Source: Dyadobacter fanqingshengii
GTDB taxonomy: Bacteria > Bacteroidota > Bacteroidia > Cytophagales > Spirosomataceae
NCBI RefSeq assembly: GCF_023822005.2
Contig: NZ_CP098806.1
Location: 930,001-994,000, forward strand
DNA: 64,000 nt
Reading direction: 5' to 3'
Made by a program: the position numbers and the translations under genes. The notes beneath the pieces were generated by a model. It was not told where the DNA came from, searched no databases, and worked only from the letters and a program-made list of their open reading frames with translations. This document shows, one piece after another, positions 1 through 64,000 of this stretch; within the stretch, counting starts at the first letter, position 1, and each line of letters starts with the position of its first letter.

Positions 1-1
1 G

Positions 2-934
2 GTTGTAGGTGAGCTGAATGTCGATTTGATCTTGAATAAAATCCATGCTTTTCCTCAGGTGGGCAAGGAGACGATTGCGGATGAAATGGATATGTGCCTG
101 GGCAGTTCTTCGGCCATTATGGCTGCCAACATTGCTGCCATGGGCGTGGATACGACCTTCTGCGGTGTGGTGGGGGACGACTATTTTGGTGACTTCATCT
201 TGCGGGAGCTGGAACAAAAGTCGGTCAGCTGCAAGCATGTAACCAGACTTCCGGATCAGAAAACAGGGTGTACGCTGATTTTGAACTACGGACAGGATCG
301 GGCTAATGTGACCTTCCAGGGTGCCATGAATGCGCTGACGATCAGTAATATACCTTTTGAAGCACCAGCGAACTATCAGCATCTGCATGTCTCGAGCCTG
401 TTCCTTCAGAAGGGACTTTTAAACAACATTGAACAGATTTTAATGAATGCGCGCGCTGCCGGTATGACCACATCGCTGGATCTGCAATGGGACCCTACTG
501 AGCAATGGGCTTTCGACTATGCCCGGTGCCTGCCGTATGTAGACGTTTTTATGCCCAACGAATCGGAACTGCTGGCGCTGACCAATACGGATTCGGTAAG
601 CAGCGCCATCGAAAAAGTCAGGCCTTACCTGAATATGCTCGCTCTGAAAGTGGGCAGAAAGGGCAGTCTGGGCCTTTGCGGTGACCAGCAGTTAACAGTG
701 CCCGCTTTTGAAGGGCCGCATTTTGTGGATGCCATCGGCGCGGGTGATTCTTTTAATGCAGGATTTATTCAAAAATACATTTCCGGTGCACCCCTGGAAG
801 AATGTCTGCGGGAGGGCAACCTGATGGGCGCGTTGAACACCACCGCTGCGGGTGGCACAGGCGCATTCTGCAACTTCAACAAAATCAGTGAAAATATTAA
901 AGACTTCTGGGGAATAGAATTAAGCCTGTCATGA
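2..934 (+). CDS. PfkB-family carbohydrate kinase (5' end outside window)
   Basis: Sugar kinase of the ribokinase/PfkB fold, expected to phosphorylate a ketose or related sugar with ATP in the cytoplasm. The reading frame is already open at base 2 and starts with the family's first strand (VVGELNVDLIL), so only a few N-terminal residues are missing; the TTG at 26 is not a believable start. The C-terminal PfkB signature DAIGAGDSFNAGF, with the catalytic Asp of GAGD, lies near 735-770. The stop overlaps the start of the aldolase gene (ATGA), so the two are translationally coupled and probably act in sequence, kinase then aldolase. The exact sugar cannot be read from the sequence. Confidence 0.88.
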   Translation, partial: VVGELNVDLILNKIHAFPQVGKETIADEMDMCLGSSSAIMAANIAAMGVDTTFCGVVGDDYFGDFILRELEQKSVSCKHVTRLPDQKTGCTLILNYGQDRANVTFQGAMNALTISNIPFEAPANYQHLHVSSLFLQKGLLNNIEQILMNARAAGMTTSLDLQWDPTEQWAFDYARCLPYVDVFMPNESELLALTNTDSVSSAIEKVRPYLNMLALKVGRKGSLGLCGDQQLTVPAFEGPHFVDAIGAGDSFNAGFIQKYISGAPLEECLREGNLMGALNTTAAGGTGAFCNFNKISENIKDFWGIELSLS

Positions 935-1758
935 AACTGAAAGAAAAACTACGCGAATTAACATTGCTGAAAAAGGGCTTGCTGGCTACCAATTATTACG
1001 ATCTGGAAACATTGCATGGCGTATTGCAGGCGGCAGCGGATTTGAAACAGCCCGTAATCCTGCAATTAACCCAGAGTTCCATTGATTACATGGGCCTGAA
1101 AACGGCCGTAAACCTCGGCCGCAACGGACTGGAAGAATTTGGCGTGGAAGGCTGGATTCATCTCGACCACGGTGGGTCGGTTGAACTGGTGCAGCGCTGC
1201 CTGGATGCGGGTTTCGATTCGGTGATGATCGATGGCAGCGAGCTTCCTTTTGAGGAAAATGTCAGGCTTACCCGGGAAGTGGTTGAGCGGGCCAAAAAGT
1301 ACGACGCACACGTGGAAGCAGAGCTGGGCTACGTTGCCAAACTAGGCCAATCGCATCAGACAACCGGCTTTACGCAACCGGACGAGGCAGCTGCTTTTGT
1401 GGAGGAAACGGGCGTTGATGCGCTTGCTGTGGCCATTGGAACGGCCCACGGATTTTATAAAGAAGAACCCAAGCTGGACATCAACCTTTTGCGCAGCATT
1501 GCCGGGCGAACTACGGCGACCCTGGTTTTGCACGGAAGCTCTGGCGTGCCGCACTTACAGGTGCAGCAGGCTATTTCAAACGGGATCTGTAAAGTGAACC
1601 TGGCAACTGAAATTAAAAACATATTTATGGCTTCCCTGAAAGCCGAACTGACTTACAATCAAGATATTGACCTAAGGAAGGTGTTTCCAAAGGCTACCTG
1701 CAAAATCACTGAGCTCGTCAAAACGAAGCTGGAAATGGTAGAGAATGTGATGGTGTGA
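931..1758 (+). CDS. Class II (zinc) ketose-bisphosphate aldolase family protein
   Basis: Predicted to cleave a phosphorylated ketose into dihydroxyacetone phosphate plus an aldehyde. Its 275 residues match the FbaA/GatY/KbaY fold. Visible signature parts are HLDHG (catalytic Asp79, zinc ligand His80), VMIDGSELPFEEN, the zinc-site segment VEAELG (Glu131), GTAHGFYK (His173) and LVLHGSSGVP (His201), followed by the phosphate-binding CKVNLATE. The start overlaps the kinase stop by four bases. Fructose-, tagatose- or another ketose-bisphosphate are all possible substrates; the kinase partner argues for a dedicated catabolic pathway rather than central glycolysis. Confidence 0.9.
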   Translation: MKLKEKLRELTLLKKGLLATNYYDLETLHGVLQAAADLKQPVILQLTQSSIDYMGLKTAVNLGRNGLEEFGVEGWIHLDHGGSVELVQRCLDAGFDSVMIDGSELPFEENVRLTREVVERAKKYDAHVEAELGYVAKLGQSHQTTGFTQPDEAAAFVEETGVDALAVAIGTAHGFYKEEPKLDINLLRSIAGRTTATLVLHGSSGVPHLQVQQAISNGICKVNLATEIKNIFMASLKAELTYNQDIDLRKVFPKATCKITELVKTKLEMVENVMV

Positions 1759-1766
1759 TAGCACAG

Positions 1767-1829
1767 GTCCAGTGCCATGATGATCATCACCAGGCCGCGC
1801 ATGAAATCAATGCTCTCATTCCTTTTCAT
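1767..1829 (-). pseudogene. 5' remnant of a DUF1624/HGSNAT-like acyltransferase gene
   Basis: On the minus strand, 31 bases beyond the DoxX-like gene, an ATG preceded by GGAAGA opens 21 codons reading MKRNESIDFMRGLVMIIMALD. This resembles the N-terminus and first membrane helix of heparan-alpha-glucosaminide N-acetyltransferase-like (DUF1624) proteins of Bacteroidota. After the Asp codon the similarity stops and the sequence runs into the 3' end of the aldolase gene. The rest of the gene is missing. The remnant would originally have followed the DoxX-like gene in one operon. Family identification is from memory of the motif. Confidence 0.6.
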
Positions 1830-1859
1830 TCTTCCTACAAATTATGAAGTGATTTGATC

Positions 1860-2672
1860 CTATTCTCCCCATTTTTCGACGTCTTCCACCCACTGCTGCT
1901 TTTTCATGGTCAGGGATATCAGCAAGGCGGTTCCGCTAAATGCCAGCGCGTCGAATGTACTAGCCAGCAGATTTCCCCTGTTGGCTGTCAGCGGGTTGGA
2001 TAATGTGCCGGGGACGTGGACGAGCCAGACCCAGATAAATATTTGCAGGGACAGTAGCAGGGCAATGATTCTGATTCGTATTCCCAGCATGATGGCAATG
2101 CCGCTGGCGGTCAGTGTAACGCCGGTTAGCGTAACCCAAAAATCACCGTTCGCGATCCATTTTGGCACAGTCCCGACCAGGAAGGGTGCGTAAATAATGT
2201 GGGAAATTCCGAAGCTTATCATCGTATACAGAAAAAACAAATTGCCATACGGCGCAATCTTTTCCAAAAATCCCAGCCTCTCAGCAGTATTTGTCCTGAA
2301 TGAAGAGGCGACCACAAAAGCGCCTCCTGCAAGCGCCAGTTCTTTAAGCGGGGTCGTCCATAAACCCAAATGATACAATTTGTTGGGTTCGGAAAATAGT
2401 TCGTATGTGATATGGGTCCCCAGGAACAGCGCCATAAATACGCTTCCAAGGATCAGTGAAGCCTTCCGGCCTTTTCCCGCCACCAAAATGAGAATTCCTG
2501 TGGCAATCAGATACGCGCCGAAAACATAGGAAAACACATTCAACAACGGCAAACGCTTTTGGTAAACCGAGAAAAATACGTCCCTGAATGTGCCGAAATA
2601 GAGTTGCTGTATGCCATATACGATCAGTGCCGATGCATAAAATGCCCTGCCTGCTGCTATCAGTTTTTTCAT
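1860..2672 (-). CDS. DoxX-like integral membrane protein
   Basis: Polytopic inner-membrane protein of about 270 residues. It appears to contain two DoxX/MauE-like four-helix halves (roughly residues 5-135 and 145-265), each starting with a hydrophobic helix containing a Y-G-I-x-x/S-x-x-I pattern. Members of this superfamily are linked to redox or respiratory functions, but no catalytic motif allows a specific role. I chose the ATG at 2672 (MKKLIAAGRAF) because a membrane helix begins right after it; an in-frame ATG at 2696 is the alternative. It is transcribed away from the sensor kinase gene at 2872, so it could be that system's target. Confidence 0.7.
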   Translation of the reverse strand: MKKLIAAGRAFYASALIVYGIQQLYFGTFRDVFFSVYQKRLPLLNVFSYVFGAYLIATGILILVAGKGRKASLILGSVFMALFLGTHITYELFSEPNKLYHLGLWTTPLKELALAGGAFVVASSFRTNTAERLGFLEKIAPYGNLFFLYTMISFGISHIIYAPFLVGTVPKWIANGDFWVTLTGVTLTASGIAIMLGIRIRIIALLLSLQIFIWVWLVHVPGTLSNPLTANRGNLLASTFDALAFSGTALLISLTMKKQQWVEDVEKWGE

Positions 2673-2768
2673 TGTGATGGAATGCTTATTTGTCATAAGC
2701 AAATGTAGGATCCCGGACGCATTTGCATTTCTATATTCTGTACACAACCCAAATTATCGGTATCCGGT

Positions 2769-2798
2769 GTTGACCGAAAAATAACGTCGTTGGTCGAA
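2769..2798. promoter_or_regulatory. Candidate LytTR-type direct repeat
   Basis: Two 10-bp direct repeats, GTTGACCGAA (2769-2778) and GTTGGTCGAA (2789-2798), are offset by 20 bp, about two helical turns. They lie between the divergent DoxX-like gene and the LytS/LytTR operon. LytTR-domain regulators typically bind paired direct repeats about two turns apart. Assignment to the regulator at 3902 is inference. Confidence 0.4.
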
Positions 2799-2871
2799 AT
2801 CCGCTCGTCGGGGTGCACTGACGGCGAACATTCAAAGTCTAAAACATTTATCTTGCCTCAAAAACAGAACA

Positions 2872-3927
2872 ATGAGATCCACCAATGATACAGCATTCAA
2901 TGCCCTGTTCTGGCTGCTGTATTTTTTGTACCAGTGGCTCGGACTGGCGTCGCTATACGGGGATTATGATGGCTATTTTATCAATGCCTGCATGGCGCTG
3001 CCCGTGTCACTGATTTTCTCGGTGGTGGCTGTCCATGTTTTCTTTCGACATTATTATCAAAAAGATCGGAAAGCCGCATTCTATCTCGGGGCAATTTTGG
3101 TTTCTCTTGCGTTGCTGCTGGCCAGGCGTTATGTCAATTACTATTTTATATACCCACGTTATTTTCCGCAGGCGCTGAATATGCCATTCATTTCCTGGGC
3201 GAAATTGCTGGTTGAATTTGTAAACCTGTACGCAATAACCGGTTTGTATGCCCTATACTATTTCATTCGATACTGGTATGAGGAAAGGCAGCGGGTGCAG
3301 GAATTATTGCAGCAGAATACACGCGCGGAACTGGATTTGCTGAAAGCCCAGGTTCAACCGCATTTCGTTTTTAATACATTGAATAATATATACGCTACGG
3401 CATTTAAAAGCAGTCCGGAAACGGCTGTTTTAATTGCACATTTATCCGGATTTCTGGATTACAATTTATATCATACGTCCAGGGATAAAGTGGCATTGAC
3501 CGCCGAGATTGATTATATCAGACATTACATTGAACTTCAAAAAAACCGGTATGGCAAAAAAGTAGATTTGTCTGTCAATATTTTTGATGAGATAAATGAT
3601 CTGCAAATAGCGCCGCTGCTGTTATTGCCGTTGGTCGAAAATTGTTTTAAGCATGGCGTAGGTGATTCTGTTGAAAAAAGTTGGGTCAGGATTGATGCGT
3701 CGCGGGAAGTGGAAAAGTTTTCAATTATGATTGAGAATAGCCGGGATGAAATTTCAGAACAAATAATACCAAATGTTGGTGGCATCGGTTTATTAAACGT
3801 CAGAAAAAGATTACAATTGATCTACCCCCGTCAGCATGAACTTAAAATTATTGAAGGGCCTAATTCTTACCTTGTCATATTAAAAATCCAAATCGAAAAG
3901 AATGATCAGGTGTTTAATCGTCGATGA
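2872..3927 (+). CDS. LytS/YehU-type sensor histidine kinase
   Basis: Membrane-bound histidine kinase of the His_kinase (PF06580) class. The N-terminal 135 residues form about four hydrophobic helices. A short coiled segment follows, then the phosphoacceptor block QPHFVFNTLNN with His164, and a HATPase region with LVENCFKHGV and a glycine-rich GGIGLLNVRKRL box. There is no large extracellular domain, so the signal is probably sensed within the membrane. The 3' end overlaps the response regulator gene by 26 bp, indicating a single transcript and cognate pairing. It is divergent from the DoxX-like gene. Confidence 0.88.
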   Translation: MRSTNDTAFNALFWLLYFLYQWLGLASLYGDYDGYFINACMALPVSLIFSVVAVHVFFRHYYQKDRKAAFYLGAILVSLALLLARRYVNYYFIYPRYFPQALNMPFISWAKLLVEFVNLYAITGLYALYYFIRYWYEERQRVQELLQQNTRAELDLLKAQVQPHFVFNTLNNIYATAFKSSPETAVLIAHLSGFLDYNLYHTSRDKVALTAEIDYIRHYIELQKNRYGKKVDLSVNIFDEINDLQIAPLLLLPLVENCFKHGVGDSVEKSWVRIDASREVEKFSIMIENSRDEISEQIIPNVGGIGLLNVRKRLQLIYPRQHELKIIEGPNSYLVILKIQIEKNDQVFNRR

Positions 3928-4618
3928 CGAAGAACCGGCAAGAGAACTGATTAAGTTGCACTTGTCAGATCTGGATGGTTTTGAAGTTGCTGCTTCTTTA
4001 AGTAATGCGCTGGATGCATTCACTTTCCTGCAAAAAAATTCAGTCGACATCGTTTTTCTGGACATCCGGATGCCCAGGATTTCAGGTTTGGAATTAGTAA
4101 GATCATTAAAATACACGCCAAGAATAATCCTGACGACCGCATACCGCGAATATGCCGCGGAAGCGTTCGAAATAGACGTTTTCGACTATCTGGTCAAGCC
4201 GATTACCCACGAAAGATTTATGAAGGCGATCGCCAAATATATGCATTACCAAAGCGGCCAGGCTGCAACAATGGATACGCAGAAAAATGACGATCACGCT
4301 TACATGTTTTTCAAAGTCGGCAGGGACCAGGTCAAAGTTTTCCTGAAAGATATTCTTTACATAGAAGGGCTGGCCGATTACATTAAAGTGCATACAAAAG
4401 ACAAATCCTATATCGCTTCCGAAAAGCTTGGTTATATGGAAGAGAAATTGCCATTAAATTCTTTTGTAAGAATTCACAAATCATTCATTATCGCGCTGGA
4501 TAAAATTTCCAGCTATAATGCTGATCAGGTAATTTTGAATAACAACAAAGCACTTCCTTTGGGACGACTTTTCAAGGCTGGATTTTTAACAATAGTTCAG
4601 ATAAAAAAACAGAGTTAA
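3902..4618 (+). CDS. LytTR-family response regulator
   Basis: Cytoplasmic transcription factor of 238 residues. The receiver domain (about 1-120) has the acidic pocket Asp8/Asp9, phosphoacceptor Asp54 in VFLDIRMP, and the conserved Lys in DYLVKP. A LytTR DNA-binding domain occupies about residues 135-235 (DILYIEGLADYIKVHT, then FVRIHKSFII). It overlaps the kinase gene that precedes it. Its stop TAA shares three bases with the stop of the convergent gene at 4615. A paired direct repeat at 2769-2798 is a candidate target, which would make the operon autoregulated. Confidence 0.9.
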   Translation: MIRCLIVDDEEPARELIKLHLSDLDGFEVAASLSNALDAFTFLQKNSVDIVFLDIRMPRISGLELVRSLKYTPRIILTTAYREYAAEAFEIDVFDYLVKPITHERFMKAIAKYMHYQSGQAATMDTQKNDDHAYMFFKVGRDQVKVFLKDILYIEGLADYIKVHTKDKSYIASEKLGYMEEKLPLNSFVRIHKSFIIALDKISSYNADQVILNNNKALPLGRLFKAGFLTIVQIKKQS

Positions 4619-5004
4619 TCTACCACATTCATAGTGATGAACCGGTGTTGCGCTTTTACTTCTTCTATGTTAAAATCTTTGATTTCAGCGTCCTTTTTGT
4701 TGCGGATATATATCTTATATTTTCCCCTCTCCAAATTCGAAACGTCATAAGTGATTCCCGCTTTCTCACACTTTTTGTCTATGAAATTCTTTTGAATGAC
4801 GACGCCTTCCTCATTCTTCATGATAACAACCATTCTTTCCAACCGGGCATTAGTAATATTGATCCTGAGTCTGCCGTCTTTTAAAGGGTAAATTACCGAC
4901 TCGAAGGATTTGGCGCTTTTATTGTCAACGTCATCACTGGTTTTGGCATGTGCAGCCGATTGCAAGAAGAAATAACAGGCAAATACTTTTAAAATGGTTT
5001 TCAT
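4615..5004 (-). CDS. Small secreted protein, possibly DUF3244-like
   Basis: 129 residues with a clear Sec signal peptide (positively charged start, hydrophobic core, cut after AHA near residue 20). The mature part reads as a short beta-sandwich: a LRINITNA strand, a MVVIMKNEEGVVIQK pair, then YDVSNLERGKYKIYIRN. This pattern resembles DUF3244 or the sandwich of type IX sorting domains, but I cannot assign it firmly. It converges on the LytTR gene with overlapping stop codons. A TAAGTTTG box on the minus strand (5104-5111) is a plausible -7 promoter element. Confidence 0.65.
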   Translation of the reverse strand: MKTILKVFACYFFLQSAAHAKTSDDVDNKSAKSFESVIYPLKDGRLRINITNARLERMVVIMKNEEGVVIQKNFIDKKCEKAGITYDVSNLERGKYKIYIRNKKDAEIKDFNIEEVKAQHRFITMNVVD

Positions 5005-5103
5005 GGCTTTTTTTTGTTTTCATGGCTAATAGATAATGCTTAATTTTTCTTGTCGCGGTAACAATTTGCAAAACGCAATTCCGGATTACGCTTATTGGTA
5101 ATA

Positions 5104-5111
5104 CAAACTTA
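5104..5111 (-). promoter_or_regulatory. Candidate Bacteroidota -7 promoter box
   Basis: The minus strand reads TAAGTTTG, an exact match to the TAnnTTTG -7 consensus of Bacteroidota, about 100 bp upstream of the small secreted protein gene at 5004. I do not see a convincing -33 element at the usual distance. Two palindromes lie immediately beyond it (5117-5144 and 5140-5153). Confidence 0.35.
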
Positions 5112-5116
5112 TATGC

Positions 5117-5153
5117 AAATTGGATGATAAAAATCGTCCAATTTCTAGAAATT
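5117..5153. repeat. Two overlapping palindromes upstream of the small secreted protein gene
   Basis: AAATTGGA (5117-5124) and TCCAATTT (5137-5144) form 8-bp arms around a 12-bp spacer. AATTTCTAGAAATT (5140-5153) is a perfect 14-bp palindrome overlapping the second arm. They sit just upstream of the TAAGTTTG box and could be operators. Confidence 0.35.
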
Positions 5154-5177
5154 AGATGCTCCATTCATAAGGTGGAG

Positions 5178-5284
5178 CAATGCCTGCCTTCATCCATTTT
5201 CGCTTGCATTTGTTATACAAAACTAGCGAGCCTGCAACCCCAAAAATTGTACAAATCGGACTTTTCAGAGAAATGCAGGCATTG
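5178..5284. repeat. Gene-free stretch bounded by 10-bp inverted repeats
   Basis: Most of 5154-5295 has no gene. CAATGCCTGC (5178-5187) and its exact inverse GCAGGCATTG (5275-5284) bound a 107-bp segment containing smaller dyads such as TTTGTTATACAAA. It could be a structured transcript or a decayed small mobile unit. Nothing in it codes convincingly. Confidence 0.3.
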
Positions 5285-5291
5285 GCGAATC

Positions 5292-5357
5292 AAAAACTGT
5301 TCTTCAAATAAAATGCTCGCTTTAATAGTAAAGCGAGCATTTTATTTGAAGAACAGT
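5292..5357 (-). terminator. Rho-independent terminator with a 29-bp perfect stem
   Basis: Arms 5296-5324 and 5329-5357 are perfectly complementary over 29 bp around the loop ATAG. Read on the minus strand the hairpin is followed by TTTTTG (5292-5296), and it starts 17 bases after the stop of the cytochrome/PA14 gene. It therefore ends the SusC-SusD-cytochrome operon. The stem is far longer than usual for an intrinsic terminator. Confidence 0.75.
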
Positions 5358-5373
5358 ATGGATTACAGCCAGC

Positions 5374-8300
5374 TTACTTCGGTATTTCATTCATGTTGTA
5401 CCAGGCTTCCGTGCTCCATAAGTTGCTGCCGTTTTGGCTAGTGATGTTTTTTCTGTTCAAATGAATGTATACCATGTGCTTGGGCTTCATGCCCGTCAGC
5501 TGCAAGGAAACTTTCTTGCGGTCGGCTGAAACTTTTACCGCTTTTACTGCCAGGTTTTCTTCATCCAACTTAGGCCCGCCGTAATCTCCAGTGGGTTTAA
5601 ACCACCATTGACGGATCTCATAATCGGCTGCGGTTTCCCCTACGCCTTCTTTCATTGGCTCAGTAAATTCAATTTCCAGACCGTCCGATTTTGCCCTTAC
5701 AGCCAACATTTCAAATGCCATTTTGTTATTGAATGTCAGCTTTTGCAGTCCATAACCGAATTTTCCGGCGTGTCCCCAGTTACCCGTAGAACCCACACCG
5801 CCCAGGTAAAGCGAGCCGTCTGGCGACCAGGCCAGACGGTTGACGCCCGCTTCCAATCCTTGCGTAAACCGGAACACTGCGCCCTGGTAAGCACCATTCA
5901 CTTTTTCGGCAAACACGCGCTTGATCCCGCCGTGCGTCACATCGCCGTGAATCATTTGATTTTGGTAAGGACCTACATTCAACCTTGCCGGCTGGCTTGG
6001 CGAATTGCCAATTTCATCCTGCGTAAGCCACACAACGGGCGGCTTTTCCTTCCTGTCCGCTGTTCCTTCAAAATCAACAGAACGTGAACCATACCAGGCG
6101 CCTTCCTGCAAGTGAATGATTTTGTTCGCAGGCAGCCAGTCGCCCTGGTTGTCGGCGATAAATATTTCATTATCAACGCCAAGCCCAATGCCATTCGGCG
6201 TGCGCAAACCGGATGCTACGAATGTAAACGAGCCGTCTTTCTTGGAGATTTTCACCACTTTGCCACGATCCGGGATTTGTGGTTTGGTGCTGGCGCCGCC
6301 GGGATTAATGGCCGTGGCGAGCGTTCCGTAGAAGTAACCGTCTTTGTAAACCAGCCCGAAAGCAAATTCATGGAAATTGGCTGAGACTTTCCAGCCATTG
6401 CAAATGGTCTGATACTCGTCAATGAGCTCGTCGTTGTTCAGGTCCACCAGCTTGGTGAGTTCTTGTTTTTGCATGATGTAAATTTCATCATCCACCACTT
6501 TCAGACCCAGCGGCTCGGCTAAGCCATAGGCAATGCGCTTTACCTTGATGTCATTCGGCGTCGCGGCTTTGCGGCCGTCCACAATGTAAACGGAACCCAG
6601 TGAATCCCAGGTGCTGACAACCATTCTGCCATCCGCCAGAAAATCCATTCCGCCCACTCTTGGCTGGAAATTGTCCGGTCGCGCCTGCGCCAATGTGAAG
6701 CTTGGATGCACGGCAACCAATGGCGATCTGTCGCCGGGAATGTTTTCTTTTTTAACATCAACGGGCGTTTGTCCGGTCCTTTTAATGTCTGCGCCTTTGT
6801 AGGTAAAAACGCTTGGGGGAACCACCACGAATTCCTTGCTGCCATAAGGCTGCCATTGCAAAGAAAGTCCTTTGCCAAAAGCGCCCTGATAATACTCCAC
6901 CTTGAATGGATGTTTGCCCGGTTTCAGAATAATTTCCCCGTCCGTAGGCTGCAAAGCGTGATTAACACCATTGTCAATCACCAATTTATCATCAATAAAA
7001 AGCTTCCCGCCGTCGTCACAGACTAGTCGGAAAACAATGTTGGTAGTCTTCTTAATGTTGATATAACCGCTGGCGTAAATGGCGAAATTGTCTTTCAAAT
7101 CACCAAAGTCCTGGTCGTCCAAATGCAATGCATTAATAGATCCGGATTTCACAGGTAACATTTCATCGTTGATTTCAGGAACACCGCCTATGCCGCTGGC
7201 AAACTGGTAAATGTTCACAGCAATGCCGGGCCTCGCCAGGCCGGGCCTCGCCAGGCCGGGCCGCGCCAGGCCGGGCTTCTCCGACGCCGTCGCAACTTTT
7301 GTGGGAACAATGGATTTGAGAATAATAGGGTAGGCCGGCTTTGGCATTAATTTGCTTGCCGCCTGCGCTCGTTCCTTGTCCGCATCCAGTTCCAAAATGT
7401 AGGAAACCATCGTTTCCGCATCTACCTTTTTCAAATCCGGGTGCGGCGACATGGCAATTTGTCCCCAGTTGCCTGCACCGCCCTTGATCACTTTGGTTAC
7501 CAGCGCGTTCTTGTTTTTGTCATTGTTTTCGTAACGCTCAGCAATGGCCTTGTAAGCAGGGCCCACGGTTTTCACTTCCTGGTTATGGCAAGTGTTGCAA
7601 TCACTTTTGGCAAAAAGTCCTGTCACCATATCGGCTTTGCTTTCTTGTAACGCGGTCTGTGGCTGCGCCGGTTTCTTGGTCAGGTTTACGGAAAAATTGG
7701 TTTTACCATTATTATTGAGGATCAACTTTCCATTCATCGCGATGAAGGATTGGTTTCCAGCCATTTCCTTGCTTTTAACGCCCAGGAATTTCCCATTTGT
7801 CTTGTAGTCGGTATCAACTGAAAGCGAATTCAAATGCAAATTCAGCGACAACAAAATGTCAGCAGGGGCATTCGAAACTGTAAAGACCCGCTCAAAACCA
7901 GCTTTGCCATTCCCGGCATCAAAAAATTCAGGCTTCTCTTCAACTGAAATCTTTTTACCCTGATAATCCAGCTCGTATTTCAATGTAACCTGATTGTCCA
8001 GGATCGTGTGGCCTTTGTAGCTGATCTCCGGCGTAACTTCCTTGCTATCGGCTGTAATGCGCCACGGATTTTGGTCCGGTTCTTCCATGTAAGTCGTTCC
8101 TTCCGAAACAGGCTGCGGGCCGTGCGAAGATGTGTAAACCGGCCCGCTGAAATTGATCTTGCCTGCCCAGGCTTTGTATAATGAAGCCGTTTTGGTGTTG
8201 TAGGCGAGCCAGAGATTGTCGTGCAATGCAATGCTGAGAATCCTTGGCCTGGCATCGAGCACCGAGCGTAAAACCCACGCTTCACGCGGTCGCTTAACGT

Positions 8301-8529
8301 CTGAAAAGCCAGGGCTGGTGCCTGGCTTTAAGTAAAAAGTGCTGGTCAGGCCGCGATAGGCCGGGCCGCGATAGGCCGGGCCGCGATAGGCCGGGCCGCG
8401 ATAGGCCGGGCCGCGATAGGCTGAGCCAAGTACCGCAACGATTATTGCGGCACTCAGCACAGCCAGACGTGGCCCGGCCAGGCGTGGCCCGACCATACGT
8501 GGCCCGACCATAAACTTGCGAAATTTCAT
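5374..8529 (-). CDS. Secreted cytochrome c / PA14 / beta-propeller protein carrying in-frame tandem-repeat insertions
   Basis: Large exported protein (1051 aa), third gene of the SusC-SusD operon. Order of parts: a signal peptide interrupted by repeats (1-60), a region like 'membrane-bound dehydrogenase' N-termini, a class I cytochrome c with heme motif CNTCH and a likely axial Met in IAMSPHP, a PA14-type carbohydrate-binding domain (FRLVCDDGGKLFIDDKLV), a six-bladed NHL/sugar-dehydrogenase-like propeller (VGGMDFLADGRMVVST to WSPDGSLYLGGVG), and a C-terminal beta domain. It may oxidise a sugar and pass electrons to its heme, but the substrate is unknown. The oddity is four inserted repeat blocks, at plus-strand 7226-7277, 8305-8329, 8351-8425 and 8467-8511, all preserving the frame. 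Without them the N-terminus reads as an ordinary signal peptide. Confidence 0.85.
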   Translation of the reverse strand: MKFRKFMVGPRMVGPRLAGPRLAVLSAAIIVAVLGSAYRGPAYRGPAYRGPAYRGPAYRGLTSTFYLKPGTSPGFSDVKRPREAWVLRSVLDARPRILSIALHDNLWLAYNTKTASLYKAWAGKINFSGPVYTSSHGPQPVSEGTTYMEEPDQNPWRITADSKEVTPEISYKGHTILDNQVTLKYELDYQGKKISVEEKPEFFDAGNGKAGFERVFTVSNAPADILLSLNLHLNSLSVDTDYKTNGKFLGVKSKEMAGNQSFIAMNGKLILNNNGKTNFSVNLTKKPAQPQTALQESKADMVTGLFAKSDCNTCHNQEVKTVGPAYKAIAERYENNDKNKNALVTKVIKGGAGNWGQIAMSPHPDLKKVDAETMVSYILELDADKERAQAASKLMPKPAYPIILKSIVPTKVATASEKPGLARPGLARPGLARPGIAVNIYQFASGIGGVPEINDEMLPVKSGSINALHLDDQDFGDLKDNFAIYASGYINIKKTTNIVFRLVCDDGGKLFIDDKLVIDNGVNHALQPTDGEIILKPGKHPFKVEYYQGAFGKGLSLQWQPYGSKEFVVVPPSVFTYKGADIKRTGQTPVDVKKENIPGDRSPLVAVHPSFTLAQARPDNFQPRVGGMDFLADGRMVVSTWDSLGSVYIVDGRKAATPNDIKVKRIAYGLAEPLGLKVVDDEIYIMQKQELTKLVDLNNDELIDEYQTICNGWKVSANFHEFAFGLVYKDGYFYGTLATAINPGGASTKPQIPDRGKVVKISKKDGSFTFVASGLRTPNGIGLGVDNEIFIADNQGDWLPANKIIHLQEGAWYGSRSVDFEGTADRKEKPPVVWLTQDEIGNSPSQPARLNVGPYQNQMIHGDVTHGGIKRVFAEKVNGAYQGAVFRFTQGLEAGVNRLAWSPDGSLYLGGVGSTGNWGHAGKFGYGLQKLTFNNKMAFEMLAVRAKSDGLEIEFTEPMKEGVGETAADYEIRQWWFKPTGDYGGPKLDEENLAVKAVKVSADRKKVSLQLTGMKPKHMVYIHLNRKNITSQNGSNLWSTEAWYNMNEIPK
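7226..7277. repeat. 15-bp tandem repeat array B (inside CDS)
   Basis: Three full copies of a 15-bp unit (plus strand CCGGGCCTCGCCAGG, the third with G for T) and a partial fourth. On the coding strand it encodes repeated GLARP in the linker between the cytochrome c and PA14 domains (KPG, three LARPG units, then IAVNIYQF). It shares the 12-base core GGYCGGGCCNCG with arrays A and C. Confidence 0.9.
8305..8329. repeat. 25-bp REP-like hairpin inside CDS
   Basis: AAAGCCAGG (8305-8313) and CCTGGCTTT (8321-8329) are perfect inverted arms around GCTGGTG. The segment encodes KPGTSPGF just after array A in the gene's N-terminal region. It looks like a palindromic intergenic-type repeat read through in frame. 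Confidence 0.6.
8351..8425. repeat. 15-bp tandem repeat array A (inside CDS)
   Basis: Four perfect 15-bp units (plus strand CCGCGATAGGCCGGG) at 8351-8410 followed by a variant copy to 8425. On the coding strand they encode AYRGP repeats placed at the end of the signal peptide, next to the expected cleavage site. Same orientation on the DNA as array B, but read in a different frame. Confidence 0.92.
8467..8511. repeat. 15-bp tandem repeat array C, inverted orientation (inside CDS)
   Basis: Three 15-bp units (plus strand ACGTGGCCCGACCAT and variants). They encode MVGPR/LAGPR repeats between the charged n-region and the hydrophobic core of the signal peptide. The reverse complement of the unit carries the same GGYCGGGCCNCG core as arrays A and B, so this array is the same repeat in opposite orientation. 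Confidence 0.9.
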
Positions 8530-8540
8530 TTAAATATGTT

Positions 8541-10268
8541 TTAGTAACCTGGATTTTGCTTCAACTGCGGTGAAGAGTTCAATACATTCTGACCGATCGG
8601 GAAGATGTCCGTGTGGTTGTCGCCATCAGGCTTTTTATCCCACCAGGTTCCCGTGCTGAACACGCCCCAACGGATCAGGTCCGTTCTTCTTCTGCCTTCT
8701 GCGAGGAATTCACGCATCCATTCGTCCAGCATTTCCTGGTCGGTCAGCTGACTGCCGTCCGCCTTGTACAAACTCGGTGAGCCGGCTGGATAGTTGCGTT
8801 TGCGGACCGCATTCAGCAATGTGGCAGCCGCCGCTTTGTTGCCCGCCCTGTATTTGCATTCTGCCAATGCATAATAAATTTCGGCAAAACGAACCTCCGC
8901 ATATGCCGACGAGATTTTGTTCGCATCGTCGCTTGGGTAATACGGATATTTCACCGGATAAAGACCCGAGTTGTTGTCTGCATTGTTCATGTTCGAAACC
9001 TTGTCGGCGATTTTTGTTCCCGGTTTTGCATCCAGAAATTTACCAACCTGATCACGCAGGAACAGGGGATAAGGGCCTTTGAAACCTCTTACTGTGTCCG
9101 CTTTTCCAGCCGGGTTCGTATAAGGCAGATAGCCGTACAGGAACATTCCATCGCGCTTGCTGTTGCCCAGGTTTTTGTATTTTTTCAAACGCAGATCATC
9201 CTTATATTTCTGGAACTTGATAAACGGCTTGCCCAATGCAAAGCTGTATTCGACACTATCCACATCGCGTCCCGGTTGCATGGCATATTTGGGGTTGGCA
9301 TTGCCGAAATCGGTGAAGCCAAAATAGCTTGGCGCGAGGTTTGGAAGCATCCAGAAATACATGCCACCGTCATACTGCCAGTGCGTTTGCGCAAAGCTGC
9401 CGGGAAAACCGAAAATGGTTTCTTTCGATGTTGGATTGGTGTAGTCAAATGGTGCATCCCACCGGCTTTCAAGCGCATAAGCTCCATATTTCCCGTCGAT
9501 AATGTCCTGGGCGAATGTTGCGCAATCTGCAAAACGATCCGTGCCGGTGTACACTTTTGCATTCAGGTAAAGCCTTACCAGCAGTGCAGCCGCGCCGCCT
9601 TGCGTCCAGCGTCCCGTTACATTATCACCCAATGTCGTGTTGGTCGAAAGTTTTGGAAGCGCGTCTTTCAATTCCTGCTCGATGAAAGCAAATGCCTCCT
9701 GCGGAGTAGCCTGCACACCACCTTCCGTTTGCCCTTTTACTTTGGTAACTATGACAATGTTTCTGTAAAAATCCAGCAAACGAATGTTCAGCCAGGCGCG
9801 AAGCACTTTCAATTCCGCGATCATCCCATCGAGCTCCTCGCGCGTCATATCGAATTTGGTAGGGTCCGTAATGCCTTCCAAATCTTCCAATGAGTTGGTA
9901 GCCAGCGTCACGCCTCCGTAAAGTGCGTTCCAGGCATCGCTTGTGTAGCCGTCCTGCGGCGTCCAGGTGTGGTAATGCACGCGCTGGAACTGGCCGCCGT
10001 CAAACCAGTCGCCCTGGCGGTTTGGCGTCATCATTTCATCGGAGCTGTTTTCTTGCAGCATGAACGTGCTGCCGCCCTGAATGCTCCAGTAGCTGTGTTC
10101 GAATGCCCGCAAAAAGTCCCTCGTCACGTCGTCCCGCGTTTGCAGGAAGTTTTCGGAGGTGATCCGGTCGTATAATTCTTCGTCCAGGTTGGTGCAGCCC
10201 GCCGTCACCGAGAGCAGTGCACAGGCAGCAAACCGGAGCATGTATTTTGAAATAGGATTGCTTTTCAT
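8541..10268 (-). CDS. RagB/SusD-family nutrient-binding outer membrane lipoprotein
   Basis: Surface glycan-binding partner of the SusC protein at 10295. A lipoprotein signal ends in VTAGC (Cys25), followed by the SusD N-terminal pattern LDEELYD. The C-terminal SusD_RagB region contains VRFAEIYYALAECKYRAGN and the WMREFLAEGRRRTDLIRWG motif, ending with the family-typical LKQNPGY. I chose the ATG at 10268; a TTG three codons earlier is possible. It lies 27 bp after the SusC stop and 11 bp before the cytochrome/PA14 gene. Ligand class is not deducible; the GH43 gene nearby suggests a xylan- or arabinan-like glycan. Confidence 0.95.
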   Translation of the reverse strand: MKSNPISKYMLRFAACALLSVTAGCTNLDEELYDRITSENFLQTRDDVTRDFLRAFEHSYWSIQGGSTFMLQENSSDEMMTPNRQGDWFDGGQFQRVHYHTWTPQDGYTSDAWNALYGGVTLATNSLEDLEGITDPTKFDMTREELDGMIAELKVLRAWLNIRLLDFYRNIVIVTKVKGQTEGGVQATPQEAFAFIEQELKDALPKLSTNTTLGDNVTGRWTQGGAAALLVRLYLNAKVYTGTDRFADCATFAQDIIDGKYGAYALESRWDAPFDYTNPTSKETIFGFPGSFAQTHWQYDGGMYFWMLPNLAPSYFGFTDFGNANPKYAMQPGRDVDSVEYSFALGKPFIKFQKYKDDLRLKKYKNLGNSKRDGMFLYGYLPYTNPAGKADTVRGFKGPYPLFLRDQVGKFLDAKPGTKIADKVSNMNNADNNSGLYPVKYPYYPSDDANKISSAYAEVRFAEIYYALAECKYRAGNKAAAATLLNAVRKRNYPAGSPSLYKADGSQLTDQEMLDEWMREFLAEGRRRTDLIRWGVFSTGTWWDKKPDGDNHTDIFPIGQNVLNSSPQLKQNPGY

Positions 10269-10294
10269 TTTTGGCAATTTGGTATTTTCAGAAA

Positions 10295-13200
10295 TTAGAA
10301 AGTAAGCTGTAAACCAAGCAGAAGCTGCGTGGTGGAAGGATAATAATCCAGCGTGCCATTGTTGTCACCATTGATGCGCACACCCGGATACAATCCGTTC
10401 ACCTGGATCAGGTCAGGATCGCCGCCCGTGAATTTGGTGAATGTTGCCAGGTTTCTCGTGGTCGCATAGATCCGCGCCGACTGCATAAACTTGGATTTCA
10501 GCGGCTGCGTGTAGCTCAGCGTAATGTTGTCGATCTTCAAAAATCCGCCCGGTTCCAGGAAATAATCCGAAAGCGAAGAATACGTTGAGGTGCTCGTCAG
10601 CTTGGAATATTTGCTGCCGTCGTAGGCAGAAGTCAGCACATTCGCATTTTCCTGAGCCGCTGGTGTTCCCAGATAGAAGGCATATGTATTGAAAAGTTTA
10701 TAGCCAAATGCGCCGCGCAGGAACACGCTCAAATCCCAGTTTTTGTATTTGAATGAATTGGTAATCCCGGTTGTAAATTTGGGAAGACCATTTCCTACAA
10801 ACTGCTTGTCGTCATTGTTGGCTTCATTCGCTGGCACGATCTCACCATTTCTGTTATACACCAGCAATGCGCCATCATCATTCACACCCGCAGATTTAAG
10901 TGCATAAAAGCCTCCGATCCGCTGATCTTCCTGCAAGCGCTGAATAGTTCCCGGGCTTCCCGGCGCAGGCATGCCCACGACGTCGATGAATTTCTGACCT
11001 TTGTACAGGTCGTTGGAAAACGAAACAAACTTGTTGTCGTTCCAGGCGCCGGTTATGCCGAGGTTATAGCTGAAATCGCCCTTGTTCACAACAGTCGCAT
11101 TCAATTGCAATTCAACCCCCGTATTCCGCATGGTTCCCACATTGGCAAATGTTTGTCCCTGAATGTTTGGCGGATTAGGCACATTGTAATTGCCCAGCAG
11201 ATCCTTGTTCGTACGCACGTAATAATTCAAGCTACCATTGATTTTGCTGCTGAAAAGTTCGAAGTCGACACCCGCATTGAAGTTGACCGCTTTTTCCCAA
11301 CGCAAGTTGTAGTTGGTGTTTTGATTGGGCCCCCAAACCTGATAAGGCGAGCCGTTGAATGGATAGTAACCATATCCTCCATATGTATCCAGGGACTTGT
11401 AACTGTCAAAATCCTGGTTTCCCGTTTCACCGTAATCCGCACGCACTTTCAATTCGTTCAGCCAGGGAATGTCTTTCAAAAAGCTTTCCTGCGTCACTCG
11501 CCATGCAAGCGAAGCAGCCGGGAAATAGCCCCATTTGTTGTCATAGCCAAATTTGGAAGATCCTTCCCTGCGCAAACTGGCAGACAAATAATATTTTTGG
11601 TCAAAATCATAATTCACACGACCGAAGAATGCAATCAGTTTGGAAGTGTTTTTGTAAGAACCTACACCATTAATGCCCTTTTCCAGGTTCCATAATCCCG
11701 TTCCAAGCCCATTATAAGTAAGCACATCGGATGGGAATTTTTCATTGGCAGCGTCAAAACCGGAATTGGTAAAATACTGGTAAGAATAACCCGCGAGAAG
11801 CTTAATAGAATGTTTATTCAGATCTAGAAAATAGTTTCCCAGCCATTCCAAGCTCTTTTGATCGTTTTCGTCTAGAAACTGCCTAGCCGTATTACGCCCG
11901 TTTCCGTTAATCACCGTCGTAATGTTGGATGGCGTAAACCAGTATCTGCGCGCTGATCGGCTCACTTCCCCAAAAGTCACCGTTGTGTTCAGATTGTCCA
12001 GAATGTTCCATTTTGCAGATCCGTTGATATCCAGGAATTTAATTTCCGAGTCACGGACAACACTTTTTGCATTTTCAACAGGGTTATTGGCAAAAAATCC
12101 GGAGTTGATATAATTGTAACGACCCGCCGAATCCCGCACAGAAACCGTTGGGTTCAATGTCAGTGCATAGTTAAATCCGCTGTAATCAGCATCACTTGTT
12201 TTGGCATAACGGGGCGCTACGCTGAATGTAAGCGCAAACTTGTCGTTTGCAGTTGTGTGGTTAATGTTCACACGCCCTCCATATTCTCTCTTAGCAGCAC
12301 GCAGGTCAATCCCGTTCGCATCCCGGAAATCCACCGAGCTGAAATAATTGGTCTTGCCATTTCCGCCCGAAAACTGCAATGTATGTTTGTGTGAAAACGA
12401 TGGCTGACGGCTTACTTCTTTCATCCAGTCTGTGTTTCCGCCGAAATCTACACCGCGCTTGTTGGCTAGAAAACTCTCTTTGGAAAGCACTGAAAGTTCA
12501 TTGGTTTTGTAATCAAAAGTCGTGTAACCATCGTAAAACAAGCGCGATTCGGCTGAGCCTTTCTTGGTCGTGATCACGATTACGCCGTTACTGCCGCGCG
12601 TTCCGTAAATCGCCGAAGCCGCACCGCCTTTCAGCACGTCGATGGATTCGATCTCGTTTTGGTTAATGTTATCAATGTTACCGCCGGGAATTCCGTTGAT
12701 GACGTACAAAGGTCCCAAACCCGCACTGCGTGACGATGCACCGCGCAACTGAATGTTAGGTGAAGAGTTAGGATCCGCAGCCGAAGTGTTGGTAACCGAA
12801 AGTCCCGCAACCTTGCCCTGAATGGCCATCAGCGGGTTATTGCTGCCCACACGAAGCAGGTCCGACGAAGACAAGTGCGTAATGGCGCTGGACACTTCCC
12901 TTTTGTTAAGCGAACCATAACCGATCACAACCACTTCATTCAGCGTTTTCTGGTCTTCCGCCAGCGTAACTTCCACATTCGATTTGTTGGTTACATCCAC
13001 ATCCTGAGCCAGATAGCCCACACTTGAAACAGTGATCATTTTGGCTCCGGCCGAAAGTTGTAATGTAAATTTCCCTTCGGTGTCCGTGGTGGTTCCGTTG
13101 GAAGTTCCTTTCTCGATCACCGACACACCTGGTAAAGCGCCCTGTTTATCAGAAACTTTACCCGTAATTGCATTGCCGGTCTGAGCCTGAGCTGCACCGG

Positions 13201-13309
13201 ACAAGACACAAAGCATGCCCAACAGCATCGCCACGGCAGTCTTCGCAGACCAGCGCGTGAACGCCTGCTTTTTAGCAACTTGTGCCAGTTTGTACAAATT
13301 ATTTTTCAT
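10295..13309 (-). CDS. SusC/RagA-family TonB-linked outer membrane protein
   Basis: TonB-dependent outer-membrane channel (1004 aa) that imports oligosaccharides with its SusD lid. After a signal peptide (to AQAQ, about residue 43) comes a carboxypeptidase-regulatory-like domain (ITGKVSDKQGALPGVSVIEKGTSNGTTTD, split here), then the SusC box LNEVVVIGYGS. The plug carries the family motif IDVLKGGAASAIYGTRGSNGVIVITTK (two parts), followed by a 22-strand barrel ending in LLLGLQLTF. First gene of a leftward operon, divergent from the hybrid two-component regulator at 13559. The 249-bp intergenic region holds symmetric candidate operator elements. Confidence 0.96.
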   Translation of the reverse strand: MKNNLYKLAQVAKKQAFTRWSAKTAVAMLLGMLCVLSGAAQAQTGNAITGKVSDKQGALPGVSVIEKGTSNGTTTDTEGKFTLQLSAGAKMITVSSVGYLAQDVDVTNKSNVEVTLAEDQKTLNEVVVIGYGSLNKREVSSAITHLSSSDLLRVGSNNPLMAIQGKVAGLSVTNTSAADPNSSPNIQLRGASSRSAGLGPLYVINGIPGGNIDNINQNEIESIDVLKGGAASAIYGTRGSNGVIVITTKKGSAESRLFYDGYTTFDYKTNELSVLSKESFLANKRGVDFGGNTDWMKEVSRQPSFSHKHTLQFSGGNGKTNYFSSVDFRDANGIDLRAAKREYGGRVNINHTTANDKFALTFSVAPRYAKTSDADYSGFNYALTLNPTVSVRDSAGRYNYINSGFFANNPVENAKSVVRDSEIKFLDINGSAKWNILDNLNTTVTFGEVSRSARRYWFTPSNITTVINGNGRNTARQFLDENDQKSLEWLGNYFLDLNKHSIKLLAGYSYQYFTNSGFDAANEKFPSDVLTYNGLGTGLWNLEKGINGVGSYKNTSKLIAFFGRVNYDFDQKYYLSASLRREGSSKFGYDNKWGYFPAASLAWRVTQESFLKDIPWLNELKVRADYGETGNQDFDSYKSLDTYGGYGYYPFNGSPYQVWGPNQNTNYNLRWEKAVNFNAGVDFELFSSKINGSLNYYVRTNKDLLGNYNVPNPPNIQGQTFANVGTMRNTGVELQLNATVVNKGDFSYNLGITGAWNDNKFVSFSNDLYKGQKFIDVVGMPAPGSPGTIQRLQEDQRIGGFYALKSAGVNDDGALLVYNRNGEIVPANEANNDDKQFVGNGLPKFTTGITNSFKYKNWDLSVFLRGAFGYKLFNTYAFYLGTPAAQENANVLTSAYDGSKYSKLTSTSTYSSLSDYFLEPGGFLKIDNITLSYTQPLKSKFMQSARIYATTRNLATFTKFTGGDPDLIQVNGLYPGVRINGDNNGTLDYYPSTTQLLLGLQLTF

Positions 13310-13360
13310 TAAAATTGTTGTTTAAGTAGGTTTGTGACTCGCCGACTTGTTACTATCTGA

Positions 13361-13414
13361 TTAATTAATTGGACTTATTTAAACTTCCGCGAAGTTCCTT
13401 CTTTGTTAATTAAT
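13361..13414. promoter_or_regulatory. Symmetric candidate operator in the SusC/regulator divergent promoter
   Basis: AACTTC-CGC-GAAGTT (13382-13396) is a perfect dyad. It is flanked almost symmetrically by two TTAATTAAT copies (13361-13369 and 13406-13414). The block lies in the 249-bp region between the divergent SusC operon and the hybrid two-component gene, where that regulator would be expected to bind. I found no convincing full promoter for either gene. Confidence 0.4.
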
Positions 13415-13558
13415 GAAATGATCTGTGAGTCTCAATTTTAGATCAAACTGTCTCAACTATGATTTTTGTTATTTATCAGTGATTTTGCAGGGATATATTT
13501 ATAAAATGTTTAATCAATATGTAGTCAGCACATTGCCTGGCTTTGGTCGGATGCCTGT

Positions 13559-16500
13559 GTGAAAAATTACCTTTTTACGTTCTGCTGCCTGTTTTTTTTT
13601 CTGACCAGTTATGGCCAGGAGGTTCCGTATTATTTCAAAAATTATAATGTTTCCGACGGCTTGTCGGGTAACACAACCGGTGACATTATCCAGGATAAAA
13701 AAGGCTTCATCTGGATCGCCAGCCGCAACGGGCTTAACCGTTTTGACGGCGGTGCGTTTAAGATTTTCAGGAGCAGACAGGGTGATCCCACAAGCCTGGG
13801 CAGCAACTCGGTTTTCTCACTGCACGAGGATGATCAGCAGAAGTTGTGGATCGGCACGCATAAGGGCATCTACATTTATGATCCTGTTTCAGATCAATTC
13901 AAACCCTTCAAGCTGATCCGTTCCGGCGAAGTTCGCGTTATCCGGGGGGATAAGGCAGGGGGCATCTGGATCATATCTGACAATCAGCTGTACAGGTATG
14001 ATTCAAAAAACGGTACGGTCAAATTGCTTCCCAATGCTGATAATACGGTTTCTATCCACATTTCAGCCGGCGGGAAAGTGTGGGTTGCCAGCAGCAACGG
14101 CCTTATCCGTTGCCACGATCCTGCGACAGGCAAAATGGCTGAGTACAACCTGGCTGGCCGCGTTAATGAGGTTTTTTCCAATATGCGGATGCAATCGGTT
14201 TCGGATTCTACGCTCCTGATCGGGAACATGAAGCGGATCAAGCTGTTTAACTTTCGATCCGGCAAAATCACAGATATTTCCGAACAAACGGGCCAGAAGG
14301 AATACATTTATATTCATACATTTTTCCCAAATGGCCAGGATGAATACTGGCTTGGTTCCGAATCCGGCTTGTTTATTCTTGACCTGAAAAAGAAGAAAAT
14401 CGATCAGATCGTTAAAGAAAAATACAATGCGTATTCGATCACTGATAACATTATCAATGCGATTTTCAAGGATAGGGAAGGGGGGATCTGGATCAGCACG
14501 CAGTTTGGCGGGGTCAATTACTATTCATCAGAATTCAATCATTTTCAAAAATATTTCCAGCAGCCGGGCAACAGCATCAGCGGAAATCTGGTCCATGAAA
14601 TTACCAAAGACCAGTACGGAAAGCTCTGGATAGGCACCGAAGACGCCGGACTCAACCAGCTCGACACACAAACCGGGAAATTCAGGTCATTTCTGCCCGA
14701 TGGTAAAAAAGGCAGCATTACTTACCACAACCTGCACGGCCTTGTAGCAGACGGCGACAAGCTCTGGATCGGCACGTACGAACACGGGGTGGACGTAATG
14801 GATTTGAAAACAAACAAGATCGTGCGGCATTACAGCACCAGTTTACCGAATTCGTTTGGCAGTAATTTCGTCGTCACTCTGTACAAAACCCGCGGATCGG
14901 ACATTCTGGTCGGGACGTGGTCCGGCTTGTTCAAGTACAACCGGGACACGGATGATTTTACGCCGATGGAATTTTTCAATTCGCAGGTCCAGAGCATTCA
15001 TGAGGATAAGGAGGGGACCCTTTGGGTAGCGAGTTACGGAGGTGGCATTTCTTATTTTAACCCAAAAACCAATAAGAAAGGCCGGATACAATACGTGTCG
15101 GGCAAAAACAATGGCTTGCCGGATAACTACATTAACAGCCTTTACCAGAGTAGGGATGGCGATTTCTGGTTTTGCACAGAGCATGGTTTGTCCAGATATA
15201 ATCCTGTTTCGCAAAAATTCAAAAACTACCGCATTGAGGATGGCCTGCCCGATAATCAGGTTTTTCGGGTTTTGGAAGATGAAGTTGGAAACTATTGGAT
15301 TTCGACGTCGCGGGGCTTGTCTATGCTGGATACTGAAACGGGGAAGTTCACCAATTATAACCAAGCTAACGGGCTGCCCAGCGAACAATTCAATTATAAT
15401 TCATCGTTTAAGAATGAGGACGGCACATTGTTTTTTGGCACGGTAGCGGGCTTGATCAGCTTTAAACCAAAAACTTTTGTCAAGAATGCCTATATGCCGC
15501 CCGTTTACATTACGGGCATCCAGTCCGACAACCAGGAATTAGCCATTGGTAACAAAGATTCACCCCTGGCCGAGTCGCCAATATATGCCAAAGCGATCAC
15601 GCTGCCTTACGACCGTTCCAATCTGACATTTGATGTAGCTGCGCTCAGCTACGTTATTCCACAGATGAACCGTTATATGTATCAAATGGAAGGGCTTGAT
15701 CATCAGTGGCTTAATGTGGGTAGCAATAGAAAAATCTATTTTTCAAAACTCCCGCCGGGCAATTATGTGTTGAGGATAAAGGGGTCGAATAATGATCTGC
15801 TCTGGAACAGCCGCGAGACGAGGCTCAACATTGAGATCCTGCCTCCGTGGTGGGCGACGATCTGGGCCTATTTGTTTTACGCGGCATTTGCAGCAACCAT
15901 TGTAATGACCCTTTTGCGCTATTACCATCTGGCCGTAACGGAGAAGAATAAACGCGAGATCGAAACCATTCAGATTGGCCGGGAACGGGAAATTTATAAT
16001 GCCAAGATTGACTTTTTTACCAATGTCGCCCACGAAATCAGAACGCCGCTGACGCTCATCAAAATGCCGCTGGACAAGCTGCTGGCCAATGAAAGCGCCG
16101 GTGCAGAAACATTTGAGAACCTGACCATGATCAATAAAAATACGAACCGCCTCATCGACCTGACCAACCAGCTGCTTGATTTCAGGAAAGCCGAGGCGAA
16201 TAATTTTAGCCTGAATTTTACAAAAACAGACATTAACGAGTTGCTAAGCGATGTGTTTGCTACTTTCAGACCGGCAGCCGAACAGAAGAATTTAACCTAC
16301 AACATTGAGCTTCCCCGCATTACGCTGCATGCTTTTGTAGATGTTGAAGCTTGCAAAAAGATCATTAGTAACCTGATTAACAACGCAATTAAATATGCCG
16401 ATAGTTCAGTCAGATTAAGGCTTTCACCTTTCAGCAGCGACGATCTGCTCTTTCATATTGAATTTACAAATGATGGCGTGATCATTGGCGATGACGAAAA

Positions 16501-17527
16501 AGAGAAGATCTTTGAGCCTTTTTACCGTGTCGAAGCCAGCCAGAAACAGGAAGGGACCGGCATTGGCCTTCCCCTGGCGCGTTCGCTCGCTGAATTGCAT
16601 AAAGGAAGTCTCGAACTGAAACACCGGGATGCGCAGACCAACACATTTCTGCTCTCGCTGCCCATTCACCAGGACTATGAAATGGATCTGAAAGGTGCCA
16701 GCGAGGAAGCTCCCACTGATTTCGGGCTCACCAGCGAACCCAATGAGGCAGCAGATCCAACCCGACCTGTTATCCTGATCGTGGAAGATAATGTAGAAAT
16801 CCTCGGCTACCTGAGCCGCGAGCTGAGCGCTTCCTACCACGTAATGCGGGCCCTGGACGGCCAGCAGGCCGTAGAGATTTTGCAGCACGAAAACGTCCAC
16901 TTAGTAATCAGCGACATTATGATGCCTGTTATGGATGGCATTGAGTTGTGTAAAAGGATTAAAAACGACGTGCAGTTCAGCCACATTCCGATTATTCTAT
17001 TGACGGCCAAAAGCTCGATCAATGCTAAAATCGAAGGGCTTGAAGTAGGAGCGGACGCTTACATTGAAAAGCCGTTTTCACTGGATCATCTGGCTGCGCA
17101 GATCACCAATCTGATCAATAACCGCAACATTATCAAGGAATATTTCGCGCGTTCCCCGCTCACGCACATCCGTGGCATTGCGTTCTCTACGGCGGATAAG
17201 CAATTTTTGGAACAGCTTAACACCATAATCAGCAAACGGATCGCAGACAGCAATCTCGACGTGGACCTGCTTTCATCCATGATGAACATGAGCCGTCCCA
17301 CATTATACCGCAAGATCAAAGGCATTTCGGACATGACGCCGAATGAACTGATCAACTTGTCGCGTCTGAAAAGAGCCGCTGAGTTGCTTGCCGAAAACAA
17401 ATACAAGATCAACGAAGTGGCCGATATGGTTGGTTATAGTATTCCTACCAATTTTTCCAGGGATTTTCAAAAGCAGTTTGGGGTAAGCCCGTCCGCCTAT
17501 ATCAGCAAACTACAGAGCGAGGTGTAA
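13559..17527 (+). CDS. Hybrid two-component system sensor-regulator (HTCS)
   Basis: Single-protein two-component system (1322 aa) of the kind that controls polysaccharide loci. Domains in order: signal peptide (cut near YGQ, residue 20), two seven-bladed propellers of reg_prop repeats (about 25-655, repeated LWIGT/IWIST), Y_Y_Y domain (about 690-755), transmembrane helix (about 762-790), HisKA with phosphoacceptor His825 in NVAHEIRTPL, HATPase (GTGIGLPLARSL), receiver with Asp1119 in ISDIMMPVMDG, and an AraC HTH to the end. The periplasmic part would bind an oligosaccharide directly. Start is GTG; the nearby ATG at 13551 is out of frame. It faces the SusC operon and is followed at 71 bp by GH43. 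Confidence 0.96.
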   Translation: MKNYLFTFCCLFFFLTSYGQEVPYYFKNYNVSDGLSGNTTGDIIQDKKGFIWIASRNGLNRFDGGAFKIFRSRQGDPTSLGSNSVFSLHEDDQQKLWIGTHKGIYIYDPVSDQFKPFKLIRSGEVRVIRGDKAGGIWIISDNQLYRYDSKNGTVKLLPNADNTVSIHISAGGKVWVASSNGLIRCHDPATGKMAEYNLAGRVNEVFSNMRMQSVSDSTLLIGNMKRIKLFNFRSGKITDISEQTGQKEYIYIHTFFPNGQDEYWLGSESGLFILDLKKKKIDQIVKEKYNAYSITDNIINAIFKDREGGIWISTQFGGVNYYSSEFNHFQKYFQQPGNSISGNLVHEITKDQYGKLWIGTEDAGLNQLDTQTGKFRSFLPDGKKGSITYHNLHGLVADGDKLWIGTYEHGVDVMDLKTNKIVRHYSTSLPNSFGSNFVVTLYKTRGSDILVGTWSGLFKYNRDTDDFTPMEFFNSQVQSIHEDKEGTLWVASYGGGISYFNPKTNKKGRIQYVSGKNNGLPDNYINSLYQSRDGDFWFCTEHGLSRYNPVSQKFKNYRIEDGLPDNQVFRVLEDEVGNYWISTSRGLSMLDTETGKFTNYNQANGLPSEQFNYNSSFKNEDGTLFFGTVAGLISFKPKTFVKNAYMPPVYITGIQSDNQELAIGNKDSPLAESPIYAKAITLPYDRSNLTFDVAALSYVIPQMNRYMYQMEGLDHQWLNVGSNRKIYFSKLPPGNYVLRIKGSNNDLLWNSRETRLNIEILPPWWATIWAYLFYAAFAATIVMTLLRYYHLAVTEKNKREIETIQIGREREIYNAKIDFFTNVAHEIRTPLTLIKMPLDKLLANESAGAETFENLTMINKNTNRLIDLTNQLLDFRKAEANNFSLNFTKTDINELLSDVFATFRPAAEQKNLTYNIELPRITLHAFVDVEACKKIISNLINNAIKYADSSVRLRLSPFSSDDLLFHIEFTNDGVIIGDDEKEKIFEPFYRVEASQKQEGTGIGLPLARSLAELHKGSLELKHRDAQTNTFLLSLPIHQDYEMDLKGASEEAPTDFGLTSEPNEAADPTRPVILIVEDNVEILGYLSRELSASYHVMRALDGQQAVEILQHENVHLVISDIMMPVMDGIELCKRIKNDVQFSHIPIILLTAKSSINAKIEGLEVGADAYIEKPFSLDHLAAQITNLINNRNIIKEYFARSPLTHIRGIAFSTADKQFLEQLNTIISKRIADSNLDVDLLSSMMNMSRPTLYRKIKGISDMTPNELINLSRLKRAAELLAENKYKINEVADMVGYSIPTNFSRDFQKQFGVSPSAYISKLQSEV

Positions 17528-17598
17528 TGCATCCGCGGGCGAACAGCTATTTGACCTATATTTATATATTGAGAAAGCATTCATATTAAAAGTTATTT

Positions 17599-19086
17599 AT
17601 GAAAAAATTGAGTATCAGTCTGTTGCTTCTATTACTTGTATGCAGCGCGCATGCGCAGCAGGCCGTGATCCGTGGCGATTTTGCTGACCCTTCTGTCATT
17701 CAGGTTGGCAATACATATTATGCCGCCGGAACCAGTTCAAACTGGGCGCCCGGTTTTCCGGTAATGAAATCCAATGACCTCAAAACCTGGAAGCAAACAG
17801 GATCCATTTTCCCTGACCTTACGGAATGGGCGGATTATTACTATTGGGCTCCTGAGCTGAATTATGAAAATGGTAAGGTTTATGTCTATTATACTGCACA
17901 CAAAAAAGGCGGTAACCTTTGCGTAGGAGTAGCCAGTGCCGATACGCCCGAAGGACCGTTTAAAGATCACGGCCCGCTGGTTTGCCAGGAAGCAGGCTCG
18001 ATCGACGGTTTCCCGATCCGGGATGAAAATAACAAACTGCACCTGATCTGGAAAGAAGACGGTAACAGTGTAGGCAAACCAACGCCCATCTGGATCCAGG
18101 AAATCAACGAAGAGAAGACCGCGCTTGTGGGTGAGAAAAAGGAGCTTTTTAGAAACGACACACCCTGGGAGGCGAACCTTGTGGAAGGTGTTTCGGTGAT
18201 TAAAAACAATGGATATTTCTATGCGATCTACGCCGCGGCTGGTTGCTGCGGACCCGGTTGCACATACGCAACCGGCATTGCACGCGCCAAAAGCTTGACA
18301 GGGCCTTGGGAGAAATTCGAGGGTAACCCTATCCTGACCGGACAGGGCGACTGGATGTGCCCGGGCCACGGAACAGCTGTTAAGTATCAGGGGAAAAATT
18401 ATTTCATGTATCACGCTTACGACAAGTCTTCAAACAAATATACCGGCCGTCAGGCCCTGGTTCGCGGTTTTGAATTCACTCCCGACAACTGGCTTCGTTT
18501 TACAGACGAATTCCTGGCACCGGCCGAAAGTCCCAAAACATACACGGCAACCGACGACTTCGATAAAGATAAACTGGATCTGCAATGGTGCTGGTCTGTT
18601 TTCAATAAACCGGCATTCGAGTTGAAAAACGGCCGCATCGGGATGCAGATCAAGGATGATCGGGAATTGTTCATCGCCAGAAGAATTGAAGGCCCGAATT
18701 ATGAAGCGACGGTGGAAACCATTCCTGCAAAAAGCGCTATGACCGGCGTCGCATTAGTCGGTGATGAGAAAAACCTGATCTATGCAGTTGCAAAACAAGA
18801 TAGCATTGCCGTCACGCTTGTCAAAGACGGCGCCAGAAGCATTCTTGGGAAATTTCCCGTGGTAACGAAGGGTAAAAATCTGTTTATAAAAATGCAGGTA
18901 AAGAACAACACAGATATCAGTTTCCATTACAGCATCAATGGCGCCGATTTTACCCCCATAAACATCGCAAAACCTGATATTACATTCCTGCCTCCCTGGG
19001 ACCGGGCTGTGCGCGCGGGCATTATCACAAAAGGCACTGAGGGCGAAGTAGGTGTTGTGGAGAAATTTGTATTTAAGAACCAGTGA
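17599..19086 (+). CDS. GH43-family glycoside hydrolase (beta-xylosidase/arabinofuranosidase type)
   Basis: Exported five-bladed propeller hydrolase (495 aa) acting on xylan-, arabinan- or related side chains. Signal peptide to AHAQ (residue 20). The three GH43 acidic residues are visible: general base Asp30 in GDFADPSVI, the modulating Asp136 in SIDGFPIRD, and general acid Glu196 in LVEGVSV. The unusual cluster AAAGCCGPGCTYATG probably forms a disulfide or metal-stabilised loop. Residues from about 315 form a C-terminal beta-sandwich like those of two-domain GH43 xylosidases. It follows the hybrid regulator by 71 bp and most likely belongs to the same locus as the divergent SusCD operon. Confidence 0.92.
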   Translation: MKKLSISLLLLLLVCSAHAQQAVIRGDFADPSVIQVGNTYYAAGTSSNWAPGFPVMKSNDLKTWKQTGSIFPDLTEWADYYYWAPELNYENGKVYVYYTAHKKGGNLCVGVASADTPEGPFKDHGPLVCQEAGSIDGFPIRDENNKLHLIWKEDGNSVGKPTPIWIQEINEEKTALVGEKKELFRNDTPWEANLVEGVSVIKNNGYFYAIYAAAGCCGPGCTYATGIARAKSLTGPWEKFEGNPILTGQGDWMCPGHGTAVKYQGKNYFMYHAYDKSSNKYTGRQALVRGFEFTPDNWLRFTDEFLAPAESPKTYTATDDFDKDKLDLQWCWSVFNKPAFELKNGRIGMQIKDDRELFIARRIEGPNYEATVETIPAKSAMTGVALVGDEKNLIYAVAKQDSIAVTLVKDGARSILGKFPVVTKGKNLFIKMQVKNNTDISFHYSINGADFTPINIAKPDITFLPPWDRAVRAGIITKGTEGEVGVVEKFVFKNQ

Positions 19087-19110
19087 CGTGCACTAGGTCA
19101 TTTTTATTCA

Positions 19111-20340
19111 TTACGGATACAAGAGATACTTCATCCGTATATTCTTAAAATTTTGTAATCCGGGTTCCCAGCTCTTTCTGATGTCTGCTTCCGATACGCC
19201 CGCAATGATCTGTTTCCTTAACTGATCGGTCCCGATGCGCAGATCGAACGCAGATATATCCTGGTTTGCCCTTCCGGGCGTGAAGAAATGAGCTTTGTCC
19301 GGGTAGGCGTTGTATAACTCAATTAACCACGATAAATTAATCTGACGGCTTTTCCGTAGCTTGTTAATTTCATAACTGCGAAGGTCGAGGCCGTAACAAA
19401 CAGAGTCTTTGTGATTTGGTTTTTCACTCATGCCGGGAATGCTTACCGGTTTGTATGAAAATGCATACTTGCCTTTCAATGCGGGTGCTCCCAGAATCGT
19501 GAATGGCATAAAAGTTCCGCGGCCTTCATTGATAGCAGTTCCTTCGAACATACATAAGCTCGGAAAAAGCATTACCGCCTGCTGTGTATTCAGGTTCGGT
19601 GAGGGATTTATCGGCAGCACATAAGGCATGTCATGATCATAGTTCGCAACCTTTATAATGTTGATTTTGCACTGTTCTTTTAAATATCCTTCCCCGTTCA
19701 GATATTGTGCAAACTCGCCGATCGTCATGCCGTGCGTCATGGGCGTATAATGAATTCCTATGGCAGATTTGAACTTGTCATCGGTCATGACCGGCCCGTC
19801 TACTACATAGCCGTTGGGATTGGGCCTGTCAAGAATAAGCAGTTCTTTGTTGTTCTCTGCACAGGCTTCCATCACATATTCAAGTGTATTAATATTCGTA
19901 TAATAACGGCATCCCACATCCTGAATATCGAAGACCATCAGGTCAATATCCGCCAGTTGTTCTTTACTTGGTTTCTGGTTTTTGCCGTATAAAGAAATGA
20001 TCGGAATGCCCGTTTTAGCATCTATTTCATTACTCACCACAGCTCCATTACTGGCATTGCCCCTGAAACCATGCTCAGGTCCGAACACTTTCACGATTTT
20101 AATACCAAGGTTCACCAAACTATCTACAATGCTTTTTTTACCAATGATAGAACTCTGATTTGCAACCACGCCAATCCGTTTACCTTTTAGAAGAGGCAGA
20201 TATTTTTCAGTTTGGTCGGCACCAGTGATAATGCCCGGGTTATTAGATGCACCCTGATTGGACGATGCACTTTGCGCGTAACATTCAATGTTGCTGGTCG
20301 CAAAAATTGCTATGAAAAGCATTAAAATAAGTCTCATCAT
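19111..20340 (-). CDS. DUF1343 protein, NamZ-like exo-beta-N-acetylmuramidase (GH171)
   Basis: Exported enzyme (409 aa) of the DUF1343 family, whose characterised member NamZ releases terminal N-acetylmuramic acid from peptidoglycan fragments. After a signal peptide (to CYAQ, residue 23) come the family blocks GKRIGVVANQSSI, VFGPEHGFRG, GIPIISLYG, DLMVFDIQDVGCRYYT, LDRPNPNG and the later ANQDISAFDLRIGTD. Length and motifs are complete. It may serve cell-wall recycling or scavenging of other bacteria's peptidoglycan. It is convergent with GH43 and divergent from the membrane sensor at 20527, so it is not obviously part of either polysaccharide locus. Confidence 0.9.
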   Translation of the reverse strand: MMRLILMLFIAIFATSNIECYAQSASSNQGASNNPGIITGADQTEKYLPLLKGKRIGVVANQSSIIGKKSIVDSLVNLGIKIVKVFGPEHGFRGNASNGAVVSNEIDAKTGIPIISLYGKNQKPSKEQLADIDLMVFDIQDVGCRYYTNINTLEYVMEACAENNKELLILDRPNPNGYVVDGPVMTDDKFKSAIGIHYTPMTHGMTIGEFAQYLNGEGYLKEQCKINIIKVANYDHDMPYVLPINPSPNLNTQQAVMLFPSLCMFEGTAINEGRGTFMPFTILGAPALKGKYAFSYKPVSIPGMSEKPNHKDSVCYGLDLRSYEINKLRKSRQINLSWLIELYNAYPDKAHFFTPGRANQDISAFDLRIGTDQLRKQIIAGVSEADIRKSWEPGLQNFKNIRMKYLLYP

Positions 20341-20526
20341 TTATAGAAGGTTAATTTACCCGGCAAACGCACTTACCAAAGAAAGCTTCTTTTCGTCACT
20401 TTTTCCCTTGCATACTAATATTTGTCAGCTCAATGGTGCGTTCAGTCCTTCGGTGTCATAAAGTTTGGCTTTGCTTTCAAACCAATTTTGTGAATTTTCG
20501 TTTACTAAACACACATTTGAAAATTT

Positions 20527-22470
20527 ATGACACACATTCCAAATCTTTCGGGTTTCAGATACATTAACACCGTTTTTCTGGCCGCTATGTTTTTCATTGG
20601 CCTCGTGGGGCCGGTGTATGCACAGCGCGCGGTTGAGATTCTGGATTCGCAGGATCAGCACATTTTTACGGGGAATGAAATTCAATATCTGGAAGATAAA
20701 ACCGGCACCTACACGATCAATGACGTTTTATCGCCTGCATTAGAGGGGAATTTTAGAAACAGCGCTACGAACACGCCGCAAAACTATAACCTGAAATCTG
20801 CCTACTGGTTCAGGATCCGCATCCGTCATAACCCGGACAGCCGGAAAAATTGGATGCTTGAATTTTTTGACCAAACCATCGATGATATCACGGCTTATTC
20901 GCCCAACGGCAAAGGAGGATACAGCTCCCGGTCAATGGGTGACCAGCTGCCATTCAAAAACAGGGAATACTCACACAAGAACTTTGAACTGAACATTTCC
21001 AACTCGGACGAATACGATGGGACCTATTATTTCAGGGTCAAATCCCACCAGACGGCAGATGCGATCATTGTGTTGCGCTCTGTGAACCGCTTTATAAAAT
21101 ATGCACTGGATGAGTATTTCATTTTCGGGATATTCTATGGTATGGTGCTGGTTTTCAGCTTTTATAACCTGATGATGTACCTGGCCGTACGTCAGGTGCA
21201 ATATCTGTATTACGTGCTTTATAACCTCTGCGTCGGCCTTTTCGAAATGTGTATCGATGGCGTGGCTTACCAATATCTGTGGCCCAATGCGCCGGAATGG
21301 AACCAGTATGCCTATGGGGTTGCGCTGTTTGGGGTCAGCATTTTTGCACTGCAATTCACGAGAACGCTTCTTTACACCCATCGGAAAGCGCCGGCTCTGG
21401 ACCGGTTTATAGTATGGGTAATGGTGTTGAGGACAGCTTTCTTTCTGATCTGCCTGATCTTCAATACAGATTGGTTCAGCTATAAATTCGTAGAGTTGAT
21501 CCCGCTCGCAGTGGCTTTTTACAGCGGAATCCACATTTACCGCCAGGGTTACCATCCGGCCCGGTTCTTCGTGCTGGGATACACATTTCTTTCCATTGGG
21601 TTCATTCACAAGCTGTTGCTGATGTTGCATGTCGAGGGGCTGAACTTTGGTGTGGTCACTTATTACAGTCTCAGCATTTGTTTCGTGCTCGAAATGATTT
21701 TTCTATCATTTGCAATCGGCGACAAAGTGCGCGTTCTGAAAACGAAAAAGGATAAAGTGCAGAAACAGATGATCCATCAGATGAGGCTGAACGAAAAGTT
21801 GAAAGACTCGCTGAATGTCCGGCTGGAAGCACAGGTGGAAGCGCGTACGAAGGAAGTGGTGGAAAAGTCGGCGATCATTGAAGCGCAAAACCAGGAACTG
21901 ACGGAGGTTAATGCGCTTCTGGAACAGCAAAAGGAGGAAATCCTGCAAATGAACCTGTTGCTCGAAAAAGATAATGAAGTGCTGCATACCAATGTCGTGA
22001 AAGTTACGCAGGCACGGGTAATGTCCACCGAAGTTGATTTCGAAGAGTTCAGTAGAATTTACCCCGATACCGACAGTTGCTTCCGGTTTCTGGCGTCGAT
22101 GAAATGGACGAGTAGTGACCACGAATGCCGTAAATGTGGCCACGATCATTACTTTCACGGACATTCACCTTACAGCCGCCGGTGTTCCAAATGTGACTAT
22201 GACGAGTCGGTCATTGCCCATACTATTTTCCAGAACACGCGCATTCCCATCAACAAGGCCTTTTATATGGTCTTTTTGATCTACACAACCAAAGGGAAAA
22301 TATCATCGCACAAGCTGTCCGAAATCCTCTCGATCCGGCAAGGCACCTGCTGGGCCTATGCAAGCAGAATTAAAAAAGTAATGCACGACCGCCGCAAGGA
22401 AATTGCGGCTTCCAAGTCCGGAGAAGGTTGGAGCCTCCTCGTTTTGGATCACTCGCTCGAACCTGCATAA
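20527..22470 (+). CDS. 7TMR-DISM membrane sensor fused to an IS1595-type transposase zinc ribbon
   Basis: Predicted membrane-tethered regulator (647 aa). Residues 1-33 are a signal peptide (VYAQ). About 35-185 is a 7TMR-DISM extracellular beta domain, likely carbohydrate-binding. About 195-395 holds seven transmembrane helices. About 400-495 is a charged coiled coil. The output domain is not a kinase or GGDEF. It is a zinc ribbon (Cys534, Cys537, Cys553, Cys556) followed by TIFQNTRIPINKAFYMVF and a helix-turn-helix (ISSHKLSEILSIRQGTCWAY), the DNA-binding half of IS1595/ISXO2 transposases without the DDE nuclease. It is followed by a strong terminator and then by the SusC-SusD-GH30 operon, a plausible target. 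Confidence 0.85.
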   Translation: MTHIPNLSGFRYINTVFLAAMFFIGLVGPVYAQRAVEILDSQDQHIFTGNEIQYLEDKTGTYTINDVLSPALEGNFRNSATNTPQNYNLKSAYWFRIRIRHNPDSRKNWMLEFFDQTIDDITAYSPNGKGGYSSRSMGDQLPFKNREYSHKNFELNISNSDEYDGTYYFRVKSHQTADAIIVLRSVNRFIKYALDEYFIFGIFYGMVLVFSFYNLMMYLAVRQVQYLYYVLYNLCVGLFEMCIDGVAYQYLWPNAPEWNQYAYGVALFGVSIFALQFTRTLLYTHRKAPALDRFIVWVMVLRTAFFLICLIFNTDWFSYKFVELIPLAVAFYSGIHIYRQGYHPARFFVLGYTFLSIGFIHKLLLMLHVEGLNFGVVTYYSLSICFVLEMIFLSFAIGDKVRVLKTKKDKVQKQMIHQMRLNEKLKDSLNVRLEAQVEARTKEVVEKSAIIEAQNQELTEVNALLEQQKEEILQMNLLLEKDNEVLHTNVVKVTQARVMSTEVDFEEFSRIYPDTDSCFRFLASMKWTSSDHECRKCGHDHYFHGHSPYSRRCSKCDYDESVIAHTIFQNTRIPINKAFYMVFLIYTTKGKISSHKLSEILSIRQGTCWAYASRIKKVMHDRRKEIAASKSGEGWSLLVLDHSLEPA

Positions 22471-22499
22471 GGATAATTTCTTCCCGCCCACACCCTCTA

Positions 22500-22546
22500 T
22501 GTAACTCCCTGTAAAATTTTTTAGGGGAGTTGCATATTTTTTTTAC
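22500..22546 (+). terminator. Rho-independent terminator after the 7TM/zinc-ribbon gene
   Basis: Arms TGTAACTCCC (22500-22509) and GGGAGTTGCA (22525-22534) pair with one G-U, followed by TATTTTTTTT. Thirty bases after the stop codon. It separates the sensor gene from the downstream SusC operon. Confidence 0.85.
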
Positions 22547-22555
22547 CTAAAATCG

Positions 22556-22660
22556 ACGGTTTGCAGGCGTATCAGTCCTTTGGAGCCTTGCAGCCTGAAC
22601 TGCCGTATAAACGCTGTAAATCAGGCTGCTAATCGGCTCCAAACACCGGTGCTAAACCGT
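22556..22660. repeat. Nested inverted-repeat element of unknown nature
   Basis: Three concentric stems fold this 105-bp gene-free segment. ACGGTTT (22556-22562) pairs with AAACCGT (22654-22660), TTTGGAGCC (22579-22587) with GGCTCCAAA (22635-22643), and GCAGCCTGA (22590-22598) with TCAGGCTGC (22621-22629). The apical loop is 22 nt. It lies between a terminator and the SusC promoter region, so it is probably outside the SusC transcript. It could be a small RNA gene, a palindromic mobile unit or a DNA-level regulatory structure. Confidence 0.6.
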
Positions 22661-22674
22661 ATCAATATATTTGT

Positions 22675-22705
22675 AACTATCTATTTTTCAGATATTTAGA
22701 TAGTT
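22675..22705. promoter_or_regulatory. Palindromic candidate operator upstream of the second SusC promoter
   Basis: AACTATCTA (22675-22683) and TAGATAGTT (22697-22705) form perfect 9-bp arms with a 13-bp spacer, ending about 10 bp upstream of the likely -33 element. The position fits an activator site. Which protein binds is unknown; the adjacent zinc-ribbon sensor is one candidate. Confidence 0.45.
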
Positions 22706-22714
22706 TTTTGGTTG

Positions 22715-22743
22715 TTGATTTTCTCAAACTATTGTTAATTTTG
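22715..22743 (+). promoter_or_regulatory. Promoter of the SusC-SusD-GH30 operon
   Basis: A perfect TAnnTTTG -7 box, TAATTTTG (22736-22743), is preceded by TTG (22715-22717) at 18 bp spacing, matching the Bacteroidota primary promoter. Transcription would start near 22750, giving a leader of about 50 nt before the SusC ATG at 22800. Confidence 0.6.
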
Positions 22744-22799
22744 CCCAATGGAATTGTCCAAGAAATTATCAGATTAATTACCACAATTCATAACAATCT

Positions 22800-25766
22800 A
22801 TGAGAAAGAGAATTACGATGTTCATTGCCATGATATTAGCGGCGGCAAGCCTGGCGAATGCGCAGGAGATCGTCGTGAAAGGTGTGATCAGAGATCAGCA
22901 AAATCAAACATTGCCTGGGGCAAGCGTTTTGGTGAAGGGAACACAGGCAGGTACGGTGACAGATGTTGACGGAAACTATTCAATCGGCGTGCCCAATGGG
23001 GAGGCCGTGCTCGTGGTTTCATTCATCGGCTATGAAACGAAGGAAATCGCGGTTGGTAACCAGACGCAAATTGACGTCATATTGGGCGGCGATTTAAAGA
23101 CGCTGAACGAAGTGGTCGTGATCGGTTATGGTACGCAAAAACGGGGAGATGTAACGACTTCCATCGCCTCGGTTAACACGAAGGATATCGAAGAGCGGCC
23201 GATTTTGCAGGCAGCGCAGGCGTTGCAGGGGAAAGCAGCAGGGGTGCAGGTGACGCAGCCTTCGGGAAAACCCGGCGCAGCATTGTCTATCCGTGTCCGC
23301 GGTGCTACATCGGTACAGGCTGGCAATGAGCCGCTTTATGTGGTCGACGGTGTCCCAACGATGGATACGAGGGATTTGAATGTGAATGATATCGAGAGTA
23401 TTCAGGTGTTGAAGGATGCGTCGTCGGCTGCTATTTATGGAGCCAGAGCTTCCAATGGGGTGGTGATTGTTACCACCAAAAGAGGCAAGGCAAACCAGTC
23501 GCAAGTGAATTTTTCAGCATACTACGGCTTTTCAAACATGGCCAAGCAGATCGATGTGCTCAACCCGCAGCAATATGCCGATCTGATGAACGAAATGGGC
23601 AATGATGTTACCGTAGGCAGCGAAACGACGGACTGGAACAAGGAGGTTTTCACCACCGGCCACAACCAGAATTACCAGCTCAATTTTTCAGGCGGAACCG
23701 ACAAAAACCGGTATTTTGTTTCAGGCGCAATTACCCAGGACAAAGGCATCATTCAACCAGCCAGTTATCGCCGGTATTCTTTCCGTATGAACCTGGACAA
23801 CGAGATCAAAAGCTGGTTCAAGCTGACGACCAATATCAGTTATTCCAATGCCAGGATCCGGGACGTGAAGGATAACAACAATGCAGGCCGCAATGCAGTT
23901 GTATTGGGTGCGCTGGGTGCACCGCCAACGATGGGCGTATATAGCCAGGATTCAATCAGAGGCACTATTTTCTCAACGAATCCGCTCAAAGCCGGATGGG
24001 ATAATCCGCTGGCCGCCATGTTCGGGCCGACGCAATCGGCGAAGGATAACCGGATTTTCGGAAATGTCGCAGGTGATTTTACCGTGGCGAAAGGCCTGGT
24101 ATACCGCTCCAATTTCGGGATCGATTTCATGAACCACGCCAATGATTATTACCTGGATCCATACCGCACCACAGAAGGCTGGGGCGCGAATGGCAGCACG
24201 CACGGCCTGGGCAATGCAACCCGCTCGAATTCATTTACTTATCTATGGGAGAACACACTGAACTACGAAAAGAAGTGGGATAAGCATGAATTTTCGGCAT
24301 TAGCAGGTACGACTGTTCAGAAAAATAATTGGAACAACTCCTACATGGCCGGTCGCGACTTCCCGTCGGATGGCCTTGTAAAAACGATCAATGCGGCGAA
24401 TGAGATCACGGACGCCTACACCGAGCAGTCGGAATGGTTCCTGAACTCGTATCTGGGCCGGTTGATGTACAACTTCGACAGCCGATATCTGATCACGGCT
24501 AATTTCCGCGCGGACGGTTCTTCCAAACTGGCGAAAGGAAACCAGTGGGGCTTCTTCCCGTCGGTATCGGCCGGCTGGCGTATTTCTGCCGAGCCTTTCA
24601 TGCAGGACGTGAACTTCATTACCGACCTGAAACTGCGCGGTGGCTGGGGGCAAAATGGTAACCAGGAAGGTCTGGCCAACTATGCTTCGTATGGCTTGAA
24701 CACCTACACCCGCCGCACACCCACAGTGCCGCCTTCGGGACCGGCTGTGACGGGTCCGGCCTATGCGCCCAACCCCGATCTGCGGTGGGAAACAACCACG
24801 CAAACCAACATTGGTATCGACCTGAGCATGTTGCAGGGGCGGTTGACATTCACCGCGGACGCCTACTTGAAAAAGACCAACGACCTGCTGCTGAACGTGC
24901 CGCTGCCCAACACGAGCGGATATAGCTACATGCCGCGCAACTCGGGTAAGCTGGAAAACAAGGGACTTGAATTCGTGTTGTCGAGCATCAATTTCGATAA
25001 ATCCGATTTCCAGTGGACAACTGACTTTAACATTGCATTTAACCGGAACAAAATTACCGAATTGCAGCTGAGCAAGGTTTATCGCTATGCAGATGTGGAA
25101 GGCCGGAGCGACCAGATCATCATTTTGCAGGAAGGCGCTTCACTTGGAACGTTTTACGGATACATTTCAGACGGGGTTAATCCCGAAACGGGCGATATGA
25201 TCTACCGCGATGTCAACGAAGACGGCTCTTTCTCGCCTTCCGACCGGACGATACTGGGATCGGCGCAGCCAAAATTCACCTATGGGATGAATAACAACCT
25301 GACTTTCAAGAATATCAGCGTTTCGTTCCTGTTCCAGGGATCGCAGGGAAACAAAGCATTCAATGCTTCGAGGTTGGAAACAGAGGGAATGTACGACAGC
25401 AAAAACCAGTCGACCGAAGTGCTCAGACGCTGGCAAAAAGCGGGTGACATTACAGACATTCCGAGGGCAACCGATGGCAATGTCAACAACTCGCTGATCT
25501 CGTCGCGCTTCATAGAAGATGCTTCTTTCCTGCGGATGAAAAGTACAACGATTTCTTACGCTTTCAGCAAAAGTTTTGCCGAGAAGATCAAGTTAGGCCG
25601 CGCGTCCGTTTATGTGACAGCCCAAAACCTTTTTACGCTGACAAAATACAAGGGGTTTGATCCTGAGGTTAATGCGTTTACTTCGAGCGGTGCCACTTTG
25701 GGTATCGACTATGGAACGTACCCGGTATCCCGCGCATTTGTAGCAGGTCTTAATGTTTCGTTTTAA
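22800..25766 (+). CDS. SusC/RagA-family TonB-linked outer membrane protein (second locus)
   Basis: Outer-membrane oligosaccharide importer (988 aa). Signal peptide to NAQE (about residue 22), regulatory-like beta domain IVVKGVIRDQQNQTLPGASV, SusC box LNEVVVIGYGTQKRGDV, plug motif IESIQVLKDASSAAIYGARA, and a barrel ending VAGLNVSF. It is paired with the SusD gene 12 bp downstream and with GH30 beyond that. Upstream lie a recognisable promoter, a 9-bp-arm palindrome and a nested inverted-repeat element. It is not a recent duplicate of the SusC at 10295; the sequences differ throughout the barrel. Confidence 0.96.
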   Translation: MRKRITMFIAMILAAASLANAQEIVVKGVIRDQQNQTLPGASVLVKGTQAGTVTDVDGNYSIGVPNGEAVLVVSFIGYETKEIAVGNQTQIDVILGGDLKTLNEVVVIGYGTQKRGDVTTSIASVNTKDIEERPILQAAQALQGKAAGVQVTQPSGKPGAALSIRVRGATSVQAGNEPLYVVDGVPTMDTRDLNVNDIESIQVLKDASSAAIYGARASNGVVIVTTKRGKANQSQVNFSAYYGFSNMAKQIDVLNPQQYADLMNEMGNDVTVGSETTDWNKEVFTTGHNQNYQLNFSGGTDKNRYFVSGAITQDKGIIQPASYRRYSFRMNLDNEIKSWFKLTTNISYSNARIRDVKDNNNAGRNAVVLGALGAPPTMGVYSQDSIRGTIFSTNPLKAGWDNPLAAMFGPTQSAKDNRIFGNVAGDFTVAKGLVYRSNFGIDFMNHANDYYLDPYRTTEGWGANGSTHGLGNATRSNSFTYLWENTLNYEKKWDKHEFSALAGTTVQKNNWNNSYMAGRDFPSDGLVKTINAANEITDAYTEQSEWFLNSYLGRLMYNFDSRYLITANFRADGSSKLAKGNQWGFFPSVSAGWRISAEPFMQDVNFITDLKLRGGWGQNGNQEGLANYASYGLNTYTRRTPTVPPSGPAVTGPAYAPNPDLRWETTTQTNIGIDLSMLQGRLTFTADAYLKKTNDLLLNVPLPNTSGYSYMPRNSGKLENKGLEFVLSSINFDKSDFQWTTDFNIAFNRNKITELQLSKVYRYADVEGRSDQIIILQEGASLGTFYGYISDGVNPETGDMIYRDVNEDGSFSPSDRTILGSAQPKFTYGMNNNLTFKNISVSFLFQGSQGNKAFNASRLETEGMYDSKNQSTEVLRRWQKAGDITDIPRATDGNVNNSLISSRFIEDASFLRMKSTTISYAFSKSFAEKIKLGRASVYVTAQNLFTLTKYKGFDPEVNAFTSSGATLGIDYGTYPVSRAFVAGLNVSF

Positions 25767-25778
25767 TCGAAAATTCCT

Positions 25779-27245
25779 ATGAAAAAGATAAGTTATATAG
25801 CAATGGTGTTAGGTTCGTCGCTGCTGCTGCCGGCATGCCAGGACCAGCTTGATTTACAACCGATTTCCCAGACCGTCGTGGGAGGAAGCGGCACGGGTAC
25901 TGCCGGTTCAACCATTACAAATGCGGCCACGGCAGAGGCGGCTCTTGCGGGTTCCTATGCAATTTTTAAAAACGGTTCCGCCGAGTATTATGTGATGGAT
26001 TACTTCATCCTGGGTGACGGGCAGTCGGACAATTCCTATGCGGGCGCCGACAATGCTGCGTGGTTCGAAGTGGACGAGTACCGGATCCTTTCAACGAATG
26101 CGGTTGCGGCGCGGGATTGGCAGTATCTGTACAATCACGTGGCCAGTGCTAACTCCATCATTGCCAATGTTCCGAAAGTAACCGACGCGTCATTATCGGC
26201 CGATCGCAAGGCGCAGATTGTGGGTGAAGCTAAGTTTATCCGGGCGCGTGCCTATTTCGACCTTGTCCGCATCTATGGCGATGTGCCGTTGGTGGTCGAC
26301 GAGCTGCCGACGATTACTTCCGAAAATGTGGATGAAATCTACGGCCAGCTTTATCCGGCAAGGAGCACCGCGGAGGAAGTTTACGCACAAATTATAAAAG
26401 ATCTGGACGAAGCGGGGACGGCAGTCCCAAAGACGGGACCGAACAAAATGACTGCGACGCCTGGCGCTGTGTATACGCTGGCGACCAAAGTGTATGCAAC
26501 CCGCAAGGATTGGGCAAAGGTGAAAGAGAATGCGGACAAAGTAATCGCGCTGGGCTATACATTGATGCCCAACTTCGAAGACCTTTGGGACGGAAAACAT
26601 GAAAACAGTGCGGAAGCTATTTTTGAGTTGAATTTTGAAGACTGGGCAACAGGCGGTAATTGGGGCTCTTCCATGTTCTACGGCACAGATTGGAAGAAAT
26701 TCAACACGCCTTCCAATGACCTGATCAAAGCTTATGATGACGAAAAAGATGTCGTACGCAAGGCTTCAACAATTTTCACGGCTAATGTAACCGGCAAATG
26801 GTCGGATAAATACTGGGCTCTGACGAGGTTTCCTTTTGCTTATAAAATGCGCAATACAGACGCTTCGCAGAACATTATCATGTATCGCCTGGCCGACGTT
26901 TTACTTTTGAAAGCAGAAGCATTGAACGAAACGGGCGATTTGGCAGGTGCCCGCACATTGGTCAACCGGATCAGGACGCGCGCGAAGCTTCCGGCGACCA
27001 CTGCTGGGGATCAGGCCGCTATGCGTCTGGCAATCGAAAAAGAACGTCGTCTGGAACTGGCATTTGAAGGTCAGCGCTGGTATGACCTTGTCCGGACTGG
27101 CAGGGTAGTGCGGGTGATGGAAGCCGCGAAGGATGGCTCGGGCAACAGTTTGAACTATAAACTAACCGACACCAGGCTGCTATGGCCGGTTCCGCAGGGG
27201 GAAATCGATAAAAATACCAATCTGAAACAGAATAACGGTTATTAG
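25779..27245 (+). CDS. RagB/SusD-family lipoprotein (second locus)
   Basis: Surface glycan-binding lipoprotein (488 aa). The lipobox LLPAC puts the acylated Cys at residue 20, followed by QDQLDLQP. TPR-like helices include AEAKFIRARAYFDLVRIYGDVPLV, quoted here as its core ARAYFDLVRIYGDVPLV. The C-terminal SusD signature reads MYRLADVLLLKAEALNETGD and EKERRLELAFEGQRWYDLVR, and the protein ends in the typical NTNLKQNNGY. Twelve bases separate it from SusC, so they are co-transcribed. Confidence 0.95.
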   Translation: MKKISYIAMVLGSSLLLPACQDQLDLQPISQTVVGGSGTGTAGSTITNAATAEAALAGSYAIFKNGSAEYYVMDYFILGDGQSDNSYAGADNAAWFEVDEYRILSTNAVAARDWQYLYNHVASANSIIANVPKVTDASLSADRKAQIVGEAKFIRARAYFDLVRIYGDVPLVVDELPTITSENVDEIYGQLYPARSTAEEVYAQIIKDLDEAGTAVPKTGPNKMTATPGAVYTLATKVYATRKDWAKVKENADKVIALGYTLMPNFEDLWDGKHENSAEAIFELNFEDWATGGNWGSSMFYGTDWKKFNTPSNDLIKAYDDEKDVVRKASTIFTANVTGKWSDKYWALTRFPFAYKMRNTDASQNIIMYRLADVLLLKAEALNETGDLAGARTLVNRIRTRAKLPATTAGDQAAMRLAIEKERRLELAFEGQRWYDLVRTGRVVRVMEAAKDGSGNSLNYKLTDTRLLWPVPQGEIDKNTNLKQNNGY

Positions 27246-27260
27246 TAAATCATTGAGAGT

Positions 27261-27315
27261 CGTGCCGACAGCGGGTGTTTGTTAAGAACATGCGTCCCGG
27301 CATGACTTTCTTTTT
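27261..27315 (+). terminator. Attenuator-like hairpin between SusD and GH30
   Basis: CGTGCCG (27261-27267) can pair with CGGCATG (27298-27304), one G-U, followed directly by ACTTTCTTTTT. It lies 16 bp after the SusD stop and ends 12 bp before GH30, so it may only partly stop transcription and lower hydrolase expression relative to SusCD. Confidence 0.35.
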
Positions 27316-27326
27316 AAAACAAATGG

Positions 27327-28784
27327 ATGAAAAACGTTCTTATAGCGACCGTAGCCAGCCTGGCTTTTGCATTAAGCAGTTGTTCGGCGGGAGCGCCGGT
27401 AAATGATGATCCCAAACCTGCCGACACAACCTCGGCAAACAAGGTGGCCGTGTGGGTTACCAATGGTTCGCAAAGCAAATTGCTCAAAAGTGACAACCCG
27501 ATTTCCATCGTAAAAGCAGGTTCAAATTCTCCATCAACAAACCTGATCAATATTGATTTTTCGACCAAATTGCAGGAAATGGAAGGTTTCGGGGCGGCGA
27601 TGACGGGTTCATCAGCTTATTTGATCAACCAAAAACTGAATGCAACACAGCGTGCGGCGCTGCTCAAAGACCTCTTCGACCAGGAAACCGGGATCGGTAT
27701 GAGTTACCTGCGCATTACAATGGGTGCGTCGGATTTTTCATTGGAAGATTTCACTTATAATGATCTGCCCGCAGGCCAGACAGACGCTAATCTGACAAAA
27801 TTCTCTGTTGCAAAGGACCAGGCAGACCTGATACCAGTCCTGAAATCCGTCGTTGCATTGCAACCTGCAATCAGGATCATGGCGACGCCCTGGTCCGCGC
27901 CGGCGTGGATGAAAACCAGCGGCAAACTGGCAGGTGGAAGCCTGAAAACGGAATGGTATGGGGCTTATTCCAATTATTTTGTGAAATATCTGGATGCGTA
28001 TAAGGCAGAAGGCATTGCGATTGACGCCATCTCGGTGCAGAATGAGCCGCTGCATGAAGCCGCTTATCCTTCCATGCGAATGGATTCATCAGCGCAACTG
28101 AATTTTATCAAAAACAATCTCGGCCCACTTTTTCAATCAAAATCAATCAAAACAAAAATCCTCCTGTACGACCATAACTGGGACCGGCCCGGCTATCCGA
28201 TATCGATCCTGAATGATCCAAAAGCCAGCCAGTATGTGGCCGGATCGGCATTTCATGCTTACGGTGGAAATGTTACGGCGATGAGCCAGGTTCACGATCA
28301 GTTTCCGGACAAAGGGTTGTATTTCACCGAGATATCCGGCGGGCGCTGGGCTGCAAATTTTTCTGATAACCTCAAATGGAACATGTCCAACATTTTCATT
28401 GGGACAGCCAACAACTGGTCGAAGAATGCGCTGCTGTGGAACATTGCACTGGACGAAACCGACGGTCCGAAAAACAAGGGCTGCGACAACTGCCGGGGCG
28501 TTGTGACCATTGCGACGAACGGCACCATCACCAAAAATGTCGAGTATTACACCATTGCCCACATGTCGAAATTCGTGCACCCGGGCGCATTCCGCGTGCA
28601 ATCCGACCGGTTGAGCGCTTCCACGCAGCTGGAACACGTTGCATTCGTCAACCCGGACGGGTCCAAGGTGCTGGTGATCCTGAACCTGGGCACGGACAAT
28701 AAGAAATTCACGGTTGCGCTGGGCGAAAATCAGTTCAGCTACACCATTGATCCGAATGCAGTGGCGACGCTTGTCTGGAAATAA
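27327..28784 (+). CDS. GH30-family glycoside hydrolase lipoprotein
   Basis: Lipid-anchored retaining hydrolase (485 aa) of the glucosylceramidase/beta-1,6-glucanase family. Lipobox ALSSC sets Cys19 as the anchor. The (beta/alpha)8 domain starts with MEGFGAAMTGSSAYLI. The acid/base Glu240 is in AISVQNEPLH and the nucleophile Glu335 in LYFTEISGG. A short C-terminal beta domain (from about residue 395) closes the fold. GH30 members cut beta-1,6-glucan, beta-glucosides or xylan. The subfamily looks closest to the GH30_1/GH30_3 type (glucosylceramidase-like), so beta-1,6-glucan of fungal or algal origin is a reasonable guess for the locus substrate. Confidence 0.92.
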   Translation: MKNVLIATVASLAFALSSCSAGAPVNDDPKPADTTSANKVAVWVTNGSQSKLLKSDNPISIVKAGSNSPSTNLINIDFSTKLQEMEGFGAAMTGSSAYLINQKLNATQRAALLKDLFDQETGIGMSYLRITMGASDFSLEDFTYNDLPAGQTDANLTKFSVAKDQADLIPVLKSVVALQPAIRIMATPWSAPAWMKTSGKLAGGSLKTEWYGAYSNYFVKYLDAYKAEGIAIDAISVQNEPLHEAAYPSMRMDSSAQLNFIKNNLGPLFQSKSIKTKILLYDHNWDRPGYPISILNDPKASQYVAGSAFHAYGGNVTAMSQVHDQFPDKGLYFTEISGGRWAANFSDNLKWNMSNIFIGTANNWSKNALLWNIALDETDGPKNKGCDNCRGVVTIATNGTITKNVEYYTIAHMSKFVHPGAFRVQSDRLSASTQLEHVAFVNPDGSKVLVILNLGTDNKKFTVALGENQFSYTIDPNAVATLVWK

Positions 28785-29013
28785 AGGGACGAAATGGTTG
28801 CCTGACGTTAACCTTATGGCAAGACTTTTCACTCCCGCCGCTATGCAGTTTCATAGCCTTCGCCTATCACATCGAGCCCTACACCGGAATAAAGCAGTGC
28901 AACTTCCGGCAGCGTTTGCCCCGTCCACTTCAAACCTTTTGTCGGGACTGCTGAAATGCGGCGTCAGGCACAGGTCGTGAAACACGCAGCTGATATACAG
29001 GAGTTCCACCCTT

Positions 29014-29168
29014 TCACATTCCAATATTGACGAAGCTTGAACGGTAGTCACTGGGTGAGGCACTGACATTCTTTTTAAAGAATGACTGAACTGCTCCGGC
29101 GTAGCGAAACTGAGCTGATATGCAATTTCTTTGATGGGTGCAGACCAAAACTGCAAGCGCTCGGGATT
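29014..29168 (-). pseudogene. Frameshifted C-terminal remnant of an AraC-family regulator
   Basis: The minus strand encodes the second helix-turn-helix of an AraC protein, IKEIAYQLSFATPEQFSHS. It then loses one base around 29071-29085 and continues in the next frame as FFKKNVSASPSDYRSSFVNI to GM and a stop at 29014. An in-frame stop precedes it at 29169. The rest of the gene is absent. This explains part of the 450-bp gap after GH30; the remaining stretch 28785-29013 shows no convincing gene. Confidence 0.65.
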
Positions 29169-29234
29169 TCATGTAAAGATGGTGATAGAAGGATCAGTAT
29201 GGTTTGGACTCTGTCTTGTCGGGAAAAATGCCTG

Positions 29235-29675
29235 TTACAATATAAGCGCCGGAGGGCGTGCTGAAAGGTCCTCGCTCATCTTTTCCATTTGATCCAGATG
29301 CTGGTGGAGTATGCTGGCATTAATACTCGTATCCTTGATCAGGTCAAGGAGAATTCGGTATTCCGTGATGATTTGTTGATGTACATTTACAATTTTGCTG
29401 AATGCCATATTCACATCGTCGCTGGGGACCGTAGTGTCAGCATAATGCTGGTCCGGCCGGGTTATGCAACCATCGCGCATGCAACATTTGAGCGAATCGT
29501 ACAGGTTTGCCATTTCTTTCTTTATCACCAAACAAATCATATAGTCCCGGCTCAACAAATTTCTCATTTCATAAGAAACGTCCTGCCGCATTGCAACAGC
29601 CAGCGCCGATTGCTGGGTCTTGAAAAGCCGCCAGATTTTGATCACCTGTTTTACAATGTCTTTCACGTTTTCCAT
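29235..29675 (-). CDS. Small helical protein of unknown function
   Basis: 146 residues from the ATG at 29675, almost entirely predicted amphipathic helices: MENVKDIVKQVIKIWRLF, then EMRNLLSRDYMICLVIKKEM, then a C-terminal helix pair VHQQIITEYRILLDLIKD and ASILHQHLDQMEKMSED. The arrangement looks like a four-helix bundle, but without the metal-binding Glu/His pattern of ferritin-like proteins. No signal peptide or membrane helix. An 11-bp-arm hairpin lies upstream at 29759-29798. I do not recognise the family and the gene may be poorly conserved. Confidence 0.5.
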   Translation of the reverse strand: MENVKDIVKQVIKIWRLFKTQQSALAVAMRQDVSYEMRNLLSRDYMICLVIKKEMANLYDSLKCCMRDGCITRPDQHYADTTVPSDDVNMAFSKIVNVHQQIITEYRILLDLIKDTSINASILHQHLDQMEKMSEDLSARPPALIL

Positions 29676-29758
29676 GGTCCGATAAATTTTTCTTTCAGTG
29701 AGCAATAATCGTTCCAAACGTCTGGTTGTCAATATTAGCGGAGAGTTGGGTGGTAAAT

Positions 29759-29798
29759 GCTCCAAAAGCCGGCCATTCACATAGCCAGCTTTTGGAGC
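29759..29798. repeat. Hairpin with 11-bp perfect arms between YceI and the helical protein
   Basis: GCTCCAAAAGC (29759-29769) and GCTTTTGGAGC (29788-29798) are exact inverses with an 18-bp spacer. It lies 50 bp after the YceI stop and could terminate that transcript, although no T-run follows on the minus strand. It could instead be an operator. Confidence 0.4.
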
Positions 29799-29848
29799 AG
29801 GAAATTTAGATTCAACGGGTTGCCCGGGATGATGTGAATCTGGAATAA

Positions 29849-30385
29849 TTACGCCGCTTCCTTGGCAAGCTGAATGTTTGCGCTCACCTTTATTTTTTCG
29901 CCCAATGCGAGTCCACCGGTTTCGGTCAGCGCATTGAATGTAACATTAAAGTCCTTCCGGTCAATGGTTCCGTTTACCTCAAAACCTACTTTAACATTTC
30001 CATATTGATCTCTCTCCGTGCCGCCATACTCTGCTTCCAGCTCAACCTCTTTAGTAATTCCTTTAATGGTAAGATCCCCAATCAGTTTGTATAAATCTCT
30101 CTTAATTGGGGTAAATGACCTTGAAGTAAATGTAAACTGCGGATAAGTTTCTGCTTCAAAAAAATCTGCATTTCTCAAATGTTCATCTCTGCCTGGCTGG
30201 CCGGTATCAACACTGTTTACGTCAATTGTAAACGCAATGTCGGCATTTTCAAATTGGTCCCCTTCGGTAACAGCTTTGCCGCCGAAAGATTTGAAAGAGC
30301 CTGTAACTGTTGAAATAACAAGGTGTTTCACCTTGAATTGTACTTCTGAATGCAGCGCGTCTACATTCCATATTGTTTTAGACAT
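29849..30385 (-). CDS. YceI-family protein (cytoplasmic form)
   Basis: 178-residue lipocalin-like beta-barrel that binds isoprenoid-type or other hydrophobic ligands. It begins TIWNVDALHSEVQFKVKHLV, the standard YceI start, and contains SVDTGQPGRDEHLRNADFF, FTSRSF, IGDLTIKGITKEV and a C-terminal GEKIKVSANIQL. No signal peptide is present, unlike periplasmic YceI. The ATG at 30385 is preceded by a TetR-style palindrome (30414-30429) close enough to block a promoter, suggesting induction by a small hydrophobic effector. No TetR gene lies adjacent. Confidence 0.9.
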   Translation of the reverse strand: MSKTIWNVDALHSEVQFKVKHLVISTVTGSFKSFGGKAVTEGDQFENADIAFTIDVNSVDTGQPGRDEHLRNADFFEAETYPQFTFTSRSFTPIKRDLYKLIGDLTIKGITKEVELEAEYGGTERDQYGNVKVGFEVNGTIDRKDFNVTFNALTETGGLALGEKIKVSANIQLAKEAA

Positions 30386-30413
30386 CTTAAAAAGTATTTG
30401 ATTTCATTTTGAT

Positions 30414-30429
30414 ACAAACGTTCGTTTGT
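30414..30429. promoter_or_regulatory. TetR-type palindromic operator of YceI
   Basis: ACAAACG-TT-CGTTTGT is a perfect 16-bp dyad, 29-44 bp upstream of the YceI start codon. The size and half-site style match TetR/AcrR operators. Confidence 0.5.
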
Positions 30430-30457
30430 TCGAGCATTCAAAATTAGAAACATTGGA

Positions 30458-30507
30458 TATACAAAAGATAGTAGTATACAAAAGGATAGTAATAACCTCT
30501 TGTATAC
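30458..30507. repeat. Two direct and one inverted TATACAAAAG-type half-sites
   Basis: Near-identical direct repeats begin TATACAAAAG at 30458 and 30475 and each runs into GATAGTA. An inverted partner TTGTATAC at 30500-30507 pairs with GTATACAA at 30474-30481. The cluster lies between the YceI gene and the CBM protein gene, in a 286-bp region that otherwise shows no gene. Confidence 0.4.
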
Positions 30508-30671
30508 TGCTATGGTAAGACAATCAAAAAGAATATTTTTTCAAAGAAACATCCAAAACATGCCACGGTTTTGCCAGCCGGAAGTGTCATTGTCCTTAGC
30601 AAATCAAGTCTGATTTTCAGTTTCGGCGATTCTTTACCTCACAAGATCTTCACTACTTAACAACATGTCCA

Positions 30672-32804
30672 ATGAAACGCTATGCATTTACTCTACTTTG
30701 CGCATTTTTTTATTTAACATCCTTTAACCTGGCCCTCGGCAATGGCCCGTCGACCGCCCATGCAGAAACATACACCATATGCGTTGAAGCCGAAAATTCC
30801 ACCGGCGACGGCCCGATTACGGATGATCCTAATGCGTCTAACGGCAAGACCCGGGGCGCACCGGACAATTGGAACCATTACGTGGAGTATGAGGTGAACG
30901 ACGTAAAGGCCACCGGCCCGCACACGCTTACGATCCGATATTATGCAGCAGGCAATGGCGTCGTCCAGGTCATGGTGAACGGAGCATTTGGCATCAGGGT
31001 TGGTTTGCCTGCTACCCACTCCTGGAATATTGTTTGGGCCGAACACCACATGCAGGTCAACCTGAACAAAGGCAATAACAAGATCCGGATCATGGGCGAG
31101 CCGTTTTACCGGCCTGTTCGCCACGATCGGATTTGTGTGACCGGGAGCGCCGGTCCCGAGGAACCTGTTTCCTGCGATTTCAATGTCACAGCCTCCGCTT
31201 CCACAGCCACGCCGGCGTGTTCGCAGGAATTTACTGTGAATGCAGGCTGTTCGGGACCAGGTTGCGATGGGTTGGCATATTCCTGGGTGAGCCCGGATAC
31301 ATCCTTTACAGGTCAATCGGTCAAAGTGAATGCGCCTTCTTCAAACGGAACATACTTTTACTGGATGGCTGCCAACAAAGAGGGTTGCCCGGGCAAAACA
31401 GCCACAACAATTGTGACGGTCACCAGCTGCACACCCGATCCGGAACCTTTCACCGCATGCATTGAAGCAGAAAATTCTGATGGGACCGGACCAATAACAG
31501 AAGATCCCAATGCTTCCAATGGTAAGACCAGAGGAGCGCCAGATGCCTGGAACCATTATGTAGACTACGAAGTGACAGGAGTGAAAGCCTCTGGCTGGCA
31601 TCTGCTCACGATACGCTACTATGCCGCTGGTAATGGGGTTGTAAATGTTGTAGTAAACGGACAATTCGGAATTCGCACAGGCCTTCCCGCCACAAACTCG
31701 TGGAATATCGTTTGGGCAGAGCATACCATACGCGTTAATCTGAACAAAGGCAATAACAGGATCCGCATCATGGGAGAGCCATCTTACAGCCCGGTTCGGC
31801 AGGATAGGATATGTATAAGAGGGGACGGCGGGCCTAATAATCCCCTGTGTGACTTTGCTATTCAGACAGATGCTTCAAATGACCGGCCGGTATGTTCGGG
31901 TGAATTTACGCTGAGGGCATACTGCGTGGGTTACGATTGCAATGCTGTTACTTATAAATGGAGCGGCAATGGCGTTGATCAGCCAGGCAGATATATTGAT
32001 GTAAATGCACCCGCGTCCAATGGGACATTCACCTACACCGTGACCGCTGTCAAAGACGCTTGCGCTGCCAAAACGGCAACGGTCGATATCAGGGTCAGCA
32101 ACTGTGGCGGCGTGGAGGAGCCTTTTAGTGCGTGCATTGAGTCGGAGAACGTGAGTGGAAACGGGCCGGTCTCGTCCGATCCTAATGCATCGAACGGCAG
32201 GACCCGGGGTGCCCAAAACAATTATAATTATTATCTGGAATATCCGGTAACAGGGGTGCAAACCGCCGAAACATACCAGTTGAAACTCCGCTATTATGCC
32301 GCCGGGGTTGCCAATGTCAGTGTGTCTGTTAACGGCGATGTAGCCATCGCAAAAGTGGAGCTTCCTGCCACCCACAGCTGGAATATTGTTTGGCGCGAAG
32401 AAACCCTAAACATTCCGCTGGCCGCAGGAAACAATGTGGTCCGCATCCAGGGATTACCCGGCGCAAGCTGTCGGCAGGACAGGATTTGCATTACCGGAAA
32501 CGGACAAAATGCAAGAATGGCCGCACCGGAAGCCAGTGAAGGAAAAGAAGATACTAATTTACTGCAAGCATACCCAAACCCCACCAGATCAGAGTTTAAA
32601 GCCGTATTTCAACTGGATCCCGGCAAGGTAGGAACGCTTAGTGTCACTGATATGAAGGGTAGATCCTGGCATGAGCGGCAGGTAAGGGGTAAAGGAGCGC
32701 ACCAGGAGCGGATTAATCTGGAAGGTGCGCCATCCGGAATTTATCTTTTGCAAGTGAAAAAAGGAGATTCGCTTGAAACCAAGAAAATCCTCATTGCGCA
32801 GTAA
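30672..32804 (+). CDS. Type IX-secreted protein with three CBM6/35-like repeats
   Basis: Exported multidomain protein (710 aa) probably displayed on the surface to bind glycans. After a signal peptide (about 1-30) it has three copies of a roughly 125-residue jelly-roll module (near 33-158, 258-385 and 483-608). Each opens with a CxEAENSxGxGPI block, has RTRGA/KTRGAP and a NHYVEYEV strand, and ends RICI/VTG. Two Ig-like spacers rich in Cys lie between them (CDFNVTASAS; CDFAIQTDAS). The last 80 residues are a type IX sorting domain (LLQAYPNPTRSEF to KKILIAQ). No catalytic domain is present. A strong terminator follows immediately. Confidence 0.85.
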   Translation: MKRYAFTLLCAFFYLTSFNLALGNGPSTAHAETYTICVEAENSTGDGPITDDPNASNGKTRGAPDNWNHYVEYEVNDVKATGPHTLTIRYYAAGNGVVQVMVNGAFGIRVGLPATHSWNIVWAEHHMQVNLNKGNNKIRIMGEPFYRPVRHDRICVTGSAGPEEPVSCDFNVTASASTATPACSQEFTVNAGCSGPGCDGLAYSWVSPDTSFTGQSVKVNAPSSNGTYFYWMAANKEGCPGKTATTIVTVTSCTPDPEPFTACIEAENSDGTGPITEDPNASNGKTRGAPDAWNHYVDYEVTGVKASGWHLLTIRYYAAGNGVVNVVVNGQFGIRTGLPATNSWNIVWAEHTIRVNLNKGNNRIRIMGEPSYSPVRQDRICIRGDGGPNNPLCDFAIQTDASNDRPVCSGEFTLRAYCVGYDCNAVTYKWSGNGVDQPGRYIDVNAPASNGTFTYTVTAVKDACAAKTATVDIRVSNCGGVEEPFSACIESENVSGNGPVSSDPNASNGRTRGAQNNYNYYLEYPVTGVQTAETYQLKLRYYAAGVANVSVSVNGDVAIAKVELPATHSWNIVWREETLNIPLAAGNNVVRIQGLPGASCRQDRICITGNGQNARMAAPEASEGKEDTNLLQAYPNPTRSEFKAVFQLDPGKVGTLSVTDMKGRSWHERQVRGKGAHQERINLEGAPSGIYLLQVKKGDSLETKKILIAQ

Positions 32805-32806
32805 AT

Positions 32807-32848
32807 AAAAGGGGCGGTCTGGTGAGTACATACGGATCGCCCTTTTTT
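32807..32848 (+). terminator. Rho-independent terminator of the CBM-repeat gene
   Basis: AAAAGGGGCGGTC (32807-32819) pairs with GATCGCCCTTTTT (32835-32847), with two G-U pairs and the T-run built into the 3' arm. It begins two bases after the TAA stop. Confidence 0.85.
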
Positions 32849-32899
32849 AGATGGATGACAAACTGGGCTTAAAAGGAACTCGCGAGCTAATTAAATGAT

Positions 32900-32931
32900 T
32901 TTTACTAACAGCACTCTTACAGTTAGTAAAA
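32900..32931. promoter_or_regulatory. Inverted-repeat operator before the luciferase-like oxidoreductase
   Basis: TTTTACTAAC (32900-32909) and GTTAGTAAAA (32922-32931) are perfect 10-bp arms with a 12-bp spacer, ending five bases before the chosen ATG. The TTACTA/TAGTAA half-site resembles sites of HxlR/MarR-type redox-responsive repressors, but no such gene is next to it. Confidence 0.5.
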
Positions 32932-32936
32932 TCGAC

Positions 32937-33968
32937 ATGGCAGACAAACTTATTCAGGACATACCATTTTCAATTCTTGATCTTGCGCCGATCACAGAGG
33001 GAAACAATGCAGGCGTAACATTCAAGAACAGCCTTCGCCTCGCACAACGCGTTGAAGAACTTGGCTACAAAAGATACTGGCTCGCTGAGCATCACAATAT
33101 GGAAAGTGTGGCCAGCTCGGCCACTTCGGTATTGATCGGCTACATTGCCGGCGGCACAAAGACGATCCGTGTGGGCAGTGGCGGCATCATGTTACCAAAC
33201 CACGCCCCGCTGGTAGTGGCCGAGCAATTTGGCACCCTTGCGTCACTTTACCCCGATCGCATTGACCTGGGACTGGGACGTGCGCCAGGAACAGATCAGG
33301 TTACCGCCCGCGCGCTCAGGCGCAACTACATGGAATCCGCCCAGGATTTTCCGGATGATGTGATTGCCTTGCAAACCTATTTTTCGAAGGAGAACAGCAG
33401 CTCCAAAGTACGCGCTATTCCCGGGGAAGGGCTGGAAATACCGATCTGGATACTGGGATCGAGTACTGATAGTGCGCAGTTGGCTGCCCATCTGGGGTTG
33501 CCCTATGCATTTGCGAGCCACTTTGCACCCAATCATTTCCTCACAGCCATAGACCTTTACCGCCGGAATTTCAGACCATCGCGATATCTTGCCCAACCTT
33601 ATGTAATGGCATGTGTTAATGTGATCGCTGCGGACACAAACCAAGAAGCTGAGCGTCTTGCCACGTCTTTCTTCCAGCTAGCTACGGGAATTATTACAGG
33701 CAAACGCCGGCCTTTGCAGCCACCCGTAGAAAGTATGGACGGACTTTGGGGAGAATATGAAGAGGCCGCAGTGAGACAAATGATGAAATACACGTTCATC
33801 GGAGACAGGAAAAAAGTCGGCACTGATCTGGCCTATTTTCAAAAACACACGCAGCTCGACGAGTTAATGGTCACGAGTCACATTTATGATCCCGAGGCAC
33901 GCATACACAGCTATGAAGTCCTGAAAAGCGTTCAGAGTGAAAGAAAAGAAGGAAATGTACGTGTCTAA
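32937..33968 (+). CDS. LLM-class flavin-dependent oxidoreductase
   Basis: Bacterial luciferase-like monooxygenase of about 343 residues, of the group that starts [11 protein letters not shown] and uses reduced FMN. Blocks visible are [43 protein letters not shown] (cited in two parts: [13 protein letters not shown] and [11 protein letters not shown]) and [11 protein letters not shown], with the C-terminal [11 protein letters not shown]. Length is standard. I chose the ATG at 32937 ([12 protein letters not shown]). An upstream in-frame ATG at 32895 would run through the 10-bp inverted repeat. Substrate unknown. The operator-like repeat at the start suggests inducible expression, typical of quinone or electrophile response genes. 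Confidence 0.9.
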
Positions 33969-34186
33969 TTCCGTAAAACTACTTGATTATGAACTAATTG
34001 CCTGAAATGGATAGTGTTTACCGCTAAATAAATAATGCTTGGTTTTTGCTGCGGGTATGACGTCGTTTGATCCGGATTTCACGAGTTCTTACCAGCTTCA
34101 TTGAAGATTTTTTGCTTGTTTCTGCACGTCAGTTTTGGACGTGCATCGGGAATTTTACCTACCTAAACAGTGAAAGGAGCCAAGCT

Positions 34187-34663
34187 ATGTCTACGGAAAA
34201 CAAATCCAGATTAATTTCAGTCAAGTACCCTTGTCCGGTCCGCCGGGTCACCATCCAGTGGAACGGCCAGGAATGGAAGATCGGCAAACAAGTTCTCGTT
34301 CCCAGCATGACATTGCCCGCCCCAGACCCGCTGCCTGCCGAAGAGCAGAGCCTGGGTTTCTGGATCGAGGCAGCCGACGGCCAGGGAGGCATTTACCAGC
34401 GCGAAGTGATGCCCGACCCGTTGCTGGGTATGGAGCAGTTTGCAAAAGGCGGTGAAATGACGCGGATAAACCATCCGCCGCATGACATTGCGCTTGAAAT
34501 TCTCGTGCCTGATATGGCAGGCTTATCCGAAATACACCTTGTCTCCAACCAGAAACCACGGGAAGGAGCAGCCGCAAGCGGCATTAAACGCACAGTCCTG
34601 GCACTTCCCAAAGAAACAGGCGGCGATGTTCCCGACCACCCAGGCGGAGGACACCAGCACTAG
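34187..34663 (+). CDS. Small cytoplasmic-type protein preceding the M64/VWA gene
   Basis: 158 residues starting at the ATG at 34187 (MSTENKSRLISVK). This start has a strong AAAGGAGC Shine-Dalgarno sequence seven to fourteen bases upstream, unusual among its neighbours. It has no signal peptide or membrane helix. It reads as beta-rich (VRRVTIQWNGQEWKIGK; LGFWIEAADGQGG; IALEILVPDMAGLSEIHLV) with a proline/glycine/histidine tail DHPGGGHQH that might bind metal. I do not recognise a family. It lies 54 bp before the M64/VWA gene and probably forms a two-gene unit with it. The 218 bp upstream shows nothing clear. Confidence 0.7.
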   Translation: MSTENKSRLISVKYPCPVRRVTIQWNGQEWKIGKQVLVPSMTLPAPDPLPAEEQSLGFWIEAADGQGGIYQREVMPDPLLGMEQFAKGGEMTRINHPPHDIALEILVPDMAGLSEIHLVSNQKPREGAAASGIKRTVLALPKETGGDVPDHPGGGHQH

Positions 34664-34717
34664 CTGCTGACCAGGTTACATTCCACCCCTTTTTTTCATT
34701 TCAAACATCAAATCACT

Positions 34718-37700
34718 ATGGCTGCTTCTGATGGTGAAATTTTTGGACTGACCAAAATATTGGACAACGGTCCCGACAATCAAAGATTTAATATCGTTAT
34801 CGTCGCCGAGGGCTTTCTGGGCGCGAATGCCGCTGCCCAGACCGACTTTAACACCCGCTGCCAGGAAATCGTGGACGCATTCCGCGACGAGCCCTGGTTT
34901 AGCGAAGGCTTGCTGGCAGCGATCAATATTCACCGCCTCAACGTCCGCTCGGACGATGCCGGTGCTGATAACCCCGCCACCTGTGCCGACATGTCGACCG
35001 CCACGGCGGTTTCGGCGGACACCTATTTCGATGCTTCCTATTGTTCGTCCGGCATCAGGCGCTGTCTGGCCTGCGACTGGACGCTCGTCCGCGATACGCT
35101 TACTGCCCAGTTGCCGCAATGGCATGCCGCCGCAGTGCTGGTAAACAGTAGCGAGCGGGGCGGCTGCGCCAGCGGGAATGTCTTTGCCACCGCCCTCAGT
35201 ACCGACTGGCTCGATGTGGTAATGCATGAGCTCGGCCATGCAGCTTTCCGCCTGGCAGACGAGTACAGTTACTGGCAAGGGTGCTCCAGCGGAGAGACCG
35301 ATCGCGACAATGCGCCTGGCGGAGAGCCCGCCGATCCTAACATTACCGCCAGTTCCGGTCTTGCAGGCTTGAAATGGGCACACCTTGTTGGTCCGCTGAC
35401 CCCGGTGCCAACCATGCAAAATCCCGATTGTTCAGCTTGTGACAACCGTGCTAATGTAAGGCCGGATGACCATGAAATCGGTCTCTATGAAGGTGCCGGT
35501 TATTATCACTGCGGCTATTTCCGGCCAGCCTACACTTGCCGGATGCGCAATTCGTTCGAGCCATTTTGCCGTGTATGTGCCGAAGCGGTGCAAGACCGTC
35601 TGCGCCCGTTTTTCACAGCGCCTGCGTTGGCTGCATCCGTATCCGCGCTGGACTTTGACAGCGTAGGCAGCGGGTCAACGCTTACGCTTACATTTAATAT
35701 CAGCAATGTCGGCAGTGTTCCGGTAACGGGCATCGCACTAAGCAGCGATAGTCCCAACTTTTCCGTTGCGCCGAATTCATTTGCCAGCATGGCTCCCGGG
35801 GAGACACAATTGATATCAGTCACTTTCGGACCTGCATTCACAATCGGTGCCCGCACGGGTACAATTCTCGTTACCAGTAATGCGGCCACACTCAGCATCG
35901 AATTGGATGCGTTCGTTTGTACGCCATCGGCGAGAATGGACATGCAGACGGCAGACGGATCGACCACGCTGAATTTCGGGGATGTTGGCCGGCGCCTTAC
36001 CATGTACCGCTGGTTCGAAGTGCGCAACCTGCAACGACCATGCGCGTCGCAGCTGCACGTGACACTCGGCGGCCCGCCAGCCGGTTTTGAGTATGCACCG
36101 GGAACAAACCTGAACTTCACGCTGGCTGCGCCAACGCCCGCGCAGCCCTTCACATCCCGGCGGGTATATGTAGCATTTTCCTCGCCTGCAGTGGGAGGTC
36201 CCGACTTCAACGGCAATCTCACCATCACCACCCCGGACGATGCCGTAACACCTTCCGTTACCCTGAACCTGATCGCTCGCGCTGTTGACCCGCCGCCGGT
36301 GGATTCTGTGCTGGTCATCGACCGTTCAGGAAGTATGAGCGAGCCGACCGGTGTGCCTGGCGCTTCCAAAATGGACCTCGCGATCCAGGCCGCAAACCTT
36401 TACATCGCGTTGCTGAAAGATAATGACCGCATCGGCGTAGTCCGTTTCAATCATGCAGCCAACAATCCAGGCGATGTGCTGCAAACACTGGTTGTTGCCG
36501 GAGATCCAGAGACCGGCGCGGGCAGGGCGTCTGCCCGAAGCGTGCTGACAGCCGCCAATCTCAGCCCCACTGGTGCAACTTCAATCGGAGGAGGAACGAT
36601 TCTGGGCAGTACGGTGCTGGACACTGCTGTTGCCAACGCAAGAGCTGTGGTGGTGCTGACGGACGGGATTCAAAATACCAATCCGGATATTCCGGCTGCC
36701 AGCGCGGCCGTCGCCGCGAAAATACCCAGGCAGCGTGTGTTTGCGGTAGGGTTGGGGTTAAACCAGCTGGAAGACAAGCTTGTACAACTGGCTTCGGTCA
36801 ACAATGGTGTCGCACAGATCACGGGCGAGCTGGCCGGCGACCGGGAATTTTTGCTTCAAAAACTATATGTGCAAATCCTGAGCGACGTAGCCGATGAAGC
36901 TTTTGTGCAAGATCCTACCAATGTCCTTTTCCCAGGAACCGAGCAGGCGACCGACATTTATATCGGCGAGGTGGATGTGGCTGTGGATTTTATCATTGTA
37001 TATCGCAAAGCTTCTGCTTACCCAGCCATTGAGCTGTGGCTGGAAGCTCCCGACGGCACCATTGTCCGTCCCGGTGATGCGGGAAGCACATTTCCAAATT
37101 TTATGTTTGTGACGGGTGACGGCCATGTTTATTTCAGATGTCAGTTTCCTGCCTTTCCAGACCGTCCGCAAGCGCACATCGGCCGTTGGCGGGTATGGAT
37201 GGCGAGCCGCCGGGGCAAGCCGGTACTAACGCATGGTTACAGTCAGGGCAGCAGCGTTAATTTTTACTATTCCGTGATGGCCAAAGCGCGGAGTGATATG
37301 CGTTTGAATGGTTTTCTTTCGCAAAGCTCGTATGAACCCGGCTCGCCAATGCTCCTGGTCCTGGAACCAACTTTGTACGGACAACCGGTCAAGCTCGACG
37401 CTCCGGTGGAAGCGCGGTTCACACGGCCGGACGGCACGATCCGCATCATTACATTAGCGGAAACGGCATATGGGCAATACAGCGGAACATTCGGCGATAC
37501 GCATCAATTGGGTGTATATCCCGTTTCTACGATGGTTATGGCTACCACGCCCGCAGGCGCCGTTGTCACCCGTTACCGACTTTTCACCGGGTTGATCTTC
37601 AAGCCGGGACAATCCGGTGGTGATCCCAACGGAGGTGATCCTAACGGGGGAGATCCTAACGCAGGAGGGAAAGATCCGGAATGCCGCAAAGCTGCCGCCG

Positions 37701-37897
37701 TAGAGAAACAGCTTCGGGCTTTATTGCTGCGGCTGGCAGAAAAGCATCCGGAAGAACGGGAGGAAATTGTATCGTTGCTCGGATGGTTAAAGCTTTTCAT
37801 CGCCGATTGCTGTAAATCCAAACGCTCAAAAGAAGATTTGCAGAAACTTCAGGCGATTATGGAAAAAGCCAGGCAGCTGCTCGACGAGCAAGAATAG
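34718..37897 (+). CDS. M64-type metallopeptidase fused to ASH/HYDIN-like and VWA domains
   Basis: 1059 residues. N-terminal M64 (IgA-peptidase-like) zinc peptidase with HELGHAAFRLADEY (His170, Glu171, His174, Asp181) and a Cys-rich shell (SCIRR-like and CSACDNR segments, FEPFCRVCAEA). Then about 100 residues of an ASH/HYDIN-like beta domain (TLTFNISNVGSVPVTG), another beta domain, and a von Willebrand A domain whose MIDAS begins DRSGSMS (Asp535, Ser537, Ser539). A further beta-sandwich, a GGDPN repeat linker (37615-37660) and a C-terminal helical segment follow. There is no signal peptide, which is odd for such a protein. Domain borders are approximate. Confidence 0.8.
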   Translation: MAASDGEIFGLTKILDNGPDNQRFNIVIVAEGFLGANAAAQTDFNTRCQEIVDAFRDEPWFSEGLLAAINIHRLNVRSDDAGADNPATCADMSTATAVSADTYFDASYCSSGIRRCLACDWTLVRDTLTAQLPQWHAAAVLVNSSERGGCASGNVFATALSTDWLDVVMHELGHAAFRLADEYSYWQGCSSGETDRDNAPGGEPADPNITASSGLAGLKWAHLVGPLTPVPTMQNPDCSACDNRANVRPDDHEIGLYEGAGYYHCGYFRPAYTCRMRNSFEPFCRVCAEAVQDRLRPFFTAPALAASVSALDFDSVGSGSTLTLTFNISNVGSVPVTGIALSSDSPNFSVAPNSFASMAPGETQLISVTFGPAFTIGARTGTILVTSNAATLSIELDAFVCTPSARMDMQTADGSTTLNFGDVGRRLTMYRWFEVRNLQRPCASQLHVTLGGPPAGFEYAPGTNLNFTLAAPTPAQPFTSRRVYVAFSSPAVGGPDFNGNLTITTPDDAVTPSVTLNLIARAVDPPPVDSVLVIDRSGSMSEPTGVPGASKMDLAIQAANLYIALLKDNDRIGVVRFNHAANNPGDVLQTLVVAGDPETGAGRASARSVLTAANLSPTGATSIGGGTILGSTVLDTAVANARAVVVLTDGIQNTNPDIPAASAAVAAKIPRQRVFAVGLGLNQLEDKLVQLASVNNGVAQITGELAGDREFLLQKLYVQILSDVADEAFVQDPTNVLFPGTEQATDIYIGEVDVAVDFIIVYRKASAYPAIELWLEAPDGTIVRPGDAGSTFPNFMFVTGDGHVYFRCQFPAFPDRPQAHIGRWRVWMASRRGKPVLTHGYSQGSSVNFYYSVMAKARSDMRLNGFLSQSSYEPGSPMLLVLEPTLYGQPVKLDAPVEARFTRPDGTIRIITLAETAYGQYSGTFGDTHQLGVYPVSTMVMATTPAGAVVTRYRLFTGLIFKPGQSGGDPNGGDPNGGDPNAGGKDPECRKAAAVEKQLRALLLRLAEKHPEEREEIVSLLGWLKLFIADCCKSKRSKEDLQKLQAIMEKARQLLDEQE

Positions 37898-37916
37898 CGC
37901 TGATGTATTTTTATAT

Positions 37917-37959
37917 TGCAAGAAAGGCTGACGGATGTTTACCGGCGGCCTTTCTTGCA
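37917..37959 (+). terminator. Hairpin terminator candidate after the M64/VWA gene
   Basis: TGCAAGAAAGGC (37917-37928) and GCCTTTCTTGCA (37948-37959) are perfect 12-bp arms with a 19-nt loop, 20 bases after the stop. No T-run follows, so it may act in mRNA protection as well as termination. Confidence 0.6.
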
Positions 37960-38040
37960 TCAATGAATGAATGGAGGGTAATCATAATGCCGATCCGCAG
38001 TGCGGGGTTAGGGTTTTGAAATAATGCCAATGTAGATCAC

Positions 38041-38436
38041 ATTCTGGTTATCGCACTGCTTTTATTGAGCTGCAATAATAGTGATGATATCCCGGCCGGG
38101 GGCGACAATGAATCCAGGCCCTTTACAGCTGCTGAGGTGGAACAGTTACGCAAGAAGGCCAATGGAGGGAAACGCCTGGTGATTTGCTACATGTCAATAG
38201 GAGAAGCCGAGGATTACCGCTATTACTGGCAGGAAAACTGGACAAAAAACCCGCCTGAATGGATAGCTGCCGAAAACCCGGACTGGCCCGGCAACTACAA
38301 AGTTAAATACTGGAATGAGGAATGGCAGGGACTTATTTATAAAAATCAGCATTCCTATCTTAACAAAATTATAGCTGCCGGTTTTGACGGGGTTTATCTT
38401 GATATAATTGATGCCTTTGAATATTTCGAAGAGTAA
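38041..38436 (+). pseudogene. Fragment of a GH114-like (TM1410 family) lipoprotein gene
   Basis: The frame is open from 38020 and encodes a lipoprotein signal without a normal start codon (HILVIALLLLSCNNSDD; TTG at 38065 is inside it). It is fused directly to the middle of a GH114-like TIM barrel: TAAEVEQLRKKANGGKRLV, ICYMSIGEAEDYRYYWQ, PDWPGNYKVKYWN and AGFDGVYLDIIDAFEYF, then a stop. The domain's N-terminal strands and, as I recall the family, everything after this Asp-rich motif are missing. Both truncations argue for a decayed gene. A short functional variant cannot be excluded. Confidence 0.6.
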
Positions 38437-38470
38437 GGCAAGGCAAAGGCAGCGCGATTTTCTGTTTCCC

Positions 38471-39742
38471 TCATTTCCCCTCCGTAACTTCCCGGATCAC
38501 GCGCAGCCAGTTTAAGCCGAGGATCTTTTTAATCCGCTGATCGCTGTAACCCAGCTTCTGCATAGCGATCGTGATCTGCGGATAATCGCTGATATCTTTT
38601 ATTTCACGCGGCAGTTCGGGGCCGCCATCCAAGTCTGAACCCAAAGCAATGTGATCCTCACCGACTAATTTCACACCATAATCAATGACCCTGGCCAGCT
38701 GGTCTGCGTGCATCCAGTACTCGTCCGGAATGGGTCCTTTGAATGTGAATGGAAGTTCGCGCGCAAATTCTTTGTCAACTTCTTCAATGGTTTGCGTGGT
38801 AACCTGGTCGTTTAGAATCCGCGGTGTTTTAGGCTGGGGATTGGGTTGTGCCCGGACTGGATTATTCGCTTTTTGCCACGCCCAGTATTTCGGATTATTA
38901 AAGAGGCTGCCGAAATGCACGCCGATAACGCCTCCTTTTGCGGCAATGGCATTTGCGGCTTCATCGGTAATGCAACGCGGATGATCAACGATTTTGTAAA
39001 AACCACCGTGGCTGTAAATCACCGGGTGACGGCTGGCGGCTGCCGATTGGATAATGGCGTCGTTGGATGCGTGGGCTACATTAATGATCATACCAAGATC
39101 ATTCATTTCTCTGATCACCGCTTTTCCGTGATCATTAATGCCGCCCCAAGTATATACGTCGTTGCAGGCATCGATGAAAGCATTTGTCGTACTGTGAGCT
39201 GTCAGCTGCATCGAGCGGAGACCGAGCTTGTAAAGCGCACGTAGCAGATCCAGATCGCCGTGCAGGTCATACCCGCCTTCCAGATCCAGAAAGGCTGCTA
39301 TTTTGCCTTTTTTATGGATGCGTTCAATGTCGGAGGCCGTTAGCGCCAGCTCGATCGTTGCATTATTCTTTTTGATCTGGTCCAGTGCGAGGTTTACCAC
39401 CCGGAAAGTATTCTTGATCTCAAACCTTCCCGGATAATAGTTTTCGGGCGTATACACGGAGAAGAACATCGCGTCCAATCCGCCTTCCTTAGCCCTCGGA
39501 AGATCGACCGTCCCATCGGGATAGCGCTGCCCGATATCCGTTTTCAAAATCAGCTCGCGGCTCATGACATGCGTATGCCCATCCATCACAAACGCATCAC
39601 GATGCAAGTCAGGCATGGGTTTGCTTTGAGGACTTGGAAAAGGATCATTAGCAGCTGCGGGAGCGGATGAAAAAGGATTTTTAAGAACATTACCGGCTGC
39701 CGGCAAAAGGGTCAGGGATTTTATAACGTCTCTGCGTTTCAT
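38471..39742 (-). CDS. Membrane dipeptidase (peptidase family M19), exported
   Basis: Zinc dipeptidase of the renal dipeptidase family (423 aa). The N-terminus MKRRDVIKSLTLLPAAG is a twin-arginine-like signal. Metal-site motifs are visible: MDGHTHVM (His-x-His), FLDLEGGYDL (bridging Glu), INVAHASNDAI (His), YSHGGFYKI (His) and LGSDLDGG (Asp). It likely hydrolyses L,D- or L,L-dipeptides in the periplasm. It is transcribed in the same direction as the Tat-type protein upstream at 39826-41175, with an 83-bp gap, so the two may be co-expressed. Confidence 0.9.
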   Translation of the reverse strand: MKRRDVIKSLTLLPAAGNVLKNPFSSAPAAANDPFPSPQSKPMPDLHRDAFVMDGHTHVMSRELILKTDIGQRYPDGTVDLPRAKEGGLDAMFFSVYTPENYYPGRFEIKNTFRVVNLALDQIKKNNATIELALTASDIERIHKKGKIAAFLDLEGGYDLHGDLDLLRALYKLGLRSMQLTAHSTTNAFIDACNDVYTWGGINDHGKAVIREMNDLGMIINVAHASNDAIIQSAAASRHPVIYSHGGFYKIVDHPRCITDEAANAIAAKGGVIGVHFGSLFNNPKYWAWQKANNPVRAQPNPQPKTPRILNDQVTTQTIEEVDKEFARELPFTFKGPIPDEYWMHADQLARVIDYGVKLVGEDHIALGSDLDGGPELPREIKDISDYPQITIAMQKLGYSDQRIKKILGLNWLRVIREVTEGK

Positions 39743-39825
39743 TTTTTAATGTATTATATCAACAATTGTTGTGTCACACGAAGCGACCTGAATACTTTTT
39801 GTGTATCGAACTGATATCCACACAT

Positions 39826-41175
39826 CTATTGACTGAACCCCCGCATATAAGGAACATTCGGTGGGCGCTGGCCTGTGCTGAATTGGGCGCCTCTGGTAGA
39901 GCGGTATTTCATGTTCATGAATGGTGTCTCGATGCGGCGTCCTACGGGATCATATTTGCCGTTCTCCCAGTTTGATTCCATATAATAAGCTACGATCCCG
40001 GTGGATAAAAGCAGCCGCTCAGCCTGGAAAGGTTCTTTTTTGGTAACCATCATTTCGGTAATCCAATGCGGCTGGGAATTGGAGGCGTGGTATTGTGAAA
40101 AGGGACCTGGCCAGTCCAGCATGGAAATGATCGTGGGGGCATTTTGTCCTTCAATCTCGCCGGCATATGTCCACCCTACATCCTGACCCGAATATACCGC
40201 TGCTTGGGTCCCGTCATTATATTCCACGATACACACATTGGGTTTGGCAATTTCCTGAAAGTGTCCGGATTTCAGGTTAAAAGTTGTCCGCACGGCTTCC
40301 AGCAACTTCCCGGCCCAGGGATTGCGCTCGGTCCATTTCCATGTTTCGGGGCCCCTTATGGATTGCACCGACTTGACACCCGTTTCACCTCCCTTGCGAC
40401 GCTCTGCAAATGCCTGTAACACATCGACACAATGGAAGATTGCTCCCTCATCCGAGGCACCACCGATTACTACTGAATTTTTGATGGGTGTATCTATATC
40501 GAGTTCTATTTCGGGCTTCCGAAAGTAGACTGGTATGGAAGAGCCCCCGCTCAATGGGAAATTCAACTCCCGGGATTTGTCGAACATCCACTTGGCTTCG
40601 TCCCAGCTGTACGAGAGGTGCTTGTCGTTAAAGATCGGCACCGAGCGTTTGCTTTGCTCGAAAACCCGGACCACTTTCTCATAGATCCACCACCGCGGCA
40701 AAAGCCACTGACCTTTAAGATTGGTAGGATATTCTCCGTGTTCCCCCACAATAACAACGCCATCCACCGCAAGTTCCTTTCCACCAAGCGTGACGGCTTC
40801 GCCTACGGTTTTGTAAATAGGAATGTTTTTCGAATTGCAAATTTTCTGGCCCAGCAGGCTTGTCTCTAACTGATGAATGTAAACGGAAACAACCTCCACC
40901 CGTGAAGGCGTGTGGGCGCCCTGCCACCAATAACCGTCCAATAACTTGGTTACAATCCAGTCTGCATGGGATCTTGTCGCACCCCAATAACTCACCAGAC
41001 AAGCAATGCGAGGCGGTTTTTGAGCATTCTTACCCAAAGTACCGGATGCAGTGCCCGTCAGAGCGGCCAGGCCAGCCATACCCGTTATTCCAATCATCTC
41101 ACGGCGGGTCAGGTGTGTAGTCGATTTCATAGAATCCGGTGCATTGTCCGCCGGTTTGGAATAGTTCTCTGCCAT
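39826..41175 (-). CDS. Twin-arginine-exported protein of unknown function
   Basis: 449 residues with a Tat signal, TRREMIGITGMAGLAALTG (residues 24-42), favouring either the first ATG (41175) or an internal one at 41130 that gives a more typical short n-region. The mature part starts PPRIACLVSYWGATRSHADW and contains a Rossmann-like strand block DGVVIVGEHGEYPTN. Later blocks are SGGSSIPVYFRKPEI, KPNVCIVEYNDGTQAAVYS and a C-terminal GKYDPVGRRIETPFMNMKY. The pattern suggests an oxidoreductase-like or sugar-acting fold related to proteins of Planctomycetes and Acidobacteria, but no catalytic motif is clear to me. Paired with an exported dipeptidase. Confidence 0.7.
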   Translation of the reverse strand: MAENYSKPADNAPDSMKSTTHLTRREMIGITGMAGLAALTGTASGTLGKNAQKPPRIACLVSYWGATRSHADWIVTKLLDGYWWQGAHTPSRVEVVSVYIHQLETSLLGQKICNSKNIPIYKTVGEAVTLGGKELAVDGVVIVGEHGEYPTNLKGQWLLPRWWIYEKVVRVFEQSKRSVPIFNDKHLSYSWDEAKWMFDKSRELNFPLSGGSSIPVYFRKPEIELDIDTPIKNSVVIGGASDEGAIFHCVDVLQAFAERRKGGETGVKSVQSIRGPETWKWTERNPWAGKLLEAVRTTFNLKSGHFQEIAKPNVCIVEYNDGTQAAVYSGQDVGWTYAGEIEGQNAPTIISMLDWPGPFSQYHASNSQPHWITEMMVTKKEPFQAERLLLSTGIVAYYMESNWENGKYDPVGRRIETPFMNMKYRSTRGAQFSTGQRPPNVPYMRGFSQ

Positions 41176-41400
41176 AGTATTTGATGTTGCAGTGATCAGG
41201 ACTTAATTGCTATTCTGTCATGAAATATAAATCTACATGATTACTTCTTAACTGCCCGGACGGAAACCGTAGAATTTTTCAGAACCGCCCTGGTCTGGCA
41301 AACTTATTTAGTGGTACTGCTCGTCACCATTTGTGGGATAAAGCGTTGTTTGAAATTTAAGATTTGCCAAATAACCTTCACAATATATAAATCGCAGAAT

Positions 41401-42072
41401 ATGAGTACATCTACAAAACAGCATTCATTTCTGTATAGAAACGGGCTGGGCTTGCTATTTTCCGCCTTATTCGTCGTAACGCTTATTGCCCAGGCCATCA
41501 CAGGCTTTCATAAGCACAACTCCGAACTGGCACAGGACCATGCACCGCAAATAAGCTTCGTTGCGTACCTTAATACCGGGCATTTTATCTCTGCCACCTT
41601 TGAGAATTTTGAAAGCGAATTTCTGCAAATGGCTTTGTATGTTATCCTGACGGTAGGACTTCGCCAGAAAGGCTCCGCGGAATCCAAATCGCTGGACGAA
41701 CCGGAGGAAGTGGACAGGGAGCCTCAGCCAGGCCCGGACGCCCCTTGGCCGGTCAGAAAGGGAGGGATCATATTGAAACTGTATGAAAACTCGCTATTCA
41801 CGGTTTTTGCGATCTTGTTCCTGATCAGCTGGTGGCTGCACCTCTACGGTAGCTGGCTAGACCATAATGAGCAGCAAGTTTTGAATGGCCAGCCCACCGA
41901 CACGATGGCCAACTATCTGACGCAGGCAAACTTTTGGTTTGAAACATTCCAAAACTGGCAGAGTGAATTCTTGTCCATTGCCAGCATTGTATTGCTGACC
42001 ATTTTCCTTCGTCAGAAAGGCTCGCCGGAGTCCAAGCCTGTGGACGCTCCACATTCGAAAACTGGTAAGTGA
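41401..42072 (+). CDS. DUF6766-family membrane protein
   Basis: 223 residues with an internal duplication. Each half has a membrane helix (SFLYRNGLGLLFSALFVVTL; LKLYENSLFTVFAILFLISW), an amphipathic HFISATFENFESEFLQM / FWFETFQNWQSEFLSI block, a second helix and the signature LRQKGSAESK / LRQKGSPESK. This is the DUF6766 pattern; function unknown. Start chosen at the ATG at 41401, where the family begins. It precedes the alcohol dehydrogenase by 83 bp on the same strand. Confidence 0.85.
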   Translation: MSTSTKQHSFLYRNGLGLLFSALFVVTLIAQAITGFHKHNSELAQDHAPQISFVAYLNTGHFISATFENFESEFLQMALYVILTVGLRQKGSAESKSLDEPEEVDREPQPGPDAPWPVRKGGIILKLYENSLFTVFAILFLISWWLHLYGSWLDHNEQQVLNGQPTDTMANYLTQANFWFETFQNWQSEFLSIASIVLLTIFLRQKGSPESKPVDAPHSKTGK

Positions 42073-42155
42073 AGCTAGGGTAAGTTCGATACTAAAATAT
42101 TCAGATCATATTAAGCATCTTTGACGTAAGATTAAAAACCATTCAACTTTTAAAA

Positions 42156-43220
42156 ATGACCGAAACAACAAACATTAAAGCTTTTGGAACAGAAGGAGCA
42201 GACGCTCCATTGAACCAAATGGATATCAGCCGTAGGAAGCCTACGCCGCATGATGTGCAAATAGACATCCTTTTTTGCGGCGTATGCCATTCCGATTTGC
42301 ACACAGCAAGGAGCGAATGGGGACCTTCCATGTATCCCTGCGTTCCTGGTCACGAGATTGTGGGCACGGTCATCAGTGTAGGCGAACATGTAAAAAAATT
42401 CAAGGTGGGAGACGTAGTGGGTGTGGGATGTATGGTCGATTCCTGCCGCGAGTGCCAGTATTGCCAGGAGGATCTGGAACAGTTTTGCGAGCCTGGAATG
42501 ACCGGCACCTACAATGCTCCTGACAAGCACATTCCTGGTTCACCCACTTTTGGCGGATATTCGGAAAGCATTGTGGTGCATGAGAATTATGTACTGAGAA
42601 TTCCTGAAAATATGGATCTGGCTGCCGCCGCACCTTTGCTTTGTGCTGGCATTACCACCTATTCGCCGCTGCGTCACTGGAATGTAGGGCCTGGTAAAAA
42701 AGTCGGGGTTGTGGGCATTGGCGGTTTAGGTCACATGGGGATTAAGATTGCAAAAGCGATGGGCGCCGAAGTGGTCGCCTTTACTACTTCGGAATCAAAA
42801 TTCGCAGAAGCCAGGCGTCTTGGGGCGGACGAAGTGGTCTTGTCCAAAGATGAGGCACAAATGGCCGCCTATAAAGGGAAGCTGCATTTCATTCTGGATG
42901 CCGTTTCAGCACAGCATGACATCAATGCTTATCTGAATTTGCTTCGTGTAGATGGCTCCCTTGCACTTGTAGGCGCTCCCGAACACCCGCTGCCAGTCGC
43001 TGCGTTCAGCCTGATCATGGGGCGCAAGAGCTTTGCGGGTTCGATGATCGGCGGGATTGCTGAGACGCAGGAAATGCTCGATTTCTGCGGAGAGCACAAT
43101 ATCGTTGCCGACATTGAAATGATTGACATACAGCAGATCAATGAAGCTTATGAAAGATTACTAAGTGGAGATGTGAAGTATCGTTTCGTAATCGACATGA
43201 ACTCTCTGAAGCAATCCTGA
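42156..43220 (+). CDS. Zinc-dependent NAD(P) alcohol/aldehyde reductase (YahK/CAD type)
   Basis: 354-residue medium-chain dehydrogenase. Catalytic zinc ligands are Cys41 in LFCGVCHSDLH and His66 in PCVPGHEIVG; the four structural zinc cysteines are Cys97, Cys100, Cys103 and Cys111. The Rossmann motif GIGGLGHMGIKIAKAMG follows. The sequence resembles the YahK/cinnamyl-alcohol dehydrogenase group, which reduces a broad range of aldehydes with NADPH. It is followed by a strong terminator and then by an AraC-family regulator gene. Cytoplasmic. Confidence 0.93.
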   Translation: MTETTNIKAFGTEGADAPLNQMDISRRKPTPHDVQIDILFCGVCHSDLHTARSEWGPSMYPCVPGHEIVGTVISVGEHVKKFKVGDVVGVGCMVDSCRECQYCQEDLEQFCEPGMTGTYNAPDKHIPGSPTFGGYSESIVVHENYVLRIPENMDLAAAAPLLCAGITTYSPLRHWNVGPGKKVGVVGIGGLGHMGIKIAKAMGAEVVAFTTSESKFAEARRLGADEVVLSKDEAQMAAYKGKLHFILDAVSAQHDINAYLNLLRVDGSLALVGAPEHPLPVAAFSLIMGRKSFAGSMIGGIAETQEMLDFCGEHNIVADIEMIDIQQINEAYERLLSGDVKYRFVIDMNSLKQS

Positions 43221-43247
43221 CGGCGAATAAAACAACATCTCATTTAC

Positions 43248-43280
43248 AGGGCAGGCACTTTTTTTGGGTGCCTGCCTTTA
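43248..43280 (+). terminator. Rho-independent terminator after the alcohol dehydrogenase
   Basis: GGCAGGCAC (43250-43258) and GTGCCTGCC (43268-43276) are perfect arms, extendable by two pairs, with a T-rich loop and TTTA after. It lies 28 bases downstream of the stop. Confidence 0.8.
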
Positions 43281-43341
43281 ACGTTAACCTGTAATTTTGC
43301 TTGCTGCAAGCACGTATGCTAAGCTGATAATTTTTTGAAAA

Positions 43342-44157
43342 ATGGAGGTGCCGATTAAGAACAAATTGAACGAAAAGGAGCTTTTCAGGATCAAGAGAAT
43401 GAAAGAGGTGATCAAAGCCACCGATCCACACGGTCACAAAGATTATCTTGAAATTATATATCTGGAACAGGGCGCAGGTTTTCATCAGATCGATTTCCAC
43501 CGTTTCCCCGTCAAACCCCATAGCCTTTATCTGGTGATGCCCGGGCAGATCCACAGCTGGGAGCTAACCGAAATTCCGAAAGGATTTGTGGCCATGATCC
43601 AAAAGGACTTTTTGGTGGACAATCCGCTGTATCAACTTCTTTTTCAAACATTTCCCCTGCCGTTCCCGAGCGGGTTTCATCTGGAAGGCGCAAGTGAAAA
43701 GTTTAAGGATATTTTCATCAATATCGAACAAGAATATTCCAAAAGTGAAGCCAATTACGGCGCGGTCATCCAGACTTACCTGATGTTACTATTTAACTTA
43801 CTCAAACGGGAGATTAATTCGGAACCAGCGCAACCATTTCCGCCGTTGCTCAAAAATTTCTTCACCTCACTGGATGCAGAATTCAGGATGAACCATGAAA
43901 TAAAATTTTATGCCGATGCCCTGAACACGACTTCCAAAACGTTGAATGCGGCCTGCAAAAAGTTTCTGGGAATGACCGCTGGCGCAATAATCAACGAAAA
44001 ACTGACGGCTGAATCCAAAAAGCAGCTTTTGTACTCACATAAAAATCTGACGGAGCTGTCATTTGACCTTGGTTTTTCAGACGCTTCACACTTCAATAAG
44101 TTCTTCAAGCGCCAGACGGGCGTGCTTCCCGGGGTTTATCGCAAAGGAATTTCCTGA
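43342..44157 (+). CDS. AraC-family transcriptional regulator
   Basis: 271 residues: an N-terminal cupin sensing domain (YLEIIYLEQGAGFHQIDFH, LYLVMPGQIHSW) and a C-terminal double helix-turn-helix (ITALNTTSKTL-like segment, then LTELSFDLGFSDASHFNKFF and KRQTGVLPGVYRK). The cupin His residues suggest a small-molecule ligand. It stands 98 bp before the outer-membrane barrel gene on the same strand and 120 bp after the alcohol dehydrogenase, either of which could be its target. Confidence 0.9.
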   Translation: MEVPIKNKLNEKELFRIKRMKEVIKATDPHGHKDYLEIIYLEQGAGFHQIDFHRFPVKPHSLYLVMPGQIHSWELTEIPKGFVAMIQKDFLVDNPLYQLLFQTFPLPFPSGFHLEGASEKFKDIFINIEQEYSKSEANYGAVIQTYLMLLFNLLKREINSEPAQPFPPLLKNFFTSLDAEFRMNHEIKFYADALNTTSKTLNAACKKFLGMTAGAIINEKLTAESKKQLLYSHKNLTELSFDLGFSDASHFNKFFKRQTGVLPGVYRKGIS

Positions 44158-44254
44158 ATGTACCAGAAATCGGCGCAGATGTACAAAGTCTACTGTTCTT
44201 GTAGAGTTAAATTTGCCACGCTACTGAACTAGCAGAAACGGCATTTTACTCGAC

Positions 44255-46714
44255 ATGATATTTTTACGGCTTACCGCTTTTATTTTACTTATTTCAACAT
44301 TATCAGTTAAGGCGCAAACGGGCTTAACCGTTACCGGCAATGTGGTAGACAGAAAATCCAGGCAACCGCTGGCATATTGTTCTGTTGCCCTCTTCAATAG
44401 TCAGGATTCGACATTGGTAACTGGGTTGCTAACCTCTGAAAAAGGGTTTTTCAAATTTGAAAATGTCAATTCAGCGGCCTGTTATCTTCAATTGCAATAC
44501 ATTGGTTACAGCAAATCAACTGTCGCTATCACTGTAATTACTGGCCAGGATGTGATTGAAATGCCATCCATCGCTATGGATGCCGAACCCAGAACACTGC
44601 AGGAATTGAATGTAACCGCTGAGCGTCAAACGCTGGAGAACAAAGTCGACCGGCAGGTTTATCGGGCAGACAAGTTTCTTAGTGGTCAGGGCGGTACTGC
44701 TGTTGATATATTGAAAAACACGCCGTCGGTCACGGTTAACAGCGAAGGCGAGATTACATTACGCGGTTCATCCGGGTTTTTGGTTTTGATCAATGGAAAG
44801 CCGGTGCAAACAGACGCCGCAACGATCCTCAATCAGATTCCGGCGAATACAATTGAAAATGTGGAAGTGATCACTTCGCCATCGGCACGTTTTGACCCGG
44901 ACGGAAAATCGGGTATAATCAACATTACTACCAAGACGGCGCTGGCGGGGGCGAGGTCTTTTTCGGCCAATTTGCAAGGCGGCTTACCTGCCGTTTATAC
45001 TTATGGCAATTTGGATAATCCGGTGCGTTTTGGTGCGGATGCCACGGCGCATGTGCGTTCGGAAAAGTGGGATTTCAGCGTTAGTGGCAATTATCTGCGG
45101 AATGATATTGCGGGGCAGCGAACCGGTGATGTGAATACGACAATCGACAATGTGTTCACCTCCTTTCCGTCTGACGGCGAGCGGAGTTACATCCGCTATA
45201 ACTATACGGCCCGAAGCGCTGTTTCTTTCACTCCGCGCCCGAACGATACATTCTCAGCCGGATTTTACACGGGTTACCGTTCCCAGTCACGCCGTGCCGA
45301 CATTGTATATAATAATACGAAAACGGACCTCGTGACACACGACAACATCGGACGCATTACTTACTTCAACTCAAATATTGCCCGCAAGTCGGGCAGGGTA
45401 ACATTGGGAAACCTGGACTATACACACATTTTCCAAAACAAATCAGCACTTGCTGTTTCGGGGCTGGTTGAGCATGCCGCTATGGATGGGCTTACAACGA
45501 ATATCAATCTGCAGGAGCCGGACCGGAATGTAACTCTCCAGAGCAGCCGAAACCCAAGTAAAAACCCACTGAATGCATTGCGGTTGAAAATCGATTATAG
45601 CGTAAACATTGGTTTGGGGAAGTTGGAAACAGGCTATCAATATAGAAATCAGGTTCAGAAAGGCAACTTTCAGTATCTGGATCTGGACCTGGAAACCGGC
45701 ACATTTAATGTTGTCCCTGAATTTAGCAGTCATACCAAAGTCACTAATCAGATCCATTCGGTTTACGGGCAGTATTCATCAAAACAAGGCAAGCTGGAAT
45801 ATACGGCCGGGTTACGTTCCGAATATTCCACCCGCGCATTCTCTGCCGGCAGCCAGGAAACCAGAACGCTTGACTTGTTCAATCTTTTTCCTTCACTTAA
45901 TCTGCAATACCAATTGACCAAATCGCTTCGTGCGCGGGGCGGATACAGTAAACGTGTGCAGCGCGCAACGAACAGCGAGCTCAACCCTTTTCCTGAACGG
46001 GAACATTCAGAGACGCTGGAATCGGGAGATCCCGACATCCAGCCCGAGTTTATCGACCTGTCCGAACTCGGGATCGTCAAAGACTTTAAAGAAGGCAGCG
46101 TCTTTGCTACCATTTATAACCAGCGTATTAAGAATGTCGTCAACCGGGTCAATAGTGTTTATAACGATACTATATTAAACCGGATCTACACCAATGCAGG
46201 CCTGGCAACCTCGTGGGGATTGGAAACGGGCAGTTCATTCAATATTTACAAATGGTGGCAAATTTATGCCGGCGGAAATTTGTACCATTACAAAATAAAG
46301 GGCTCGCTGTTCAATCAGGACGTGCAGGTCAATGCAGCGAGCTGGGTTTACTCTGTGAATGCCAATACGACATTCAAGCTTCCCAGTAATTTCCAGGTTC
46401 AGGCATCGTTAAATTATTTGTCAGAGCGGGTTACCGCACAAGGAGAAGACTCCCGGTTTGTCACCCCCAATCTTTCGGCCAGAAAGACGTTTCTGAAAGG
46501 GAAACTCGCGGCCACATTGCAGTGGCAAAATGTTGACCTTGGCCTCCTTGGCTCCAACCGCCAGCGTATCACGACGTTTGGAAAAGACTTTTTCACCACC
46601 ACCAACTACATTCAGGAAACGGATATTTTCCTGCTTAACCTGAGCTATAATCTTAACCAAAGCACTAAAAAAGCGAAACTGCCTTCAAGCGAGTTTGGTG
46701 AGAAAGAGTTCTGA
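44255..46714 (+). CDS. Outer membrane beta-barrel family protein (TonB-receptor-like)
   Basis: 819 residues. Signal peptide to KAQT (about residue 22), carboxypeptidase-regulatory-like domain (VTGNVVDRKSRQPLAYCSVA), a plug (AVDILKNTPSVTVNSEGEI; LINGKPV; NTIENVEVITSPSARFDPDG, of which the last is characteristic) and a long barrel of the PF14905 type ending KEF. These proteins resemble TonB receptors but are not SusC-like, and have no SusD partner here. Ligand unknown. Its stop is four bases from the stop of the convergent DUF2490 gene. Confidence 0.88.
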   Translation: MIFLRLTAFILLISTLSVKAQTGLTVTGNVVDRKSRQPLAYCSVALFNSQDSTLVTGLLTSEKGFFKFENVNSAACYLQLQYIGYSKSTVAITVITGQDVIEMPSIAMDAEPRTLQELNVTAERQTLENKVDRQVYRADKFLSGQGGTAVDILKNTPSVTVNSEGEITLRGSSGFLVLINGKPVQTDAATILNQIPANTIENVEVITSPSARFDPDGKSGIINITTKTALAGARSFSANLQGGLPAVYTYGNLDNPVRFGADATAHVRSEKWDFSVSGNYLRNDIAGQRTGDVNTTIDNVFTSFPSDGERSYIRYNYTARSAVSFTPRPNDTFSAGFYTGYRSQSRRADIVYNNTKTDLVTHDNIGRITYFNSNIARKSGRVTLGNLDYTHIFQNKSALAVSGLVEHAAMDGLTTNINLQEPDRNVTLQSSRNPSKNPLNALRLKIDYSVNIGLGKLETGYQYRNQVQKGNFQYLDLDLETGTFNVVPEFSSHTKVTNQIHSVYGQYSSKQGKLEYTAGLRSEYSTRAFSAGSQETRTLDLFNLFPSLNLQYQLTKSLRARGGYSKRVQRATNSELNPFPEREHSETLESGDPDIQPEFIDLSELGIVKDFKEGSVFATIYNQRIKNVVNRVNSVYNDTILNRIYTNAGLATSWGLETGSSFNIYKWWQIYAGGNLYHYKIKGSLFNQDVQVNAASWVYSVNANTTFKLPSNFQVQASLNYLSERVTAQGEDSRFVTPNLSARKTFLKGKLAATLQWQNVDLGLLGSNRQRITTFGKDFFTTTNYIQETDIFLLNLSYNLNQSTKKAKLPSSEFGEKEF

Positions 46715-46718
46715 GCAA

Positions 46719-47450
46719 TTAGTTTTTGCTCCTTAAATCCAGGTTGTGAAAAAGAAATATGCGCAGCACATTATTACTGTTGAAATGGTTGCCGGAGGGA
46801 AGCTGCTGGAACTGGTTCATGTAACCTACCTGCAAATTGAGGCCCTTCGTGAATTGGTATCCTAATCCTACAAATAAGCGGTTCTGATCAAACACGTTGT
46901 AAGTGATCTGTTTGCCTGCATTGATATGAATTTCATCATTGAATGCAAAGAACAGCGTATTGGGTTCAATAAAATCCCTGTTTAACGGCACCATCAGGTT
47001 CAGCAAATACCGGAAGCGGAAGTTGAAATTGTAGCCTTCCTGCAATGCGTCGTTGGCGATTTTCCTGTTGAAGCGCTCTTCAATTCTGATCCACTGCTGC
47101 GTTTGCAGGCGCTTTTGGCGGCTAGTCCACAGCACCTGTTGCCAAAGCCGGTTTTCCGGCCGGACTGTATGCAATCCTGCGGCAGGATAGGTGCGGGCGT
47201 AGGCATATCCAGCCGTGAATCTGAGGTGGTCATTGGCATAATAGGTAATGCCTGGCCGGATAATCTGTGTAGACCAGCGGTCAAGAAAGTCAGTCCGGCG
47301 CGCGTGCAGGTCCAGCCAGATTCCCCATTTATCAGATATTCTCGTCTGATTGAAATAACCAAACCATACGCCACTGTGTTTATTGACCTGTTTTTGGCCC
47401 AGGGAAGGAAATGAGTAAAGGAAAAAAAATAACAGAATAAGTCTTTTCAT
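46719..47450 (-). CDS. DUF2490-family outer membrane protein
   Basis: 243 residues from the ATG at 47450 (MKRLILLFFFLYSFPSLGQ, a Sec signal). The mature part is a string of amphipathic beta strands with the DUF2490 pattern: GVWFGYFNQTRISDKWG, HLRFTAGYAYAR, RPENRLWQQVLW, RIEERFNRK, FRYLLNL and a closing FHNLDLR. Expected to be a 10-12-stranded outer-membrane barrel of unknown role. Twenty-one extra codons upstream lack a signal and were not used. Convergent with the barrel protein, four bases between stops. Confidence 0.87.
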   Translation of the reverse strand: MKRLILLFFFLYSFPSLGQKQVNKHSGVWFGYFNQTRISDKWGIWLDLHARRTDFLDRWSTQIIRPGITYYANDHLRFTAGYAYARTYPAAGLHTVRPENRLWQQVLWTSRQKRLQTQQWIRIEERFNRKIANDALQEGYNFNFRFRYLLNLMVPLNRDFIEPNTLFFAFNDEIHINAGKQITYNVFDQNRLFVGLGYQFTKGLNLQVGYMNQFQQLPSGNHFNSNNVLRIFLFHNLDLRSKN

Positions 47451-47551
47451 ACTAATAGTTGATTTTTCGTTTGCTAACCAGCAATTGTGATGCAATGCTA
47501 GGGCGCACAACATTCAGATGATAGAACAAAAATGACGGATTTGTACAGGAA

Positions 47552-48397
47552 TTACTTTTTAGGCAAATTTTTCCGAAAATCAGATGGGTTCTGGCCGGTT
47601 TGAGCTTTAAATATCCTGTTGAAATGGCTTTGATCGGAAAACCCCGTGAGGTAGGCAATCTCAGACAAAGTGTGGTCCGGATTTGCCAGGAGATCCATCG
47701 CCTTTTCAATGCGGAGCTTCCGGATATATGCGCCAAACGACAAGTTGCTGAAATACTTTGAAAACTCGCGGGAAACGTATGAAGGATGGATTTGTAAACC
47801 TTCCGAAATTTCTTTCAAGCTTAAACTTAGATTCGTATCGATCTGGTCCTGAATAATTTCCCTGAGCTCTTTCGCCCATTTCGGGGTTTTGAGGTTTTCG
47901 GTCTTTTGTTTGTCGAGATAGGCATTGAAAACAGCCAGCATTAACTTTTCCGTTGGATTTTGTGTATGCTTTTGTTTTTGAAGATGTTTTGCCCAGCTAT
48001 AAAGGGCATCATAAATAAGCATCCCTTTTTCAAGCAACTCCTGGTCGTCGGTAATGTTATAAGCCATTCCCGCAGAAATTGCCCAAAGCCCCGAGGATTG
48101 GGAAGCCAGCGAATGGGCATCCGTATCCGCTCCGCGGATGATGACTGCCATATCCATCAGGGCCGGGTCCTGGATTTCATACTTTTCCAGAAAAAAATCA
48201 AATGTGCAACGATCCTCGTAGTGGGTAAATTCCGTTTCAGGAATGTCAAAAGGTGTCGCGTCGAGTTCAACTGCCTTGGCCTTTACCTGATCAAATGGGA
48301 CGAAAAAGACCTGCGCATCCGGATCGATAAATCGTTTGATCAGCCAGGGACAGGCGATCCGGTCAATTTTGGGGCGTTCCCGCGTAATCCAATTCAT
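47552..48397 (-). CDS. ChrB C-terminal-like domain fused to an AraC DNA-binding domain
   Basis: 281-residue fusion. Residues 1-150 match the chromate-resistance ChrB C-terminal domain (PF09828 type): WITRERPKIDRIACPWLI, KRFIDPDAQVFFVP, ATPFDIPETEFTHYEDRCTF, a RGADTDAH block and MLIYDALYSW. Residues about 183-281 are an AraC double helix-turn-helix (LSLKEISEGLQIHPSYVSRE; TLSEIAYLTGFSDQSHFNRI, FKAQTGQNPSDFRK). The ChrB part would be the sensor, perhaps for an oxyanion or redox metal, and AraC the output. No chrA transporter is present. It is divergent from the haloalkane dehalogenase at 48560 with a 162-bp shared promoter region. Confidence 0.9.
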   Translation of the reverse strand: MNWITRERPKIDRIACPWLIKRFIDPDAQVFFVPFDQVKAKAVELDATPFDIPETEFTHYEDRCTFDFFLEKYEIQDPALMDMAVIIRGADTDAHSLASQSSGLWAISAGMAYNITDDQELLEKGMLIYDALYSWAKHLQKQKHTQNPTEKLMLAVFNAYLDKQKTENLKTPKWAKELREIIQDQIDTNLSLSLKEISEGLQIHPSYVSREFSKYFSNLSFGAYIRKLRIEKAMDLLANPDHTLSEIAYLTGFSDQSHFNRIFKAQTGQNPSDFRKNLPKK

Positions 48398-48559
48398 GAT
48401 TTAAACACTAAAATTACTTCCAAATATAGAGCTTACGACGGGCATATCGCTCATGCTGGCTTTTCCAATATTGTCGTTTGGTTGAATGATCATTTCAATG
48501 ATTTTATACTATTTAAGAGCCATGTATAAGCCGAATTTTGTGTTAAAACAGACTTAAAA

Positions 48560-49453
48560 ATGGAAACAACACAAAATACCCAGGCTGACATTGCCTTTGA
48601 ATCCCAAAAAAAATTCGCGCGCATTAACGGACTCAACATGGCATACATTGACAAAGGCGAGGGCGATCCGATCATTTTCCTGCACGGAAACCCAACGTCG
48701 GGTTACATCTGGCGGAATGTATTGCCGCATGTGCAGGATTTGGGACGATGCATTGTTCCCGACCTGATAGGCATGGGTGACTCGGATCATTTCAGGAAAG
48801 CAGCGGATTACACTTTTGCGAATAATGAGCAGTATCTGGATAAGCTTTTCAGCGTGCTTGGCGTCCGTAAAAACATCACTTTTGTAGTGCATGACTGGGG
48901 CTCGGTGCTGGCATTTTATTGGGCGCGAAAACATCCTGGCGCAGTAAAGGGAATTGTTTACATGGAAGCCATTACGCGGCCGCGTTCGTGGGAAGAAGTG
49001 CCTGGTGCAGCACGGGAAACTTTCCAGAAGCTGCGAACAAGTCAAGGAGAGCAAATGGTGCTGATCGAGAATTCGTTCATTGAGTTTAATTTACCAAGAA
49101 CAATTTTGCGCACATTGTCAGACGAGGAAATGGCAGCATATCGCAGGCCTTTTTGTGAACCCGGGGAGAGCAGACGCGCGATGCTCAGCTGGGCCAGGCA
49201 GTTGCCATTGGGCGGCGAGCCAGCGGAAATGATCAGGATCGTAAACGAAAACAGCAGCTGGCTTGCTAAAAGTCCTATCCCGAAACTATTTATAGAAGCC
49301 ATGCCCGGAACTTTGGCCGATGCCGAAAAGCAAGCCTGTATGCGCTGGCCAAATCAAACCCATGTAGCGGTGAGGGGACATCATAACTTGCAGGAGGATT
49401 CTGCCGGGGAAATTGGTGCCGCTATTTTGGAATGGTTGGGGAAAATCGGGTAA
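48560..49453 (+). CDS. Haloalkane dehalogenase-like alpha/beta hydrolase
   Basis: 297 residues with the haloalkane dehalogenase (LinB/DhaA) active site. The halide-binding Asn44 is in FLHGNPTSGYIWR, the nucleophile Asp112 and second halide-binder Trp113 are in FVVHDWGSVLAF, the acid Glu136 is in VYMEAITRP, and the base His275 is in HHNLQED. All five key residues are present, so true hydrolytic dehalogenation is plausible. The native substrate is unknown. It is flanked by two AraC-type regulators, one divergent (47552) and one immediately downstream (49480). Confidence 0.9.
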   Translation: METTQNTQADIAFESQKKFARINGLNMAYIDKGEGDPIIFLHGNPTSGYIWRNVLPHVQDLGRCIVPDLIGMGDSDHFRKAADYTFANNEQYLDKLFSVLGVRKNITFVVHDWGSVLAFYWARKHPGAVKGIVYMEAITRPRSWEEVPGAARETFQKLRTSQGEQMVLIENSFIEFNLPRTILRTLSDEEMAAYRRPFCEPGESRRAMLSWARQLPLGGEPAEMIRIVNENSSWLAKSPIPKLFIEAMPGTLADAEKQACMRWPNQTHVAVRGHHNLQEDSAGEIGAAILEWLGKIG

Positions 49454-49479
49454 ATTGGTACATTATAACATATAACCCT

Positions 49480-50253
49480 ATGCAAATATTCGAACCTGCT
49501 TCCTGTCTTGACCCATTCATCAAAGCGTTTGTGGTTGTTGAAAGCAACGGCACATTGGTGAACCGGTTGCTGCCCGATACATCCGTGGTAGCAGCCATTC
49601 GCTTGCAGGGACTTGTACACTACCAGGAGGAAAATGGCAACGCTCGCCTCCCGGTGTTGTCTATATCCGGTTTAAGGAAGTCGTTCAAAATAGCCGAATA
49701 TGGTAAAAACAGCGCTAACATACTCGTCCAGTTTAAAGAAGGCGGCGCTGCTGCCTTTTTTGATTTACCCATTCATGAATTATTTGAATTGAATGTGGGA
49801 CTGGATCAATTTTTTAAGGCTTCTGAATTAATGTTGCTGGAAGAACAATTAGGAGCAGCAAAATCCATTCAAAGCAAAGTTAATGTTGTCCAGCAGTTTT
49901 TTATGGCAAGGGTCCGCAATCGAAAATCTGATTTACTTATTGCTCATTCAGTGGAAAAAATAAAGGCGGCGAGAGGGCTCCTGAGTGTAAAGGAATTGTC
50001 GGATAACCTTTATGTTAGTTTGGACGTGTTTGAAAAGCGGTTTCGCAAAGTGGTGGGCACAACGCCAAAACAGTTTGCTGATATAGTTCGCATGAAAGCG
50101 CTGATCGGGCAGGGGACAATAAACGGCCAGGTTCTGGAATCAGCGCTGGACGCCGGCTTTTTTGACCAATCCCATTTTATCAGAAATTTCAAAAAATTCA
50201 CAGGTCAGACGCCGAAAGAGTTTTTTAATGGGCAAAGCATTCACTCTGAATAA
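49480..50253 (+). CDS. AraC-family transcriptional regulator (DUF6597-like sensor)
   Basis: 257 residues from the ATG at 49480 (MQIFEPASCLDPF), 26 bp after the dehalogenase stop and likely co-transcribed with it. The N-terminal 140 residues resemble the DUF6597-type domain found in AraC proteins of Bacteroidota (IRLQGLVHYQ; LVQFKEGGAAAFFDLPIHEL). The C-terminal HTH reads LSVKELSDNLYVSLDVFEKR, FRKVVGTTPKQFADIVR and GFFDQSHFIRNFKKFTGQTP. It may control the dehalogenase or respond to its product. Confidence 0.85.
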   Translation: MQIFEPASCLDPFIKAFVVVESNGTLVNRLLPDTSVVAAIRLQGLVHYQEENGNARLPVLSISGLRKSFKIAEYGKNSANILVQFKEGGAAAFFDLPIHELFELNVGLDQFFKASELMLLEEQLGAAKSIQSKVNVVQQFFMARVRNRKSDLLIAHSVEKIKAARGLLSVKELSDNLYVSLDVFEKRFRKVVGTTPKQFADIVRMKALIGQGTINGQVLESALDAGFFDQSHFIRNFKKFTGQTPKEFFNGQSIHSE

Positions 50254-50317
50254 TGGATATGCGGCTTCCGCAATCAAATAATAGTGTGCGTTTAAATTTT
50301 AACTGATTACAAACATA

Positions 50318-51547
50318 TTGATCCCGAAAAGTTATAGTCCGGATATTGAAGATATAACCCTAAAATTCCCGTCCGGCAGGGATAACAGAAGCTTTTTATC
50401 CTATCAAGTTTGCGTTATTGTTCCTGTCCGTAACGAAGGCGGTCATTTGTGCCAAACACTTGAAGCTTTGCGAAAACAAACCGACGTGAATGGGCAGCAG
50501 CTTCCGCCGGATGCATATGAGGTCTTGGTTTTGGTGAATAACAGCACAGACGAATCCTTTCAAATTGCCGCAAAGTATGCCCAAGATTTTCCTGAATTTT
50601 CCTTATCCGTGGGAAGCATACTCTTGCCGGAAGATCAGGCGCACATAGGTACAGTCAGGCGTTTGCTCATGGACGAGGCATATAACAGATTAACACAGGC
50701 GGGAAATGTGAATGGCATCATTGCTTCAACGGACGGAGACACAATTGTGGATAGCCAGTGGGTTTCTCACATTATAGCGGAGATTAAGAGGGGGAATGAT
50801 GCCGTTGGGGGCAGAATTTTAACCCAAAAGGAAAAAGGAAATGCAAGGTTATACCATCTTAGGGATGTGACCTACCGCTGTCTGCTAGCCCAGGCTGAAT
50901 GTTTGATTGATCCGCTAATCCATAATCCATACCCCTGTCATTTTCAATATTTTGGGGCCAATATGGCTGTCACTTGTAAAATGTATGAACAAGCCGGAAA
51001 ATTACCGGTTATTCCATTTCTGGAAGATGTGGCATTCCACAAGGCTTTGATGAGCGTGGATGCGCGGGTCAGAAACAGCGTTCATGTCAAAGTGCATACG
51101 TCAACCCGCACCGATGGGCGCGTTCAGGTAGGTTTTTCTGAACAGCTTAAAAAGTGGCAGCAAGAGGAAAAGACGCATCAGACACAAATGGTTGAGGACG
51201 TTACAGCGCTGCTGAGGAGGTTTAGCCTAAGAAATCTGCTGAGGAAATGTTGGTCCGGATACCAGGAAAGTCGCATCATTGATCAGGACGAACTAGATCA
51301 TGTTGCCTCGGTTTTACAATTGAATTCAGGTTGGTTGGAAGCCGCGATGATTGAGTCGACCTATTTTGGGTCGTTTTGGAACCTGGTTCAGCGCTCGGCA
51401 TCAGGGGATCTGAGTGGTGATGTGGCCTTGCAACCAGTTGATCACGCCATAAAGCAGCTGCGTCAATTTATCAAAAAGCCCGATATTACTGCTTTTCAAA
51501 AGAGTCCAGCCGGTAGGTCTCTGCTCGAACACTATGCAAAAGCTTAA
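50318..51547 (+). CDS. Family 2 glycosyltransferase of a small biosynthetic cluster
   Basis: 409-residue cytosolic GT-A glycosyltransferase. The donor-binding start is VCVIVPVRNEGGHLCQTLEAL; the DxD-like motif is STDGDTIVDSQW; a further GT2 block is FLEDVAFHKALM. There are no membrane helices, unlike chitin synthase/NodC enzymes. The C-terminal 130 residues are helical and not recognised. The start is TTG at 50318; no ATG fits. The 3' end overlaps the convergent methyltransferase gene by 62 bp on opposite strands. I infer from the neighbours that it transfers a sugar in the pathway of the cluster to its right. Confidence 0.85.
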   Translation: MIPKSYSPDIEDITLKFPSGRDNRSFLSYQVCVIVPVRNEGGHLCQTLEALRKQTDVNGQQLPPDAYEVLVLVNNSTDESFQIAAKYAQDFPEFSLSVGSILLPEDQAHIGTVRRLLMDEAYNRLTQAGNVNGIIASTDGDTIVDSQWVSHIIAEIKRGNDAVGGRILTQKEKGNARLYHLRDVTYRCLLAQAECLIDPLIHNPYPCHFQYFGANMAVTCKMYEQAGKLPVIPFLEDVAFHKALMSVDARVRNSVHVKVHTSTRTDGRVQVGFSEQLKKWQQEEKTHQTQMVEDVTALLRRFSLRNLLRKCWSGYQESRIIDQDELDHVASVLQLNSGWLEAAMIESTYFGSFWNLVQRSASGDLSGDVALQPVDHAIKQLRQFIKKPDITAFQKSPAGRSLLEHYAKA

Positions 51548-52079
51548 GGGGTTGTGACGGCCCGCTTGCGGAAATAAAAACTTCATGCACCTGATCGCCC
51601 GTTAATGGGTAATCGTGCACCTCGGGAGTCCAGTGTATCAGCAACAATTGCCCCCCTTTTGTCAAATATTGCAACATTTTCGCCTGTAATTTTTTCAGGT
51701 CGGGCATTGCAAAATAATAGCCCACTTCGGACAATATTATCAAATCAAACTCTTCCTCGGGAAATTGTTCGGGAACCGCCATCTTTTCGACCGTTACATG
51801 AGCAAATTCTTTCAAGCGACGGCGCGCTAGGACAAGCGGAGCTTCTGCCGCATCCACCGCTAAAAGGGACGCACACCTCGGAGCCAACATTTCTGTCAGC
51901 ACGCCAATGGAGCAGCCTATTTCAAATGCACTTTTATAATGATCCTTCGTCAGCGCATTGAGTGTGGCCAAGTATTTTTTTGACTCATATTCGCTGGTTT
52001 CGAAATTCCAGGGATCATTGCTATTCCGGTAGACATCATTAAAATAATCTTCTGGCAAAGTGCCTTTCTCATCTGACAT
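51486..52079 (-). CDS. NodS-like SAM-dependent methyltransferase
   Basis: 197-residue class I methyltransferase. SAM-binding motif I is FEIGCSIGVLTEML, motif II LLAVDAAEAPLV, and a later block reads FDLIILSEVGYYF. The start DYFNDVYRNSNDPWNFETSEYE resembles the NodS (nodulation N-methyltransferase) family. Third gene of a leftward operon, six bases after the PIG-L gene. Its last 62 bp overlap the end of the glycosyltransferase gene on the other strand. N-methylation of a deacetylated amino sugar would fit its neighbours, but this is inference. Confidence 0.88.
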   Translation of the reverse strand: MSDEKGTLPEDYFNDVYRNSNDPWNFETSEYESKKYLATLNALTKDHYKSAFEIGCSIGVLTEMLAPRCASLLAVDAAEAPLVLARRRLKEFAHVTVEKMAVPEQFPEEEFDLIILSEVGYYFAMPDLKKLQAKMLQYLTKGGQLLLIHWTPEVHDYPLTGDQVHEVFISASGPSQPLKLLHSVRAETYRLDSFEKQ

Positions 52080-52085
52080 ATCCGC

Positions 52086-52835
52086 TCACGATTTCATTTC
52101 TAAAAAAAATTCAACATTCGTATCAAAATGCGCTTGAACCTCGGCAGATAATATGAATCCCTCCGGGTCGTCGTCTATTAAGGAAGTAGTTTGCGACAAA
52201 TAAGCTCTGATGGCCTTTTTTTTACATTCCCTTCCTTTTTCGATGTCCACCTCCCAGATCTTGCCGTCGTCTGCGGTTGGCAGATCATCCTGGCTTGCGC
52301 GTTCCCAGAGCCACACAAAATACTCTAATCTTCGGATAGGAGTGCCTGTATTCATGATGGCCCTATCCACGATTTGCCATGTAGCGCGATGATCCGGGTG
52401 CGGATCGCGCTGCCAGGGCAGGATAATGGTTTCTGGTTTGAATTTATATAAAACCCCACCCATCGCATGGACAGCCAGGTCAAAATTGAATGCCTGGGGA
52501 GTGGGCAGCTGGCCGTCTTTTAGTTGCAGAAAAGTAATGTGTTCGGGACTTACCCCCAAAATCCTTAATGCCTCTATCGACTCCTTTTCCCTGAGGCTTA
52601 TCAATTTGTCGGTTGGATATTTCTTTGAATTAGGGTGAGACATACTGCCATCACTCACAAATACCACATGGACCGGGATTTTCAATTGGTTCAGCAAATA
52701 GATCGTGCCCCCGCAGCCAAGTGACTCGTCATCCTGATGCGGCGCTACAATCAATGTTTTTCCTAACAGCCTTTGCTGATCTGGCGAAAGCTGTGATGCA
52801 TTTGTAAACAAGCTGTTTTCCTGTATCAGTGCCAA
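52086..52835 (-). CDS. PIG-L family (LmbE-like) zinc deacetylase
   Basis: 249-residue deacetylase. The zinc motif PHQDDESLGCGG (His and Asp ligands) and the second ligand motif PHPDHRATW are intact. Members remove N-acetyl groups from GlcNAc-containing conjugates. No signal peptide, so it acts in the cytoplasm. Its start overlaps the end of the upstream flavoprotein gene by 10 bp, and the methyltransferase starts six bases after it, giving tight co-expression. Confidence 0.92.
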   Translation of the reverse strand: MALIQENSLFTNASQLSPDQQRLLGKTLIVAPHQDDESLGCGGTIYLLNQLKIPVHVVFVSDGSMSHPNSKKYPTDKLISLREKESIEALRILGVSPEHITFLQLKDGQLPTPQAFNFDLAVHAMGGVLYKFKPETIILPWQRDPHPDHRATWQIVDRAIMNTGTPIRRLEYFVWLWERASQDDLPTADDGKIWEVDIEKGRECKKKAIRAYLSQTTSLIDDDPEGFILSAEVQAHFDTNVEFFLEMKS

Positions 52836-53962
52836 AGTGTGGTCGTGTTTTTTTGGTCTAAAACATATTTTCCAACGGCCATTTGGGCAGCGTCAGGTGC
52901 GGGCTGGCGCAAGTAAGTCGTCAAGTCGCGATGCAAACGTTCCAGTATACCAGGCCGCATTAAACCGCGGGAGCCTACCGATTTTTCGGCCAGGTGCATA
53001 GAGCGAAGACAAATGTCTTCAACGACTGTCCTGGTCATATTGGCATACGCCAGCAGTTTTTCGGTTGAATCCTGCATTGTGATCCACTTGTCATAATTGA
53101 TAGCGGCCTGGTTGATCCATAGATTACCAGTCTCAGTCAGGTAACTAATTTCTGCCGTTCTGTTTCGCTGAAAAGGATCTTCGGTGCGTCCCATCTCATT
53201 CAGGAACCGGTGGGTTTCTTCCAAAATGGCTTCTGCACCGCCGAGCTGCACAGCGGCAAAGCGCAGCGCGCCGCCACCAAAATAGGGCTGCTGATAATAA
53301 GCATCCGGCGGCCCTAGAAGGTCCTTTTCCATTATTTCAATTCCTGTGAAATCCATTCTGAAACTGGCCGATGCCCGCATGCCCAGGGGCGTCCAGAAAC
53401 TGCTATCCTCCTGAATTGGCTTTACTTCGTCCGTCGGGATAATGCACATTTGCCATCCCGTTTTTGTCGCCGAAATTAGTTTCCCTGTCACCAACGGCCT
53501 TCCGATCCAACCAGCTCCCGAACAAAATGTTTTGGATCCATTTAACCGGTATCGGCCGTTACCCAGATCATGAATTTCCAGCCCGGCAGAGTCCTGCGTA
53601 TTCCAGACCCCAAACAGGTTTTCGCAGGCATCCGCATACCAGCGTTCTTTTTGAATTTCATCACCAAACAAAGAAATCAGGTACAATGCATTGATATGCC
53701 CTTCATAAATGCGTCCAACGGGCAAGCTTGCCTTGCCAATTGATTTCAACAGCTGAAACAAACTCAAAGTCTGCTGCTCATCAAAGCTAAAAGCTCGGTC
53801 CGGTAAAGTAATGGTCAAAAGGCCCGATTCTCTGAGTAAATTGAATTCCTGCTCAGGAAAAAGCCCATCACAATCCGATTCAACCGCAAACTCTGCGATA
53901 CCGGCCAATAATTTTTGCATAGATAAATGATCCTGTAGCGCGTCTTTTTCGGTGAAAATCAT
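52826..53962 (-). CDS. Acyl-CoA dehydrogenase-like flavoprotein
   Basis: 378 residues with the three-part acyl-CoA dehydrogenase fold: a helical start, the FAD-binding beta middle (FGVWNTQDSAGL; YRLNGSKTFCSGAGW) and a C-terminal helical bundle (RSMHLAEKSVGSRGLMRPG). I cannot place the catalytic Glu confidently, so it could be a dehydrogenase, hydroxylase or oxidase variant. First gene of the leftward operon with PIG-L and the methyltransferase. Divergent from the acyl carrier protein at 54141 with a 178-bp gap, so its substrate may be carried by that ACP rather than by CoA. Confidence 0.87.
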   Translation of the reverse strand: MIFTEKDALQDHLSMQKLLAGIAEFAVESDCDGLFPEQEFNLLRESGLLTITLPDRAFSFDEQQTLSLFQLLKSIGKASLPVGRIYEGHINALYLISLFGDEIQKERWYADACENLFGVWNTQDSAGLEIHDLGNGRYRLNGSKTFCSGAGWIGRPLVTGKLISATKTGWQMCIIPTDEVKPIQEDSSFWTPLGMRASASFRMDFTGIEIMEKDLLGPPDAYYQQPYFGGGALRFAAVQLGGAEAILEETHRFLNEMGRTEDPFQRNRTAEISYLTETGNLWINQAAINYDKWITMQDSTEKLLAYANMTRTVVEDICLRSMHLAEKSVGSRGLMRPGILERLHRDLTTYLRQPAPDAAQMAVGKYVLDQKNTTTLWH

Positions 53963-54140
53963 TTATCAGGTTTTATTTAAGGATAGCATTATGATCCTGT
54001 TGCATGCTGGTTATTAGCATGACTAAAAGCGTACCACGATCTGACACAGCAAGCGGAACGATTTTTTACAGCATCCTCTTCCGACAGGCTTTTCATGCAC
54101 TGCAAACCCCATTTTGATTCACACTTCACAACATTAAAAG

Positions 54141-54407
54141 ATGCTGGACAGCCTTAAAGAAGATCTTAAAAAACAGATTATCGAACAATTGAACCTGGAA
54201 GAGGTAACCCCTGCCGACATTGATGAAGACAAGCCGCTATTTCACAGCTCAGGCCTGGGCCTGGATTCTATCGACGCATTGGAGTTGATCGTCATGTTTG
54301 AAAAATATTACGGAATTGAAGTTCTGGAACCACAGGAAAGTAAGAAGGCATTTAACTCCATATCTTCCATGGCCGATTATATTCGTGAAAGAACGCCCGG
54401 CAGCTAG
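54141..54407 (+). CDS. Acyl carrier protein
   Basis: 88-residue carrier with the phosphopantetheine site LGLDSIDALEL (Ser43) and the family's helix pattern (LKKQIIEQLNLE; LIVMFEKYYGIEV). It is not the fatty-acid-synthesis AcpP; the longer, divergent sequence and its place beside the flavoprotein operon point to a dedicated secondary pathway. No ketosynthase or acyltransferase gene lies next to it. The stop codon sits inside the loop of a terminator hairpin. Confidence 0.9.
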   Translation: MLDSLKEDLKKQIIEQLNLEEVTPADIDEDKPLFHSSGLGLDSIDALELIVMFEKYYGIEVLEPQESKKAFNSISSMADYIRERTPGS

Positions 54408-54423
54408 TTGCAACCGGGCGTTC
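54391..54423. terminator. Bidirectional terminator between ACP and phospholipase C
   Basis: GAACGCCCGG (54391-54400) and CCGGGCGTTC (54414-54423) are perfect 10-bp arms. The left arm lies within the last codons of the ACP gene and the ACP stop is in the loop. It serves two convergent genes whose stops are only 21 bp apart. Confidence 0.75.
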
Positions 54424-54427
54424 CCGA

Positions 54428-56932
54428 TTAGACGATCCCGCCCATTAACGGGTCGGTTTTGGTTACTGCGCCCGTCTCAACGTGACCTGCGAAGCGCTCT
54501 TCAAAATGTTCGCTGCCTCTAACTTTTATGCTGAAATCATACCAGTTGAATGATTTCGAAAGGTTCAGAACCATTGTCGCCTTCCCTTTGGCTGTGATGG
54601 TTTTTTGTTGTTCACCTGTTTTATAGCTGTTGTCGGAAACGGTAATCTGATGTGGTTTTGAATCCATGTTCTCGATCACCACTTCTACATTTCCGGTCAG
54701 TTTTTTGCCCGAACTTTGGTAATTGCAAGTTACATTCAGAAGCGGATTGTTGCCGTTGCCTTTAAAGTCACGGAAAAAACCATTAGGGCCATACACGCGC
54801 AAATGATATTTTGAGTCTGCAAAATCGCCGATATTCCATTCGTCCGTTAATATGTCGCCTGCTGCCGCACTATAATCCCAGGAGCGAAGCGGATCGTCTT
54901 GATAAGGGTTCATTGCGTAAACGCGGAAAGGCGCGCCGCTCGCTTTTTGTCCGAAAATCGCATTGCCAGCCTTAAATGACAGTTCCAACTGATTTTTTGT
55001 TTTGTCAAAATGTGCGTTGGAATACAACTCATAAGGCAGCGCACATGCCGGGCGAACTCCTTTTTCCTGCGTCGGAAAAGCGGGCGAGTCACGTAAGTCT
55101 TTGCTGATTTCTTCTATTTCCGCATGAGCCAACTTTTTGAAATTGTCGGGTGTTTGCCGGAACTGCGCCTGATGAATGCCTTCAATGAACTGGTTTTTGT
55201 CAAGAAATGCAGGTTTTTCAATTTTTTCACCATTGTAAGGCCTAAAAACAGAAGTCAGGTCGCCGCAAATGGTCCGGCGCCAGTTTGTAATATTTTCTTC
55301 GCGAACGTTTTTGCCAAATTTCTTTTCAATAAAGTTTTCCAGAAATTGAAGCGATGACGTGTGGTCAAAAACCTCGGAATTGACATATCCGCCGCGTGTC
55401 CAGGGCGAAGCAATGATCATTGGCACACGATATCCCAAGCCTATGGACCCGTCGCGCAGCTTGGCGTCGTTCATAGATGGGTTGGTCTGTTGCTTTTTAG
55501 TCGCAAAGTCCATTTTCGGGTCTATTCCGGCTGACACTTTACCCGTATTTTCCTTGTACGGATTTGGAACTGTGTAAGGCGGAACATGGTCGAAATAGCC
55601 ATCATTTTCATCATAAGTGAGGACGAAAATGGTTTTCTTCCAAACCTCCGGGTTTTTGAGCAGGATTTCCATCACCTCACTCACATACCACGGCCCGAAC
55701 CAGGGTTCACCCGGATGGTCTGAGAACCGCGCAGGCGGCATCAGCCAGGATACTGCCGGCAATGTTCCCTGCTCCACATCCTGCCTGAACTGATGGAATA
55801 TGTCACCTTTTGGTACATTCAGTGTGCGTTCGGTCCCTCCATCATTATATTGCAAAGGGGTGAGTGTCTGAAAGTCGGCGTCGCTGATGTTGGTGGTAAA
55901 TGCCTTAGTATTGAGATTTTTACCTGTTTCGGAAAGGCCGGAAAACGTTTCCGCATTGAATTTCTTTTGGGCCGTTTCATAGTTGGCAAGAAGCTTTTTA
56001 GCGGCGGCCAGTTTTCTATCTTTCGATTCGTCCGAAGGCTGCTTTTCCAGGTCAGCGATGGTTTGGAGCACGGCTTCTTTTTTGGTTTGCAAATTGGCGA
56101 TGCCTCCCTCGTGAAAGCGGACATTGTAGGCCTTAAAGTATTCCAGCACATTTGTCCCAAAGTTGCTCAGCCACGAACTTTCTTCCCCTTTCAGCCCATA
56201 ACCCATTGTAATTTCATTCTGATATACTTTCCAGGGAATGCCGTTTTCTTCCAGTCGTTCGGGGTAGGTTTTCCAATCCAGCTCGGGATAAACGTAGTTG
56301 CTAATGTTCCAAAGGTGTGCTAACGCGTCCGTTTCATTCTTTTCCCGCACAGTGCCCGACATCCAGTAGTAGCGGTTGGGGTGCGTGCCGGTAATGCTCG
56401 AACAAAAATTATGGTCGCAAACGGTGAAAGCATCGGCAAGCGAGTAGTAGAACGGGAAATCATTCCGGTCGCAATAGCCCATGGTAAGCGGAATGTGCGA
56501 ATAATCCTTTTTGTTTGGCTTTTTAACGTCCAGCCAGCGATCGTATTTACCATCGTTCATGGCGTCCGTCTGGTCTGTCCAGCCGTGTGGGATCGAGCCC
56601 ATCCACGCGATTTTGGTGTTTTTTACATTCAAATGGAACGGGCCATAAGTGTCTCCTTCAGCATTGGATTGGAACCATACCTTGTTTTTATTCGGCAAGT
56701 CCATCGCGCGCGGATCGTTAAAGCCGCGAACTCCCTGCAATGTGCCCAACTGATGATCGAAAGAGCGATTTTCGAGCATCAGGAAGACGACGTGCTCAGC
56801 GTCATAGAATGTACTGCCAGGCTCCGGGTTGATTGCCAGCGCCTTTTGGATGACAGGCGGCAGCATATTGGCCATTGCGCCGCTGCCGGTAAGTACGGCT
56901 GCTTTTTTTAGAAAATCTCTTCTCGAATCCAT
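54428..56932 (-). CDS. Phosphocholine-specific phospholipase C (Tat-exported)
   Basis: 834-residue non-zinc phospholipase C of the bacterial phosphoesterase family. The Tat signal is SRRDFLKKAAVL (residues 3-14). The catalytic domain shows DAEHVVFLMLENRSFDHQLG, HGWTDQTDAMNDG, SITGTHPNRYYWMSG, FVLTYDENDGYFDHVPPYT (the metal site) and PWTRGGYVNSEVFDHTS. The C-terminal part (from about residue 615) contains two beta-sandwich domains like the PF05506 repeats. It would hydrolyse phosphatidylcholine or sphingomyelin outside the cytoplasm to gain phosphorus or choline. Convergent with the ACP gene. Confidence 0.94.
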   Translation of the reverse strand: MDSRRDFLKKAAVLTGSGAMANMLPPVIQKALAINPEPGSTFYDAEHVVFLMLENRSFDHQLGTLQGVRGFNDPRAMDLPNKNKVWFQSNAEGDTYGPFHLNVKNTKIAWMGSIPHGWTDQTDAMNDGKYDRWLDVKKPNKKDYSHIPLTMGYCDRNDFPFYYSLADAFTVCDHNFCSSITGTHPNRYYWMSGTVREKNETDALAHLWNISNYVYPELDWKTYPERLEENGIPWKVYQNEITMGYGLKGEESSWLSNFGTNVLEYFKAYNVRFHEGGIANLQTKKEAVLQTIADLEKQPSDESKDRKLAAAKKLLANYETAQKKFNAETFSGLSETGKNLNTKAFTTNISDADFQTLTPLQYNDGGTERTLNVPKGDIFHQFRQDVEQGTLPAVSWLMPPARFSDHPGEPWFGPWYVSEVMEILLKNPEVWKKTIFVLTYDENDGYFDHVPPYTVPNPYKENTGKVSAGIDPKMDFATKKQQTNPSMNDAKLRDGSIGLGYRVPMIIASPWTRGGYVNSEVFDHTSSLQFLENFIEKKFGKNVREENITNWRRTICGDLTSVFRPYNGEKIEKPAFLDKNQFIEGIHQAQFRQTPDNFKKLAHAEIEEISKDLRDSPAFPTQEKGVRPACALPYELYSNAHFDKTKNQLELSFKAGNAIFGQKASGAPFRVYAMNPYQDDPLRSWDYSAAAGDILTDEWNIGDFADSKYHLRVYGPNGFFRDFKGNGNNPLLNVTCNYQSSGKKLTGNVEVVIENMDSKPHQITVSDNSYKTGEQQKTITAKGKATMVLNLSKSFNWYDFSIKVRGSEHFEERFAGHVETGAVTKTDPLMGGIV

Positions 56933-57019
56933 TTATACAGAGCGAAATTATATCAGTGGGTTGGTTAAATAAACTCCAAATGTATTTCAGTTTGCAGAAA
57001 GGTATGTTAAGTTGCAGTT

Positions 57020-58543
57020 ATGTTATCCAATACGATGAGCCGATCTGCAAATGCATTTCTTGGCGTGCTCCCCATTATTGGCTGCGTGGTGTGGTTTTTT
57101 CTCAAAGTATTTCAATTTCAAACCAGCCCCGAGCAGTATCCCGACGGAATGGTGATCCTTCAACTGAGCAAAGGCTGGCTGGAAGGACGCCCGTTTCTTT
57201 TCGATACAATTTATGGGAACCACGCGCAACAGCACAATTATTACTTTATTCCGCTGATAGGGATTTTTACCAAACCCATGGGCGTGAATGGCCTTTTCAT
57301 GGCCTACGTGTGTTTTACCGGTCTCTTCTTCTGGACTTATCACCGGGGTTTTGCCCGATTCAATGTCGCCGAGCGGCGCGCAACCTGGCTAACAGCATTG
57401 TGCTACGTCTTTGGGCCGATGGCGTATTTCATGTATCTGGATTATTTTGGCTGGCATCCTGAGCAGTACTTTATCCCGCTGCTCGCGTTTCTCGCACTAA
57501 GTTTGGCCCAGCGCAAATGGGGGATGTTCATTGTTTGGCTTACCCTCACTTTTTTGGTAAAAGAATCATCCATAGTCCTGATTTGCTGCCTTTTCCTGTT
57601 TTATTCGGTGGTGGATCTGGTGCTTCTTAATCCGGGTAAACATTGGCTAAGCTATATCGTTGACAGACGAAATCTGATCATAACCGGCGTTTCCGTTGTA
57701 TTATTTCTGATCGGTTTATGGTGGCTTTCCTATTTAAACGGATCGCAATCCAGCCGTCTCAGCCAGGCATTTTCCAATACGCAGCTCAATAGGACATTCT
57801 TCTATTACATTGTATTTTCCTGCGCAATCGGACTGCTCACTTTTGGCTTAGGTCTGATCCCGTTTATACCATGGCTCCGCACACTCCCTCGCAAAGGGCT
57901 GATAATCTGCGTACTGGCAAGTTGTTATGGGGTTTTATTTGTCATGTTTGCAACGGAGGCGCTCTATTATTTTCCAACAATATATCCGGGCGTTTCGTAT
58001 CCGCCCAGGATCAGCGGCTTGTGGGCGTTTATGTTGAGCGCATTTATTTATTTGAGTTACCGCCTGGCCCAGGCAGGGGTAATGCCAGGTCAAAATGCAT
58101 TGGCCTGGATACTATCAGGCTGCCTGCTTCAATTCATTTTAGGCTCGTTCCTGGTAGCCCATCATTTCAATTTCGACGCCAAGCCATCCACAATCAGGGA
58201 CAATGTTGCTTACATGATCAACACGCGCTTTGGTTTTAGCCCATATCCTGATGGCGTTGCCCGGCAGCTCCATGGATTGGCAAAGGAAATGCCGGTGGGT
58301 TCGGAAGTCATTGTTCCGTTTCAATATCTGCGCTATTTCGAAAGGGTTTACCCCAGTTTCTGGCCTCAGGATGGACAGCTTCCTGCGCACATTCTAGGGA
58401 AACCGTTGATATACATTTATGAAAAAGAATTGGTAAAAAACGGCGCCTACCGCCAATTCCCCGGGAAAGGTTATGCAACGATCCCAAATGAGCATCTTTT
58501 AATTCTGGCTGATTCCAGCTGGTATAAACTGAAATTAAAATGA
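57020..58543 (+). CDS. DUF2079-family polytopic membrane protein
   Basis: 507 residues with about ten membrane helices. The DUF2079 features are present: an early periplasmic loop with a DGMVILQLSKGW block and NHAQQHNYYFIPL, then the DYFGWHPEQYFIPLLAF motif with conserved His and Glu, and the C-terminal soluble region GSEVIVPFQYLRYF. The family resembles GT-C glycosyltransferases or mannosyltransferase-like proteins; the function is unproven. The start is ATG at 57020, with a second ATG at 57035. Transcribed away from phospholipase C and convergent with the barrel protein at 58570. Confidence 0.85.
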   Translation: MLSNTMSRSANAFLGVLPIIGCVVWFFLKVFQFQTSPEQYPDGMVILQLSKGWLEGRPFLFDTIYGNHAQQHNYYFIPLIGIFTKPMGVNGLFMAYVCFTGLFFWTYHRGFARFNVAERRATWLTALCYVFGPMAYFMYLDYFGWHPEQYFIPLLAFLALSLAQRKWGMFIVWLTLTFLVKESSIVLICCLFLFYSVVDLVLLNPGKHWLSYIVDRRNLIITGVSVVLFLIGLWWLSYLNGSQSSRLSQAFSNTQLNRTFFYYIVFSCAIGLLTFGLGLIPFIPWLRTLPRKGLIICVLASCYGVLFVMFATEALYYFPTIYPGVSYPPRISGLWAFMLSAFIYLSYRLAQAGVMPGQNALAWILSGCLLQFILGSFLVAHHFNFDAKPSTIRDNVAYMINTRFGFSPYPDGVARQLHGLAKEMPVGSEVIVPFQYLRYFERVYPSFWPQDGQLPAHILGKPLIYIYEKELVKNGAYRQFPGKGYATIPNEHLLILADSSWYKLKLK

Positions 58544-58569
58544 ATGGGGAAGACAGATCCGGGAAAGCG

Positions 58570-59205
58570 TTAATGAAACATTAATTGCACATTCAGGGCC
58601 AGTTGATATGCCTTGGTGTTGATACCGGAAGGCGGGATTGCGTAGCTGAAAGTGGGCTGGGCAATGATCGATAAGCGCGGCGCAAAACGATAAATCACAC
58701 CCGCCCCGACGATAGGCGATATCCTTGAAGTGTTTCGGCCCGACTTGAAAGTTGCCGTTCCGATATCCGGGATCGTTAACCGGCTTGTTGTACCAAAATT
58801 CCATAACGCACCTGCGGAAAAATACGGCGATAACTTTTTTGCGGACGGCTGATAATTGGCAAGGACTGGAATAGAAAAATTATGGGAACGACTGCTGGTG
58901 GTGGAGCTCTTTATTGTGGAATAACCAAACCACAAGCCCGTTGACGCCGACCATTTTTCAGAAAAAGAGTATCTTGTGTTCAAGCCCACCCAATATCCCT
59001 TTGGTGACACTTCCGATTTCCAGGTCTCAGTAGAAAATGTTCCGGGGCTGTATGAATCGGGCACTATAACTTCTAAGGTGCTTTTGGAATGTCCGTAAAA
59101 AGGAGCCACTGTTGCAGAAATGGCAAACTTACCCTGGCTGAATGCGCCTGACCAGGAAAAGAGAAATCCGGTGAGGATCAATGAGGTGTAAAATTTCGGT
59201 TTCAT
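58570..59205 (-). CDS. Small outer membrane beta-barrel protein
   Basis: 211 residues with a signal peptide (to SGAFSQG, about residue 25) and eight or so amphipathic strands typical of PF13568-like barrels: FAISATVAPFYGHS, YWVGLNTRYSFSEKWS, GLWFGYSTIKS, IPVLANYQPSAKKLSPYFSAGA (shortened: NYQPSAKKLSPYFSAG) and a terminal YQLALNVQLMFH ending in Phe-His. Role unknown. Confidence 0.82.
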   Translation of the reverse strand: MKPKFYTSLILTGFLFSWSGAFSQGKFAISATVAPFYGHSKSTLEVIVPDSYSPGTFSTETWKSEVSPKGYWVGLNTRYSFSEKWSASTGLWFGYSTIKSSTTSSRSHNFSIPVLANYQPSAKKLSPYFSAGALWNFGTTSRLTIPDIGTATFKSGRNTSRISPIVGAGVIYRFAPRLSIIAQPTFSYAIPPSGINTKAYQLALNVQLMFH

Positions 59206-59340
59206 GTTGCTGGCGTTGAAGGGTTAGTAACCACTCATTACTTAGCAAGATATGTGAAAATAATGTAATTAAATAGAAAATAATTTGTAGTATTTTAGGA
59301 AAAATGTTAAAGCATGTTAAACTTAAACTTCTGATTCACG

Positions 59341-59712
59341 ATGAAAACAAAGTACTATTTCCTGATGGTTATCGCGGTGGCCATTTTCTCAGTTGCGGCA
59401 AAAAAAGCAGTGATTGCCAATGATATCGTTGGCACCTGGAAATACCTGATCAGCGACGTTCCACCAGAATACGAATCCGGATTTTTTACATTTGAAGAAA
59501 AGGAAAGCAAGACGGTCGGATATGTTGGGGATACTGAGAAACAGGAGATGAAAGAACTCGTGGTGGATCAGGGAAAAGTGACCTTCACTACGGAAAGCCA
59601 GGCAGGCGTCTTCAAATACAGCTTTGCGCAGAAAGGGGATACATTAACCGGCACTGTATCATCCCAATATGGAGATTTCCCGATAAAAGCCATTAAGGAG
59701 GCCAAAAAATAA
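59341..59712 (+). CDS. Small exported lipocalin-like protein
   Basis: 123 residues with a Sec signal peptide (to about AAKKAVIA). The mature part is beta-rich with the lipocalin-like opening DIVGTWKYLIS, then FFTFEEKES, GKVTFTTES, VFKYSFAQKGDTLTGTVSS. Similar small proteins are common in Bacteroidota and have no assigned function. Confidence 0.75.
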   Translation: MKTKYYFLMVIAVAIFSVAAKKAVIANDIVGTWKYLISDVPPEYESGFFTFEEKESKTVGYVGDTEKQEMKELVVDQGKVTFTTESQAGVFKYSFAQKGDTLTGTVSSQYGDFPIKAIKEAKK

Positions 59713-59815
59713 AGTTGCAGGGAGCTAATGTAACGGCTATTAAAATTTGATACCCATTTGGTACGGTTTTTAATGTGAACGGAATAATTCATCACAACAT
59801 TAAAACCGATATCTT

Positions 59816-60292
59816 ATGAAGAAGACAATAAATCTGGCACTTGCTGCTATGCTTTGTGCCGCCACATATTCTTATGCGCAAACCACATCCAGCTCAGGCC
59901 AGTCGGACAAACAGGATAAAAAAGCGCAGGGCAGTCAGGCGGCGGGAGCCAGCAAGCCAGCAGCAGGGGCAGCACCAGCCAGCGCCGGCAGTGGCAATGC
60001 AGATGAGAATCGTGCACAAAAAAGTAAGGAAGGCGATGGAAGCACACGTCCGGGTGGCGCAGCCCATAAAAACGCAAACGATGTCGGGCGCTATTCTGAT
60101 ACTGAAAGCAAAGATCCGAAGTCCTTTAATTCCAAAGAAGCGATCGCAAAACGCAGAAAGAATTTAACTGAGTCGGATACAACTGTAAAAAAAGGAAGCG
60201 GGTCGGCTGATAGAAACACCAAAAACCATACGGGTAAAACGGGGAATTATCAAAACCGTGATGCGAAGCAGTCGACTAAGCCCCGTCAATAA
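59816..60292 (+). CDS. Low-complexity exported protein
   Basis: 158 residues: a good signal peptide (MKKTINLALAAMLCAATYSYAQ) followed by a disordered, hydrophilic segment rich in Ser, Gly, Lys, Ala and Gln, with no hydrophobic core. It may be a periplasmic stress-type or cell-surface filler protein. A strong terminator starts six bases after the stop. No family recognised. Confidence 0.7.
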   Translation: MKKTINLALAAMLCAATYSYAQTTSSSGQSDKQDKKAQGSQAAGASKPAAGAAPASAGSGNADENRAQKSKEGDGSTRPGGAAHKNANDVGRYSDTESKDPKSFNSKEAIAKRRKNLTESDTTVKKGSGSADRNTKNHTGKTGNYQNRDAKQSTKPRQ

Positions 60293-60297
60293 TGGCC

Positions 60298-60334
60298 ATA
60301 TTAAAAAGGTTGCGCTAAGCAACCTTTTTAATAT
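60298..60334 (+). terminator. Rho-independent terminator with 16-bp perfect arms
   Basis: Arms 60298-60313 (ending AAAAAGGTTGC) and 60319-60334 (starting GCAACCTTTTT) are exact inverses around GCTAA, with the T-run in the 3' arm. It separates the low-complexity protein gene from the metal-uptake unit. Confidence 0.88.
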
Positions 60335-60351
60335 ATTTGCCCCGCAATCCG

Positions 60352-60729
60352 ATGCGTACAATTATCGTCTACATATGGCTGATCACAACCATTCTGCCGA
60401 CTTTCAGTCAGTGGGGGACCATCGCATACTATCAGATCAACAAAGCATACATTACCCGCGTTCTCTGCGAAAATCGGGATAGGCCTCAGTTAAATTGTAA
60501 TGGTAAGTGCTATCTGGCCAAAAAGCTTAAAGAGCAGCAGGAAAAGCAGGATAAGCAAACCAGCGATCGTGTGCAGAACATTCCTGTGATTCAGTTGTTT
60601 TCTTCGCCAATCACTTCCTTCGAGTTTTTAACAGCTCATTACGCCCCTTCTCAGGAGCATAATTTCCCTTATCATCTGGCCTCCTATCAGGCCCCGCTTT
60701 CCATTCTCGTTCCACCTCCCTGTGCGTAA
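60352..60729 (+). CDS. Small CNGKC membrane-anchored protein of a metal-uptake unit
   Basis: 125 residues from the ATG at 60352. One N-terminal membrane helix (IIVYIWLITTILPTFSQWG), then VLCENRDRPQLNCNGKCYLAKKL, cited by its core NCNGKCYLAKKL, with three nearby cysteines suited to metal binding, then a charged helix and a C-terminal segment ending PPPCA. Homologues in Bacteroidota typically sit before TonB receptors, as here (60870), with a PepSY gene after. I recognise the context but know of no assigned function. Confidence 0.75.
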   Translation: MRTIIVYIWLITTILPTFSQWGTIAYYQINKAYITRVLCENRDRPQLNCNGKCYLAKKLKEQQEKQDKQTSDRVQNIPVIQLFSSPITSFEFLTAHYAPSQEHNFPYHLASYQAPLSILVPPPCA

Positions 60730-60869
60730 GCACGTGTTGCGTTTTTGTACGCATTTTCCTATCCGTTGAACGCTGATGTTCCTACGGGCAATTCATCTGT
60801 TTACATTTAAGACATTCATGCGCTCATTCTGAATACGGGATGTGCACATCTATCAATTTGTATATTCTA

Positions 60870-63239
60870 ATGTATATCAAATATCTATCGCTGTTAATTT
60901 TTGTTACAACAATCTCCACAAATGTCTTCGCACAGCCTGAATCGGGCATATTAAATGGCCGTATCGTGAATTCTGTGCAACAAGCCATCTCAGGGGCTTC
61001 CGTCACATTGCAAAGTACAGATTTCGGAACCATTACGGATGCCGATGGTCAGTTTAGGCTTACGGGTATTACGCCAGGGTCATATATCCTTTCCGTTTCC
61101 AATATTGGTTACACTGCTTACACCCAAAGCCTTCGGATCTCGAAAGGGAAGAATTCGTTTCTGAATCTGCAACTGTCGGAAAGCAGGGAGGAACTGGCAG
61201 AAGTTGTGGTTAGTACAGCCAAGACACGTTACCAGGTGCTGACCTCGAGTGCGTCAACACGCAGCAATACGCCGTTACTTTCCACGCCGCAGTCGGTGCA
61301 GGTCCTGTCTTCCGCCGTGCTACGCGACCGCCAGGCTTTTACATTAAATGAGATTGCCGGTTCTTTCACAGGAATGAAGGCAAATAACGGAAATGGTAAT
61401 TTTCAGATTCGTGGCTTCACGGCTTATTCACCTAATGATGCCAGTTTTTTACTATATAATGGTATCCGCGGAAACCTGTTCCTGTGGAGCCAACAGCCAC
61501 TGCTTTATAACATTGAATCCGTTGAATTGCTTCGTGGTCCGTCGGGCGCTTTGTTTAGTGAAGGTTCGCCGGGTGGCGTGGTTAATTTTATTACCAAAAA
61601 ACCCTTGTCCGAAAAACGAGCGAGTGTGGATCTCTCTTTGGGCAGCTGGGGTTTTGGTAGGGCTTCACTTGACTTCACCGGGCCTGTTGATCGCCGGAAA
61701 AAGCTTTTGTACCGGGCCATAATCGGGTATGACCGTTCGGAAAGTTTCAGGGATTATCAAGAGAAGAAGAATTTGTTCATCGCACCGTCGCTGACCTATC
61801 TTTTTAACAGAAAGACTTCCTTAAATCTCGAACTGAATTACGCTTATCAAAAGGCTGTTCAACAATACGACAACGGGAGCTTCGTGTATTCGAGGCCTGA
61901 CGGCAGTTTCGACTTCAATTATTATCCCAACAATCTGACGATCCAAAGCCCGACGGATTATGGTAAAACGCATAATGCATCGGCCACGTTGACCTTTGAC
62001 CATCAGATCAGTAACAACCTGAAACTAACGGTCGTCGAGCGGGCGGTACGAAATGTGCTGGACTACACAGACCACATTCCGGTGGGAAGGATCCGGAACG
62101 ATTCCATCAGTCGTGGATTTCAGGACTGGGAAACGGACCGGTTTAGTCTGCAAACAACTGCATTCGCGACATATACAGCAAAAACAGGTCCGCTGGGACA
62201 TCAGCTCACGGCAGGCTCAGATTATAACCGTTATGGCTGGACCCAAAATGACTATCAATACAAATCCTCGACAAGGATCTCCATTCTTCACCCGGATTAT
62301 GCAGGCAGTATTCCTGATGCTTCGGTTCCGGCCGATGAATCGGATGATAATAAGCGGGTTACAAACCTGATAGGGGCTTATATACAGGATCAGGTCAGTG
62401 TAGGTAACCGATTTAAAGTACTGCTTTCCTTGCGTTACGACAATTATAATGGTAAAGAAACACCCTTGTCGGACCGGGATAACAAACAGGGCGATGCATT
62501 GCAAGCTTCTGGCTGGATTCCCCGGATAGGGCTGGTGTATTTGCCATTGAAAAATGTGTCGATTTACGGAACATTCTTAAAGTCATTTAATCCCCAAACC
62601 TCCAATAATGTGCTTGCCGGCGGCCCGTTCCCAACCCGTAAGGCAACCCAGTACGAGGTTGGTTCAAAAGCTGATCTGCTCAGTAACCGCCTGTCTGCCA
62701 CCTTATCATTGTATCAAATTGATTATGCAAACATTCTGACAGCGGCACCTACGGACGAAAATTCGCACCGGCAGGCAGCGATTGACGGGACGCGGAGCAG
62801 AGGCGGAGAGTTTTCCGTTACCGGAAATCTGAATGCGCTGAGCCTGATTGCGGGATATGCATTCAATGAGCACGTGCTGGTGAGTACGAGTACATATGGT
62901 AAAAAAGGCGACCGCTTTGCCAATGCGCCGAAGCATCAAATTAATTTCTGGGGCAAATATGCATTTCCATCCGGTGTACTCAAAGGTTTCGGAGTGGCTG
63001 CGGGTGTTCGCTATGCAAGTGATCAGGTTGGTTTGTTAAGCAATCAAAATTTCATTTTCCCTTCCTATACGGTGCTCGACGCGGCGCTTTCCTATCAGCG
63101 CAACCGGTTTCAGTTACAGGTGAATGCTTACAATCTGGCAAACAAGCATTATTTCACCGGAAGTCGTTCGGGTGTAACATTGGCCGGACTGGGCGATCCT
63201 TTTAATGTAAGGGTAGGGATTACTTATCAGCTCTGGTAA
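60870..63239 (+). CDS. TonB-dependent siderophore-type receptor
   Basis: Outer-membrane receptor (789 aa from the ATG at 60870, MYIKYLSLLIF). Signal peptide to VFAQ, a carboxypeptidase-regulatory-like domain (LNGRIVNSVQQAISGASVTL), then a FhuA/FecA-type plug (LLSTPQSVQVLSSAVLRDRQ; NIESVELLRGPSGALFSEGS, PGGVVNFITKKP) and a barrel ending GITYQLW. The TPQSVQVL and RGPSGALF motifs are those of ferric-siderophore receptors. Flanked by the CNGKC protein and a PepSY protein that often reduces or handles the imported iron complex. Confidence 0.93.
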   Translation: MYIKYLSLLIFVTTISTNVFAQPESGILNGRIVNSVQQAISGASVTLQSTDFGTITDADGQFRLTGITPGSYILSVSNIGYTAYTQSLRISKGKNSFLNLQLSESREELAEVVVSTAKTRYQVLTSSASTRSNTPLLSTPQSVQVLSSAVLRDRQAFTLNEIAGSFTGMKANNGNGNFQIRGFTAYSPNDASFLLYNGIRGNLFLWSQQPLLYNIESVELLRGPSGALFSEGSPGGVVNFITKKPLSEKRASVDLSLGSWGFGRASLDFTGPVDRRKKLLYRAIIGYDRSESFRDYQEKKNLFIAPSLTYLFNRKTSLNLELNYAYQKAVQQYDNGSFVYSRPDGSFDFNYYPNNLTIQSPTDYGKTHNASATLTFDHQISNNLKLTVVERAVRNVLDYTDHIPVGRIRNDSISRGFQDWETDRFSLQTTAFATYTAKTGPLGHQLTAGSDYNRYGWTQNDYQYKSSTRISILHPDYAGSIPDASVPADESDDNKRVTNLIGAYIQDQVSVGNRFKVLLSLRYDNYNGKETPLSDRDNKQGDALQASGWIPRIGLVYLPLKNVSIYGTFLKSFNPQTSNNVLAGGPFPTRKATQYEVGSKADLLSNRLSATLSLYQIDYANILTAAPTDENSHRQAAIDGTRSRGGEFSVTGNLNALSLIAGYAFNEHVLVSTSTYGKKGDRFANAPKHQINFWGKYAFPSGVLKGFGVAAGVRYASDQVGLLSNQNFIFPSYTVLDAALSYQRNRFQLQVNAYNLANKHYFTGSRSGVTLAGLGDPFNVRVGITYQLW

Positions 63240-63267
63240 TTCACATCTTTAATTATCAGACTTTTAT

Positions 63268-64000
63268 ATGAAAAAAGGATCGTTTCGCCGAAGCCTTTTC
63301 AAGCTGCACAGTTGGCTCGGCCTGATTACCGGGATATTTTTGATCCTGCTTGGATTAAGCGGCTCTGTTCTGGTTTTCAGAACGGAGCTGGACAAATTTT
63401 TCAACCAGGATTTGCTGCACGTCTCATCTGCGGAAAATGCGGTTCCCAATGATGCATTGCAGCGTTGTTACGACCACATTACCAGTCGATATCCCAATCT
63501 CGACGGCATTGCATGGGTCAATCCCGATGCCGGGCCGGGCGAAGCTTATGATTTCAGAATGTATTTCAATGACACCCGTTTGATGACATATGATCTGGCA
63601 TTGATTTCTTTCAATCCTTACACCCGCGCTATCCTGCGAGAAGGACCCTCAACCCAGTTCACGCCGAGCTTCATCGAGTGGCTGTTTCAGTTTCATTTCA
63701 GTTTTCAGCTTGGCATGCCAGGTGCTGCGTTGACGGCCATATTCGGCATTACCATGCTGCTGTCGCTGCTTACAGGCGCGGTCGTATACCGGAAAATGCT
63801 ATGGAAAGTCCTGACCTTCCGGGTCAGGGTCAATCGCAAGAACTGGCGTACGATCAGCTCAGATCTGCACCGCATTGTCGGTGTATGGTCCCTGCTTCTG
63901 AATGCGGTGATTTTCTTTACTGGTTTCTGGATGAACCTGTTTGCATTCCAGGCAAAAACGTGGCAGAACGAACTGGTCCCTACCAAACCAAACACGCGCG
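63268..64000 (+). CDS. PepSY-associated inner membrane protein (3' end outside window)
   Basis: The first 244 codons are present, from the ATG at 63268 (MKKGSFRRSLFKLHSWLGLI), 28 bp after the receptor stop. It has the PepSY_TM layout: a first helix GIFLILLGLSGSVLVF, a periplasmic domain (residues about 45-140), a helix pair around FQLGMPGAALTAIFGITMLL, then DLHRIVGVWSLLLNAVIFF. Members act as ferric-siderophore reductases or assist iron uptake through conserved heme-binding His residues (HSWLG, LHRIVG). Confidence 0.88.
   Translation, partial: MKKGSFRRSLFKLHSWLGLITGIFLILLGLSGSVLVFRTELDKFFNQDLLHVSSAENAVPNDALQRCYDHITSRYPNLDGIAWVNPDAGPGEAYDFRMYFNDTRLMTYDLALISFNPYTRAILREGPSTQFTPSFIEWLFQFHFSFQLGMPGAALTAIFGITMLLSLLTGAVVYRKMLWKVLTFRVRVNRKNWRTISSDLHRIVGVWSLLLNAVIFFTGFWMNLFAFQAKTWQNELVPTKPNTR

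Follow-up and report, generated by a model that had tools for sequence, protein, structure and literature searches.

Within the window (the whole 64,000-nucleotide stretch of Dyadobacter fanqingshengii DNA analysed here), a single long open reading frame carries three tandem arrays of a short DNA repeat:

5374..8529, minus strand: host gene, open reading frame of 1051 amino acids
7225..7276, plus strand: array A1, 3.5 copies with 97% match (TRF), unit GGCCGGGCC(T/G)CGCCA
8349..8421, plus strand: array A2, 4.9 identical copies with 100% match (TRF), unit GGCCGGGCCGCGATA
8463..8510, minus strand: array A3, 3.2 copies with 87% match (TRF), unit GGYCGGGCCACG followed by TAT, CCT or TCT

In addition to a signal peptide, which was assigned by eye, the host protein contains a cytochrome c domain (amino acids 305-381) and a PA14 domain (474-568), both found with Pfam and both with PDB sequence matches, as well as a DUF7133-like region (669-796) that scores 26.9 bits against a Pfam cut-off of 27. 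Defence-system models gave no match to the protein, and no known RNA family reached the gathering threshold between window positions 5000 and 9500. The arrays, 48-73 bp in length, all have a period of 15 with zero indels (TRF), and the peptides that they encode are different frames of one unit: GLARP (three times, minus strand) for A1, which lies in the linker joining cytochrome c to PA14; AYRGP for A2, directly past the signal peptide's hydrophobic stretch (VLGSA/AYRGP); and MVGPR/LAGPR for A3, in the signal-peptide n-region. An earlier note on this DNA had described three 15-bp arrays of one core within one gene, in both orientations and in different frames, and TRF and the core counts confirm this, with the array positions in the note off by a few bases. 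It had placed the arrays in an interdomain linker, at the cleavage region and between the n-region and core of the signal peptide; A2, which it had put at the cleavage region, probably lies in the mature N-terminus, as judged by eye from the sequence.

The core shared by the three arrays, GGYCGGGCCNCG, occurs exactly nine times in the window, all within 7200-8520, compared with about 0.04 expected from base composition; when up to two mismatches are allowed, the whole window, with 36 occurrences, exceeds the shuffle mean of 25.5 by little, 3 of 100 shuffles reaching its count. Genome-wide (6.27 Mb) there are ten exact cores, nine of them in the host gene, and four occurrences of the reversed pattern. 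The earlier note had regarded a genome with no other copies as evidence against mobility, and this genome comes close to that state, as the patterns used found one single core outside the host gene, no array there and no donor array. With its own genome nearly devoid of copies beyond the host gene, the case for mobility therefore rests on relatives.

Among Dyadobacter orthologues of the host gene, the A1 site is filled in 4 of 17 and is without such a unit in the other 13; the insert is also missing from aligned homologues of other genera, and on these alignments the empty state of the linker site is ancestral. About 6 of the 15 bases are already present at the uninserted A1 site, the remaining core arriving with the gained unit. 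At A2 (n = 17, window gene included) five other orthologues carry one AYRGP unit, two carry other units and nine are empty, and at A3 one unit is found in four other orthologues and a diverged unit in G022. With array states scored by eye, at least four (A1), five (A2) and six (A3) changes of state fall on the gene tree. Between the sister genomes G034 and G018 the length difference is exactly 15 bp at each of A2, A3 and one unrelated gene, and at a further gene G016 is 45 bp longer than G011; some empty/filled pairs are not clean multiples of 15 (L017, L019, L024), where the flanks have diverged, and some sites carry a native GGGCC-like seed. These alignments give good support to a gain of foreign units, and the sequence comparisons establish whole-unit gain at new sites, in either orientation and in any frame, with copy number differing between species. 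The A2 and A3 arrays of the window were probably amplified from single units, as relatives carry single units there; at A2 one unit in relatives compares with 4.9 here, a between-species difference in copy number of the kind seen in VNTRs.

A mobile or templated mini-repeat had been preferred in the earlier note over simple slippage, with the same arrays fixed in orthologues named as the contrary finding. The arrays are clearly not fixed, and the preference is upheld by the core in unrelated genes of relatives, by the empty sites in orthologues and, at A1, by the absence of most of the inserted sequence from the ancestral DNA. Slippage still plays a part, with 4.9 identical units at A2 here versus one in each of five relatives.

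Within the genus, a two-unit pattern is present in 13 of 48 genomes (30 matches versus 10 for the reversed control, counted by hand), and within the family in at least 65 of 222; array presence is patchy within the genus, there are few arrays per genome, and the same core lies in unrelated genes and genera among related genomes. A single-unit survey of the 48 genomes gave 27 matches outside the own genome, most of them inside arrays, compared with 8 for the control. When the linker was allowed to vary, the 222 genomes gave about 250 matches against about 55 for the control (hand count, among the matches listed), a ratio at which part of the matches may be due to chance, and in genus g33 a loose two-unit pattern hardly exceeds its reversed control (about 79 versus about 69 forward matches, again by hand among those listed). 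Arrays also occur in Oxalobacteraceae, where 17 genomes are positive, 6 of them known from another search, and arrays of the core were found in other bacteria without a family survey; at least two phyla, Bacteroidota and Pseudomonadota, have the core. Among 296 genomes of Actinobacteria the pattern does not exceed its control (5 versus 11). Among viral contigs, 15-bp spacing was found in one and 14-bp spacing in none, and a 69-nt repeat query matched no plasmid, a weak result with the low-complexity filter on. Among the papers listed by searches of open-licence PMC articles, none describes the motif as far as the listings show.

The unit consists of a conserved 12-bp core, GGYCGGGCC(G/A)CG, of which the first nine bases form a near-palindrome, followed by a G-poor linker of 2 or 3 nt. 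Positions 11-12 are CG in 49 of 52 same-centre pairs (taken from 58 listed pairs, about one per array), although they lay outside the search pattern, and these bases, the would-be loop, are as invariant as the stem. Mismatches affect 38 of 780 core positions versus 46 of 312 variable positions (p 2e-7; the set includes some actinobacterial arrays). The linker is identical within many arrays, and positions 10 and 15 change together, as A-T and G-C. The N10-N15 hexamer is common to 17% of 165 same-genome array pairs, compared with 5.7% when labels are shuffled, in a comparison of 84 arrays from 31 of 39 genomes (the 39 genomes in one array sample were selected for having arrays) that uses only the array rows listed, in which the last genomes, genus g33 included, are missing, and in which actinobacterial arrays are single and add no within-genome pair. 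All six reading frames are used (16/6/5/9/22/8 of 66 arrays), and as this use is uneven (p 0.001) the peptide has some influence; a further 67 of the 133 arrays lack a clear frame (63 ambiguous, 4 lacking a 120-aa ORF), and the count excludes Actinomycetota/Bacillota-labelled loci and eight control loci, while one Paenibacillus array copy may remain. In 66 arrays, neither flanking sequence in common nor inverted ends were found. A longer element around the arrays was considered and rejected, the 14 flank cross-match rows reducing to four orthologous locus pairs, two 22-bp matches and one weak match.

Spacing differs between genes and the DNA between them. In 101 listed arrays (the last genomes, with genus g33, again missing) a search that allowed linkers of 0-24 nt found 3 nt in 66 and 2 nt in 19, with 10 fitting two periods. 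Arrays of 15-bp spacing lie inside ORFs in 44 of 46 cases and those of 14-bp spacing in 2 of 20, compared with 84-88% of random spots; this comparison drops arrays lying 250 bp or less from the end of a locus, scores three 'partly' placed 14-bp arrays as outside, and includes some orthologous pairs, which makes its p-value a little too low. The 14-bp arrays do not keep to any one position with respect to flanking genes. As judged from these positions, genes filter a dispersed repeat by its reading frame, 15 bp within genes and usually 14 bp between them. The reasoning of the earlier note, that the frame always survives because the unit is 15 bp, was thus partly wrong and ran backwards, as 14 bp is the usual period of the core outside genes.

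These observations probably reflect a dispersed DNA micro-repeat family, in which a founding copy would be followed by slippage and, within genes, by a frame filter. One or a few units of an existing array, or of another template, would be copied to a target site that already offers a short match (GG, GGCC or GGGCC), perhaps via strand misalignment at the near-palindrome, and subsequent slippage would raise or lower the number of units; 15-bp spacing would survive inside genes because the frame is kept. For the host protein the units are most likely close to neutral, as signal peptides, linkers and ends tolerate them. DNA folds of one artificial and three window arrays, on both strands, were no better than shuffled (z -1.76 to 1.17), so that stable hairpins are not supported as what drives copying.

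Misalignment alone does not explain the low variation of bases 11-12. A constant core with a variable linker of mostly 2 or 3 nt could point to a dedicated enzyme, either a single-strand transposase of the REP type or a reverse transcriptase that adds a templated 12-nt core with a loose 2-3 nt junction, much as telomere repeats are added. Gains at unrelated sites in either orientation and the patchy distribution among relatives agree with such an enzyme, which we consider possible though improbable in view of the few arrays per genome, the lack of a common flank or inverted end beside them and the linker identity within many arrays, which fits local duplication. Repeated templated synthesis, in which the 12-nt core and a loose 2-3 nt junction would be added in a telomere-like manner at internal sites, with 14 bp as the default, genes keeping 15 bp and short peptides arising in at least two phyla, is unlikely. 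Selection could instead maintain clustered sites for a putative DNA-binding protein, genes tolerating frame-preserving spacing only; a core that is near-palindromic, less variable than the linker and present in at least two phyla would suit this, but some or most relatives have no array at the compared sites, 14-bp arrays keep no consistent place relative to flanking genes and distribution within the genus is patchy, which makes it quite unlikely.

Ordinary replication slippage of native look-alike 15-mers in GC-rich code accommodates the copy-number change at A2, the native GGGCC-like seed at some sites and the frequency of core-less period-15 repeats (12 of 14 rows in two 400-kb samples). 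It is contradicted at A1, where the gained unit supplies what the site lacked of the core, and is a very poor fit to a core common to several genes, frames and two phyla, with no excess in GC-rich Actinobacteria. The earlier note had also raised phase variation, in which copy-number changes would alter export or domain spacing, and the arrays could be read as a device to switch or tune export of this one protein. Arrays in the signal peptide and linker, and copy numbers that differ between species, would be in keeping with this, but the frame cannot be changed by 15-bp steps, same-core arrays occur in unrelated genes and orthologues are empty at A2 (9/17) and A1 (13/17), and the proposal is scarcely credible.

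If the micro-repeat reading is true, a 12-bp DNA motif acts within protein genes like a dispersed element and supplies signal peptides, linkers and termini with new short peptides. The shift from 14 to 15 bp would then be a natural experiment in which reading frame filters DNA insertions, and the family a tractable case for the spread of a repeat too small for genes or transposon ends.

Compared with known systems, the nearest kinds are Rickettsia palindromic elements (RPE) and palindromic amphipathic repeat coding elements (PARCEL), and both fail on defining features. RPE and related Wolbachia elements are palindromic DNA repeats that enter unrelated protein genes in frame, as a rule where the protein is unstructured (PMC10969869, PMC2996958), with a length of about 150 bp for RPE (PMC10969869). 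The window repeat is likewise inserted in frame in unrelated genes but has a 14-15 bp unit with a 12-bp core, is tandem, falls into two spacing classes and occurs in other phyla or classes. RPEs are mostly single copies. PARCEL is a 75-nt/25-aa amphipathic protein repeat with conserved hydrophobic residues (PMC2996958); it shares with the window repeat tandem intragenic copies, dyad symmetry and a scatter over distant bacteria, whereas the window repeat is 15 bp, conserved as DNA and read in six frames. As in VNTRs or minisatellites, units are tandem, of fixed length and of varying copy number between relatives. In the usual sense of the term, the VNTR units of unrelated loci bear no relation to each other, unlike the one unit that recurs here at many loci and genomes. 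Phase-variable repeats switch frame or promoter spacing when a unit is lost or gained, whereas the 15-bp units of the host gene keep the frame. REP/BIME and MITE-type repeats are also small dispersed DNA units with palindromic parts, but the window repeat is far shorter, often intragenic and without common flanks or inverted ends in the arrays compared. REP/BIME have a partner RAYT transposase and a GTAG-type tag. MITEs are defined by terminal inverted repeats and target-site duplication, whereas 66 arrays gave neither common flanks nor inverted ends. Array ends are often marked by a repeated GG, for which a short match accounts as well as target-site duplication would.

The earlier note had described three period-15 arrays sharing one core within a single gene, the third of them inverted, and this description is borne out by TRF and by the orientation of each array to the core. 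The arrays are located in a linker (A1), just past the hydrophobic stretch of the signal peptide (A2) and in the n-region (A3) of the host gene product.

8529-5374, minus strand: host gene, ORF of 1051 aa
7225-7276, plus strand: array A1, period 15 (TRF), core-oriented unit GGCCGGGCC(T/G)CGCCA
8349-8421, plus strand: array A2, period 15 (TRF), core-oriented unit GGCCGGGCCGCGATA
8463-8510, opposite strand: array A3, period 15 (TRF), GGYCGGGCCACG plus TAT, CCT or TCT

The product contains, in order, a signal peptide (assigned by eye), a cytochrome c domain, a PA14 domain and a DUF7133-like part. There are nine exact cores in the window, every one within the host gene, and ten genome-wide, the tenth being a lone copy outside it. 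Upstream of the host gene and on the same strand are ORFs that read as SusD-like and SusC-like (8541-13309), and the host gene may be part of a polysaccharide-use locus. A separate 15-bp repeat, with DNA unrelated to the core, is found at 37615-37665 as GGDPN x3 in a 1059-aa protein.

The arrays are not fixed among relatives: new sites gain whole units, sister species differ by units, and copy number changes. A protein search of Dyadobacter, the genus to which the names of close homologues assign the window, returned matches in all 48 genomes, with a near-full-length orthologue (84-100% identity) in 17. A1 is filled in four of these 17 (1-3 units, differing in sequence and frame) and empty in 13, where the stretch reads EKPGIAVN or close to it; one of the 13 has five additional, unrelated residues upstream. 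In a wider comparison of 97 aligned homologues, among 120 matches listed of 302, A1-type units were found only in P0001, P0002 and P0005, all close relatives, while the remaining aligned homologues have a (P)G(I/M/V/L)A-N-like stretch without units (the region is unaligned in P0093); the ancestral state at A1 is thus empty. At A2, AYRGP is present once in five relatives and as 4.9 units in the window species, nine of the 17 orthologues are empty, and two species carry other units, an inverted hexamer included. On a gene tree with array columns left out, in which 8 of the 24 inner branches are open, and with array states scored by eye, the minimum number of state changes is four for A1, five for A2 and six for A3.

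Length differences are found at these and at other sites. The sister genomes G034 and G018 have a length difference of exactly 15 bp at A2, at A3 and in one unrelated gene, an AraC-type C-terminus is 45 bp longer in G016 than in G011, and a sulfatase locus is ~60 bp longer in G037 than in most of nine aligned relatives. At three further loci the flanks have diverged and the length differences are partly not multiples of 15. Native GGCC or GGGCC is present at several insertion points, and at the A1, AraC and sulfatase sites the remainder of the unit is absent from the native sequence. Near the G037 sulfatase, ~70 bp of locus L328 (query 363-434) match their own reverse strand as well as places in G011 and G037, perhaps as another dispersed inverted repeat.

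We infer that a new array begins when units of another array are copied to a site offering a short match, after which slippage would alter its copy number. The N10-N15 hexamer is common to 17% of same-genome array pairs, versus 5.7% with shuffled labels (165 pairs, 84 arrays; p 0.002 in Burkholderiales alone), which is consistent with within-genome copying or with common descent of a subtype. Positions 10 and 15 covary, the DNA folding of the arrays is not exceptional, and, among the 58 unit pairs listed (about one per array; 52 in the same and six in opposite orientation), CG occupies positions 11-12 in 49 of the 52 same-orientation pairs. This constant CG in the would-be loop suggests recognition of some kind. 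That an enzyme makes the repeat units is a less likely explanation, and that the arrays are protein-binding sites is slightly less likely still; copying followed by slippage is the reading moderately favoured here.

Conservation lies more at the DNA level than at the protein level. When 78 units outside the ascertained block were each set against the nearest ascertained unit, mismatches affected 38 of 780 core positions versus 46 of 312 at the four variable positions (p 2e-7, units treated as independent), and G is rare in the 3-nt linker (11 of 399 positions, first units). The 66 arrays with a clear frame are distributed 16, 6, 5, 9, 22 and 8 across the six frames, and this uneven use (p 0.001) indicates that the peptides are of some importance.

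A search of 222 family genomes with the linker allowed to vary from 0 to 24 nt matched 76 of them (~250 matches versus ~55 for the reversed control, hand counts). Among the 101 arrays listed, the linker is 3 nt in 66 and 2 nt in 19 (TA or CA in 17 of these), 10 can be read as two periods whose middle unit has decayed (one or more of these 10 may have arisen by chance), and 6 are of other kinds. Among family arrays examined with one ORF caller, 44 of 46 15-bp arrays lie inside ORFs, in contrast to 2 of 20 14-bp arrays, with three more partly inside (Fisher p 5e-12; a few arrays form orthologous pairs); random spots within loci of the two kinds fall inside ORFs in 84% and 88% of cases. In the family, reading frame thus filters the arrays in genes and is not inherent in the unit. 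In G028, one intergenic array of 14-bp spacing runs to 12 copies, and two orthologous arrays that directly follow a stop codon differ in their last linker, which has 2 nt in one species but 3 nt in the other. In G156, a genome of the same family, 400 kb (L227-L246) contain many short tandem repeats, 31 rows with period 7 and 20 rows with period 14, which may be heptamer repeats.

The core recurs in unrelated genes of relatives: Dyadobacter arrays occupy unrelated proteins, named by sequence reading rather than database assignment, which include a putative sulfatase (directly past the signal peptide), an AraC-type regulator (C-terminus) and a TonB-type receptor, among others. A looser two-unit pattern, with positions 10-15 left free, matched 13 of 48 Dyadobacter genomes (30 forward versus 10 reversed matches, hand count) and 65 of 222 in the family; in genus g33 of this family it gave ~79 forward versus 69 reversed matches (hand count) and is therefore weakly informative there. 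The nearest known kinds are PARCELs (PMC2996958) and Rickettsia palindromic elements (PMC10969869), which are likewise palindromic DNA in frame within genes but differ in unit size; the conserved protein repeat of PARCELs is also not matched here. A literature search of open-licence PMC papers listed none on the 12-bp-core motif.

Against GTDB genomes, a three-unit pattern matched at least 120 loci, the largest groups among the 120 listed being Alcaligenaceae (20), Oxalobacteraceae (17) and Actinomycetota (16), followed by Cytophagales (13), Halieaceae (11) and Burkholderiaceae (10). When the full core was searched as a two-unit pattern, 17 of 145 Oxalobacteraceae genomes matched (six of them known beforehand) versus 1 with the reversed pattern, 2 of 276 in an evenly drawn sample of the Massilia class (the centre genome counted as one), and 5 of 296 in Actinobacteria versus 11 with the reversed pattern, no excess over control. 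The repeat family is therefore real, yet confined to some clades, and GC content is not sufficient by itself to produce it. Arrays of like build with a different centre or loop, e.g. GGTCCGGCCTGGATA, are found in locus L018 and at single places in genomes G125 and G155, and among viral contigs an exact two-unit match with 15-bp spacing occurs in a single one, which is uncultivated and 81 kb long (L441:10227-10253).
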